DNA of 48,816 bases, from assembly GCA_902812445.1 (NCBI GenBank), contig CADDZF010000005.1, positions 1-48,816 on the forward strand. Direction: 5' to 3'. The position numbers were made by a program, and so were the translations under genes. Under the pieces are notes generated by a model that worked only from the letters and a program-made list of their open reading frames with translations, was not told the DNA's origin and ran no database searches. Source of the stretch: Methylococcaceae bacterium (GTDB lineage: Bacteria; Pseudomonadota; Gammaproteobacteria; Methylococcales; Methylococcaceae). This document shows positions 1 to 48,816 of the stretch, in pieces (position 1 is the stretch's first letter; each line of letters opens with the position of its first letter).

Positions 1-294
1 TACAAGGTTTCGGATAAGTATCTTGTGGTATTAAGCAGAAAAAACGGCAAGAAGCACGCGCGACTGGGATTGGACATCGCAAAAAAACATAGCAAGAAGG
101 CCATCCGCCGAAATCGCATCAAACGCAGCATAAGAGAGAGCTTCAGACATCACCAACAGCTTCTCTGCGGCCTTGATATTGTGGTTCTGGCACGCCCGGG
201 TATAGATCAGGCAGACCATGAAACGCTTAGAGCTTCGCTAAGCAAGCATTGGATGAAGATTGTAAAGCGATGCGACACTTCCTCGTCTGCTTGA
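1..294 (+). CDS. rnpA: Ribonuclease P protein component, 5' end outside the window
   Basis: Protein subunit of RNase P; it binds the catalytic RNA and helps trim 5' leaders from precursor tRNAs. The reading frame is open from base 1 (Y-K-V-S-D-K-Y-L), so the first codons lie upstream of the window and the GTG at 25 is not the start. The family signature is clear: H-A-R-L-G-L-D-I followed by the basic RNR block [14 protein letters not shown], which contacts RNA. The C-terminus is a short basic tail. The gene overlaps yidD by 25 bases, the usual arrangement in the rpmH-rnpA-yidD-yidC cluster next to the chromosome origin. Identity is certain; only the N-terminus is missing. Confidence 0.95.
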
Positions 295-503
295 TAAAGG
301 CTTATCGCTACCTGATAAGCCCTTTACTCGGCTATCATTGTCGGTTTTATCCCAGTTGCTCCAGCTATGCGATCGCCGCTTTGGAGCGTTTCGGCCCGCT
401 GCGCGGCTCCTGCCTCACTGTAAGGCGATTGCTGAAATGCCACCCTTGGCACCCGGGCGGTATTGATCCGGTACCCCCAAAAATTGGTAATAAACATGGA
501 TAA
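270..503 (+). CDS. yidD: Membrane protein insertion efficiency factor YidD
   Basis: Small (77 aa) membrane-associated protein that assists YidC/Sec-dependent insertion of inner-membrane proteins. The ATG at 270 is chosen over the upstream ATG at 249 because the family begins M-R-x-F/L-L-x-x-L-I-x-x-Y-x-Y. The diagnostic motifs are all present: [17 protein letters not shown] and the C-terminal [13 protein letters not shown]. The start lies inside rnpA and the end overlaps the yidC start by 8 bases, so the three genes are probably translationally coupled. Length is normal for the family. Confidence 0.95.
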
Positions 504-2133
504 TTTACGGTTTGTTCTCTTTGTTGCGTTTGCGTTTCTCAGCTACCTGTTATGGCAACAATGGCAGATCGATTATGGTCCAAAGCCTGAACCCAGCAAG
601 GAGATCGCCACCGGCGAGGCGCCGAAACCCGATGTCCCGAGTAGCGCAGGCGCTGTAAACGACGTCGCAAAAACTAGCGTCCCCGCAGAGACACCTGCTT
701 TAAAAGGACAGCGCGTAAAAGTTACCACGGACGTGTTGCACCTCGAGATCGATACGTATGGCGGTGGTATCCATGAGCTGGACCTGCCTAATTATCCGGT
801 CGATAAGAATCAGCCTGATCATCCGGTCCGATTGCTGAACGATGAACCCGAACAATTGTTTATTGCGCAAAACGGTTTCCTGGCCGAGGGTGAGGCGACA
901 CCGAATCACCACAGTCTTTGGCAAAGCGCCCAGACCGAATATCGTTTGCAAGCAGGCCAGGATAGCGTGAGCGTGCCGCTGACCTGGAGCAATGATAAAG
1001 GGATCCAGGTGACCAAGACTTATCTCTTCAAACGCGGCAGTTATCTGATAGCACTGGAACAGCAGATCAGCAATCGGTCCGATACCGTCTGGCGCGGCAG
1101 ACAGTATGCGCAGCTTCAGCGCAGGCAACCGCCGCAACAGGACAAATCCACCTTTATCAGGACCTATACGGGAGGCGTGGTCTATACCAAAGAAGAGAAA
1201 TATGAAAAGATTTCTTTCGATGATATGCGCGATAACGCCTTTAATCGCAAAGCCGAAGGCGGCTGGATCGCCATGATCCAGCATTATTTCCTGGCCGCCT
1301 GGATTCCGCCCGCAAATGAAATCGATACCCTTTATACCAAGGCACTAGCCGACGATCACTTTGTGATCGGCTTCTACTCGCCGGTTAGCGAGATTAATCC
1401 GGGCGAGGAAAAACGCTACAGCGCCAGCCTGTTCGCGGGCCCGAAGCTCCAGCGCGTATTGGAAGCGACAGCACCGGGCCTTGAATTGACCGTCGACTAT
1501 GGCAGCCTGACCTTGGTCGCCAAACCGATTTTCTGGCTGCTCGAACAATTTCATAAGTTGTTCAACAACTGGGGCTGGGCGATCGTTTTTGTCACGGTCG
1601 TGATCAAGGCCTTATTTTATCGACTGTCTGCCGCCAGCTACCGCTCTATGGCAAACATGCGCAAACTACAGCCGAAGATCCAGGCGCTCAAAGAGCGCCA
1701 TGGCGACGACAAGCAGAAGTTCAACCAAGCCATGATGGAGCTATATCGCAGGGATAAAGTCAATCCGCTGGGCGGCTGCTTGCCGATCGTGGTGCAGATT
1801 CCGGTTTTTCTCTCCTTGTACTGGGTGCTGGTCGAGAGCGTCGAGCTGCGTCAAGCGCCTTTCATATTCTGGATCAACGATCTATCGTCGAAGGACCCGT
1901 ACTTCATCCTGCCCATTCTGATGGGTATTTCCATGTACGTGCAGCAAAAGCTGAATCCCTCGCCCGTTGACCCCATTCAGGCCAAGGTGATGCAATTCTT
2001 TCCCGTCATATTCACGGTATTCTTTTTATTCTTTCCATCGGGCTTGGTGCTTTACTGGGTAGTCAACAATGTGCTTTCCATCATCCAGCAGTGGTACATC
2101 ACCAAAAGCATCGGAGCCCCCGTCAAAGCTTGA
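496..2133 (+). CDS. yidC: Membrane protein insertase YidC
   Basis: Inner-membrane insertase/chaperone (Oxa1 family) that folds and inserts membrane proteins with SecYEG or alone; Fo subunits a and c of the ATP synthase encoded downstream are classical clients. The 545-aa protein has an N-terminal transmembrane anchor (residues 3-20), a long periplasmic P1 beta-domain (about 60-330) and a C-terminal five-helix insertase core. The core contains the conserved Arg-bearing cytoplasmic hairpin region ([12 protein letters not shown]) and [14 protein letters not shown]. The ATG at 496 is preferred to the one at 463 because M-D-N-L-R matches gammaproteobacterial YidC starts. It overlaps yidD by 8 bases. 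Length and domain order are normal. Confidence 0.97.
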
Positions 2134-2154
2134 CCCAAGCTTGATGGCGGCGTG

Positions 2155-3498
2155 ATGATGCCTTCGGATACCATCGCCGCCATCGCGACACCACCCGGGA
2201 AAGGCGGCATTGGGATCCTGCGCGTTTCAGGCCCTGGCGCAGGCCATATCATGCAGGCCATGCTGGGGAAAAAACTCAAACCGCGCTTCGCCGCTCGCCT
2301 GCCTTTCCTGGACGCGAACGACTCGATCATCGATAACGGCATAGCGCTTTATTTTCCCGCCCCCAAATCCTTCACCGGAGAAGATATCCTTGAACTGCAC
2401 GCACACGGCGGACCTCTGGTCATGGATATGCTGCTCCGCCGCGCGCTTGCCCTGGGCGTTCGTCTGGCAAGACCAGGCGAATTCAGCGAACGCGCTTTCC
2501 TGAACGGCAAGATCGACTTGGCACAGGCAGAAGCCATCGCCGATCTGATCGAAAGCACCAGCGAGCAGGCCGTCCGCTCCGCACAGAGATCGCTGCAAGG
2601 CGAATTCTCCCGATATATCCACGAACTCGTCGATAAACTAGTTGAGCTGAGGCTTTACGTCGAGGCCGCCATCGATTTTGCCGAGGAAGACATCGATTTT
2701 CTAGGTGAAGGCGCAGTAGCGGAACGATTACAAGCTATCCTCGTCAAGCTTCAGTGCATCAAACGCTCGGCCAACCAGGGCTGTTTAATGCGTGACGGCA
2801 TGACGGTCGTCATCGCGGGGGAACCCAACGCCGGCAAATCGAGTTTGCTCAATTGCCTTTCCGGACGCGAAACGGCCATTGTGACCGACAGGGCGGGCAC
2901 GACGCGCGATGCACTGCACGAGCGCATACAAATCGACGGCCTGCCCCTCCACATCATCGACACTGCGGGATTGCGCGAAAGCGAGGACAGCGTGGAACAA
3001 CAAGGCATCCGTCGCGCGCGCGAAGAAATCCATAAAGCCGACCACATCCTGCTGATCATGGATGACAGCGTTCACGCCGCCAACAGGGCGCTGATCGGCG
3101 CGCTGCCCGATAACATCGGCCTAACGCGGATTCATAACAAAATCGATCTGACCGGCGCGCCGCCGGGATCAAGAACAACCGCTGACGGGATCGAAATTTA
3201 CCTCTCCTGCAAGACCGGTGCAGGTCTTGCAGCGCTCCATCAGCATTTGAAGGCCTGCATGGGATATGCGGGAGAAAGCGAGGACGTCTTCATAGCCCGC
3301 CGCCGCCATCTCGATGCGCTGGCGAGGGCCGAATCGTTCGTCCAGGGCAGCATAGACCAACTAAACATTCGAGTAGCGCCCGAATTGCTCGCCGAAGATT
3401 TACGCCAAGCACAGCACGCACTTGCAGAAATCACCGGTGAGTTTACCAGCGAAGACCTGCTGGGCCGGATTTTCTCAAGTTTCTGTATTGGAAAATAG
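2155..3498 (+). CDS. mnmE: tRNA uridine-5-carboxymethylaminomethyl(34) synthesis GTPase MnmE
   Basis: GTPase that with MnmG (encoded at 13577) installs the cmnm5 group on wobble U34 of several tRNAs. An N-terminal folate-binding domain ([12 protein letters not shown]) is followed by a helical domain carrying the inserted G domain. Counting from the in-frame GTG at 2152, this has G1 G-E-P-N-A-G-K-S (223-230), G2 G-T-T-R-D, G3 D-T-A-G (270-273) and G4 N-K-I-D (329-332). The protein ends in the conserved F-C-I-G-K with the essential cysteine, so the gene is intact. GTG 2152 and ATG 2155/2158 are all possible starts; an ATG is preferred. The last 18 bases are the known insertion target of SGI1-type elements, and an integrase gene follows directly. 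Confidence 0.96.
3481..3490 (+). repeat. Left attachment core (attL candidate) within mnmE
   Basis: TTCTGTATTG encodes F-C-I and part of G of the MnmE C-terminus and begins the 18-bp region used as attB by SGI1-type elements. The same 10 bases occur at 10819-10828. Both copies are preceded by a TTTTCT tract within 13 bases. Confidence 0.55.
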
Positions 3499-3858
3499 CA
3501 AGCCTTCCACCTCATCCCTGAGTGTTCCGCAAGACCCCTCTAAATAAATATTTATAATGGATTTTTATTCCATTCTTGTCTTGCTTGTTCCGCGCTAATC
3601 CGTGAGAATACCTGCCCAAATGTATGCCCATGCTGGTAGCGTGAATCCCTGACTTAGGGGTACGCCGTACACACCAAGCCCCATTGTTAGGGGCGGAGAG
3701 ATCGACTCTCCATGGGCATACGAGGCGGGCATCAAATGACAGAAACCCACGCTACAAAAGGCTTCCGCGCATTTATGCCTAGGGTCATACCGTGTGCCAA
3801 AGGCGGTTTCCAAGACCCCCGGTTCTCATGGCACACGCAAAGAATGAGGTGCGGAATC
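3499..3858. other. Non-coding left arm: hairpins and candidate integrase arm sites
   Basis: No gene is supported here; the open frame from 3712 into the integrase lacks family similarity before 3859. The stretch begins with an AT-rich block containing AATGGA/TCCATT as a small stem (about 3556-3575), a possible mnmE transcript end. A GCCCC/GGGGC hairpin follows (about 3679-3695). Related motifs recur: TGTATGCCCATG near 3621, its inverse CATGGGCATACG near 3711, CGTGTGCC near 3790 and GGCACACG near 3830. A further CGTGTGCCCAT lies near the right end at 10750. Repeats at both ends of such an element are what arm-type integrase sites look like, but the assignment is inference. Confidence 0.45.
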
Positions 3859-5214
3859 ATGGCTCTGACCGATACCAAGCTGCGGAATCTCAAGCCCGGC
3901 GAGAAGCCCTATCAGAAAGCCGACGGGGGCGGGCTAATCGTGGAAGTCATGCCCGGCGGCCAAAAGGCCTGGCGCTTGCGCTATCGCTTGGGCGGGCGAG
4001 GCGGGAAACAAGAGAAAGTGACGCTAGGCGGCTACCCCGCCTTTTCACTGGCGGAAGCGCGGGCCTGGCGGGAAGACTGCAAGGCGCTGATAGCGCGTTG
4101 GCTGTCGCCCGTGGCTCTGAAGCGGGGCGATCCGATACCTGATAACGCCACAGCCTATGCCCGTGAGCTGGCGCAGGCCTTCATTCACGAATGGTGTTTT
4201 AAAACCCGCGAGAACGCCAAGACCCAGGAAGCGGCGACGGAAGCCGAGACGGTGGAAGCCTTTGCCCGGCGCTGGTATGCGGAGATCGCGGAACCGGCGA
4301 ACAGCAATCCCCGCAACCTCAAGCGCGTCTTGGAAAAGGACGTAATTCCGACCATAGGCGCGAAGCGGATTACCGAGGTGACCGTAACCGACATCCTGGC
4401 GATCACCGATGCCATCAAGGCGCGGGGAGCCGATCATATGGCCCTGCAAACCCGCAACGTCTTAAAGCGCCTGTTCGGTTATGCCATCGCCCGAGAGAAA
4501 GCCACGCTCAACCCGGCGGCGGCCATCGAAGCGAAATTCATTGCCAGTGCCCGAAGCCGCGACGTGGCTTTGACCCCGGACGAAATCGGGCGGCTGTTGC
4601 GGGCGATCTACCAGTCCAGCATGAAGCGGGCGCACAAGCTGGCGCTGCACCTGTTGATCCTGTGCATGGTGCGAAAGGGCGAACTGATCGGGGCGCGGTG
4701 GGAGGAAATCGACCTGGACAAAGCCGAGTGGGCCATACCACCCCATGACCGCGCGACGTTGGAGAATGGCCGGGTAGTGACCGCCATGAAAAAAGACAAG
4801 CCGCACCTTGTCCCCCTGTCCCGCCAAGCCGTGGCGATGTTCGAGGAATTGCAAAGCCTTGCAAGCGGTTCGGCATGGGTATTCCCGAGCAATCGAAGCC
4901 TAAAGCAACCCATTTCCCCTAGCACCCTGAACGTTACCGTACGGGCCCTGGACATCGACGTACGGGATTTCGTGATTCACGACTTCAGAAGGACGGCATC
5001 CACCCACCTACACGAGGCCGGTTTCAACTCGGACTGGATCGAGAAAGCCCTGGCCCATGAAACCAAAGGCATCCGGGGCGTTTATAACCGGGCGCAATAT
5101 GCCGAGCAGCGGCGGGAAATGCTGCAATGGTGGGCGGATTTCGTCGATAGCCAAATCGAGGAAGGCCGGGAAGTGATTATTGGCCGTTTCGGGAAAGCCT
5201 ACCGCTCGGCATAA
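3859..5214 (+). CDS. int: P4-type tyrosine integrase
   Basis: Site-specific tyrosine recombinase that would integrate and excise the element at the end of mnmE. The 451-aa protein has an N-terminal arm-binding domain (M-A-L-T-D-T-K-L-R-N-L, then V-T-L-G-G-Y-P-A-F-S-L-A-E-A-R), a core-binding SAM-like domain and a catalytic domain. Catalytic residues visible are Arg272 (M-V-R-K-G-E-L), the K-K-D-K-P-H hairpin, His374 and Arg377 (H-D-F-R-R), His400 (A-H-E) and Tyr409 in G-V-Y-N-R, or Tyr414. The ATG at 3859 is chosen because it gives the canonical start and has a GAGG ribosome site 8 bases upstream. An upstream open frame to 3712 is ignored. The gene points away from mnmE and appears intact. 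Confidence 0.93.
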   Translation: MALTDTKLRNLKPGEKPYQKADGGGLIVEVMPGGQKAWRLRYRLGGRGGKQEKVTLGGYPAFSLAEARAWREDCKALIARWLSPVALKRGDPIPDNATAYARELAQAFIHEWCFKTRENAKTQEAATEAETVEAFARRWYAEIAEPANSNPRNLKRVLEKDVIPTIGAKRITEVTVTDILAITDAIKARGADHMALQTRNVLKRLFGYAIAREKATLNPAAAIEAKFIASARSRDVALTPDEIGRLLRAIYQSSMKRAHKLALHLLILCMVRKGELIGARWEEIDLDKAEWAIPPHDRATLENGRVVTAMKKDKPHLVPLSRQAVAMFEELQSLASGSAWVFPSNRSLKQPISPSTLNVTVRALDIDVRDFVIHDFRRTASTHLHEAGFNSDWIEKALAHETKGIRGVYNRAQYAEQRREMLQWWADFVDSQIEEGREVIIGRFGKAYRSA

Positions 5215-5323
5215 TGCTTTGCCGCGCCTAGCTTTCGGCTGATCCCCGAGGGCGAAAACCGGGACACCCTTACCCGGCTGGCGCGGCACCCCATTCAAGG
5301 GCGATGCGAAAGGGGCGCAAACG

Positions 5324-6268
5324 ATGGATTTTCCTGCCTATGTCCCGGCGGCAATCCGGGAACATCTCACGGCACTGATTGAAGGCGATACATGGGAACC
5401 GCAAGGATGGGCGGCTTCTCTTGCCGACGCCGAGCAAGCGCTATCCGAAATCGAACAGGCGATAGAGGCGCGGATTCGGCGCGATGACACCGGCTATCTG
5501 CCCGGTCTTCGACTGGACAAAGCCAAAGCACTCAAGCACCGCGACGCTATAGCTGAGCACGTGGCTTGCCTGCGGCGGCTGGCCCATGATTCTCGAATGC
5601 GGAAGGCCTTCGTTTGGCTGACCCGCGAATTTTCCGATGATAACCAATGGCGTGGCTTCATTAGCGCGGCTTGGATGGCGCGGATGGATTACGGGCGATT
5701 ACGCGACCGGCTGAAACAGACAGCGAAACTGGATGCCCAAATAGCCAAGACGGCGAAAGACTTCGCAAAACTGATTCGCGAGCGTAACGAGCTGGGCATC
5801 GATGGGCCGGACGAGCTTTATTCGATCCCCGAGCTGTTGCGGCAAACCGATAACCACGCAATGGAGGGGCATAACCTGCGTATATGGCGCGCCCTGCGCG
5901 GCTATCTTCTGGGCGATCCGCCAACCACCCCCGAGAGGGTTACTCCAATAAGGGTAGAGCGAGTCATAGTGGAACCGGGAGAAACCCCCGGCATTGACCC
6001 CCAGGAAGAGGTGCGGAATACCCTGCGTTATGTATGGGGAACTGCCCCCGACTTCCCCGCATTGCTCGATACCGTAGCGAAGGCGAGAGGCGAGTCCAAG
6101 CCGAGCGAATCAGGAATGCTCGGCGCGGCGATTCAATCCCGGCAGCGAAACCCGAAAATGGAATACCTCAGGGCCTTCGCGAGCCGTCTGATTCACGACG
6201 CTCACATCGACCTGACACCGCCCGTCATGCAGGCAATGGCCATCGTGGCGAACGTGGTGATCGATTAG
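5324..6268 (+). CDS. Hypothetical element protein ending at an in-frame amber codon
   Basis: Family not recognised. The product is 314 aa, soluble, rich in Arg, Ala and Glu, with a likely helical/coiled segment near residues 30-50 (A-D-A-E-Q-A-L-S-E-I-E-Q-A-I-E-A). It sits between the integrase and the AlpA-like regulator, a position often taken by uncharacterised proteins of P4-integrase elements. A GGGG-containing ribosome site lies upstream. Oddity: after the TAG at 6266-6268 the frame stays open for 29 sense codons to a TAA at 6356-6358. That extension reads like coding sequence (V-T-Y-D-D-V-R-K-A-L-A-G-L-K-D-K). The full product may originally have been 344 residues, with TAG a nonsense mutation or a readthrough site. 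Confidence 0.75.
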   Translation: MDFPAYVPAAIREHLTALIEGDTWEPQGWAASLADAEQALSEIEQAIEARIRRDDTGYLPGLRLDKAKALKHRDAIAEHVACLRRLAHDSRMRKAFVWLTREFSDDNQWRGFISAAWMARMDYGRLRDRLKQTAKLDAQIAKTAKDFAKLIRERNELGIDGPDELYSIPELLRQTDNHAMEGHNLRIWRALRGYLLGDPPTTPERVTPIRVERVIVEPGETPGIDPQEEVRNTLRYVWGTAPDFPALLDTVAKARGESKPSESGMLGAAIQSRQRNPKMEYLRAFASRLIHDAHIDLTPPVMQAMAIVANVVID

Positions 6269-6334
6269 CCTGGCGTTGTTGACGTGACCTATGACGACGT
6301 TCGGAAAGCGCTTGCCGGGCTAAAGGATAAGCCG

Positions 6335-6374
6335 CTGGAAAACTCGGAGAAAAAATAACCAAGGAGTTTTCCAG
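6335..6374 (+). other. 11-bp inverted repeat flanking the end of the 5324 frame
   Basis: CTGGAAAACTC (6335-6345) and GAGTTTTCCAG (6364-6374) are perfect complements around an 18-base loop that contains the TAA of the readthrough frame. No T-tract follows, so it is not a standard intrinsic terminator. It could be an operator for the AlpA-like regulator encoded just downstream, or an RNA hairpin. Confidence 0.45.
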
Positions 6375-6491
6375 ACTGCTGGAAGATTCGGCCTCAAAAA
6401 ATCTTTCGAATATCTTCGACAGGGGCAATTTCGGTGGATAGTCTGCTTGACCATGCCGGATGGTCCCGGCGACTTCACTGGAGTGCCCCGC

Positions 6492-6758
6492 ATGAGCCCG
6501 CAACGACACAAAGCCCCTGTTCACCCCACCATCCTTCGGCGCAAACAAGTCGAAGCCCGTATCGGGCTTTCCCGTACAGCCATCTATTCAAAAATGAAGT
6601 TCGATCCCAAAAGGCCGAATGACTATGACCCGACCTTTCCCAGGCCGATTAGCATCGGCGCTAAAGCCGTGGGCTGGATCGAATCGGAAATCGAGGAATG
6701 GCTAGCCGCCCGAATCCAAAAGACCCGCAAGGCCAGGCTTAACGAGGAGCGCCCATGA
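6492..6758 (+). CDS. AlpA-family DNA-binding regulator/excisionase
   Basis: Small (88 aa) MerR-like winged-helix protein of the AlpA/phage-regulatory type. It probably acts as activator or directionality factor for the integrase. The signature is L-R-R-K-Q-V-E-A-R-I-G-L-S-R-T-A-I-Y-S-K-M, then F-P-R-P-I-S-I-G-A-K-A-V-G-W, then E-I-E-E-W-L-A-A-R-I. The ATG at 6492 is chosen over 6447 because a GGAG site sits 8 bases before it and the upstream residues do not look like the family. The stop overlaps the next gene as ATGA, so the two are co-transcribed and coupled. Such genes commonly sit just before the primase in satellite-type elements. Confidence 0.85.
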   Translation: MSPQRHKAPVHPTILRRKQVEARIGLSRTAIYSKMKFDPKRPNDYDPTFPRPISIGAKAVGWIESEIEEWLAARIQKTRKARLNEERP

Positions 6759-7194
6759 GACCAAACGAAAAGGGCCGCGACGGTGGCGACCGTGCGACCC
6801 TAGAGACACCCTACGCCGGCGATTATACCCGCAAAGCCCCGCAAGTCACTAGGCTTGAGGCGGCGATCAATGAGCGCCCGATTGCCGTGGTGAAGAACTA
6901 CCGATCCAGGGTGACGGAGGTGCGGCAAGTTACCTTCAATGAACTGGCCGCTCGACTCAGCACGTCGAAGATCGGCGCAAAAGAAGGGACTGGATGGGTT
7001 CCCGCTGACATTGAGCCTGGACCCCGCACAGCCGAGCGCGTCAAGGCGGTGTCCTATCTGGTGTTGGACGTGGAAGCCGATGCCGAGGCGGTCAAGGATG
7101 AGACCGGCACCCCGCTGAACGATAAGCACGGCGACATCATCAAGCGCGTGATTGGACCCGAGCCTCCCGATGTGGATGACATGCTGGCCGAATT

Positions 7195-7231
7195 GGCGGT
7201 GCAGGGCTGGCGGTGCAGGGCTGGCGGTGCA
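7195..7231 (+). repeat. 14-bp tandem duplication causing a frameshift
   Basis: GGCGGTGCAGGGCT is present twice in tandem (7195-7208, 7209-7222), followed by a partial third copy GGCGGTGCA. Removing one unit joins the two primase frames as E-L-A-V-Q-G-W-R-C-I-L-H-T-T-Y and makes the combined length divisible by three. Confidence 0.9.
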
Positions 7232-7837
7232 TCCTGCATACCACCTACTCCCATAGCACCGAGCATCCCCGCTATCGGCTGACGTTCGACCTGTCCCGGG
7301 CCTTGCTGCCCGATGAAGTCAAACCCCTAGGCTTGCATGTCGCCGGATTGATGGGCATTGGCGATTGTATCGATGCTAAATGCCTTGAACCGGCGCGGCT
7401 ATTCTATTTCCCCCGCTGTCCCGAAGAACGGCTAGACATGTTCCAGCATGGCACGGGCGATGGTGAACCGTTGCCTGTGGATGCCTTGCTGGAGGAGTTC
7501 CACCGCATCGAGCGGGCGGCGAAAAGCACCCCGATACGGGCGGGGCAAAGCGGGAGCGTCATCGCGGCATTCAACGCCGCGTACGACGTGAGCTTGATCC
7601 TTGAACAGCACGGCTATGTCCGAAAGGGACGCAAGCGCTGGCTATGGCCGAAAAGCACGTCGGGACTGCCGGGAGTGAGGATCCTGCCCGATTCATTGCC
7701 CGAGCGCATCTATTCATCGCACCAGGGCGATCCCCTGGCGGACGGCCACGCGCATGATGCCTTCGATTGCTGGCGCATCTTGCAACACGACGGAGAGATG
7801 ACCCGCGCGGTGCGGGAGGCAGCAAGGCTGCTGAGGC

Positions 7838-7855
7838 GTGAACATTGTGAACATT
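7838..7855 (+). repeat. Two GTGAACATT 9-bp direct repeats inside the primase gene
   Basis: GTGAACATT occurs twice in tandem (7838-7846, 7847-7855). It differs by one base from the GTGAACGTT unit of the downstream arrays and contains a GTGAACA core like that of phage P4 type I iterons. It lies 90 bases before an inverted three-unit array. Confidence 0.7.
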
Positions 7856-7907
7856 CATCTCACTTGATATCCACACGTGAAATGTTGTCGGTGGACGATC
7901 AAGCGGC

Positions 7908-7970
7908 AGAAAATAATTTCTCCCAGAGAAAAACTTCCAAACAACGTTCACAACGTTCACAACGTTCACA
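7908..7970 (-). repeat. Inverted intragenic copy of the iteron-plus-hairpin repeat
   Basis: Three tandem ACGTTCACA units (7944-7952, 7953-7961, 7962-7970) are preceded by the complement of the hairpin/T-tract segment. The whole matches, in reverse, the cores at 9705, 9999 and 10128. It stays in frame with the primase linker because the unit is 9 bp. The inverted orientation means the terminator-like hairpin has its T-tract only on the antisense strand, so it should not stop primase transcription. Confidence 0.85.
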
Positions 7971-9670
7971 CCTGGAGGATTCTCAGGACACCGAAAGCCC
8001 ACCCCAAGCCTTGCCCGGTCCGACAGCGGAAGATCTGGCTCAGGCCGTACAAACCATTGAATCGGCTATTAGGGAATGTGGCGCTAAGCCCGGCATCCTG
8101 GCATCCGAAAGCTTTCGCGAGGCTTGCCGGACGACTCGTGAGCAAAACCACGAGGAATGGTTCCGCCTTCGCGTTGCCCTTAAAAAGGCCAAGCCGTCTG
8201 GTATCTTGCTGTCCGACATCGATGACGCCACCCGGCCGGAGAACGAAGGCAGCGCCGATGCTTCGACGCTGGCCGATGAGTTGGTGGCCATGGTCACGGC
8301 GCAGGCCGAGCTGTTCCACGATCCGGCCGGCGAGGCCTTCGCCACCGTGGACGACAACGGCATCGGCAAAACTTTCAAGCTAGACACGGTAGCGTTTGAA
8401 CAGTGGCTCAGCTATGCCTTTTACCAATCGACAAAAGACAGTGGAGGCCTGGGCCGGGCTGCCAGTGACGTCAGCATACGGACGGCAAAGACGACGCTTG
8501 CGGGAATCGCTAGACACGAAGGCCCAGAACATCCGGTATACCTTCGGGCTGCGCCATGCCCGGGAGGCTATATCATCGACATGGGCGGCGATGACTGGCG
8601 AGTTATCGAGGTATTGCCGACCGGCTGGCGGGTACTCGACAAGTCGGCTATTCGGTTTTGGCGGCCCAAACCAATGCGGGCGCTACCGCACCCCGAAACC
8701 GGCGGCGACGTGGCACGGCTGTGGGAGTTCGCCAACATCCCGGACAATCTCAGGCCCTTGGTGCTGGCGTGGTTGCTCGACGCCTGGCGGCCAGAAACGC
8801 CCTTCCCTGTTCTGGAATTGTGTGGCGTTCAAGGCACGATCAAAAGCAGCACACAAGACAAGCTCCGGCGCTTGATAGACCCCAACGCAGTCAATCTCCG
8901 GGCGGCACCGAAATCAGTAGAAGATATCTTCGTCGGTGCGGGCTGCAACTGGCTGGTAAGCTTCAACAACTTGTCCCATTTGTCGGCACCGCAACAGGAC
9001 GCCTTTTGCAACCTGGCTCATGGTGGCGGCTTCGCGGCGCGCACCTTGTACACCAACGCAGACGAAACACTAATCGAGTGTAAAAGGGCTGTAGTGATTA
9101 ACGGTATCGTACCGCTAGTCACCGCGCAGGACTTGGCCGACCGAGTGATTCATGCCGAGTTGCGTCCCATCGACTACCTCGACGAAAACGAAATCGAAGC
9201 GGCATTTATAGCAGCTTGGCCGGCGATCCTGGGCGGGCTGCTAAATCTGTTCGTCAAGACCCTGGCTTACCTGCCGTTGGTAAAACCGCAACGCCTGCCG
9301 CGCATGGGCGATTTTGCCAAGTTGGGCGAAGCGATGATGCAGGCCGAGGGCCACGCGGCCGGTGCGTTTATCGAGCTTTATGCGGCCAATCGGCGCGAAT
9401 CCGTGGAGCGCGGACTTGAGGCTTCGTCCGTGGCATCGGCCATCCGGGAGATGGCGGACACACACCAAGGCAGCGGCGCGGTATTTGAGGGCACGATGAA
9501 GCGGCTACTCGACGTCCTGGCCGACTATCGAGGGACCGCCGACGCCTGGCCGAAATCTCCCAAGGGGCTCAGCGGCGAGCTTCGACGCCAGCAACCCGCG
9601 CTAAGTGCCATCGGTATTAATGTCGCTATTGGCAAAGCCGGGCGCGAGGGCGTCCCCGTCACGATTCGTC

Positions 9671-9810
9671 AGAGGACACCGTGACGACTTTCCATCTCCG
9701 ACGATGTGAACGTTGTGAACGTTGTGAACGTTGTTTGGAAGTTTTTCTCTGGGAGAAATTATTTTTTGGCTTTAATGCCGACAAAAAACGCCATCGATTA
9801 GAGGACACCG
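9671..9810 (+). repeat. Long repeat copy A downstream of the primase gene
   Basis: The unit starts and ends with AGAGGACACCG (9671 and 9800), giving a 129-bp period. It contains three TGTGAACGT units (9705-9731), a hairpin with T-tract and a GCCGACAAAAAA segment. Its first bases are the last codons and stop of the primase gene. A frame from GTG 9681 (82 aa, with a C-E-R-C-E-R-C run) crosses it but is not credible as a gene. Confidence 0.85.
9744..9767 (+). terminator. Hairpin with T-tract in repeat copy A
   Basis: TTTCTC-TGG-GAGAAA forms a perfect 6-bp stem followed by TTATTTTTT. It lies 60 bases after the primase stop and could end the element's transcript. The stem is short and AU-rich, so strength is uncertain. 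Confidence 0.5.
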
Positions 9811-9820
9811 CTAAAGTGGC

Positions 9821-9838
9821 TTTAGACGGTTTAGACGG
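9821..9838 (+). repeat. TTTAGACGG 9-bp tandem pair
   Basis: TTTAGACGG at 9821-9829 and 9830-9838. Unrelated in sequence to TGTGAACGT but with the same 9-bp period. It lies in the unique spacer between long repeat copies A and B. Confidence 0.65.
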
Positions 9839-9995
9839 TGAGTTGCCTCAGTTACCGAGCCTGGCTTTTTTGTTAGAAAAACAATGGATTACGCATAAGC
9901 TGGGTCCAGGCGAGCTTTTTTTCTCTTAAAAAACAATAAAGTACAACGATCCCAATTTGGGGTTCTTTGCCGTGCCATTTCTGCGTAGCGGCGCT

Positions 9996-10104
9996 CGATG
10001 TGAACGTTGTGAACGTTGTGAACGTTGTTTGGAAGTTTTTCTCTGGGAGAAATTATTTTTTGGCTTTAATGCCGACAAAAAATGCCATCGATTAGAGGAC
10101 ACCG
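9996..10104 (+). repeat. Long repeat copy B
   Basis: Matches copy A at an offset of 294 bases from CGATG through AGAGGACACCG, with one visible substitution (aaaatgcc for aaacgcc). It holds three TGTGAACGT units at 9999-10025 and the hairpin at 10038-10061. It runs directly into copy C through the shared AGAGGACACCG. Confidence 0.85.
10038..10061 (+). terminator. Hairpin with T-tract in repeat copy B
   Basis: Identical to the hairpin in copy A: TTTCTC-TGG-GAGAAA then TTATTTTTT. It is a second possible transcription stop in series. Confidence 0.4.
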
Positions 10105-10195
10105 TGACGACTTTCCATCTCCGACGATGTGAACGTTGTGAACGTTGTGAACGTTGTTTGGAAGTTTTTCTCTGGGAGAAATTATTTTTTGGCTT
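10094..10195 (+). repeat. Long repeat copy C
   Basis: Matches copy A at an offset of 423 bases. It includes the duplicate of the primase 3' end (AGAGGACACCGTGACGAC), three TGTGAACGT units at 10128-10154 and the hairpin. It diverges after TTGGCTT, about 10195. Copies B and C together look like a tandem amplification of a 129-bp unit. Confidence 0.85.
10167..10190 (+). terminator. Hairpin with T-tract in repeat copy C
   Basis: Third identical TTTCTC-TGG-GAGAAA stem with a following T-rich run. Confidence 0.4.
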
Positions 10196-10320
10196 CCATA
10201 CTCGGTGAGTTGCCGTATACATATTCTGTTTTTTTTTCGCGAGGCGGCTTTGATTCTGACCCCGGCACGGCGAGCCTTGCGAGTGCTGCTCTTACTACGA
10301 AACCGAAAGGCAAATCGCGA
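10196..10320. other. Non-coding stretch after repeat copy C
   Basis: No gene is supported. The stretch includes a run of nine T at about 10230. Several short open frames cross it on both strands, but none shows a recognisable family, and their repetitive parts come from the flanking 9-bp repeats. Confidence 0.4.
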
Positions 10321-10338
10321 ACTGTCGCAACTGTCGCA
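10321..10338 (+). repeat. ACTGTCGCA 9-bp tandem pair
   Basis: ACTGTCGCA at 10321-10329 and 10330-10338. A third unrelated sequence with a 9-bp period in the same right arm. Confidence 0.65.
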
Positions 10339-10473
10339 GGTGCAAACCCCCCAGGAAGGGCAAAACCGCATGGGCGGCATTACCCCCTGAGCCTGCACGC
10401 ATGTTGTGTAAAGGTTCAGCAATACTTACACATTAGAAAACGAGCGTTTGCAAAAACAGGGGAAAAAGCGGTT

Positions 10474-10573
10474 TATCCTGTCCTCAACGGCGATCCTGTC
10501 CTCGATCCTGTCCTCAGCTAAGTTATTGATGGAAGGTTTCTTTTGATAGATTGAGGACAGGATAGACAGGATA
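10474..10573. repeat. Inverted iteron cluster built on TATCCTGTC/GACAGGATA
   Basis: ATCCTGTCCTC occurs three times in direct orientation (10475-10485, 10493-10503, 10505-10515). The complementary strand motif GACAGGATA occurs twice in 9-bp tandem (10556-10564, 10565-10573). The two arms face each other across an AT-rich 40-base centre, a geometry seen at replication origins and at operator clusters. Confidence 0.7.
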
Positions 10574-10594
10574 AATGGGGAAAAAAAGAAATAG

Positions 10595-10708
10595 ATGAAA
10601 AAAGCGCGATCCCCAGGCGCTGGCTATAAAGGCGGAATGCAAGCCCTGCTGCGAGAAGTGGCGCGAACCTTAAGAGCGCAAGCTGAGACTTTGAAGGACA
10701 TCGAGTGA
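10595..10708 (+). CDS. Possible small basic protein (37 aa)
   Basis: Open frame starting M-K-K-A-R-S-P-G-A-G-Y-K-G-G and ending L-K-D-I-E, with an amphipathic helical middle (L-L-R-E-V-A-R-T-L-R-A-Q-A-E). A GGGG-AAAAAAAG purine stretch lies upstream at a loose distance. It is directly downstream of the inverted iteron cluster and is the only plausible frame in the right arm of the element. Family not recognised. It may be a remnant of a larger gene or spurious. Confidence 0.3.
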   Translation: MKKARSPGAGYKGGMQALLREVARTLRAQAETLKDIE

Positions 10709-10818
10709 GAGGCAAAAAACACCATTGATGGGTAATTGAGTGCACAAACGTGTGCCCATAATGAAAAAGTAAAATATCAAAACTCAGTAACGGTGCGGCT
10801 TCGGGACAGTTTTCTAGC
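10709..10818. other. Right end of the element, no gene
   Basis: Contains GTGCACAAACGTGTGCCCAT (about 10740-10759), which resembles the TGTATGCCCATG motifs at the left end and may be an integrase arm site. An AT-rich run follows up to the candidate right attachment core. Confidence 0.35.
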
Positions 10819-10828
10819 TTCTGTATTG
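10819..10828 (+). repeat. Right attachment core (attR candidate)
   Basis: TTCTGTATTG, identical to the first 10 bases of the mnmE end sequence at 3481. The following bases (AATGCGG) do not restore an mnmE C-terminus, so either the relic has drifted or the match is coincidental. Confidence 0.45.
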
Positions 10829-10836
10829 AATGCGGT

Positions 10837-10853
10837 TTCCGGCATGGCCGGAA
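10837..10853. other. Perfect 7-bp GC hairpin beyond the right attachment core
   Basis: TTCCGGC-ATG-GCCGGAA. No T-tract follows. It could be a relic of the original downstream sequence of mnmE, or a protein-binding palindrome. Confidence 0.4.
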
Positions 10854-10975
10854 CAGCTGATCGAATCCGCCGCGCCTTTTCGAACGTCCGCCCGCACAGT
10901 GCTGTGCTTTCGCCGATTAATTTCAAACCTCGCAACATTCGAGCTGCGTGCTAAGGGATTTTCAGGGCACAATCC

Positions 10976-11183
10976 TGTGGAAAACCACTGCAGGTGATGC
11001 AGCAAAGCTTAAGGAGCAAAGATATCCACAGCTTTTCCCCATTGCATAGCCAGAGTGTTCAACAGGCCGTTTCATGCTTAAGGTCTTGTTCGAGGGCTAA
11101 AAACCCGCATTCTTGAACCGATCAACAGGCTTAATAACAACCTAACTAGATTAATTTCTATTTTTAACAAGACGTGTGAAAAA
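10976..11183. other. oriC: Candidate chromosomal replication origin (oriC)
   Basis: Three sites differ by one base from the DnaA box TTATNCACA: TGTGGAAAA (10976-10984, complement), ATATCCACA (11022-11030) and TGTGAAAAA (11175-11183, complement). Between the second and third lies an AT-rich block around 11128-11170 (TTAATAACAA, GATTAATTTC, TATTTTTAAC) suitable for unwinding. The region is a gene-free gap between mnmE and mnmG, where many gammaproteobacterial origins lie. dnaA, dnaN and rpmH are not in the window, and the boxes are imperfect, so this is a candidate only. Confidence 0.4.
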
Positions 11184-11274
11184 ATCGATCCCGGCAATCA
11201 CGCTGTGGCGCTTGCACTCTTTCGGCGCAAAGCCTATTCATGGTGTTTTTGCTGGTTAACACAGGAGTTGATCG

Positions 11275-12204
11275 ATGACAGGTTTTTCGCTATTCGTGCT
11301 TTTCCTGCTCGCGCTGTCGATTATCGCGGTGGTGATGAGCATCAAGTTCGTTCCTCAAGGCTATGAGTACACCGTCCAGCGATTTGGTAAATATACCGGT
11401 ACGCTGCGTCCGGGGCTCAACATCATCATTCCCGTTATTGATCAGATCGGTGCTCAGTTGAACATGATGGAGCAGGTGATGGACGTCCCCTCGCAGGAGA
11501 TCATCACCAAAGACAACGCCATGGTCAAAGTGGACGGTGTCGTGTTTTATCAGGTGATCGATGCGGCGAGGGCGGCTTACGAAGTGAGTAACCTGCATCT
11601 GGCCATTCTCAATCTGACGATGACCAATATCCGCACGGTGATGGGTTCTATGGATCTGGATGAGCTGCTATCGAAACGCGACGAGATCAATACGCGCTTG
11701 CTGCGAGTAGTCGACGACGCGACAACGCCTTGGGGCGTCAAAGTGACCCGGATCGAGATCAAGGACATCCGCCCCCCTCAGGATCTGGTGGACTCCATGG
11801 CGCGCCAGATGAAAGCCGAGCGCGACAAGCGCGCCGCCGTCCTGGAAGCGGAAGGCTTGCGACAGGCAGAGATTCTTCGCGCCGATGGGGATAAGCAGGC
11901 GGTGATCTTGGAGGCGGAAGGCCGTAAGGAGGCTGCCTATCGCGAAGCGGAGGCGCGCGAGCGGCTGGCGCAGGCGGAAGCGCGGGCCACTCTGGTGGTT
12001 TCCGAAGCAATCGCTAAAGGCGACGTTCAGGCGATCAATTACTTTATCGCGCAGAAATATGTCGAGGCGCTCCAGAGAATTGCCTCGGCGGAAAACAACA
12101 AGCTGATTTTTATGCCGCTGGAATCATCCGGCGTGATCGGCGCGCTGGGCGGCATCGCTGAACTGACCAAGGACGCCCTGGCCAAGCGAGGTTGCGACTC
12201 GTGA
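11275..12204 (+). CDS. qmcA: SPFH/stomatin-family membrane protein (QmcA-like)
   Basis: Band-7 scaffold protein anchored in the inner membrane, thought to organise membrane microdomains and support membrane protein quality control. The 309-aa protein has an N-terminal transmembrane helix (residues 5-24). An SPFH domain follows ([15 protein letters not shown], later [10 protein letters not shown] and [13 protein letters not shown]). An Ala/Glu-rich coiled coil occupies about 180-250. The stop overlaps the start of the NfeD-like gene as GTGA, the classic qmcA-ybbJ pairing. A ribosome site (CAGGAG) precedes the ATG. Identity is secure at family level. Confidence 0.92.
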
Positions 12205-12641
12205 GTTTTTTGATCGTGTTCTGGCACTGGTGGGCGTTCGCCGTCTCACTGCTCGTTATCGAACTCCTCGTTTCCGGCATGTTTTTTCTGTGGATGGCGG
12301 TTGCGGCCTTTACTACGGGCGTTTTGTTATTGGTTGCACCGGCGTTGACGCGCGAAGTTCAGCTCCTGGTCTTTTCCGTGCTTTCGCTCGCCAGCATCGT
12401 CGTCTCCCGGAAATACCTGCACACGCATACGCTTGAAAGCGATCATCCGCTGCTGAATCGGCGCAGCGCCCAGCACGTGGGCAGAGAGTTCGTATTGGAA
12501 AACCCTATCGTCAATGGGCAGGCCCGAATACGAATCGATGATTCCACCTGGAAAATCCACGGTGAGGATTGTCCGGCCGGCGCTAAGGTTCGGGTCGTTT
12601 CAGCGAACGGAGTGGTGCTCAATGTCGAGAGAATCACCTGA
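12201..12641 (+). CDS. NfeD-family membrane protein (YbbJ-like)
   Basis: Partner of the stomatin-like protein encoded upstream; short NfeD proteins bind SPFH scaffolds and carry a C-terminal OB fold. The 146-aa product has two or three transmembrane helices in the first 75 residues ([30 protein letters not shown]). A soluble beta-domain follows ([24 protein letters not shown]), with [11 protein letters not shown] typical of the family. The GTG at 12201 is chosen because it overlaps the qmcA stop and has family-like first residues; a TTG at 12192 is the alternative. Confidence 0.9.
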
Positions 12642-12726
12642 AGGCTCTGACAATAGCCCGCGTGCAAGACCACGGTCTGCGCTCACGGTCTGCTCATGGG
12701 TCGATCGAGTTCATCCGTGCGCCTTC

Positions 12727-13482
12727 CTAAAGCCGCTCAATCCTGAATCGTCGAACGCATATAGCGATGCGGCTGAGAGCATTGCGCTGCGGCATCCGCC
12801 CGTAGTGGACAGCCAGATATTGTTCAGTGATGTTTTCGATCGCCCTCACCGGGTCTCCGCACGATGCTTTTGCCAAATTATCGCAAAGTGGCATAGCAGC
12901 GCGGCCGCATCCAATTGCGGTTGCTTCCGGCACAGAACCAAGAGAAAGATCAGCGACGAGCGCCAGCAGGTGCGTCAGCCAGACCTGCAGAGCTTTCCAG
13001 CCGACGATACCAGCAACCGCGGCCAGCGCTGGCTGAACGTCTTCCGGCAGCGGAAAAGTGCCGATCTAGCAGCCTGGGTTGTGTGTGGCGATGATGTAGA
13101 ATGGCTCCGGCAAGGGCCAGGTTGTCACCGGGCGTTCTTCGATTCCTGCGCGCAGCGCTCTGCGCTTTGGGTGTCGAGCAGTCGACCTCGTCAGTCCGAA
13201 TCATCGAGTGAAAGATCGGCCCGGGGGAAAGCGGAAAGCGCTCGTTTTGCTGTCGAAGGTCGATGAGCCTAGGCTATTTGCCGGCAACAGATCGCAGGTA
13301 AACTGAATTCTCTGATAGTTGAGGCCCAGCAAATTGGCTAAAGCATGCGCCAGCGTGGTCTTGCCGCCCCCGGCACGTCTTCTATCAGTAGATGCCACGG
13401 GCGATGGAGCAGCACAAGGCGGCGTGGATAACTCATGTGGGAGCCGAACGATCTTTTCAGAGCCGTAGAGAAAAAGATACAT
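12727..13482 (-). pseudogene. Collapsed relic of a moxR operon (MoxR AAA ATPase, perhaps fused to TgpA-like remnants)
   Basis: Read on the minus strand from 13482, MoxR-type ATPase pieces appear in order but in different frames. They are G-S-E-K-I-V-R-L, H-L-L-I-E-D-V-P-G-G-G-K-T-T-L-A-H-A (Walker A), L-N-Y-Q-R-I-Q-F-T and D-L-L-P-A-N, then D-E-V-D-C-S-T-P-K-A-Q-S-A, E-E-R-P-V-T, L-P-E-P-F-Y-I-I-A-T-H-N-P, an internal TAG, and G-T-F-P-L-P-E. At least two frameshifts and one stop are needed to connect them. The remaining C-terminal frame (A-I-E-N-I-T-E-Q-Y-L-A-V-H-Y-G-R to a stop at 12727) is not MoxR-like and resembles the tail of a TgpA/DUF4129 protein. That fits deletion of the middle of a moxR-DUF58-tgpA operon. 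No function is expected. Confidence 0.75.
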
Positions 13483-13576
13483 TAATCCGGTCGCGGCCGC
13501 TCGCAAGTCTTCTGCGTGCTGGCTGGCGGCGACGGAGTGAAATCATTACAATTTGATTTTTACGGGCGGGCCTTCT

Positions 13577-15451
13577 ATGCACTCTAGTTATCGATTTGAT
13601 GTGATCGTGGTCGGCGGTGGTCATGCCGGTACCGAGGCGGCTCTGGCGTCCGCGCGCGTGGGCGCAAGGACGCTGCTGCTGACGCAAAATATCGAAACGC
13701 TCGGCCAGATGAGCTGCAATCCTGCCATCGGCGGTATCGGCAAAGGCCATCTGGTGAAGGAGATCGATGCGCTCGGCGGGTTGATGGCGCGTGCCGCGGA
13801 CCAAGCGGGTATTCAGTTCCGCGTGTTGAACGCCAGCAAGGGCCCGGCGGTCAGGGCTACGCGCGCCCAGGCCGATCGCGCCTTATATAAAAAAACCGTG
13901 CGCCGCGCTTTGGAGACACAAGCCGGTCTATCTCTGTTCCAGCAGTCGGTGTCCGATTTGATCGTTCGCAATGGCTGCGCGGTAGGCGTGGTCACGCAAC
14001 TGGGCCTGAAGCTGGAGGCGCGCTGCGTGGTATTGACGGTAGGAACCTTCCTCGCCGGCCGCATCCACGTCGGGCTGGAAAGTTATCAGGGCGGCCGCGC
14101 CGGTGATCCGGCGTCCGGGGCCTTGGCCGCCCGCTTACGCGCGTTGCCGTTCCGGGTGGGACGCCTGAAGACGGGGACGCCACCGCGTATCGATGGACGC
14201 TCGGTTGATTTTGACGTCATGCAGGCACAGCCGGGCGATGTGCCGACGCCGGTATTTTCTTTCCTCGGCAAGCCGGAGGAGCATCCGCGGCAGGTTCCGT
14301 GCTTCATCACCCGCACTAATGAACGGACGCACGCTATCATCCGTGCGGGACTCGCGCGCTCGCCTCTCTATGCCGGCGTGATCGAAGGCGTGGGGCCGCG
14401 CTATTGCCCGTCCATCGAAGACAAGATCGTCCGTTTCAGCGACAGGGATTCGCATCAGATCTTTGTCGAGCCGGAAGGTCTGGATACCTTCGAGGTCTAT
14501 CCCAATGGCCTCTCCACCAGTCTGCCATTTGATGTGCAGCAGGAATTGGTGCGCTCCATTGCGGGCTTTGAAAACGCACATATCACACGGCCGGGCTATG
14601 CCATCGAGTACGATTTTTCTGACCCCCGGGACCTGAAATCATCGCTGGAGACCAAGCACATGGAAGGCCTGTTCTTCGCCGGCCAGATCAATGGCACTAC
14701 CGGGTATGAAGAAGCCGCTGCACAGGGCCTGATCGCCGGTCTCAATGCGGCGCGCAAGGCGCAGCAGCAGGAAGCGTGGTCGCCCACGCGCGATCAGGCG
14801 TATATCGGCGTACTGATCGACGACTTGATCACCCGCGGTACGTTAGAGCCGTATCGCATGTTCACCAGTCGGGCGGAATATCGCCTGCTGCTGCGAGAAG
14901 ATAATGCCGATCTGCGTCTCACTGAAACCGGCCGTAAACTGGGCCTGGTCGATGACCTGCGCTGGCAGGCGTTTGTATGCAAGAGAACCGCAATCGCACG
15001 TCTGCAGGCGGATTTGTCCTCGATGCGAATTCGTCCTCATACGCCTGCGGCCGATGCCGTCGGCCGATCCCTCAAGGCGCCATTGCAGCGCGAGATGAGC
15101 CTGCTGGATCTGCTGCATCGTCCGGAAGTGGACATCGGACAACTGGAGTGTCTTGCAGCGACCCTCGTCGCCGAAGCGCACCCGGCAGTCAAGGAGCAGG
15201 TCGAAATTCAGGCGAAATACGCCGGCTACATCGAGCGCCAGCAGAGCGAAATCGATCGCCAGCGGCGTTACGATCACTGGCGCTTGTCGGAGACTTTGGA
15301 TTACGAAAATATCATCGGCCTATCCAGCGAAGTGCGGGAGAAGCTTAGCTTGCAGCGTCCCGAAACAGTCGGCCAAGCCGCCAGGATACCGGGGATGACG
15401 CCGGCCGCGATCTCGCTGTTACTGATTCATTTACAGAAGAAAAGCGCTTAA
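13577..15451 (+). CDS. mnmG: tRNA uridine-5-carboxymethylaminomethyl(34) synthesis enzyme MnmG (GidA)
   Basis: FAD-dependent partner of MnmE in wobble uridine modification. The 624-aa protein opens with the dinucleotide-binding motif [15 protein letters not shown]. It then shows [16 protein letters not shown] and the conserved [18 protein letters not shown]. Later blocks are [11 protein letters not shown] and [16 protein letters not shown]. The ATG at 13577 is preferred to an in-frame TTG at 13553 because it gives the normal short N-terminus. rsmG follows after 6 bases. The position next to rsmG-parAB is the common gid-par arrangement near oriC. Confidence 0.97.
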
Positions 15452-15457
15452 GTCATC

Positions 15458-16081
15458 TTGAAAAATTTGCAGCAGGCGCTGGCGCATGGATTGGATGAAT
15501 TGTCGCTGTCGTACGATCCGAATCAGCTCGATCGGTTGCTCAAGTTCCAGGCCTTACTGGAGAAGTGGAACAAGGTCTATAATCTCACCGCCCTACACGA
15601 ACCCGAGAAAATCTTGAGCTTGCACGTGCTCGACAGCTTGACGGTGTTGCCTTATCTGAACGGCCAGCACATATTGGATGCAGGCACCGGCGCGGGACTG
15701 CCGGGAATTCCGCTTGCAGTCATGTCGCCGCAGCGAGCGTTTTTCCTGCTGGATGGCAATGCCAAGAAGATCCGCTTCGTGCAACAGGCGGCAATCGAAT
15801 TGAAACTCGCCAATGTGCGCGTCGTTCAGGCGCGGCTGGAAAGCTTCAATCCCGGGCAAAAATTCAGCACCATTTTGGCAAGGGCGATCGCAACAGCTCC
15901 CAGCATGCTGGTCCAGGCGCGGCGTCTGCTGGCTGCGAACGGCGTGATCCTGCTGTTCAAGGGCCGGTTTCCTGTGGAGGAAATCGAACAATTGAAAGAA
16001 CTCGATCCCGAAGTGATCCCGCTCAGAATACCGGGAGTCGATGCCCAGCGGCACGTGATCCGCATAAAGGCTTCAGCATAG
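15458..16081 (+). CDS. rsmG: 16S rRNA (guanine-N7) methyltransferase RsmG (GidB)
   Basis: SAM-dependent methyltransferase that modifies G527 of 16S rRNA; loss gives low-level streptomycin resistance in other bacteria. The 207-aa product has the family segment K-W-N-K-V-Y-N-L-T-A, then H-V-L-D-S-L-T-V, and SAM motif I L-D-A-G-T-G-A-G-L-P-G-I-P-L-A. The start appears to be TTG at 15458 (M-K-N-L-Q-Q-A-L), 6 bases after the mnmG stop. No ATG is available near the family N-terminus, and no strong ribosome site is seen, so translation may be coupled to mnmG. Confidence 0.95.
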   Translation: MKNLQQALAHGLDELSLSYDPNQLDRLLKFQALLEKWNKVYNLTALHEPEKILSLHVLDSLTVLPYLNGQHILDAGTGAGLPGIPLAVMSPQRAFFLLDGNAKKIRFVQQAAIELKLANVRVVQARLESFNPGQKFSTILARAIATAPSMLVQARRLLAANGVILLFKGRFPVEEIEQLKELDPEVIPLRIPGVDAQRHVIRIKASA

Positions 16082-16093
16082 ATTCCGCAACCC

Positions 16094-16888
16094 ATGGGAA
16101 AAATTATCGCGGTCGCGAATCAAAAAGGCGGTGTCGGCAAGACTACGACCAGCGTCAATCTGGCCGCGTCCCTGGCGGCCACGCAGCGGCGGGTGCTGCT
16201 GGTGGATCTCGATCCGCAGGGAAACACGACCATGGGCTGCGGCATCGACAAGGAGAAGGCTTCGCCTTCGGCGTACGATCTCCTGACCGAACCGATGGAG
16301 GCTGGCGAGGCCATTATGTCCCTCACCGAATTCGGTTTCGACCTCATTCCGGGAAATGCCGATTTGACGGCCGCTGAAATAGAGTTGCTGAGCAAGGAGA
16401 GGCGCGAGCGGGCGCTGGCCGATGTGCTGGCGACCTGCCGGGATGGTTACGAATTCATCCTCATCGATTGTCCCCCATCGCTCAATATGCTGACGCTAAA
16501 CGCCCTGGTGGCTGCGGACAGCGTCTTGATCCCGATGCAATGCGAATACTATGCTTTGGAGGGCTTGTCGGCTCTCATGGACACCTTGAAAAATGTGCGC
16601 CGGACGGTCAACCCGGAGCTCCGTTTGGAAGGCCTCTTGCGGACCATGTTCGATTCGCGCAGCCGCCTGGCCAACGAGGTGTCGGATCAACTCACGAGCC
16701 ACTTTCGCGACCGCGTCTTTCATACCATCATACCGAGAAACATTCGCCTCGCCGAGGCGCCGAGTCACGGGCTTCCCGCGATGCAGTTCGATAAGTCGTC
16801 ACGCGGCTCGCTGGCTTATCTGGCGCTCGCGAGTGAGCTGGTGCGGCGTAATGAACGCTCCGCTCCGTCCACAATCGGGCCTGATTAG
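16094..16888 (+). CDS. parA: Chromosome partitioning ATPase ParA/Soj
   Basis: Dimerising ATPase that moves ParB-bound origin regions. The 264-aa protein starts I-I-A-V-A-N-Q-K-G-G-V-G-K-T-T, the deviant Walker A with signature lysine 11, followed by V-D-L-D-P-Q-G-N (Walker A') and I-L-I-D-C-P-P-S-L (Walker B). Later blocks E-Y-Y-A-L-E-G-L and P-R-N-I-R-L-A-E-A-P-S-H-G are typical of chromosomal Soj proteins. parB follows after 2 bases. Its place just after mnmG-rsmG supports an origin-proximal location. No parS site was found by eye in the window. Confidence 0.96.
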   Translation: MGKIIAVANQKGGVGKTTTSVNLAASLAATQRRVLLVDLDPQGNTTMGCGIDKEKASPSAYDLLTEPMEAGEAIMSLTEFGFDLIPGNADLTAAEIELLSKERRERALADVLATCRDGYEFILIDCPPSLNMLTLNALVAADSVLIPMQCEYYALEGLSALMDTLKNVRRTVNPELRLEGLLRTMFDSRSRLANEVSDQLTSHFRDRVFHTIIPRNIRLAEAPSHGLPAMQFDKSSRGSLAYLALASELVRRNERSAPSTIGPD

Positions 16889-16890
16889 CG

Positions 16891-17733
16891 GTGGCCGTCA
16901 AGAAAAGAGGTTTAGGTCGGGGACTTGACGCCCTGCTGGGCGAAGCGGACGTAGCTGTCAATGAAAATCGACAGCAATCATTGCCCATCGAATATCTCAC
17001 CACGAACCCCTTTCAGCCAAGAAAGGATATCGACCCGCAGCGCCTGCAGGAGCTGGCCGACTCCATCAAGGCACAAGGCATCGTGCAGCCCATCGTTGTT
17101 CGCAGCAAAGGAGAAAAGCGCTACGAGATTATCGCCGGAGAGCGCCGCTGGCGAGCCGCGCAACTAGCCGGGCTGCACGAAATACCGGTTGTCATGCGCG
17201 ATGTCAACGATCAAACCGCTATCGCCATGGCGCTGATTGAAAACATCCAGCGCGACGACCTGAACGCCATGGAGGAAGCCGAAGCGCTGAAAAGATTGCT
17301 GAGCGAGTTCGACATGACGCACCAGCAGGTCGCCGACGTGATTGGTAAGTCGCGTGCGACCATTACCAATTTGCTGCGACTCAACGAACTGCATGCGGAA
17401 GTCAAACGCCTGCTGCATGCCGGTAGTCTGGAGATGGGCCACGCGCGCGCGGTTCTCGCCTTGGAATACGCCAAACAGGGTCCAGTTGCGCAGAAAATCG
17501 CCGCCAAAAAAATGACCGTGCGCGCGGCGGAATTGCTCGTCAAAAATCTTTTGGCAGCGAGGAAAACCACCAAACCCAAGCCTGATGCCGATATCCAGAA
17601 CCTGGAAGCAGAGATTTCCCAAAAGTTGGGCGCTCAAGTTCACATTCAGCACACCAGTCGCGGCAAGGGCAGACTGATCATCAGTTATGCGAGCCTGGAT
17701 CAGCTCCAGGGAATGCTCGAGAAAATGCGTTGA
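16891..17733 (+). CDS. parB: Chromosome partitioning protein ParB/Spo0J
   Basis: Site-specific DNA-binding CTP hydrolase that loads and spreads from parS and pairs with ParA. The 280-aa protein begins with R-G-L-G-R-G-L-D-A-L-L-G. The ParB/Srx-type N-domain follows (N-P-F-Q-P-R-K-D, then I-I-A-G-E-R-R-W-R-A-A, the CTP-binding motif), with I-E-N-I-Q-R-D-D-L-N and a helix-turn-helix (Q-Q-V-A-D-V-I-G-K-S-R-A-T-I-T-N-L-L-R-L). A C-terminal dimerisation domain ends the protein. The start is GTG at 16891, 2 bases after the parA stop, so the pair is coupled. Confidence 0.96.
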   Translation: MAVKKRGLGRGLDALLGEADVAVNENRQQSLPIEYLTTNPFQPRKDIDPQRLQELADSIKAQGIVQPIVVRSKGEKRYEIIAGERRWRAAQLAGLHEIPVVMRDVNDQTAIAMALIENIQRDDLNAMEEAEALKRLLSEFDMTHQQVADVIGKSRATITNLLRLNELHAEVKRLLHAGSLEMGHARAVLALEYAKQGPVAQKIAAKKMTVRAAELLVKNLLAARKTTKPKPDADIQNLEAEISQKLGAQVHIQHTSRGKGRLIISYASLDQLQGMLEKMR

Positions 17734-17752
17734 GATGCGCGCAGCTATGCCG

Positions 17753-17781
17753 TTGATCTTTGGGTTTTTGGTTGCTATTAT
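17753..17781 (+). promoter_or_regulatory. Sigma-70 promoter of the ATP synthase operon
   Basis: TTGATC (17753-17758) and TATTAT (17776-17781) are separated by exactly 17 bases and lie 25 bases before the atpI start. The -10 box matches consensus at five of six positions. It sits just after parB, so the operon has its own promoter besides any read-through from parAB. Confidence 0.65.
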
Positions 17782-17805
17782 CCATGTTCCTTTGCAGAGA
17801 TAAGC

Positions 17806-19305
<1,500 letters not shown>

Positions 19306-19357
19306 CGAAGACGGGAATCGCTTGCACGCCTTTTTTACTCAGTATGAGGAATGCACC

Positions 19358-19840
19358 GTGACTATAAACGCTACTCTGATTGGGCAGATGATCACGTTTG
19401 CGCTTCTGGTGTGGTTCACCATGAAGTACGTATGGCCCCCGATCGTGCAGGCTCTTGAAGAGCGCAAGAAGAAAATTGCCGAGGGACTGGCTGCCGGGGA
19501 GCGGGGCAAACGCGATATGGAGCTGGCGGAGAAACGCGCAAGAACACTCATCAAGGAAGCACGCGATCAGGCAGCGGAAATCGTCAATCTGGCCCACCGG
19601 CGGGCGAATGAACTGGTTGACGAATCCAAATATACGGCAAAAGAAGAAGGCGAGCGCCTGATATCGACCGCCAAATCAGAGATAGACCGCGAAATGCAAC
19701 AGGCAAGAGAGGCGCTGCGCAAACAGGTCGCCGTGCTGGCAATTTCTGCCGCTGAGCAAATTCTGCAGAAAGAGGTCGATCGGGACAAGCATAGGGAGAT
19801 TATCAGTACGCTAGATAGGCAGCTGGACCGCGCATCATGA
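19358..19840 (+). CDS. atpF: F1Fo ATP synthase subunit b
   Basis: Peripheral stalk subunit linking Fo to F1. The 160-aa protein begins [20 protein letters not shown], a single membrane helix with W-P-P-I at its end. A long charged coiled coil follows ([15 protein letters not shown]). The start is GTG at 19358, preceded by GAGGA; the frame is open further upstream into atpE but those residues are not b-like. The stop overlaps the atpH start as ATGA. Confidence 0.95.
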
Positions 19841-20373
19841 GCGAAGTGATAACGCTGGCCCGACCTTATGCCGCGGCACTCTATAAATGGGCGCAGGAGA
19901 CGCAATCCACTGATCGATGGTCGGAGTCACTGATGTTCCTCTCCCAGATCATGGAGGACGGACAAGTTGCTAAAGCTGCCTCCAACCCAAAAATAAGAAA
20001 AGACCAGTTCGAAGAATTCTTCCTTGACCTGTGCCGAAAAAAACTTCCGGAAGACGCGTTAAATCTGGTTAAGCTCCTGATTCAAAACAATCGCTTGCGT
20101 CTACTCAAGGACATCAGCAGTTTATACGAGCGCTACAGGGCAGAAAACGAAGGCTATGTAGATGCGGAAATCGCGACCGCCTATCCTCTCGAAGAAAGCG
20201 ACGAAACGCATCTCACCGCCCTATTGGAAAAGGCGCTCGGCAAAAGCGTCCGGATGCACGCGACCCAGGATAGCTCGTTGATCGGCGGAGTGCTGATTCG
20301 CACGGGCGACAAGGTAATTGACGCCTCGATACGGGGCCAGATTGAAAGATTAGCCAAACGGCTCTACAGCTAG
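19837..20373 (+). CDS. atpH: F1Fo ATP synthase subunit delta
   Basis: Cap of the peripheral stalk, binding the top of the alpha3beta3 head (OSCP equivalent). The 178-aa protein begins with [12 protein letters not shown], the standard N-terminal motif. It ends with the conserved [23 protein letters not shown]. It is coupled to atpF by a 4-base overlap. Confidence 0.95.
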
Positions 20374-20388
20374 CGCGGGAAAAGACGT

Positions 20389-21933
20389 ATGCACTTGAAT
20401 CCATCAGAAATCAGTGATCTCATCAAAAAGAGGATCGAAAACTTTAACCTCGACGTTGAATCGCGTACCGAGGGAACGATCGTGAGCTTGACGGATGGTA
20501 TCGTTCGCGTTCACGGCCTTGCTGATGTAATGCAGGGTGAAATGGTCGAGTTTCCCGGAGACACCTACGGCATCGCACTGAATCTCGAAAGGGACTCCGT
20601 CGGTGCTGTCGTGCTCGGGCCCTATGAGCACCTCTCCGAGGGTGACAGCGTAAGGTGTACGGGCAGAATCCTCGATGTGCCGGTAGGGGAAGCGCTACTC
20701 GGTCGGGTGGTCGATGCGCTCGGTAATCCCATCGATGGCAAAGGTGCGATAGAAACCACCGAGCGCTCGCCGATCGAGAAAATCGCGCCGGGCGTCATTA
20801 CCCGCCAGTCGGTCAGCCAGCCGGTGCAAACCGGTCTGAAAGCCATCGACTCAATGATTCCGATTGGCCGGGGACAGCGCGAGCTGATCATTGGTGACCG
20901 GCAGACCGGCAAAACGGCAATCGCCGTGGATACCATCATCAATCAAAAAGCCAGCGGCGTTAAATGCGTCTACGTTGCCATAGGCCAGAAACAGTCCTCG
21001 ATTGCCAATGTCGTCAGGAAACTGGAGGAGCACGGCGCCATGGGGCATACCATCGTGGTGGCTGCCTCGGCATCCGAATCGGCGGCATTGCAATTTATTG
21101 CCCCGTATACGGGCTGTTCGATGGGTGAGTACTTCCGCGACAACGGACAGGATGCGCTGATTATTTATGATGATTTGACCAAGCAGGCGTGGGCCTATCG
21201 TCAGGTTTCACTTCTGCTGCGCCGGCCGCCGGGACGCGAAGCGTATCCTGGCGATGTCTTTTATCTGCATTCGCGCCTGCTCGAACGCGCGGCCAGAATA
21301 AATGCCGCAGAGGTGGAAAAGGTGACCAATGGCAGGGTTTCGGGTCGAACCGGATCACTGACCGCACTGCCGATCATTGAAACACAGGCCGGCGATGTTT
21401 CAGCCTTCGTTCCCACCAATGTCATTTCCATTACCGATGGCCAGATCTTTCTGGAAACGAGCCTATTTAATTCCGGTATTCGCCCCGCCGTGAACGCAGG
21501 TCTTTCGGTATCCCGTGTGGGCGGTGCGGCGCAAACCAAGATCATCAAGAAGCTCGGCGGCGGCATACGACTGGATCTGGCTCAGTTTCGTGAGTTGGCG
21601 GCATTCGCTCAATTTGCATCCGACCTCGACGAAGGTACGCGCAAACAGATCGAGCGCGGCCAGCGTGTCACCGAGATGATGAAGCAGAATCAGTATTCCA
21701 CGATGAACGTGGCACAGATGGCGGTTTCATTATATGCCGTAAACGAAGGCTATCTCGATGACGTGGAAGTCGGTAAGGTGCGCGACTTTGAAGATGCGCT
21801 ACAGAATTATATGAAGTCCGAACACATCGATTTACTGGATAGAATCAATGCAGCCGGCGATTATGATGATGAAATTCAGGCAGGGCTGAAGGAAGCCGTT
21901 CAAACGTTTAAACAAACCCACAATGCGTGGTAG
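20389..21933 (+). CDS. atpA: F1Fo ATP synthase subunit alpha
   Basis: Regulatory nucleotide-binding subunit of the F1 head. The 514-aa protein begins [13 protein letters not shown] and carries the Walker [10 protein letters not shown]. It also carries the DELSD-equivalent segment and the signature [17 protein letters not shown]. Length matches the proteobacterial family. It lies 15 bases after atpH. Confidence 0.97.
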
Positions 21934-21942
21934 GAACTGACG

Positions 21943-24235
<2,293 letters not shown>

Positions 24236-24255
24236 TTATCGCGAAGGCTACAGTC

Positions 24256-24678
24256 ATGACCATGACCATACATGTGGATATCGTAAGCGCTGAAGCAGAG
24301 ATTTATTCAGGGTTGGCGGAAATGCTGTTTGCGCCTGCAGAACTAGGCGAAGTAGGCATAGCGCCCCGCCATGCGCCACTGATTACCCGATTGAAGCCGG
24401 GCGAAGTGCGGGTCAAAGTCAATGATAGAGAAAGTTATCCTTTTTATGTCTCCGGCGGCATGCTGGAAGTCCAGCCCCATATAGTGACCGTACTGGCCGA
24501 TACCGCTATTCGTGCCAAGGACATCAATGAGGCAGCTGCATTGGAGGCAAAGAAAAGGGCTGAGGAAATGCTGAGGGATAAATCCGGGCAGTACGATTAC
24601 AGCAAGGCGCAGGCTGAATTGGCGAAAGCCGTGATGCAGCTCAATACCTTGGAGCGTTACAGAAAAAGAAGACGCTAA
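24256..24678 (+). CDS. atpC: F1Fo ATP synthase subunit epsilon
   Basis: Small rotor subunit that binds gamma and can inhibit ATP hydrolysis. The 140-aa protein has the N-terminal beta-sandwich (H-V-D-I-V-S-A-E-A-E-I-Y-S-G, then G-E-V-G-I-A-P-R-H-A-P-L-I-T and the F-Y-V-S-G-G-M-L-E-V-Q-P strand). A C-terminal helical hairpin follows and ends in a very basic tail (R-Y-R-K-R-R-R). Met codons at 24256 and 24262 are alternative starts. It closes the operon and is followed by a strong terminator. Confidence 0.95.
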   Translation: MTMTIHVDIVSAEAEIYSGLAEMLFAPAELGEVGIAPRHAPLITRLKPGEVRVKVNDRESYPFYVSGGMLEVQPHIVTVLADTAIRAKDINEAAALEAKKRAEEMLRDKSGQYDYSKAQAELAKAVMQLNTLERYRKRRR

Positions 24679-24699
24679 AATATCCTCACCTGGTTTAAC

Positions 24700-24754
24700 A
24701 GCCCGGTATGTATGGAGGATCATGAGCCCATACCGACCGGGCTTTGTTATTTTA
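24700..24754 (+). terminator. Intrinsic terminator of the atp operon
   Basis: AGCCCGGT (24700-24707) pairs with ACCGGGCT (24736-24743), with further GTATG/CATAC pairing inside. The downstream sequence is TTGTTATTTT. It separates the atp operon from glmU. Confidence 0.85.
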
Positions 24755-24813
24755 CTAACTTTTAAAATTCCCTCATTAAGCTCAAGATAATATCTTTAAT
24801 CATTCCTTTGACG

Positions 24814-26187
24814 ATGAGATTGCAGACCCTAATTTTAGCCGCTGGACAGGGCACCCGAATGAAATCGATGCGCCCCAAGATTCTGCACAAGCTCGGCGGC
24901 GTCAGCTTATTGGAGCACGTCTATAACCTAGCCAAGCAGTTAAGCGATAACCAAATAATCACCCTATATGGCCATGGCGGAGAAGCGCTGCTGGCAGAGC
25001 TGGATTACCTAGAGACAAACTGGGTCGAGCAGAAGGAACAGCTCGGTACGGGTCATGCGGTGATGCAGGTAGCCGACAGCATCAACGATCAAAGTACGGT
25101 CCTGGTGCTTTATGGTGATGTACCGTTACTCAAGCTGGCGACCGTCAATAAATTGCTTCAGCAGGTTTCTGATCGCAGCTTGAGCCTGCTGACGGTAGAA
25201 TTAGAAGATCCGACTGGCTACGGGCGAATTATTCGAGACAGCCATGGGTCTGTGATGCGCATTGTCGAAGAAAAGGATGCAAGTCCTGCAGAAAAACGGA
25301 TCACCGAAGTCAATACAGGCATTCTGGCCGCAAAGGGCAATAAACTGAAAGACTGGCTTCGCAAGCTGGACAATGACAATGCCCAGGGCGAATTTTATCT
25401 CACGGATATCATTGCCCTGGCGGTAAATGATGGCGTCGATATTGATACCACCAAACCGGCTGATCGCGACGAAGTGCTCGGCATCAATGATCGCCAACAG
25501 TTGGCGCACCTGGAGAGGGTTTATCAGCTAAATCAAGCCAAGCAACTCATGGCGAAAGGGGTAACCTTGCTCGATCCCGGGCGATTCGATTTGCGCGGTG
25601 AGATCACCGAAATCGGCCAGGATGTTGAAATCGATATCAATGTCATCCTGGAAGGACGGTTACGCATCGGCAAGAATGTGAGGATCGGGCCCCATACGAT
25701 CATCCGCAACAGCGCAATAGGCGATGAGGTTGAAATCATGGCCCATTGCGTGATCGAGGACGCCATCATCGGTCCGGGCAGCCGGATCGGCCCTTTCGCA
25801 CGGCTGCGCCCGGAGACGACTCTCGGCGATGGCGTTCATATCGGCAACTTCGTCGAAATCAAAAAATCGAGCGTAGCCAGCCGCTCGAAAATCAACCATC
25901 TCAGCTACATCGGCGACAGCATCGTAGGTGCCGAAGTCAATATCGGCGCGGGTACCATTACCTGTAACTATGATGGCGCCAACAAACACCAGACCATCAT
26001 CGAGGACGGCGCATTTATCGGCTCGGATACGCAGCTTGTCGCGCCGGTTAAAGTAGCCAGGAATGCCACCATCGGAGCGGGCTCGACCATCACTCGGGAC
26101 ACTCCGGAGAGCACCTTGACACTCAGCCGCTGTAAACAAGTCAGCGTTGAAGGATGGCAACGGCCGGTTAAAAAAAACAGGAGTTAA
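24814..26187 (+). CDS. glmU: Bifunctional UDP-N-acetylglucosamine pyrophosphorylase / glucosamine-1-phosphate acetyltransferase
   Basis: Makes UDP-GlcNAc from glucosamine-1-phosphate, acetyl-CoA and UTP for peptidoglycan and LPS. The 457-aa protein opens with the uridyltransferase motif L-I-L-A-A-G-Q-G-T-R-M-K-S, with Y-G-D-V-P-L-L further on. The left-handed beta-helix acetyltransferase half contains hexapeptide repeats and the catalytic stretch I-N-H-L-S-Y-I-G-D and G-T-I-T-C-N-Y-D-G. The ATG at 24814 is preferred to an in-frame TTG at 24808. glmS follows after 3 bases, so both steps of amino sugar synthesis are co-expressed. Confidence 0.97.
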   Translation: MRLQTLILAAGQGTRMKSMRPKILHKLGGVSLLEHVYNLAKQLSDNQIITLYGHGGEALLAELDYLETNWVEQKEQLGTGHAVMQVADSINDQSTVLVLYGDVPLLKLATVNKLLQQVSDRSLSLLTVELEDPTGYGRIIRDSHGSVMRIVEEKDASPAEKRITEVNTGILAAKGNKLKDWLRKLDNDNAQGEFYLTDIIALAVNDGVDIDTTKPADRDEVLGINDRQQLAHLERVYQLNQAKQLMAKGVTLLDPGRFDLRGEITEIGQDVEIDINVILEGRLRIGKNVRIGPHTIIRNSAIGDEVEIMAHCVIEDAIIGPGSRIGPFARLRPETTLGDGVHIGNFVEIKKSSVASRSKINHLSYIGDSIVGAEVNIGAGTITCNYDGANKHQTIIEDGAFIGSDTQLVAPVKVARNATIGAGSTITRDTPESTLTLSRCKQVSVEGWQRPVKKNRS

Positions 26188-26190
26188 TGC

Positions 26191-28023
26191 ATGTGCGGAA
26201 TCGTTGGCGCGGTCGCTCACAGACTCATTTCCTCGGTCTTATTGGACAGCCTGAAGCGGCTAGAATACCGGGGGTACGACTCAGCCGGAATCGCCGTATT
26301 GGATGAATCGGATCAGTTGGAACGAGCCCGAAAAAAAGGCAAAATCAAGGAACTGGAGTCTTATATTCGACGATCGCCGATCGTCGGTAAAATCGGCATC
26401 GCGCATACCCGCTGGGCAACGCACGGCGTTCCGTCAGAACGAAATGCGCATCCGCATATTTGCCGCGACACCGTCGCCGTTGTGCACAACGGCATTATCG
26501 AAAATCATGATCTACTCAGAACGAAGCTCCGGCAAAAAGGCTATGAGTTCAGTTCGGAAACGGATACGGAAGTCATTCCCTATCAGATTCACGATTTTTT
26601 GACAAACGGAAGCTCGTTGTTCGACGCGGTGAAAAGCACCTGTCAATTGCTTGAAGGCGCCTACGCCCTTGGCGTGATCAGCACGACCGATCCACGGCAG
26701 CTGATTGCCGCGAGGAAACGAAGCCCCCTGGTAATCGGCGTCGGCGAAAGCGAAAACTTCATCGCCTCGGATGTCTTTGCTCTTGTCGGCGAAACCCAGC
26801 GCTTCATTTTTTTAGAAGACGGCGATATCGCCATGCTGACCGCGGAAACCATCGATATCTATGATGCTGACGGGAACCTAGTCGCGCGCCCGGTCCACGA
26901 GATGAAGATTTCCGCCGACGCGATCGAAAGGGGCGAGTATCGCCATTACATGATCAAGGAGATTTACGAACAGCCGATAGCGATTGAAAAAACGGTGGAT
27001 GGACGCATCCAGGCCGGACGAGTCCTGGACGCCGCCTTCGGGCCTACGGCCACCGAAGCGTTCGACACAATCAAGGCCGTCCAAATCGTCGCTTGTGGCA
27101 CCAGTCACCACGCGGGCTTGGTGAGCCGCTACTGGATGGAAGCGATAGCCGGGCTGCCCTGTAATGTGGAAGTCGCGAGCGAGTTTCGCTATCGCAAACA
27201 GATCGTGCGGCCGGATACCCTGTTCATCACCATTTCGCAATCCGGGGAGACCGCCGATACGCTTGCCGCGCTGAAAGAAGCCAAACAACTGGGTTATGCG
27301 CATACCCTGGCGATCTGTAACGTCGCAGAGAGCTCGATCGTGCGGGAGTCCGAATCGGCGCTGATGACGCGCGCGGGTCCTGAGATCGGCGTCGCTTCGA
27401 CCAAGGCCTTTACGACCCAACTGGTCGCCCTGCTGCTGCTGGTCGTGGCGCTAGGCAAGCGCAACGGGCTGACCGGAAGTCAGGAAGCCAAGATCGTCAA
27501 GGAGTTGGAAGACTTGCCGGGGCAAATCACCAAAGTCTTGCAGTTGGATGGCGAAATCGAATGCTGGGCGCAGCAATTCGGCAACAAACACCATGCACTC
27601 TACGTCGGCCGTGGAGCGCAGTATCCGGTCGCCATGGAGGGCGCGCTGAAACTGAAGGAAATCTCCTATATCCATGCGGAAGCGTATCCAGCGGGGGAAT
27701 TGAAGCATGGGCCGCTGGCTCTGATCGACAGCGAAATGCCGGTCATTGCAGTAGCGCCTAACAACGAACTGCTGGAGAAATTGAAATCCAACCTACAGGA
27801 AGTACAGGCGCGCGGAGGCGAGTTATATGTCTTTGCCGATGTACGCGCGGCGATGGAGAACGCGCCTGGCGTCAGCATTCTGCGGGTGGCGGAGACCGAT
27901 GAAATCGTGGCGCCCATCGTCTATACCGTACCCCTGCAGCTATTGGCATATCACGTGGCGCTGATAAAGGGAACCGATGTCGACCAGCCACGCAATCTCG
28001 CAAAATCGGTCACGGTCGAATAA
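26191..28023 (+). CDS. glmS: Glutamine-fructose-6-phosphate aminotransferase (isomerizing)
   Basis: First committed step of amino sugar synthesis: fructose-6-phosphate plus glutamine to glucosamine-6-phosphate. The 610-aa protein starts M-C-G-I-V-G-A-V with the N-terminal nucleophile Cys2. It carries glutaminase motifs G-Y-D-S-A-G and H-T-R-W-A-T-H-G and two SIS domains (A-C-G-T-S-H-H-A-G; S-Q-S-G-E-T-A-D-T). It ends with D-Q-P-R-N-L-A-K-S-V-T-V-E, the conserved C-terminal tail that closes the active site. A CAGGAG ribosome site overlaps the end of glmU. The 3-base gap leaves no room for a glmS ribozyme. Confidence 0.97.
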   Translation: MCGIVGAVAHRLISSVLLDSLKRLEYRGYDSAGIAVLDESDQLERARKKGKIKELESYIRRSPIVGKIGIAHTRWATHGVPSERNAHPHICRDTVAVVHNGIIENHDLLRTKLRQKGYEFSSETDTEVIPYQIHDFLTNGSSLFDAVKSTCQLLEGAYALGVISTTDPRQLIAARKRSPLVIGVGESENFIASDVFALVGETQRFIFLEDGDIAMLTAETIDIYDADGNLVARPVHEMKISADAIERGEYRHYMIKEIYEQPIAIEKTVDGRIQAGRVLDAAFGPTATEAFDTIKAVQIVACGTSHHAGLVSRYWMEAIAGLPCNVEVASEFRYRKQIVRPDTLFITISQSGETADTLAALKEAKQLGYAHTLAICNVAESSIVRESESALMTRAGPEIGVASTKAFTTQLVALLLLVVALGKRNGLTGSQEAKIVKELEDLPGQITKVLQLDGEIECWAQQFGNKHHALYVGRGAQYPVAMEGALKLKEISYIHAEAYPAGELKHGPLALIDSEMPVIAVAPNNELLEKLKSNLQEVQARGGELYVFADVRAAMENAPGVSILRVAETDEIVAPIVYTVPLQLLAYHVALIKGTDVDQPRNLAKSVTVE

Positions 28024-28259
28024 GCCCCAAGCCGCAAGATCGCTTTGGTGATACCGCTCGTTATCGGCCTGTTAGTGGCCGGGCGGCATTCCGAACGATA
28101 AGGCGATCAGCGAGCCCAGTTCAACGCGCCCCATGCCTGAGTAAAAAACGGAAGTGGAACCACCAAGGCGCTGACGGAGAGATGGGCATTGAATTTTATA
28201 TTCGGACATAGGGCATCCGGCTTGCAATGGCTTAGTATTTTCGCTTTGGTGCATGATCA

Positions 28260-29621
28260 ATGAATTTGCTGATCCGTTTGCTGCATTTGGGTAACAAGCG
28301 TTCAAAAGGCTCCACGGCCGAACCTTGTGTGATTTCGCCCATGCAAGACGGCATCATCCTAAGAACGCCTACTGAGAAAAAACCCGTCAGTGTTTCGCCC
28401 GCGATGCTCAAACAGCTGTTTCCCGTGCGCAACCTCAGTGAAGAGGAGCTGGAGGCCTTCTCGCTGGGCCGGGAGGCCGAAGTGTATGGTCCTGAGTCTA
28501 TCCTTTTCCGACGCAAGCAGCCCATCAATGCGTTATTTTATCTCTTGAAAGGTACGGTGAGGATGGAGGTCGAGGAAGGGAGCAGTTATACCATCGGGGC
28601 AAATACGCCTAAAGCCCGTTTTCCGCTGTGCAGCGGCAAGGTCTGTAGTGCGACGGCCTACGCCCAAACGGATATTCAAGTGCTCAGGGTCTCGAGCAAG
28701 ATCATGAGCAGTAACATCAACGACAGGACGGCCGTGCTCGAATTCATTGACCCCCATCATCCCGATGTTCCCGAGCGGCTGCAGGAAAACAAATTGTTCC
28801 AGGCGTTTTGTCAGTATTACCGCGATGAAGCGCTGGAATTACCTAGCCTGCCCGATGTCGCTATCAAGCTCAGAAGTGCCTTGGTTCATGAAATCAACAT
28901 CGCCGAGGCCGCCAAAATCATCCAGCTCGATCCGATTATCGCGGCCAAGCTGGTTCACGTCGCCAATTGCCCGCTGTACCTCCCGGCCCATCCCGTTAAT
29001 AGTTGTTGCGATGCGATCACTCGACTCGGACTCATGGCTACCCAAAATCTGGTCACGACCTTGAGCTTGAAGCAGGTGTTTAATGGCAAGCATCCTTATG
29101 TCGCGCTCAAACTGCGCGAGGTCTGGAAGCGCAGCATCTACTTGTCTGCCTTGTGCTTTGCGCTGGCATCGCAAAACCGGGGAGTGAACGCCGAAGAGGC
29201 GTTATTGGCCGGATTGATCGCTGATATCGGCATCGTGCCTTTTCTTTATTTCGCCGCGAAGTTTCCAGAGGAACATCAAGAGCTGGAAGCGATCGATTGG
29301 GCGCTGCCTTGCTTTAAAGGGCCGGTTGGCGCATGGGTGTTGAAAAAATGGGATTTCCCTCCCGAACTGGTGGAGATCCCGGTGTTGGCGGAAAACTGGT
29401 TTTACGATAGTGGCGATCGGCTTACCCTGAGTGATATCGTGATCTTGGCCAGCCTGCACGCTCATATCGGGACATCGCGGATGGCGGAGTTGCCGGCCAT
29501 CCACTCGCTTCCGGCCTGCGGAAAACTGACCGATGGCAGGCTTTCGCCGGCGCATTCGTTGCAGGTTCTACATGATGCGAAAGCCAAGATCAACGAAGCG
29601 CTGAGATTTTTTACGGTCTAG
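28260..29621 (+). CDS. cNMP-binding-like / HDOD domain signalling protein
   Basis: Two-domain regulator of unknown output. Residues about 45-155 look like a cyclic-nucleotide-binding beta-barrel (L-F-P-V-R-N-L-S-E-E-E-L, then Y-G-P-E-S-I-L-F-R-R, then F-Y-L-L-K-G-T-V-R-M-E-V). Residues about 195-400 are an HDOD domain (L-P-S-L-P-D-V-A-I-K-L-R, later I-I-Q-L-D-P-I-I-A-A-K-L-V-H-V-A-N, then I-T-R-L-G-L-M-A-T-Q-N-L-V). HDOD domains are HD-like but usually lack catalytic metal ligands and act in protein-protein signalling. The gene stands alone after a 236-bp gap in which no feature is recognised. Length 453 aa. Confidence 0.8.
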   Translation: MNLLIRLLHLGNKRSKGSTAEPCVISPMQDGIILRTPTEKKPVSVSPAMLKQLFPVRNLSEEELEAFSLGREAEVYGPESILFRRKQPINALFYLLKGTVRMEVEEGSSYTIGANTPKARFPLCSGKVCSATAYAQTDIQVLRVSSKIMSSNINDRTAVLEFIDPHHPDVPERLQENKLFQAFCQYYRDEALELPSLPDVAIKLRSALVHEINIAEAAKIIQLDPIIAAKLVHVANCPLYLPAHPVNSCCDAITRLGLMATQNLVTTLSLKQVFNGKHPYVALKLREVWKRSIYLSALCFALASQNRGVNAEEALLAGLIADIGIVPFLYFAAKFPEEHQELEAIDWALPCFKGPVGAWVLKKWDFPPELVEIPVLAENWFYDSGDRLTLSDIVILASLHAHIGTSRMAELPAIHSLPACGKLTDGRLSPAHSLQVLHDAKAKINEALRFFTV

Positions 29622-29682
29622 CCTGATCGACCCCCTGAACGACCGCCAGATCATTTGATTTTCTTTCCTTCCGTGGCCGGTT

Positions 29683-31722
29683 ATGAACAATCCCTTGCTT
29701 GAAGATCATTCTCTCCCGCCTTTCTCCCGCATCAGGGCGGAACATGTCCTGCCAGCGATACGCCAATTGCTGGATGAGAACCGTACCGCCATAGCGAGCC
29801 TGTTGGCGGCCGACCGGGTGCATGACTGGGACAGCCTGGTCCGGCCCCTGGAAGACTTCGATGATCGGCTCAACAAGGCCTGGTCGCCAGTCAGCCATAT
29901 GAACGCGGTGGTCAACAGCGACGCACTGCGCGAAGCCTATAACGCCTGCCTGCCGTTGCTCAGCGAATATGCGACCGAGATCGGCCAAAACCGCCAGTTG
30001 TTCGAGGCCTATCTGCAGCTCACACAGAGCGCTGAGTTCGGCCGGCTCAGTTCCGCGCAGAAAAAAATCATCGAAAATGCGCTACGCGATTTCCGACTTT
30101 CCGGGGTAGCGCTTGAGGAAGCTGAAAAGGCGCGGTTCAAGGAAATCGCCCAAGACCTCTCCACATCATGCAGTCAATTCTCGGATAACCTTTTGGATGC
30201 GACACAGGCCTGGGACAAGCACATCGAAGATGAGAGCCTGCTCAGTGGCATTCCGGAATCGGACCGTGCCTTGGCGCGCCAGAGTGCCCAGTCGAAAGGC
30301 AAGACCGGCTGGCTGTTCACTCTTGAATTTCCTTCCTACATCGCGGTGATGACGTACGCCGACAACCGCGACTTGCGGCGCGAATTCTATGTCGCCTATA
30401 GTACGCGAGCCTCTGATCAGGGCCCCACGGCGCCTCAGTGGGATAATTCCGAGCTGATGGAAAAAATTCTCGCGCTGCGTCATGAGGAAGCTCGGCTTTT
30501 AGGCTATCAAAACTATGCCGAGCTCTCGCTGGTTTGCAAAATGGCGCAAACACCCGGCCAAGTCGTCGGTTTCCTCAAAGATCTTGCCGCGCGCGCCCGT
30601 CCCGTCGCCGAAGACGATCTGCATGAACTCCGCCGGTTCGCCCGCGAGCATCACGGCCTCGAGCCGCTGGAGGCTTGGGATATGAGCTATTACTCAGAAA
30701 AGCTGCGCCAGCATAAATATGCGCTGTCGCAGGAAGAGCTGAGACCTTATTTCCCGGTCGCCCGCGTGCTAACCGGTTTGTTTGCCGTGGTCGAGCGGCT
30801 CTATGGGCTCGATATCAGGGAGCGGAGCGGTGTCGATACCTGGCACCCGGACGTCAAATTTTTCGAAATTCACGATCGTAGCGGTGAACTGCGCGGCGCG
30901 TTTTATATCGACCTGTACGCCCGTCCTAACAAGCGCGGGGGCGCCTGGATGGACGAATGTATTGCGCGGCGAAGGCTGCCGGACCAGGTGCAAAAGCCGG
31001 TCGCCTATCTGACCTGCAACTTCACGCCGCCCGTAGGTGATGATCCTGCGCTTCTCAGGCACGATGAAGTGCTCACCCTGTTTCACGAATTCGGCCACGG
31101 TCTGCATCATCTGTTGACTCGAGTGGACTATCTGGGTGTTTCCGGCATTCACGGCGTGGAGTGGGACGCGGTCGAACTGCCCAGCCAGTTCATGGAGAAT
31201 TTCTGCTGGGAGCACGAAGCCCTTGCGTTGATTTCCGGCCATTACCGGACCGGGGAAACGCTGCCGGACGAATTATTCGCCAAAATGATCGCCGCCAAGA
31301 ATTTCCAGGCCGGCATGCAGATAGAGAGACAGCTCGAATTCAGCCTGTTCGATTTTCTCATCCATCTGGAATACGATCCGAGCAAGGGCGGACGGATTTA
31401 TGAAATCCTCGATCGCGTGCGCAAAGAGGTGGCCGTGTTTATCCCGCCCGCGTTCAATCGTTTCGCGCACAGTTTCTCCCACATCTTCTCCGGTGGCTAT
31501 GCGGCGGGCTATTACAGCTACAAATGGGCAGAAGTGCTGTCGAGCGATGCCTTCTCGCGGTTCCAGGAAAACGGCGTATTCGACCCGGAAACCGGACATT
31601 CATTTCTGGTCAACATTCTCGAAAAAGGCGGCAGCCAGCCGGCTATGGAACTTTTTGTGGCGTTCCGGGGGCGCGAGCCCAAAATCGATGCGCTACTCCG
31701 GCACAACGGCATTGCTGCTTAA
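29683..31722 (+). CDS. prlC: Oligopeptidase A (M3 family zinc metallopeptidase)
   Basis: Cytosolic thimet-type oligopeptidase that degrades signal peptides and short peptides. The 679-aa protein has the zinc motif H-E-F-G-H at residues 468-472 followed by G-L-H-H-L-L, and the conserved G-I-H-G-V-E-W-D-A-V-E-L-P-S-Q-F-M-E-N-F that supplies the third ligand. The N-terminal region (L-P-P-F-S-R-I-R-A-E-H-V-L-P-A-I) matches the family. Length is almost identical to the E. coli enzyme (680 aa). It is monocistronic as far as visible, with a hairpin/T-tract after the stop. Confidence 0.95.
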   Translation: MNNPLLEDHSLPPFSRIRAEHVLPAIRQLLDENRTAIASLLAADRVHDWDSLVRPLEDFDDRLNKAWSPVSHMNAVVNSDALREAYNACLPLLSEYATEIGQNRQLFEAYLQLTQSAEFGRLSSAQKKIIENALRDFRLSGVALEEAEKARFKEIAQDLSTSCSQFSDNLLDATQAWDKHIEDESLLSGIPESDRALARQSAQSKGKTGWLFTLEFPSYIAVMTYADNRDLRREFYVAYSTRASDQGPTAPQWDNSELMEKILALRHEEARLLGYQNYAELSLVCKMAQTPGQVVGFLKDLAARARPVAEDDLHELRRFAREHHGLEPLEAWDMSYYSEKLRQHKYALSQEELRPYFPVARVLTGLFAVVERLYGLDIRERSGVDTWHPDVKFFEIHDRSGELRGAFYIDLYARPNKRGGAWMDECIARRRLPDQVQKPVAYLTCNFTPPVGDDPALLRHDEVLTLFHEFGHGLHHLLTRVDYLGVSGIHGVEWDAVELPSQFMENFCWEHEALALISGHYRTGETLPDELFAKMIAAKNFQAGMQIERQLEFSLFDFLIHLEYDPSKGGRIYEILDRVRKEVAVFIPPAFNRFAHSFSHIFSGGYAAGYYSYKWAEVLSSDAFSRFQENGVFDPETGHSFLVNILEKGGSQPAMELFVAFRGREPKIDALLRHNGIAA

Positions 31723-31753
31723 GCGCCATCCCTGACCTCGGCAACGGGGGAAC

Positions 31754-31776
31754 AAAGGCCGGCAGGAACCGGCTTT
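31754..31776 (+). terminator. Possible intrinsic terminator after prlC
   Basis: GCCGG-CAGGAA-CCGGC stem (31758-31762 with 31769-31773), extended by AAAG/CTTT pairing. The T-run is only three bases, so termination may be weak. Confidence 0.5.
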
Positions 31777-31856
31777 GCCTACGCCGCTTCACGCTGAAGC
31801 GGGCGGCGGATAGAGTCCAAAGCGCGGTCAGCTCGGTTCGCACCGCTTACAGCAAG

Positions 31857-31883
31857 GAGGAAAAGGAATTTTTCCTATTCCTC
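31857..31883 (+). promoter_or_regulatory. Strong hairpin in the leader of the TonB-receptor gene
   Basis: GAGGAAAAGGAA (31857-31868), loop TTT, TTCCTATTCCTC (31872-31883): eleven pairs with one A-A mismatch. The left arm includes a consensus AAGGAGGA Shine-Dalgarno-like stretch that serves no obvious start codon. It lies 58 bases before the receptor ATG, so it may be a leader RNA element or an operator. Confidence 0.45.
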
Positions 31884-31941
31884 GCTGGTGGAGTGCATGG
31901 AAGAATGAAGTCTCCGATCTGCCGGTTGACGACATCACCCC

Positions 31942-34206
31942 ATGAAAAGTTACCCTCTTGCTCTCCTGCTCGTGACGCTGACAGCGATGGCCCGGGCCGA
32001 TAAAGCGCCTCTTGATGTCTTCGAACTTCCGGATGTCGAAGTGGTGGGCATCACTCCGCTGCCGAGCTTGGGGCTGCCGCTCCGCGAGGTGCCAGGCAAC
32101 GTGCAATCGGTGGAGGACGAGGCGATGGAACGCCAGGAGTCCTTGAATCTGCCCCGGTTCATGAACCGCAACCTGAACAGCGTGAACATCAACGACGTGC
32201 AGAACAATCCGTACCAGCCGGATGTCACCTACCGCGGTTTCAATGCATCGCCCCTGATCGGGACGCCGATCGGTCTCTCGGTCTACCAGGACGGCGTCCG
32301 CGTCAACGAGCCGTTCGCCGATACCGTAAACTGGGACCTGATACCGCAGTCCGCGATCGCCAACCTGGACCTGATTCCGGGCTCCAACCCCTTGTTTGGC
32401 CTCAACACGCTGGGCGGTGCGCTGTCTATCCGCACCAAGAGCGGCTTCAGCCACCCCGGCACGCGGGCGGAAATCTACGGCGGTTCCTTCGGACGCAAGG
32501 CGTTTGAATTTGAGCACGGGGGATTCCAGGACCGCTTCGACTGGTTCATCACCGGCAATCTCTTCGAGGACGACGGCTGGCGCGATCACTCCCACAGCAA
32601 CGTGCATCAGTTGTTCGCCAAGGTAGGCTGGGAGGATGAAACGACCGACGTCGATCTCAGCTATACCTTCGCGAAGAACAAGCTGACCGGCAACGGCCCC
32701 TTGCCGGAAAGCATGCTGCAAGCGGACCGCAACGCCGTCTATACGTTCCCGGACATCACCGAGCCCGAGCTGCATTTTTTCAATCTGCGCGTGAGCCATC
32801 AGTTTTCTCCGGATTGGCTTTTGGCGGGCAATGCCTATTACCGCGGCAATGCCCTCGACACCTTCAACGGCGATGTGGCGGAAGACTGCGAGCGGTTCGC
32901 CACCTTCGGCCAATGTCTGAGCGGGGGAGGGGAACTGATTCCTTCCGCCGTCAATCGAAAATCGCGCAGCGTCGAGGACGGTACCGGCGTGCAGCTTCAG
33001 TTGAGCTATCTGGGCAAGCTGTTCGATCTCGACAACAAACTCATTTTCGGCACCAGCTACGACTTTGGGACTACCGATTTCACACAGTCCGAACAGGAAG
33101 CGGCGTTCACTTCAAGCCGAGGCACCACGCCGCTCGACGATCCGGAAACCGCAACGCAGGCGCGGGCGACCAATCAGTATCTCGGCCTCTTCGCCACCGA
33201 CACCCTGTCCGTGACGCCGTGGCTGCACCTCAACGCCTCGGGTCGCTGGAACCGGGCGGAGATCGAGCTGGCCGGTTTCGGCACAGAGGAAGAGGCAGGC
33301 GAACGCACTTCGCTCGCCGGTCGTCACGTGTTCGATCGCTTCAATCCTTCCGCCGGGCTCACCTTGCAGCCGCTGGACGCCCTGTCTCTGCCAGGCGGTT
33401 CGATCAAGGACTTGACCTTCTACGGAAATTACAACGAGGGTTTTCGCGTCCCCACCCCGGTGGAACTGACCTGCGCCGACCCGGAAGCGCCCTGTTCTTT
33501 GCCCAATAGCTTCATCGCCGATCCGCCGCTGAAGCCGGTGATATCAAATACTTTCGAAGTGGGTCTGCGCGGCCAGTTTGGCGAGGCGGTGCGCTGGACC
33601 ACCGCGCTGTACCGCACGCAGCTCTACAACGACATCCTGTTCACCAATGTCCCAGGCGGTGGCTTGGCGCGCGGGTTTTTCCAGAACGTGGGAAAGACTC
33701 TGCGGCAGGGCGCGGAGGTGGGCCTGCAAGGACATCTCGGCCGCTTCAACGGGTACGCCAACTACAGCTTCGTAGAGGCCACCTACGAGACCCGTGCCAC
33801 GCTGCAAAACGCCCTGGGTCCGGAGATCATCCGTCCGGGCGACCGCATTCCCGCCATTCCGCAGCAACTCGTCAAGCTGGGCGCGGAGTACGAACTCTTG
33901 ACCGGCTGGTTTTTCGGCGGCGATCTTCAATACGTCTCCAGCCAGTTCTTGCGCGGTGATGATCAAAACCGACTGCCTAAGGTGAGCGAGTATGTGGTGG
34001 TCAACCTCCATATGCGCTACCGAATCCACAAGCAGGTGGAACTCTTCGCCCTGGCCAACAACGTCCTCGACGCCAACTACGAGAACTTCGGGGTGGTCAA
34101 CCGGAATTTTTTCACCGGCGCTCCAGCTGGCGGCACTCCAGAACGCTTTCTCGGTCCCGGCGCACCGATCGCGGGATGGGCCGGGGTGCGCGTACGGTTC
34201 GATTGA
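31942..34206 (+). CDS. TonB-dependent outer membrane receptor
   Basis: Ligand-gated outer membrane porin driven by TonB. The 754-aa protein has a signal peptide (M-K-S-Y-P-L-A-L-L-L-V-T-L-T-A-M-A-R-A), a TonB-box-like D-V-E-V-V-G, and a plug domain (V-Q-N-N-P-Y-Q-P-D-V-T-Y-R-G-F-N-A-S-P, then G-V-R-V-N-E-P-F-A-D). The plug continues to N-P-L-F-G-L-N-T-L-G-G-A-L-S-I, and a 22-strand barrel follows (F-R-V-P-T-P-V-E-L-T). The last residue is Asp after R-V-R-F rather than the usual terminal Phe. The substrate cannot be told from sequence. The long lumenal loops with cysteine pairs (C-A-D-P-E-A-P-C) suggest a metal complex or organic ligand, but that is a guess. Confidence 0.88.
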   Translation: MKSYPLALLLVTLTAMARADKAPLDVFELPDVEVVGITPLPSLGLPLREVPGNVQSVEDEAMERQESLNLPRFMNRNLNSVNINDVQNNPYQPDVTYRGFNASPLIGTPIGLSVYQDGVRVNEPFADTVNWDLIPQSAIANLDLIPGSNPLFGLNTLGGALSIRTKSGFSHPGTRAEIYGGSFGRKAFEFEHGGFQDRFDWFITGNLFEDDGWRDHSHSNVHQLFAKVGWEDETTDVDLSYTFAKNKLTGNGPLPESMLQADRNAVYTFPDITEPELHFFNLRVSHQFSPDWLLAGNAYYRGNALDTFNGDVAEDCERFATFGQCLSGGGELIPSAVNRKSRSVEDGTGVQLQLSYLGKLFDLDNKLIFGTSYDFGTTDFTQSEQEAAFTSSRGTTPLDDPETATQARATNQYLGLFATDTLSVTPWLHLNASGRWNRAEIELAGFGTEEEAGERTSLAGRHVFDRFNPSAGLTLQPLDALSLPGGSIKDLTFYGNYNEGFRVPTPVELTCADPEAPCSLPNSFIADPPLKPVISNTFEVGLRGQFGEAVRWTTALYRTQLYNDILFTNVPGGGLARGFFQNVGKTLRQGAEVGLQGHLGRFNGYANYSFVEATYETRATLQNALGPEIIRPGDRIPAIPQQLVKLGAEYELLTGWFFGGDLQYVSSQFLRGDDQNRLPKVSEYVVVNLHMRYRIHKQVELFALANNVLDANYENFGVVNRNFFTGAPAGGTPERFLGPGAPIAGWAGVRVRFD

Positions 34207-34424
34207 CCCGCTTGAAACCCTGGAACACGAGCAACTTTGCTTCGCACAGCGAAGACGATCGACCGCCGGGCGCTCGTGTTGCGCTTCATCACCGGCCGCC
34301 GCAATCCACGGCTTGCATTGTCTCGCCGCGAACGTGAAAATTGCCGTAACCGGTATAAATTTCGGCTGCGCCTGACCATCCGCCACGGTGGCGGCGGGCG
34401 AGCCAGGCCAAACCGGAGCTTGAA

Positions 34425-34640
34425 ATGTGTCCGCTCCAGTATCCGTTCCCGCCGTCCCAGGTGGTCGAGTTCTACCGCCTGTACTTCGGCCCCGTGAACC
34501 GCGCCTTCGCGGCGCTCGATGCGGATGGGCAGGCGGCGCTGCGGCGCGATCTGGAGCAGTTGTGGTCAGCGCATAATCGCGCTAAGGACAACTCAACACA
34601 GGTCGCGGCAGAGTATCTTGAAGTGATCGCCACAAGATGA
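34425..34640 (+). pseudogene. C-terminal scrap of a SAM-dependent methyltransferase
   Basis: 71-codon frame with [20 protein letters not shown], then L-W-S-A-H-N-R-A, then [12 protein letters not shown]. This resembles the C-terminal end of class I methyltransferases of the UbiE/MenG-like group. The SAM-binding domain is absent; 34207-34424 upstream has no coding signal. It is probably a remnant left by a deletion. Similarity is recalled from family pattern only. Confidence 0.55.
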
Positions 34641-34666
34641 CTTCGCGGAAGCCCGGCAGCCGACCT

Positions 34667-35884
34667 TCACCCGGGCTGCACGCCGTAGTGCGTCCTGACA
34701 TAGGTCTCCACGATTTCCTGAAATTCGTCGGCGATATGGTCGCCCTTTAGCGTGACCGTTTTGACGCCGTCCTCGTAGACGGGCGCGACAGGCACTTCGC
34801 CGGTTCCCGGCAGGCTGATGCCGATATTGGCGTTCTTGCTCTCACCGGGGCCGTTCACCACGCAGCCCATGACAGCGACGTTCATGTCTTCCACGCCGCT
34901 GTAGTGTCTTTTCCACTCCGGCATTTTGTGGCGCAGATGGCTCTGGATTTGCTGGGCCAGCTTCTGAAAGTAATCGCTCGTGGTGCGGCCACAGCCGGGA
35001 CAGGATATCACCATCGGCGTAAACGCACGGATGCCCAGGGTTTGCAGGATTTCTTGGGCGATGATGACTTCCAGGATGCGGTCGGCGCCGGGCTCCGGCG
35101 TCAACGATATGCGGATGGTATCGCCAATGCCTTGCTGCAGCAGGATAGCAAGGGCGGCGGTGGAGGCGACGATGCCCTTGGAGCCCATGCCGGCTTCGGT
35201 CAAACCCAAATGCAGGGCGTAATCGCAGCGCTGCGAGAGGCTTTGATAGACCGCGATCAGCTCCTGCACACCGCTCATTTTGCAGGACAGCACGATGCGA
35301 TCGGTGGCCAGGCCCAAGGCGGTGGCCCGTTCGGCGCTTTCCAGCGCCGAGGTGATGACCGCCTCGCGCATGACTTCGGCCAGTTCTCTAGGTACGGGCA
35401 GCTTGGCGTTTTCATCCAATAGCCGCGCCAGCACACTTTGATCGAGACTGCCCCAGTTGACGCCGATGCGCACCGGCTTGTCGTAGCGGCAGGCGAATTC
35501 GACCATCTGGGCAAACTGGGTGTCGCGCTTGCTGCCGCGTCCCACGTTGCCGGGGTTGATGCGGTACTTGGCCAGGGCTCGCGCGCAAGCCGGGTATTTC
35601 TCCAGCAGCCTGTGCCCGTTAAAATGAAAGTCGCCGATCAAGGGAACGGTGCAACCGGTTTGGTCGAGCTGCTCGCGAATGCGGGCGACGGCGCCCGCCG
35701 CATCTTCATTGTTGACCGTGATGCGAACCAGCTCGGAACCGGCGCGGGCAAGCTCGAACACCTGCTTGACCGTTGCCTTAACATCGGCGGTATCGGTATT
35801 GGTCATGGACTGCACGACGACGGGGGCGTCGCCGCCGATGCGAACGTTGCCTACGATTACAGCGGTGGTTTGTCTTCGATTCAT
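34667..35884 (-). CDS. ispG: 4-hydroxy-3-methylbut-2-en-1-yl diphosphate synthase IspG (GcpE)
   Basis: [4Fe-4S] enzyme of the MEP isoprenoid pathway, converting MEcPP to HMBPP. The 405-aa protein begins [16 protein letters not shown] and has V-Q-S-M-T-N-T-D-T. It also has the TIM-barrel block R-I-N-P-G-N-V-G and cluster-ligand cysteines in C-P-G-C-G-R-T and G-C-V-V-N-G-P-G-E. Length is slightly above the E. coli protein (372 aa), as in many gammaproteobacteria. It is the first minus-strand gene of the right half and has no close operon partner here. Confidence 0.96.
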
Positions 35885-36084
35885 GGGCCTTAACCTGCAA
35901 ACAGAGTTGTGAGTTCAAATAGCGTGTATTCTAGCAGCCGGGTTGCGCGGGCTTACATCGCCAGCGCCGAACGTGCCGAAATCGGTAAGCTCGGTTGCAT
36001 CAGCGGTGGCGTTCAGAAAGGCCGTTCGACGGGCAGTAATCCACCTTCACCAGCCTCGCTTGCAAGTCTTTCCGGAACGATACG

Positions 36085-36813
36085 ATGCGTATTCAATTCT
36101 TCTCCGACATACACCTGGAATTCGGCCCGCTGTCGCTTCCTCCGACCGATGCCGACCTCATCGTCGCGGCCGGCGACATAGGCGTCGGCGCACAGGGTCT
36201 CGAATGGCTCCAGGCCATCGATGCGCCGGTTATCTACGTGGCCGGAAATCACGAGTTTTACGGACAGGAGCGCGGTTCGACGGTGGCTTTGCTGGGGCGT
36301 GCGGCGCACGGCAGTAATGTGCGCTTTCTGGAAAAGGAACGCCATGTGGTCGGGAACGTCCGCTTTCTCGGCTGCACGCTGTGGACCGATCTCGGAGGCA
36401 AGGAGAACGACCGGCGAGATGAGCTGGTTCCTCTCGCCAATGACTTCCGCCAGATCTACCACGAGGGAGGCGCGTTGACGCCGGCTGCGTATGTGCGCCT
36501 GCATCAGGAAGCAAGAAGGTGGCTGATAGAAGAGCTGGAACGACCCTTTGCGGGGAAAACCGTCATCGTTAGCCACCACGCGCCTACCCTGTGGAGCTGG
36601 CAGGAAAATCCGAACAATCTCCTGCGTTTCATTTACTGCAACGATCTTCGGGCAATCATGCACGCCTATGACATCGCTGCCTGGTTTCACGGCCATACCC
36701 ACGTGACCCTGGATTACCGTTGCGCGGGTACGCGCATTCTGTGCAACCCGCGCGGTTATCATCCGTTCCATCTAGTGGATGGATTCGACGGCGCCAGGTT
36801 CATTGACATCTAG
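36085..36813 (+). CDS. Calcineurin-like metallophosphoesterase
   Basis: Dinuclear-metal phosphoesterase of unknown substrate. The 242-aa protein shows the full motif set: F-F-S-D-I-H-L-E, V-A-A-G-D-I-G, V-A-G-N-H-E-F-Y, V-S-H-H-A-P and F-H-G-H-T-H. It is cytosolic (no signal peptide). Its 3' end overlaps the convergent psd gene by 42 bases. The 200 bases before it hold no recognised gene. Confidence 0.88.
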   Translation: MRIQFFSDIHLEFGPLSLPPTDADLIVAAGDIGVGAQGLEWLQAIDAPVIYVAGNHEFYGQERGSTVALLGRAAHGSNVRFLEKERHVVGNVRFLGCTLWTDLGGKENDRRDELVPLANDFRQIYHEGGALTPAAYVRLHQEARRWLIEELERPFAGKTVIVSHHAPTLWSWQENPNNLLRFIYCNDLRAIMHAYDIAAWFHGHTHVTLDYRCAGTRILCNPRGYHPFHLVDGFDGARFIDI

Positions 36814-37695
36814 GGAGGCTTGCGGGGCCGCATTCAGCAAGCATCCGAGCGCCTGTCCTACCTGCACGCGGGAACCTTCCGACAAATCCTCGCGCCACTT
36901 CAGTTTATCTTTGCCGAACAGCATAATGATCGTCGAGCCCATGTTGAAACGCCCGAGTTCTTCGCCGCGCGCGAGCGTGATCGGACTGGATGAATAATCC
37001 CAGATCCTGACCGTTCTGGCTGAGGGCGGCGTCACCACGCCGTGCCAGACGGTTTCGATGCTGGAGACGAAGATGGCGCCCACCAGTACGAGCGCCATCG
37101 GACCAGCCGCGGTCTCGAATAGCGTGACGATGCGTTCGTTGCGCGCGAATAGATTGGGCACCGATGCCGTCGTCGCCGCATTGACGCTGAACAGTCGGCC
37201 CGGCACGTGCAGCATCGCCTTGAGGGTGCCGGTCAGCGGCATATGCAGCCGATGATAGTCGCGCGGGGACAGGTAGATCGTCGCAAACTCTCCGTCCCGA
37301 AACGGCTCCGCCCGTGCGGCATCGCCGCCGAGCAGAGCGGTTGCCGTGAACGTCGCCCCCTTGGCTTGCATCAGTTTGTCCTGATCAAGCCCGCCGATCT
37401 GGCTGATCGCGCCGTCGGCCGGGCTGGTGATGGTTGCGCAATCCGCGCAGAGCGGACGTGCGTCGGCCCGCAGGGAACGGGTGAAAAAATCGTTGAAGCT
37501 CGCATAGGCTTCCAGCGACGTTTCCAGCGCTTCCGCCATATTGACGCCGTAAACGCGGATAAACGCGCGGGCGAGCAAGTCTTTCCAACGCCTGTTTTGC
37601 GAGTGGGTCACGATGCGCATCAAGCGCGACAGCGTGTGCTGCGGCAGCGCGTACTGCGACAGGGCGAAGAGGCGTTGTCGCAGCCTCGGTTTCAT
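36772..37695 (-). CDS. psd: Phosphatidylserine decarboxylase proenzyme
   Basis: Pyruvoyl-dependent membrane enzyme making phosphatidylethanolamine. The 307-aa proenzyme has F-N-D-F-F-T-R-S-L, S-P-A-D-G-A-I-S-Q-I and P-R-D-Y-H-R-L-H-M-P. It also has the self-cleavage motif G-S-T in F-N-M-G-S-T-I-I-M-L-F (usually L-G-S-T), where the serine becomes the pyruvoyl group. It overlaps the end of the upstream aminotransferase gene by 4 bases, so it is the last gene of the serine/glyoxylate cluster. Confidence 0.95.
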   Translation of the reverse strand: MKPRLRQRLFALSQYALPQHTLSRLMRIVTHSQNRRWKDLLARAFIRVYGVNMAEALETSLEAYASFNDFFTRSLRADARPLCADCATITSPADGAISQIGGLDQDKLMQAKGATFTATALLGGDAARAEPFRDGEFATIYLSPRDYHRLHMPLTGTLKAMLHVPGRLFSVNAATTASVPNLFARNERIVTLFETAAGPMALVLVGAIFVSSIETVWHGVVTPPSARTVRIWDYSSSPITLARGEELGRFNMGSTIIMLFGKDKLKWREDLSEGSRVQVGQALGCLLNAAPQASLDVNEPGAVESIH

Positions 37696-38912
37696 GGTGC
37701 CGACCCGACCGCGAGGTATCCGCGCTGTTCCCGCTCGCAGATCAGTTTCTGGGCAGCGCTGAGGGCGACGCCGCGTCGTATGGGCGCCTTGGTATCGGTA
37801 AGCACGGCTTCCAGGGCGCTCAGGCAGTAAATGACGTTCTTGGCGCTGGCGCTGTAACCCATCAAGCCGATGCGCCAGACTTTCCCCGCCAGCGCGCCCA
37901 GGCCCGCACCGATCTCGAGGTTATAGCGGGACAGCAGCGTGGCGCGGACCTGCGCCTCATCCACGCCTTCCGGCACCAAAATCGCATTGAGTTGAGGCAG
38001 GCGCGCCGCCTCCGGCACGATGAAGCGCAGTCCCATCGCCTCGAGTCCCGCGCGGAGGGCGAGGTGATAATCCCAGTGTCGCCGCCAGGCGTTCTCCAGA
38101 CCTTCCTCCTGCAGCAGCAGGAGCGCTTCGTGGAGGCCGTACAGGGCGTTGACGGGCGCGGTGTGGTGGTAGGCGCGCTTGGTGCCGCCGCCCCAATAGC
38201 TCATCACCAGAGTCAAATCGAGGAACCAGCTCTGTACCTTGCTTCGGCGGTTCTTGAGCGCTTCGACGGCGCGCTGGTTGAAGCTGACCGGCGAGAGGCC
38301 GGGGATACAGGACAGGCATTTCTGCGAGCCGGAATAGACGGCGTCGATCTCCCATTCATCGACCTTGAGCGGGCTCCCGCCCAGGGAAGTGACGGCATCG
38401 ACGATCACCATGGCGCCGTGGTCGTGCGCCAGCCGCGTCAGGGTCCGGGCGTCCGAGCAGGCGCCGGTCGAGGTTTCGGCGTGCACGAATGCGACGATTT
38501 TGGCGTCCGGATGCGCCTTCAGCGCGCTTTCCACCTTGTCGGCATCGACCGGCCTGCCCCACTCGTCTTCCACCAGGATAGGCGTGGCGCCGCAGCGTTC
38601 GACATTCTCTCGCATACGGCCGCCGAAGACGCCGTTCTGGCACACGATCACCTTGTCGCCCGGCTCGGCGAGGTTGACGATGCAGGTTTCCATGCCGGCC
38701 GATCCGGGCGCCGACACGGGCAGCGTGAGCGCGTTGTGCGTTTGCAAGGCATACTGCAGCAAGGCTTTCATGTCGTCCATCATGGCGACGAACAGCGGAT
38801 CGAGATGGCCGATGGTCGGCCTTGCCACGGCTTCGAGGATGCGTGGATGCACATCGGACGGGCCCGGCCCCATCAAGGTTCGGACGGGCGGATGGAAGGA
38901 TTTTATGCTCAT
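37692..38912 (-). CDS. Class V aminotransferase, alanine-glyoxylate aminotransferase-like
   Basis: PLP enzyme of the AGXT type, probably transferring an amino group to glyoxylate to give glycine. The 406-aa protein has G-P-G-P-S-D-V-H-P-R-I-L near the N-terminus, the substrate-binding V-H-A-E-T-S-T-G, the cofactor aspartate in V-D-A-V-T-S-L-G-G, and the Schiff-base Lys198 in S-G-S-Q-K-C-L. It also has the C-terminal L-E-I-G-A-G-L-G-A-L-A-G-K-V-W-R-I-G. It resembles animal AGT1 more than the sga product encoded at 40959. The neighbours (glyK, hprA, sga) support a role in glyoxylate disposal. Amino donor (alanine, serine or other) is not decidable from sequence. Confidence 0.85.
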   Translation of the reverse strand: MSIKSFHPPVRTLMGPGPSDVHPRILEAVARPTIGHLDPLFVAMMDDMKALLQYALQTHNALTLPVSAPGSAGMETCIVNLAEPGDKVIVCQNGVFGGRMRENVERCGATPILVEDEWGRPVDADKVESALKAHPDAKIVAFVHAETSTGACSDARTLTRLAHDHGAMVIVDAVTSLGGSPLKVDEWEIDAVYSGSQKCLSCIPGLSPVSFNQRAVEALKNRRSKVQSWFLDLTLVMSYWGGGTKRAYHHTAPVNALYGLHEALLLLQEEGLENAWRRHWDYHLALRAGLEAMGLRFIVPEAARLPQLNAILVPEGVDEAQVRATLLSRYNLEIGAGLGALAGKVWRIGLMGYSASAKNVIYCLSALEAVLTDTKAPIRRGVALSAAQKLICEREQRGYLAVGSAP

Positions 38913-38918
38913 GTCGTG

Positions 38919-39887
38919 TCAGCGTTTGATCAGAATTTTCTCGAATTGGTGGCGCGCGTTGAGGCACAGGGTCAGGTCGGCTCGCGAAGGCATGTCCTCG
39001 AGCATATGCCGGGTCAGGCGCTCATAGTGCATGATGAAACGCCTGAGCGCCACGGCATCCATCAGTCGAGCCGCCGCGGCGGGATGTTCCATCAGCCGTG
39101 CGGCCAGCTTGCGCTCTTGCAGGCTGCGCCACTGGTATACGCTCGCCAGGTCGGGCACTTTGAGCATGATCAGCGCATTCAGGCGGGCGAACAGGGCGGC
39201 GTAATCGCCCGCGAGCTGATCGTTCACGTAGCGCCGCCAGCGGCCGTCTGGGTCCTCTTCGGCTTCCAGCTGGTTAACGGGCCGGGCCAGATCCGCTTCG
39301 GCTTGCGCCCTGGCCCCCACGCACCAGCCTTCGAACACGATGATATCGGCGGGGCCTTGGAAATGCGGCCATTCGCTCTTTGGGCGGCGATCGTCCATGG
39401 CCTTGTCGAACGACGGAAGGGCGACCTCTCCGGCGCCTCCCTTTAATGCCTGCAGCGTGGCGAGCCCGAGCTGGACGTCGTGGGTGCCCGGCACGCCGCG
39501 GCTGACCAGCAACGGATGAACGGCCCGCGCCAACGTTTCCCGCTCGGCGCGGGTTTTATACAGGTCATCGATGGAAAACACTGCCACGCGAAAGCCGAAG
39601 CCATTATTCAAGATGAGCTGGAGAAGGTCGCAAGTGGTGGATTTGCCAGAGCCTTGCGCGCCATTGACGCCGAGCACTAGCGGTTCGGAATTCTTCTGTC
39701 CCGCCACCCAGGCTGCGAGCGGCAGGTAGACCTCATGCAGTGCGGCGGTGAGGCTTTGTTCGATGCGCAGAACCGCTAGCCGCTCGCTGAAAGCCGGCCG
39801 GACGCGCTCGATGAGTCGTCGTTCGTCGGCTGGCGTCAAGCCGCGGCGGTCCGATGGCCAGAGCGAGTCCCGGAGCGCCGCGCCCAA
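38919..39887 (-). CDS. glyK: D-glycerate 3-kinase (plant GLYK-like)
   Basis: Phosphorylates D-glycerate to 3-phosphoglycerate, the last step of photorespiratory-type salvage. The 322-aa P-loop kinase has Walker A G-V-N-G-A-Q-G-S-G-K-S-T (residues 73-84), V-F-S-I-D-D-L-Y-K-T-R (Walker B-like) and R-G-V-P-G-T-H-D. It also has F-D-K-A-M-D-D-R-R-P and F-E-G-W-C-V-G, the signatures of the GLYK/YggC-like family. This is not the GarK/GlxK 2-kinase fold. The start is TTG at 39887, immediately after the hprA stop, with AAGGTGG as ribosome site inside hprA, so it is tightly coupled. Confidence 0.88.
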   Translation of the reverse strand: MGAALRDSLWPSDRRGLTPADERRLIERVRPAFSERLAVLRIEQSLTAALHEVYLPLAAWVAGQKNSEPLVLGVNGAQGSGKSTTCDLLQLILNNGFGFRVAVFSIDDLYKTRAERETLARAVHPLLVSRGVPGTHDVQLGLATLQALKGGAGEVALPSFDKAMDDRRPKSEWPHFQGPADIIVFEGWCVGARAQAEADLARPVNQLEAEEDPDGRWRRYVNDQLAGDYAALFARLNALIMLKVPDLASVYQWRSLQERKLAARLMEHPAAAARLMDAVALRRFIMHYERLTRHMLEDMPSRADLTLCLNARHQFEKILIKR

Positions 39888-40859
39888 TCAAACCACCTTG
39901 TCCCGCGGCGTCTGTCCGGCGAAGAAAGCCTTTAGGTTTTCGATGACGCGCTCACCCATGGCGAGGCGGGTTTCGGCCGTGGCGCTGCCGAGATGCGGCA
40001 GCAGCACCACGTTCTCCAGTTCGAGAAAGCCGGGATTCAGCCGAGGTTCGCCCTCGAATACGTCCAGCCCCGCGCCGGCAACAGTCCGGTACTTTAAAGC
40101 CGCGATCAGCGCCTGATTGTCCACCACATCACCCCGCGCCGTGTTGATGAGAAAAGCGCCAGGTTTCATCATGGCCAGCCGTTCACGATTGATCAGGTGG
40201 TAATTTTCCTGGCTGCCGGGACAGTGCAGGGAGATGAAATCGGCGCGCTGCAGCACTTCTTCGACGCTCCCGCAGGGCTCGGCTCCAAGGTTCCGGAGTA
40301 GCTCCGCCGGCGGCGGACAGGGATCGGTGAACAGGATTTTCATGTCAAAGCCATGGCGCGCCTTTTTCGCCATCGCCCGGGCGATGCGGCCCATGCCGAT
40401 CAAGCCCAAGGTTTTGCCGGTGACTTTGGTGCCCAGCATATGGGTCGGTCGCCAGCCGGTCCATTGCCCGTTACGTACGTGCCGCTCGCCTTCGCCGCCG
40501 CGGCGGGCGGTCATCAACAGCAGCAGCATGGCAAGGTCAGCGGTGCACTCGGTGAGAACATCCGGCGTATTGGTGACGGTGAGGCCACGGGCCTCGGCGG
40601 CCTGGATGTCGATGTGATTGTAGCCGACGCCGAAATTGCCGAGGATTTTGGCGCGCAAGGGTTCTGCGCTCAACACCTCGGCGTTGAATGGATCGGTGAC
40701 GGTAGGTAGCACGGCGTCGGCGGTGCGCAGACACTCCTGCAGCTCATCCATCGTCATCGGCTTGTCGTCTGTGTTCAGCCGGACGTCGAACAGCTCCTTC
40801 AACCGGGCCTCCACCGGCTGCGGCCAGCGGCGCGTGACGATGACTTTGGGCCTGTTCAT
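39888..40859 (-). CDS. hprA: D-2-hydroxyacid dehydrogenase, glyoxylate/hydroxypyruvate reductase
   Basis: Reduces hydroxypyruvate to D-glycerate with NAD(P)H; also likely acts on glyoxylate. The 323-aa protein has the Rossmann motif G-L-I-G-M-G-R-I-A-R-A-M and catalytic triad residues Arg242 (N-T-A-R-G-D), Glu271 (D-V-F-E-G-E-P) and His289 (L-L-P-H-L-G-S-A-T). An AGGGAG ribosome site precedes the ATG. It lies between sga, which makes its substrate, and glyK, which uses its product. Confidence 0.92.
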   Translation of the reverse strand: MNRPKVIVTRRWPQPVEARLKELFDVRLNTDDKPMTMDELQECLRTADAVLPTVTDPFNAEVLSAEPLRAKILGNFGVGYNHIDIQAAEARGLTVTNTPDVLTECTADLAMLLLLMTARRGGEGERHVRNGQWTGWRPTHMLGTKVTGKTLGLIGMGRIARAMAKKARHGFDMKILFTDPCPPPAELLRNLGAEPCGSVEEVLQRADFISLHCPGSQENYHLINRERLAMMKPGAFLINTARGDVVDNQALIAALKYRTVAGAGLDVFEGEPRLNPGFLELENVVLLPHLGSATAETRLAMGERVIENLKAFFAGQTPRDKVV

Positions 40860-40958
40860 CTCATATCTCCCTAACAGCGCCTTGCCATGGCGGTGATCCG
40901 CTGGCGCCCGCGGAGCGATCGCGGACTACGCACGGCTCGTGCGGGGCGGCGCCACGTT

Positions 40959-42143
40959 TCAGCGCACAGGCACCGGCGCGGCCGTTTCGCGCCAATATTC
41001 GCACGCCGCCGCCACGCCGCTGCCGGCGGCGACCGGGATGCCGACATCGCGCATCGACATCTCGGCGCCGGCGAGCGCGCTGACCAGACTGATCTCGTTG
41101 AGATCGCCGAGGTGGCCGATGCGGAACAGCTTGCCGGCCACTTCGGAAAGCCCTGCGCCGAGCGAGAGGTTATAGCGGTGATAGGCGATATGCATCACGT
41201 CCCGGGCGGTGAAGCCCTCCGGTACCATGATGGCCGACACCGTGTTCGAATACCATTTCGCGTCGCGGGCACAGAGCTTGAGTTCCCAGGCCTTGACCGC
41301 GCGGCGCACGCCTTCAGCCAGCCGGTAGTGACGGGCGAAGACGTTGTCGAGACCTTCCTCGAGCAAGCGATCGAGCGAGTGGCGCAGTCCATGCAACAAG
41401 GGAGTGGAAGGGGTATAGGGAAAATAGCCGTCCTTGTTGGCGTTGATCTGATCCTGGATATCGAGAAAGCAGCGCGCGCACCTGGCCGTGTGGCGCATTT
41501 CCAGCGCTTTCTCGCTGAAGCACAGCAAAGCCAGCCCGGCCGGCAGCATGAAGCCCTTTTGCGAGCCGCTCAGCGCGACATCGACGCGCCATGCGTCCAT
41601 GCGAAAATCGATGCTGGCGATGGAGCTGACGCCGTCGACGAAAAACAACGCGGGATGTTGGGCCGCATCGATCGCTTTACGAACGCCGGCCAGGTCACTG
41701 GTGACACCGGTCGCCGTTTCATTGTGACAGATCAACACGGCCTTGATCTCGTGCCGATGATCCGCCTGCAGGAGGGCTTCCAGCCTATCCAGCGGTACGC
41801 CCTCTCCCCAGGGTACCTGCTCGAACTGCACATTGAGGCCAATGCGCCGGGCGAGATCGATCCACAAATGGCTGAAGTGTCCGAAGCGGAATGAAAGAAC
41901 TTTATCGCCAGGGGAAAGCGTATTGGCCAGTGCGACCTCCCACCCCGCCGTTCCGGTCGCCGGAAAGATGAAGCACTGTCCGGTCGCGGTCTGAAAAATC
42001 TTCTTCAAATCCTCGAGCAGCGGTTTCACCAGGTTCGGAAAATCAGGCGCGCGGTGGTCTTCCATCGGCACGTGCATGGCATCAAGGATTGAATCCGGCA
42101 CCGTGGTCGGGCCGGGAACGAACAAATGGTTGCGACCTGGCAT
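40959..42143 (-). CDS. sga: Serine-glyoxylate aminotransferase
   Basis: PLP enzyme converting serine plus glyoxylate to hydroxypyruvate plus glycine. The 394-aa protein matches the methylotroph SgaA pattern: P-G-R-N-H-L-F-V-P-G-P-T near the start, F-P-A-T-G-T-A-G-W-E, C-H-N-E-T-A-T-G-V-T-S, F-V-D-G-V-S-S-I (Asp170), Schiff-base Lys196 in S-G-S-Q-K-G-F-M-L-P-A-G, and R-I-G-H-L-G-D-L-N-E. An AAGGGGA ribosome site precedes the ATG. It is the first gene of the minus-strand cluster. In serine-cycle methylotrophs it pairs with hpr exactly as here, but no other serine-cycle genes (mcl, ppc, mtk) are in the window. Confidence 0.93.
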   Translation of the reverse strand: MPGRNHLFVPGPTTVPDSILDAMHVPMEDHRAPDFPNLVKPLLEDLKKIFQTATGQCFIFPATGTAGWEVALANTLSPGDKVLSFRFGHFSHLWIDLARRIGLNVQFEQVPWGEGVPLDRLEALLQADHRHEIKAVLICHNETATGVTSDLAGVRKAIDAAQHPALFFVDGVSSIASIDFRMDAWRVDVALSGSQKGFMLPAGLALLCFSEKALEMRHTARCARCFLDIQDQINANKDGYFPYTPSTPLLHGLRHSLDRLLEEGLDNVFARHYRLAEGVRRAVKAWELKLCARDAKWYSNTVSAIMVPEGFTARDVMHIAYHRYNLSLGAGLSEVAGKLFRIGHLGDLNEISLVSALAGAEMSMRDVGIPVAAGSGVAAACEYWRETAAPVPVR

Positions 42144-42412
42144 GGAAATCCCCTTGTTACGATTCTTTCGCTGAACGAGTTGAATAGGCTGGTGCGAGAT
42201 TCGAAGTGTGAACAGGCCTTTGGCATAGCCAACCCGCTCGCGCGGCTGACCCTACAACCATGATGCCATAGCTCGGCGGCCGCCTTCAAGCGGTCCGTTC
42301 GATGACCGGGCTTTCCGGGAACTTGATCCGAGCGGACTTTGCAGGCGTGCAGGAGGCCTTGCGTCATCGCCGGAGTACTCTGCATAGACTCCGGCGCCGC
42401 CACGTCAAGCGC

Positions 42413-43597
42413 TCAAAGCCCGATCGACGGCTTGGTGTTGGGTATCCAGAATAGCAACAGAACAGTCGCCGCCGCAGCGCTGAGCGCGGAGAACGCGAAC
42501 GCGAACTGCGGGCTTGCCGCCTGCCACAGCCAGCCGAAAACCAGCGAAGCCGGCAACAGCATGATGCCGGTCGTGAGGTTGAACCAGCCATACGCGGTGC
42601 CCAGCAAGGAGGTCGGCACGAGATCGGCGACCAGTGCTTTTTCGGCGCCTTCCGTCGCGGCCAAAAACAGCCCATAAAAGGCAAACAACGGCCACAGCAG
42701 CCTCGTGTCCGCGCGATCCAGTCCCAGCAACAAAAGAAAAACCGCATAGATCAGCCAGCCGACAGTGATCATCCGCAGCCTTCCGAGCCGGTCCGAGAAG
42801 GCGGAGAGCCCGGTAGAAAACAGCATCGCCGTCAGCGAGACCAGGGCCCAGAGGAGCGGTATCTGGTCATTGGGAACGCCCATGTCGCGCGCTCTGAGAA
42901 GCAAGAACAGGCTGGAAGGATAACCCAGGGTAAACAGCGCGAGTACCAGCAGATAGCGCTTGAAAGCCGACGGAAAACCGTGGAGTCGCCAGCTGAACCG
43001 GGTGATTTCAGGATCGATTTCCCGCTCGGGTTCACGTACGCTGAACGCCAGGATGACCGTAATGACGCCGGGTACGGCGGTCCAGAGAAATATGCTGTGC
43101 AGGTCGACCTGATTGCTGAGCAGCCAGGCGGCGATCAAAGGGCCGATCACGGCGCCGGCGTTATCCATGGCGCGGTGAAAGCCGAACGCCAGGCCACGCT
43201 GCCCGGCCGTAACCGACATCGCCAGCAGCGCATCGCGCGGCGAGGTCCGCAGCCCCTTGCCGACCCGATCGGCAAATCTTAAGGCGAACACCGTCGGCCA
43301 GTTCGCGGCCCAGGCAAACAGCGGGCGGGACAGCGCCGCAAGAGCGTAGCCGCCGACGACCCAGCCCTTGATCACGTGGGTTCTGTCCGCCAAAACGCCG
43401 GAAAACAGTTTCAACAGGCTATTGACGGCCAGCACCACGCCTTCGATCAGACCCAGCACCCGCGCCCCCACCCCGAGCACCGAAGCCAGATAGATCGGGA
43501 TCAGCGGATACATCAAATCGCTCGCCGCATCGTTGAACAGGCTGACCAAACCCAATAGCCAGACCGTGGAAGGCAGGCGGAAAATGTCCTTCAACAT
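42413..43597 (-). CDS. Major facilitator superfamily transporter
   Basis: Twelve-helix inner-membrane transporter of unknown substrate. The 394-aa protein has the MFS loop-2/3 region G-V-L-A-D-R-T-H-V-I-K-G-W and D-R-V-G-K-G-L-R-T-S-P-R-D-A-L-L. An A-M-D-N-A-G-A-V-I-G-P motif in helix 5 is typical of exporters of the drug/metabolite type. The repeated second-half motif is S-D-R-L-G-R-L-R-M. It is separated from sga by 269 bases with no recognised gene and from the next gene by 316 bases, so it is probably monocistronic. Confidence 0.85.
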   Translation of the reverse strand: MLKDIFRLPSTVWLLGLVSLFNDAASDLMYPLIPIYLASVLGVGARVLGLIEGVVLAVNSLLKLFSGVLADRTHVIKGWVVGGYALAALSRPLFAWAANWPTVFALRFADRVGKGLRTSPRDALLAMSVTAGQRGLAFGFHRAMDNAGAVIGPLIAAWLLSNQVDLHSIFLWTAVPGVITVILAFSVREPEREIDPEITRFSWRLHGFPSAFKRYLLVLALFTLGYPSSLFLLLRARDMGVPNDQIPLLWALVSLTAMLFSTGLSAFSDRLGRLRMITVGWLIYAVFLLLLGLDRADTRLLWPLFAFYGLFLAATEGAEKALVADLVPTSLLGTAYGWFNLTTGIMLLPASLVFGWLWQAASPQFAFAFSALSAAAATVLLLFWIPNTKPSIGL

Positions 43598-43913
43598 GAG
43601 CCCGCTCGACTTTATCTGATCGAGAGGTCGGCTTTTGACGAGGCTGTATGAAGGCTTTGAAAGCCGGTTTCGCTAGCTTCGAGCGGAAAATCGGTCTCAT
43701 GGTCCGCCCGAAGTCCAGCGCAAACGACCGGCTGTTTTTGTTTCAATTCAGTCGCACAATCCGAGAACTTGCGAACGCCATCGGTTAACACCCGATATCC
43801 CTTATTTTTGATCATTTTTGCTCCGACCGGTTTGTCATAAGGTGATTTTCCTCGAGAATACGCAAGCGTTCGCCCCCCTCATCATCGACCCCTCTTTGCC
43901 CACCGCAGGCCGC
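43598..43913. other. Intergenic stretch, possible small minus-strand frame
   Basis: No family is recognised. A 67-codon minus-strand frame (43815 to 43612, starting M-I-K-N-K-G-Y-R-V-L) has a GGAG site five bases before its ATG and ends 14 bases before the MFS gene, so a small leader protein is conceivable. The composition of its second half is not convincing. The rest holds no feature I can support. Confidence 0.3.
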
Positions 43914-44975
43914 TCAGCTTTCAGCCGCTCTTCTCGCGGAGGATTTTTCAAAGGCCATGCGAAAATCGCAAAAAGCGGCCTTCCAGGAGCGCGGCCGCCT
44001 GAGTGGCCCCGCGTTCCGCATCCGCCTGCGTGCCGCGGCGTCTGCCAGTAAGGCGATGAGCCCTCGCTCGAACGCTCGCCAATCACCGGCCTCAACCACC
44101 CAGCCGTTGACGCCGTTCCGGACCAACCGCTCGCAATCGCCGACGCGCGACGTGACGATAGGCAATCCCAGCGCGGCGGCTTCCGCTACGGCCATGCCGT
44201 AAGCCTCATAGAGGCTCGGAAACGCGAACGCATCGGCCGACCGCAGCAACGCCGCCAACGCGTTATGGGTCAAGACGCCGTGCAATAGCATGCGCTCGCT
44301 GAGGCCACTCGCTGCGGCGGCTTGCCGTAATTGATCGGCGTAAGCGACATCGACCGTCTCATCGCCCACGATATGCCAGCGCCACGGCAAGTGAGCTAAG
44401 CGCCGCAGGATGCCGAACAATTCGAGATAGCCTTTCGCCGGCAACAGATTCGCGACGGTGACCAGATGAACATGATTCCTCGGGCCGGCCGGCCGCACGG
44501 CGTCAGGCGCCTGCCTGAAGCTGCCATCGACACCGGGCTCACAGACAAAGACCGCTTTGCCGGGATAGCGACTCCGCAAGTGGTCAGCGAGCCGATAGCC
44601 GGTCGTGAGCAGAGAGCGCACGCACCGTATGGCCTGATCTTCCTGGCGCTGCGCCGCCTTGCGCCGTTCGGCATCCAGCAGGGGATTTTGCGAGGGCAAA
44701 TAATGCACCAGAAGTCTATGGTCGGCCAGGGGGCAGAGCGGCGCTACGTGATCGATGCGTCGCATCAGCAGGCTATCCCAAAGAACCCGGCGGAACCGCC
44801 GAGCGCTCAGTGTGCCCGCCAGGCGCGCATCGGTCGTTGTTTCGTCGATTGCCCACGCATCCAGGGCGAATCCGCATTGGCGGGCTTCGTCGAGCATATG
44901 CGCGTTATAGATGTGCCCGCCTGAAGCGCCCGCATTCGCGGGCGGATGCAACAACAGATACTGCATGATGCGCAT
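43914..44975 (-). CDS. GT-B family glycosyltransferase (GT4-like)
   Basis: Likely cytosolic/membrane-associated glycosyltransferase acting on an envelope glycolipid or polysaccharide. The 353-aa protein has G-A-S-G-G-H-I-Y-N-A-H near the N-terminus (acceptor-side domain). The C-terminal donor domain has V-A-N-L-L-P-A-K-G-Y-L-E-L, then F-P-S-L-Y-E-A-Y-G-M-A-V-A-E-A-A-A-L-G-L-P, the E-x7-E motif, and G-D-W-R-A-F-E-R-G. The ATG at 44975 (M-R-I-M-Q-Y-L-L) is preferred to 45065 because upstream residues are unlike the family. It is divergent from the phosphatidyltransferase gene at 45044, with about 70 bases between them. Substrate unknown. Confidence 0.82.
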   Translation of the reverse strand: MRIMQYLLLHPPANAGASGGHIYNAHMLDEARQCGFALDAWAIDETTTDARLAGTLSARRFRRVLWDSLLMRRIDHVAPLCPLADHRLLVHYLPSQNPLLDAERRKAAQRQEDQAIRCVRSLLTTGYRLADHLRSRYPGKAVFVCEPGVDGSFRQAPDAVRPAGPRNHVHLVTVANLLPAKGYLELFGILRRLAHLPWRWHIVGDETVDVAYADQLRQAAAASGLSERMLLHGVLTHNALAALLRSADAFAFPSLYEAYGMAVAEAAALGLPIVTSRVGDCERLVRNGVNGWVVEAGDWRAFERGLIALLADAAARRRMRNAGPLRRPRSWKAAFCDFRMAFEKSSARRAAES

Positions 44976-45043
44976 TGTACGCCAGCGCCGCGGAAGTCGC
45001 CTAAGCACTCCCAATCGAGTGAAGGGATGGTATCCTTGCCGAT

Positions 45044-45727
45044 ATGCTGGATCGTGCCCATTCACCGCAAGCCGCTCTGATTCGCTGGACAGAATGCCAC
45101 GCGCTGTTGATGGTCGCTGCGCTGGTCGCGGTCAGCTCGAGCCTGCCGCTGTATGCGAGCGCGCTCATCGCCGGCCTCTCGTTTTTGGGCTTATTGCTGA
45201 TAGGCCGCTCGCGCTGGACGCCGACCGGCCAGTTCGGTCCGGCCAACGTCGTCACCCTGCTGCGTCTGCTGGCGACCGTCGTCTTGCTCGCCGTTCCCTA
45301 CGCGGGCAATACGCTGATCCTGGTGGTGGGCGCGGCCTTTCTGTCTCTGGATGGCGTCGACGGCTGGATGGCCAGGAAAACCGGCCTCGCTTCCGAGTTT
45401 GGGGATTATTTCGACAAGGAGGTCGATGCCTTTTTCATGCTGGCATTGTGCCTGTTATTGTACGCGGCGGGTCGACTGGGCGCCTGGATTCTGCTGCCCG
45501 GCGCTTTGCGCTACGGATTCGTCTGGTATCTCAAGCTGGCAGAACCGCCACAGCCCAAGGAGCGGGCGACGCGCTCCAGCAAGACCATTGCGCTCGTCAT
45601 GTTGTCCGCCCTGATGTTCTGCTTCCTGCCATTCGAGCCCTCGTGTGAGATTCTGGCGGCGTCTGCCACCGTAGCGCTTGTCTACTCGTTTGGACTCTCC
45701 ATTTGGCGTTTGTACGTTCCGCAATGA
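45044..45727 (+). CDS. CDP-alcohol phosphatidyltransferase family protein
   Basis: Membrane enzyme that moves a phosphatidyl or related group from a CDP-alcohol to an acceptor. The 227-aa protein carries the complete catalytic signature D-x2-D-G-x2-A-R-x8-G-x3-D-x3-D: Asp103, Asp106, Gly107, Ala110, Arg111, Gly120, Asp124, Asp128. Five or six membrane helices surround it. It is not close to PgsA or PssA in its N-terminus. It overlaps the following methyltransferase gene as ATGA, which suggests that the two act on the same lipid. The acceptor is unknown. Confidence 0.85.
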   Translation: MLDRAHSPQAALIRWTECHALLMVAALVAVSSSLPLYASALIAGLSFLGLLLIGRSRWTPTGQFGPANVVTLLRLLATVVLLAVPYAGNTLILVVGAAFLSLDGVDGWMARKTGLASEFGDYFDKEVDAFFMLALCLLLYAAGRLGAWILLPGALRYGFVWYLKLAEPPQPKERATRSSKTIALVMLSALMFCFLPFEPSCEILAASATVALVYSFGLSIWRLYVPQ

Positions 45728-46548
45728 GCGCATCGGGCAAGCTGACGACGCGGCACATCGCCAGCAGGGAGGATATTTGCTCGTTTTTCGACCGCTTGGC
45801 CGATCACTATCACGACTGCCACGGCGAGGCCGACAGGCTTCTGCGCTATCGGCTGGGCATCATAAACCGCCTGCTACCGCCCCATGCTGACGAAGTTTTG
45901 CTCGAAATCGGGTGCGGTGACGGGATGCACCTGCGCGCGCTGGCCGACCGTTTCCGAGAGGCGCGCGGCACTGATTTGTCCCCCCGCATGATTGCACGGG
46001 CCGAACGCCTGAGTGGGTGCCATCCGCAGCGGCAACGGATCGTTTTCGCCGTCGATCCGGCGGAAACTCTGGCTACCGTGGGGGACGAGGAGATCGCCAT
46101 CGTGCTCTGCGTCGGCGCACTGGAGCACATGCTGCAGCAACAGACAGTGCTGAGGCAGGTCCACCGGGTGCTAAGACCCGGCGGAGCCTTCATTTGTCTG
46201 ACCCCCAATGGCGCCCACCTGTGGTATGCCCGGCTGGCTTCCTGGCTGGGATTGAGCACCCGGCACCTCAGCAGCGACTGCTTCCTGTCCGAACCGGTGC
46301 TTCGAAAGATGGTGCAAGCGACTGGGATGACGCTTGATCGAATTGGCTATTGGACATTTATTCCGCGTGGCGACATGCCGCGTGGAGCCGCCCGGCTCAT
46401 GGCGTTTCTTGATGGCATCGGAAGACTCTTCGCCCTCTCCCGATTACGGGGCGGACTTTATTGCAGAGCCGTCAAAGCCGCTGCGGGCAAACCCGATTCT
46501 AACCGCGAGCAGGTGCATGGAGGGCTGGAATCTGACAACGCCGTGTGA
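45724..46548 (+). CDS. Class I SAM-dependent methyltransferase
   Basis: The 274-aa protein has motif I L-L-E-I-G-C-G-D-G-M-H-L, acidic loop G-T-D-L-S-P-R-M-I, motif II-like I-A-I-V-L-C-V-G-A-L-E-H-M, and V-L-R-P-G-G-A-F-I-C-L-T-P-N-G, a UbiE/COQ5-like small-molecule methyltransferase. The C-terminal third is a variable substrate-binding region. It is translationally coupled to the CDP-alcohol phosphatidyltransferase, so a lipid or lipid head group is a reasonable substrate guess. The ATG at 45724 is chosen for the 4-base overlap. Confidence 0.82.
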   Translation: MSASGKLTTRHIASREDICSFFDRLADHYHDCHGEADRLLRYRLGIINRLLPPHADEVLLEIGCGDGMHLRALADRFREARGTDLSPRMIARAERLSGCHPQRQRIVFAVDPAETLATVGDEEIAIVLCVGALEHMLQQQTVLRQVHRVLRPGGAFICLTPNGAHLWYARLASWLGLSTRHLSSDCFLSEPVLRKMVQATGMTLDRIGYWTFIPRGDMPRGAARLMAFLDGIGRLFALSRLRGGLYCRAVKAAAGKPDSNREQVHGGLESDNAV

Positions 46549-46848
46549 CCAAGCGGCCCTGGAGACGTTCCGCATCCGTCGGCGCATCGGCCGAGCGCTC
46601 ATCGGCAGCGCGATCCTCGCCAGCGAATTCCGTGTAGCAAGCCTTGGCCGATCGAAAACCGGCGGAGCAAAAACGACCGGTTTGACACCGTCTGAAGCTT
46701 CAACGTATGCTTGTGCCGTACCCCGATTGCATAGCGCCGGTACGAGCCGGATGCCCGAGCCGCGGCGTATCGATGGCTCGGTGGACCGGCGGGTACTCCC
46801 CTGACGCCTCGTGGGCCGGCGCCGAAACCCCTGCGAGGTGCTCGCATC
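46549..46848. other. Gene-free stretch with a candidate promoter
   Basis: No open frame here looks like a real gene. The only supported signal is the promoter-like pair at 46682-46711. Confidence 0.4.
46682..46711 (+). promoter_or_regulatory. Candidate sigma-70 promoter upstream of the hydrolase gene
   Basis: TTGACA (46682-46687, perfect -35) and TATGCT (46706-46711, four of six) with an 18-base spacer, 137 bases before the lipoprotein hydrolase start. Confidence 0.45.
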
Positions 46849-47793
46849 ATGCCTTGGTGGACCTTGCTACATCATTCCAGCCTCATCCTCGCCTGCGTCT
46901 TGTTTTTTGGCATCATTGGCTGCGACCGCGTCGGGATGATTGCTCCGAGCGGCACGCTTTCGATGGACGCCATGGACCTCCCAGAAGGAGACCTAGCCGG
47001 CCCTGGACGGCAAGGAGTTGCATCCAGGCGGATGGCGGTACGCCATCAAGGCGCGAGCGTCAGGGTCGCGCTGTACCAGCCGATCGATGTCCCGCCGGTG
47101 CCTCCTCCCGCCATAGTTTTCCTACCGGGCCGGATGGCGCCCGATGATCAATATGAGAGCTATGCCCGCGCACTCGCCTCGCGGGGGTTTATCGTGGCGG
47201 TGCGCGGCTGGTATTCACCCTTCACCAGCGATATCGAGCTGGCACGCGATGCGAGCGTCATCGGCGACTGGTTGGTGCGTAAAGGGAAGGTGGATGCCAG
47301 CAGAATCGGCATCGCGGGGCACTCCATGGGCGGCAAGGACGCCGTGCTGGCGGCGGTCCAGTATGGCCTGTTTGCCAGCGTGGTCGCTATCGATCCGGAC
47401 GACAACGGTGCCCTCTCCGTCGTGCACGGCGTGATCGCCCGTTTACGGGCACCTTTACTGCTGATTGGCGCGGAGGTGGGCTGGCAAGCATCGCGTATCT
47501 GCGCGCCGCGCGCGAGCAACTACCAGCGTTTCTTCGAGCGAGCGCCGGCCGGAACCGTCGAGCTCACGCTGCGGGGCGCCGATCACGTGCAGATGCTGGA
47601 CGAACCCGACCGTTTCGGCTACGCCATCTGTCGCTGCGGCACGGCTGATTCGCGCCAGGTCCGCAACACGGCGCGACGGGCCACCGTTGGGTTTTTCATC
47701 CAGCACCTAAAGGCCGGTCCGGCATTGCCGCAGCCACTCGGCAGCCAAGCCATGATGCGCGTTGCGCAGGGTCTTCACGCCAAGGAAAAATGA
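46849..47793 (+). CDS. Putative lipoprotein alpha/beta hydrolase (dienelactone hydrolase/PET-hydrolase-like)
   Basis: Exported hydrolase of unknown substrate. The 314-aa protein has a lipoprotein signal with lipobox I-I-G-C (Cys25). The hydrolase fold follows: P-A-I-V-F-L-P-G-R (oxyanion region), nucleophile elbow G-H-S-M-G-G with Ser158, a likely acid near Asp181-184 (A-I-D-P-D-D-N-G) or later, and G-A-D-H with His245. Four cysteines in the second half (I-C-A-P-R, C-R-C-G) could form disulfides in the periplasm. The 3' end overlaps the convergent gene at 47775 by 19 bases. Confidence 0.75.
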   Translation: MPWWTLLHHSSLILACVLFFGIIGCDRVGMIAPSGTLSMDAMDLPEGDLAGPGRQGVASRRMAVRHQGASVRVALYQPIDVPPVPPPAIVFLPGRMAPDDQYESYARALASRGFIVAVRGWYSPFTSDIELARDASVIGDWLVRKGKVDASRIGIAGHSMGGKDAVLAAVQYGLFASVVAIDPDDNGALSVVHGVIARLRAPLLLIGAEVGWQASRICAPRASNYQRFFERAPAGTVELTLRGADHVQMLDEPDRFGYAICRCGTADSRQVRNTARRATVGFFIQHLKAGPALPQPLGSQAMMRVAQGLHAKEK

Positions 47794-48773
47794 AAGGCCC
47801 GCAGGAGAGCGTCAAGCTCGCGAAGCCCGAGGCGTGGCGGCTGAAAGAGTAGATACAACGCCTGTCGGTGGCTCACGCCGTACTTTTCCCAGAAGACGGT
47901 CTTGCCGTGGAGATGCATCGACCGGGCCGCCACCCGGTAGAGATGGCGCGCCAGGAACTCGAAGATGCCGCCGAACCCCTCGATTCGCCCCAGCGCAGGC
48001 CTTGGCCCGACGCCAAGACAGACAGAGCGAGCGCCTTCTTCGCGCAGGGCTTTCAAGGCAGCGACGACCAGGAGTTCGTTCGTATGAATGGGCGCAGACG
48101 GCGTCGAAAACACGAAGTTGATCAGATTACAACCCACGATGCAGCTCACCTGCAGCATCGAGAGTACGCCGACGATGCGGCCGGCGCATTCGGCGATGAA
48201 CCAGCGCCGTCCCGACCGATCGGCGAAAAGGCGGGGAGGAGCGAGATACATCTGCGCTCCGCGGCGAGCACTGCGCCAGTGCTGGCAGGCTACTTCCACC
48301 TCGGCTTCCAGCCGGGCGTCAGGCGCAGTCGTTCCATGGTACTCGCGGGCGCTTACGCCGAGCCGCCGGGTATGGTTGAGATTCTGGCGCAAGTGACGAC
48401 CTTTGGGGCCTGCCTCGGGATCATGCCGAGGATCGGCGATCAGCAGATCGGCAAATTCTAGCGTGCCATAGCCGCGTTCGCGGGCGTATGCCTGCATGCT
48501 CGCCGTCGCCGCGGCGTAAATGATCGACCAATCGTTGTCCGCGCAGTGGGCGGCAAAGGCATCGGCCAGCGCACCCTGTCGCTCGGGCATGCAGATCGGA
48601 TCACCCAGCGCGACGGCACACCGGCGAGTCAGCACAAAGCCGATCAGGCCGTCAATCCCGGGAACACGGAAGGTATTGCACGAAGGATCCAGTGCGGCAT
48701 GCGCCACGGCTCCGCCGTGCCGCCGCACCAGCTCGATAGCCGCTGAACGCGGTAGACCGGAACTCTCGGGCAT
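47775..48773 (-). CDS. DUF2156/LPG-synthase C-terminal domain acyltransferase-like protein
   Basis: Resembles the soluble GNAT-like catalytic domain of phosphatidylglycerol lysyltransferase (MprF), without the membrane flippase part. The 332-aa product has the segments A-V-A-L-G-D-P-I-C, R-H-L-R-Q-N-L-N-H-T-R-R, S-M-L-Q-V-S and a C-terminal F-W-E-K-Y-G-V-S. Known relatives aminoacylate lipids or modify cell-surface molecules using aminoacyl-tRNA; the substrate here is not known. A GGAGAG ribosome site precedes the ATG. The 43 bases left before the window end show no gene start. Confidence 0.72.
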   Translation of the reverse strand: MPESSGLPRSAAIELVRRHGGAVAHAALDPSCNTFRVPGIDGLIGFVLTRRCAVALGDPICMPERQGALADAFAAHCADNDWSIIYAAATASMQAYARERGYGTLEFADLLIADPRHDPEAGPKGRHLRQNLNHTRRLGVSAREYHGTTAPDARLEAEVEVACQHWRSARRGAQMYLAPPRLFADRSGRRWFIAECAGRIVGVLSMLQVSCIVGCNLINFVFSTPSAPIHTNELLVVAALKALREEGARSVCLGVGPRPALGRIEGFGGIFEFLARHLYRVAARSMHLHGKTVFWEKYGVSHRQALYLLFQPPRLGLRELDALLRAFHFSLA

Positions 48774-48816
48774 GTCGCTCTCCGGGGTGGCCGATCTCGT
48801 GGCCGAATGCCGGTAG

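Follow-up and report, generated by a model that had tools for sequence, protein, structure and literature searches.

In the SaPI Rep and SCCmec Cch2 helicases, a C-terminal domain binds iterons located directly downstream of the protein's own gene (PMC7581432). The primase-helicase gene orf904 of pRN1 lies directly before the origin region, a 100-nt stem-loop without iterons (PMC4234260). In P4, crr lies directly downstream of alpha and contains GTGAACAGT twice, with a spacing of 9 bp, next to an A/T run; inverted copies follow after approximately 40 bp. In phage lambda four iterons lie within gene O. For most integrated elements and satellites, to our knowledge, the origin of replication has yet to be located.

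Organization of the element

The element compared with these systems lies at the end of mnmE in a 48,816-nt stretch of DNA from a Methylococcaceae bacterium, referred to as the window. Its features are given below; the repeats are called iterons for their proposed role.

3472-3490, no strand: left attachment-like repeat TTCTCAAGTTTCTGTATTG at the end of mnmE (direct repeat D3, 84% identical to 10810-10828; weak, in the expected placement)
3712-5214, + strand: P4-type tyrosine integrase gene (Pfam PF00589, PF13356, PF22022), the true start possibly internal
5221-5301, + strand: int-alpA RNA (Rfam RF02996, 68 bits), between the integrase gene and the next gene
6447-6758, + strand: AlpA regulator gene (Pfam PF05930, E 3.5e-18)
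6755-7282, + strand: 5′ portion of a primase-like gene ended by a frame shift (ORF; matches L035)
7194-7231, + strand: 14-bp tandem duplication, 2.7 copies, shifting the primase frame
7213-9684, + strand: primase-helicase ORF (PHROG 9765/256; AF2 model)
7838-7855, + strand (direct orientation): putative in-gene iteron pair, GTGAACATT x2
7907-7970, - strand: putative in-gene iteron module, an inverted copy of the downstream module (98% over 64 nt, including 61/61 nt identical)
7941-7970, inside the preceding module: putative in-gene iterons, (ACAACGTTC) x3.3
9544-9669, + strand: coding stretch of the C-terminal winged helix, the proposed iteron reader (alignment, iteron-separating columns, model)
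9671-9799, + strand: downstream module copy 1, a 129-nt unit with iterons TGTGAACGT x3.3 at 9705-9734
9811-9995, + strand: 185-bp insert separating copies 1 and 2, with TTTAGACGG x2.1 at 9821-9839
9996-10093, + strand: downstream module copy 2 (iterons 9999-10028; 99% identical to copy 1)
10094-10195, + strand: downstream module copy 3, truncated (iterons 10128-10157; 100% identical to copy 1 over 83 nt)
10320-10338, + strand: AACTGTCGC x2.1 array, the 9-mer being the same as in arrays beside phage primase/helicase genes
10475-10573, no strand: ATCCTGTCCTC x3, spacer, and inverted copy with GACAGGATA x2
10810-10828, no strand: right attachment-like repeat, direct repeat with 3472-3490

The int-alpA RNA is typical for P4-like elements. 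The primase-helicase ORF encodes, in order, the C-terminal part of a primase (to approximately 7834), a linker containing the putative iteron modules, an SF3/D5-like helicase and a C-terminal winged helix. The 14-bp duplication either broke the primase gene or constitutes a slippage switch. Because the primase half is frame-shifted, the copy of the element in the window may no longer replicate.

No Pfam or NCBIfam model matched the helicase ORF, and its fold was predicted by AlphaFold2. The alignment-based model reached a pLDDT of 84 (38 for a single-sequence model) and covered the helicase and the winged helix, which was placed at the C-terminal end; in the full arrangement of primase, SF3 helicase and C-terminal domain, the primase half is the frame-shifted part. 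The model contained the D5-like SF3 helicase fold of SaPI Rep and SCCmec Cch. It aligned with the SaPI5 primase-helicase 7ola (Z 18.7, rmsd 6.0, 370 residues aligned) and also matched pox D5 and SCCmec Cch, 5dgk being found by Foldseek with an E-value of 2.5e-8.

Comparison with described origins

The downstream repeats resemble P4 crr in their GTGAACA-like core, their 9-10 bp spacing and their position next to a primase-helicase gene (three copies of GTGAACGTT in the window versus two of GTGAACAGT in P4). Both systems have direct and inverted clusters, and the element carries a P4-type integrase and AlpA. In contrast, the annotated P4 record places the clusters outside alpha, whereas the window has an inverted module within the gene that covaries with the downstream module, and the helicase ORF and alpha shared no family model in the searches made. 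P4 ori2, which we take to lie inside alpha, is not annotated in the P4 record, and a scan of alpha yielded no tandem array; it is therefore given no weight in the comparison.

With SaPI and SCCmec Cch2 the element shares a D5-like SF3 helicase whose gene is directly followed by iterons, and a C-terminal domain as the reader, the last as proposed here. It differs in that the putative origin is not outside the coding sequence, both modules being within the ORF in relatives, and in the sequence and period of the iterons; an inverted in-gene copy is not described in PMC7581432. As in lambda, the putative iterons lie within the gene of the (here putative) initiator, between the primase and helicase parts (7907-7970). 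O, by contrast, is not a helicase and has 18-bp iterons, and the annotated lambda stretch lacks a second, inverted set at the 3′ end. The window protein has an SF3/D5 fold and is not O-like. The order of primase-helicase gene and then origin is shared with pRN1, but the pRN1 origin lacks iterons. The layout in the window combines known traits, with iterons in the gene and at its end that are mutually inverted and change together. A literature search of papers available without subscription returned no account of twin 9-bp iterons located within a gene.

Period-9 arrays in and beside the helicase gene

The preliminary description of this locus, made from the DNA alone, had reported TGTGAACGT x3 (9705, 9999, 10128), TTTAGACGG x2, AACTGTCGC x2, GACAGGATA x2 and the copies of ATCCTGTCCTC, all of which were recovered, the TGTGAACGT arrays as x3.3 each and those of TTTAGACGG and AACTGTCGC as x2.1. 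It was confined to the right arm and overlooked GTGAACATT x2 and (ACAACGTTC) x3.3 inside the primase-helicase gene. The repeats had been described as unrelated families with a shared 9-bp period. Period-9 arrays indeed exceeded chance; however, the three TGTGAACGT arrays belong to a single family, being duplicated copies of the 129-nt unit, and the ATCCTGTCCTC copies are spaced by 18 and 12 bp, mostly not at period 9. The unit is bounded by AGAGGACACCG at 9671, 9800 and 10094, with copies 2 and 3 adjoining. The first downstream array starts 20 bp after the helicase stop codon, and the iterons of the in-gene module start 85 bp past the GTGAACATT pair.

Six exact period-9 arrays of at least two copies were found in the 956-bp right arm (9685-10640), compared with a mean of 0.01 and a maximum of 1 in 1000 dinucleotide shuffles of the same sequence. 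The element as a whole contained eight such arrays and the remainder of the window none, and a search of the element at periods 8, 10 and 11 returned no arrays. The preliminary description had named equal frequency in intergenic host DNA as evidence against an iteron bank. In 400 kb drawn from 20 further contigs of this genome, only four arrays were present, all of two copies and none of approximately three. These host arrays, and the fact that two-copy arrays such as TTTAGACGG can come from slippage, are what could be said for chance or simple slippage in an A/T-rich non-coding arm, a reading that is scarcely credible overall given the shuffles and the conservation of the layout in relatives. 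Chance is refuted for the GTGAAC family, while slippage may account for TTTAGACGG. A host-wide repeat or MITE was also ruled out: the 129-nt unit had no further copy in the host genome outside the element, and GACAGGATNNACAGGAT occurred once in the genome. No exact TGTGAACGT x3 was found in viral contigs.

Bracketing of the helicase gene in related elements

Relatives of the element were sought in 301 genomes of the order and were carried by 31. The helicase gene was bracketed in 15 of 16 elements, the window included, by a 9-bp array in the linker or 5′ coding part (inverted) and another at the 3′ end (direct), as scored by a lag-9 detector that 1.8% of 155-nt control windows passed; two in-gene arrays and one downstream array were short or imperfect and visible by alignment only. 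In 15 of 16 elements an array lay at most 150 nt from the end of the helicase match. The close relative L044 (G195:C110) has lost both arrays and persists. The fused primase was absent from most relatives.

Each module consisted of three iterons, GTTGTTT or a similar sequence, approximately ten bases, and a brief A-rich stretch resembling CGCC/GAAAGAAAAA; the A/T-rich stretch adjoining the iterons was retained in both copies. In relatives both modules were mostly coding DNA inside the ORF, generating tails such as NNVANVANVAT with SGNIGNIGNVV, NNVPNVPNVPT and NDVHNVHHVHP. The N-terminal parts fused to the helicase are long in the window and in L042, and there the in-gene array was in a different frame (QRSQRSQRS, STTSTTSTN). 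Because frame and peptide vary among elements while the DNA motif is retained, it is the DNA that is kept and not the peptide.

Viral relatives (38-42% identity) carried arrays immediately behind the helicase; inverted arrays followed after another 45-250 bp. In the distant relatives L104 and L113-L115 the repeats were weaker or otherwise spaced; the upstream and downstream arrays of L115 were in direct orientation, and in L113 and L115 both orientations occurred close together. A small ORF (MSALLKIMAAGFDVSMDD... in L038) followed the helicase gene directly in most of L038-L048 and was absent from the window. An extra TGGGAACGA array (8222-8247) preceded the helicase part of L050 by approximately 1.7 kb.

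Concerted change of the modules and the winged helix

The iterons varied by element, comprising TGTGAACGT, GGTGAACAT, GGTGAATAT, TGGCAACAT, TGGGAACAT, TGTTGACGT and CTGTACTTG. L039 and L041, related elements in one genome (G244), carried TGGCAACAT (GGCAAC) and TGGGAACAT (GGGAAC), respectively. In-gene and downstream modules matched better within elements (mean 58.6) than between them (28.6; n=17, permutation p 1e-5, 0/100,000 better), and the match often extended into the flanks.

Protein columns that separate elements by iteron base were then scored over 637 columns. For base 3 (T in six elements, G in eight), 10 of the 637 columns separated. Seven of the ten lay in or beside array-coded tails (237-252, C-terminal tail); the remaining three were residues 774, 791 and 806, all in or beside the winged helix, and none fell in the 500-residue helicase core. 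Residue 791 separated base 3 perfectly: every T element carried R there and every G element K. For base 4, the six elements with C had V, I or T at a wing residue and the four with G had R or K (Fisher 0.005, which ignores descent), a result weaker than that for base 3 as many further columns also separated (5 versus 3 sequences). These correlations come from 14-17 related elements uncorrected for shared descent, which limits the strength of the test. In the core tree, the window fell outside the other GTGAAC elements and the sisters L039 and L040 differed in iteron, which argues that descent alone is not a full explanation. The earlier proposal that the arrays are iterons tied to the primase-helicase is borne out to the extent that related elements carry helicase-adjoining 9-bp arrays whose sequence covaries with the protein, the very comparison it had called for. 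In L044, the wing residue is R, for which GGGAAC iterons are predicted.

Identical stretches that exceed the iterons (61/61 nt in the window, 47/47 in L040) and the iteron switch between sister elements would also suit a diversification or gene-conversion device, in which the in-gene copy, and with it the protein tail it encodes, would be overwritten from the downstream cassettes in the manner of a DGR or by recombination. We regard such a device as improbable, as the peptide is unconserved with differing frames (QRSQRS, TTSTTS, NVHNVH), the variation follows the winged helix, and none of five element ORFs scanned with Pfam matched a reverse transcriptase family. Still less probable is control at the RNA level, by pairing of the mRNA linker with its own 3′ end (a 61-bp duplex in the window). 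The perfect inverted complementarity inside one presumed transcript would allow it, but the upstream and downstream arrays of L115 are directly oriented, both orientations occur nearby in L113, L115 and P4 crr, and the arrays covary with a DNA-binding domain.

A putative origin of replication

The TGTGAACGT arrays are probably replication-origin iterons of the P4/SaPI type, bound by the element's own helicase via its winged helix, and forming twin modules in coding DNA. As predicted from sequence and the modelled fold, the SF3/D5-type helicase would bind TGTGAACGT iterons through the C-terminal winged helix, assemble there, open the neighboring A/T-rich stretch and start replication of the excised element; binding, origin activity and strand opening at the iterons are what we infer. 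The origin would have at least two inverted parts bracketing the helicase half, one reversed in the linker-coding DNA and one where the gene ends. The latter lies just past the stop codon in the window, tandemly tripled, whereas both parts are in coding DNA in relatives. The 9-bp period would keep the reading frame open while selection acts on the DNA, and upon a change of iteron specificity both parts and the winged helix would shift together. Points against this reading are the frame-shifted primase half in the window, the persistence of L044 after loss of both arrays, and the weaker or otherwise spaced repeats of L104 and L113-L115.

It is rather unlikely that the arrays are instead operator or copy-control sites, at which the helicase or AlpA represses its own transcription or blocks initiation by looping, with the origin elsewhere. 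An in-gene site with inverted sites 1.7 kb away would suit looping, and the P4 record likewise lists crr and ori as distinct sites; however, the arrays occupy the position of the SaPI and SCCmec origins, directly where the helicase gene ends, and the iteron-adjoining A/T-rich stretch is kept in both copies. If the origin rule holds, a period-9 scan of primase-helicase gene ends and linkers would point to origin and reader in many elements, and tails in databases such as NVANVANVA or TVATVA would be DNA sites and not peptides. Iterons and winged helices, matched element by element, would provide ready material for deriving a protein-DNA code; they would also suggest a way for elements of the same cell (L039 and L041; GGCAAC and GGGAAC) to escape cross-talk.

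Other repeat blocks and period-9 arrays at other loci

The preliminary description viewed the right arm as a collection of cassettes accumulated by insertion or exchange. As a collection it is reduced by the TGTGAACGT arrays being a duplicated unit and by TTTAGACGG being without support, while AACTGTCGC does recur beside phage replication genes. Exact ACTGTCGCA x2 was present in 44 viral contigs, in several beside Prim-Pol/AAA_25, DUF3987 or D5_N genes; others flanked terminases or fell within unrelated coding sequence. Given this viral recurrence, it is quite possible that the AACTGTCGC array is an iteron with a different specificity. Exchange is also seen: the primase half of L036 has CTGCTATTC x2.7, then inverted copies, in frame after AARLLG, at a site homologous to that of GTGAACATT in the window. 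It is possible that several primase specificities are stored in one element. In the viral contigs L146-L155, L166, L169 and L174, direct and inverted ACTGTCGCA clusters lay mostly approximately 570-630 bp from a large ORF of 635-648 aa where complete, with Prim-Pol/AAA_25 in L147, the one scanned.

TTTAGACGG was rejected as a recurrent phage iteron, since four of four viral matches were collagen-like coding repeats, and a similar TTTAGACAC pair near L039 was discarded as support, the alignment being only 26 nt. The block of ATCCTGTCCTC (10475, 10493 and 10505, + strand; 10553-10563, - strand) and GACAGGATA x2 (10556-10573) could be a second origin-like block or integrase arm sites. Its direct-spacer-inverted layout is that of L113-L115, but with spacing of 12 and 18 bp. 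The integrase arms in the P4 record are 12-bp tandems flanking the core on both sides; no arm-site-like ATCCTGTCCTC repeats were found near the left end of the element. Within the order, the 10440-10620 block had only weak matches of 25-30 nt.

Period-9 arrays occurred at 15.4 per 100 kb at DUF3987 loci versus 1.0 in host DNA, with 17 arrays at period 9 versus 6, 1 and 4 at periods 8, 10 and 11. The density was 14.7 per 100 kb at D5_N loci (only four arrays) and 4.7 at Prim-Pol loci (two arrays). We raise as a tentative and rather doubtful extension that these loci belong to a widespread undescribed class of protein-coding origins. Such origins would have 9-bp direct and inverted iteron cassettes in frame within or at the ends of primase-helicase genes (the SF3 family described here, DUF3987, D5_N and Prim-Pol/AAA_25), swapped as cassettes and read by a simple code between winged-helix residue and iteron base, and the right arm would hold remnants of several specificities. 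Among the DUF3987 loci L199-L228, several period-9 arrays were followed by inverted copies, and TGCTATTCC- and TGCGACAGT-type arrays recurred across genera.
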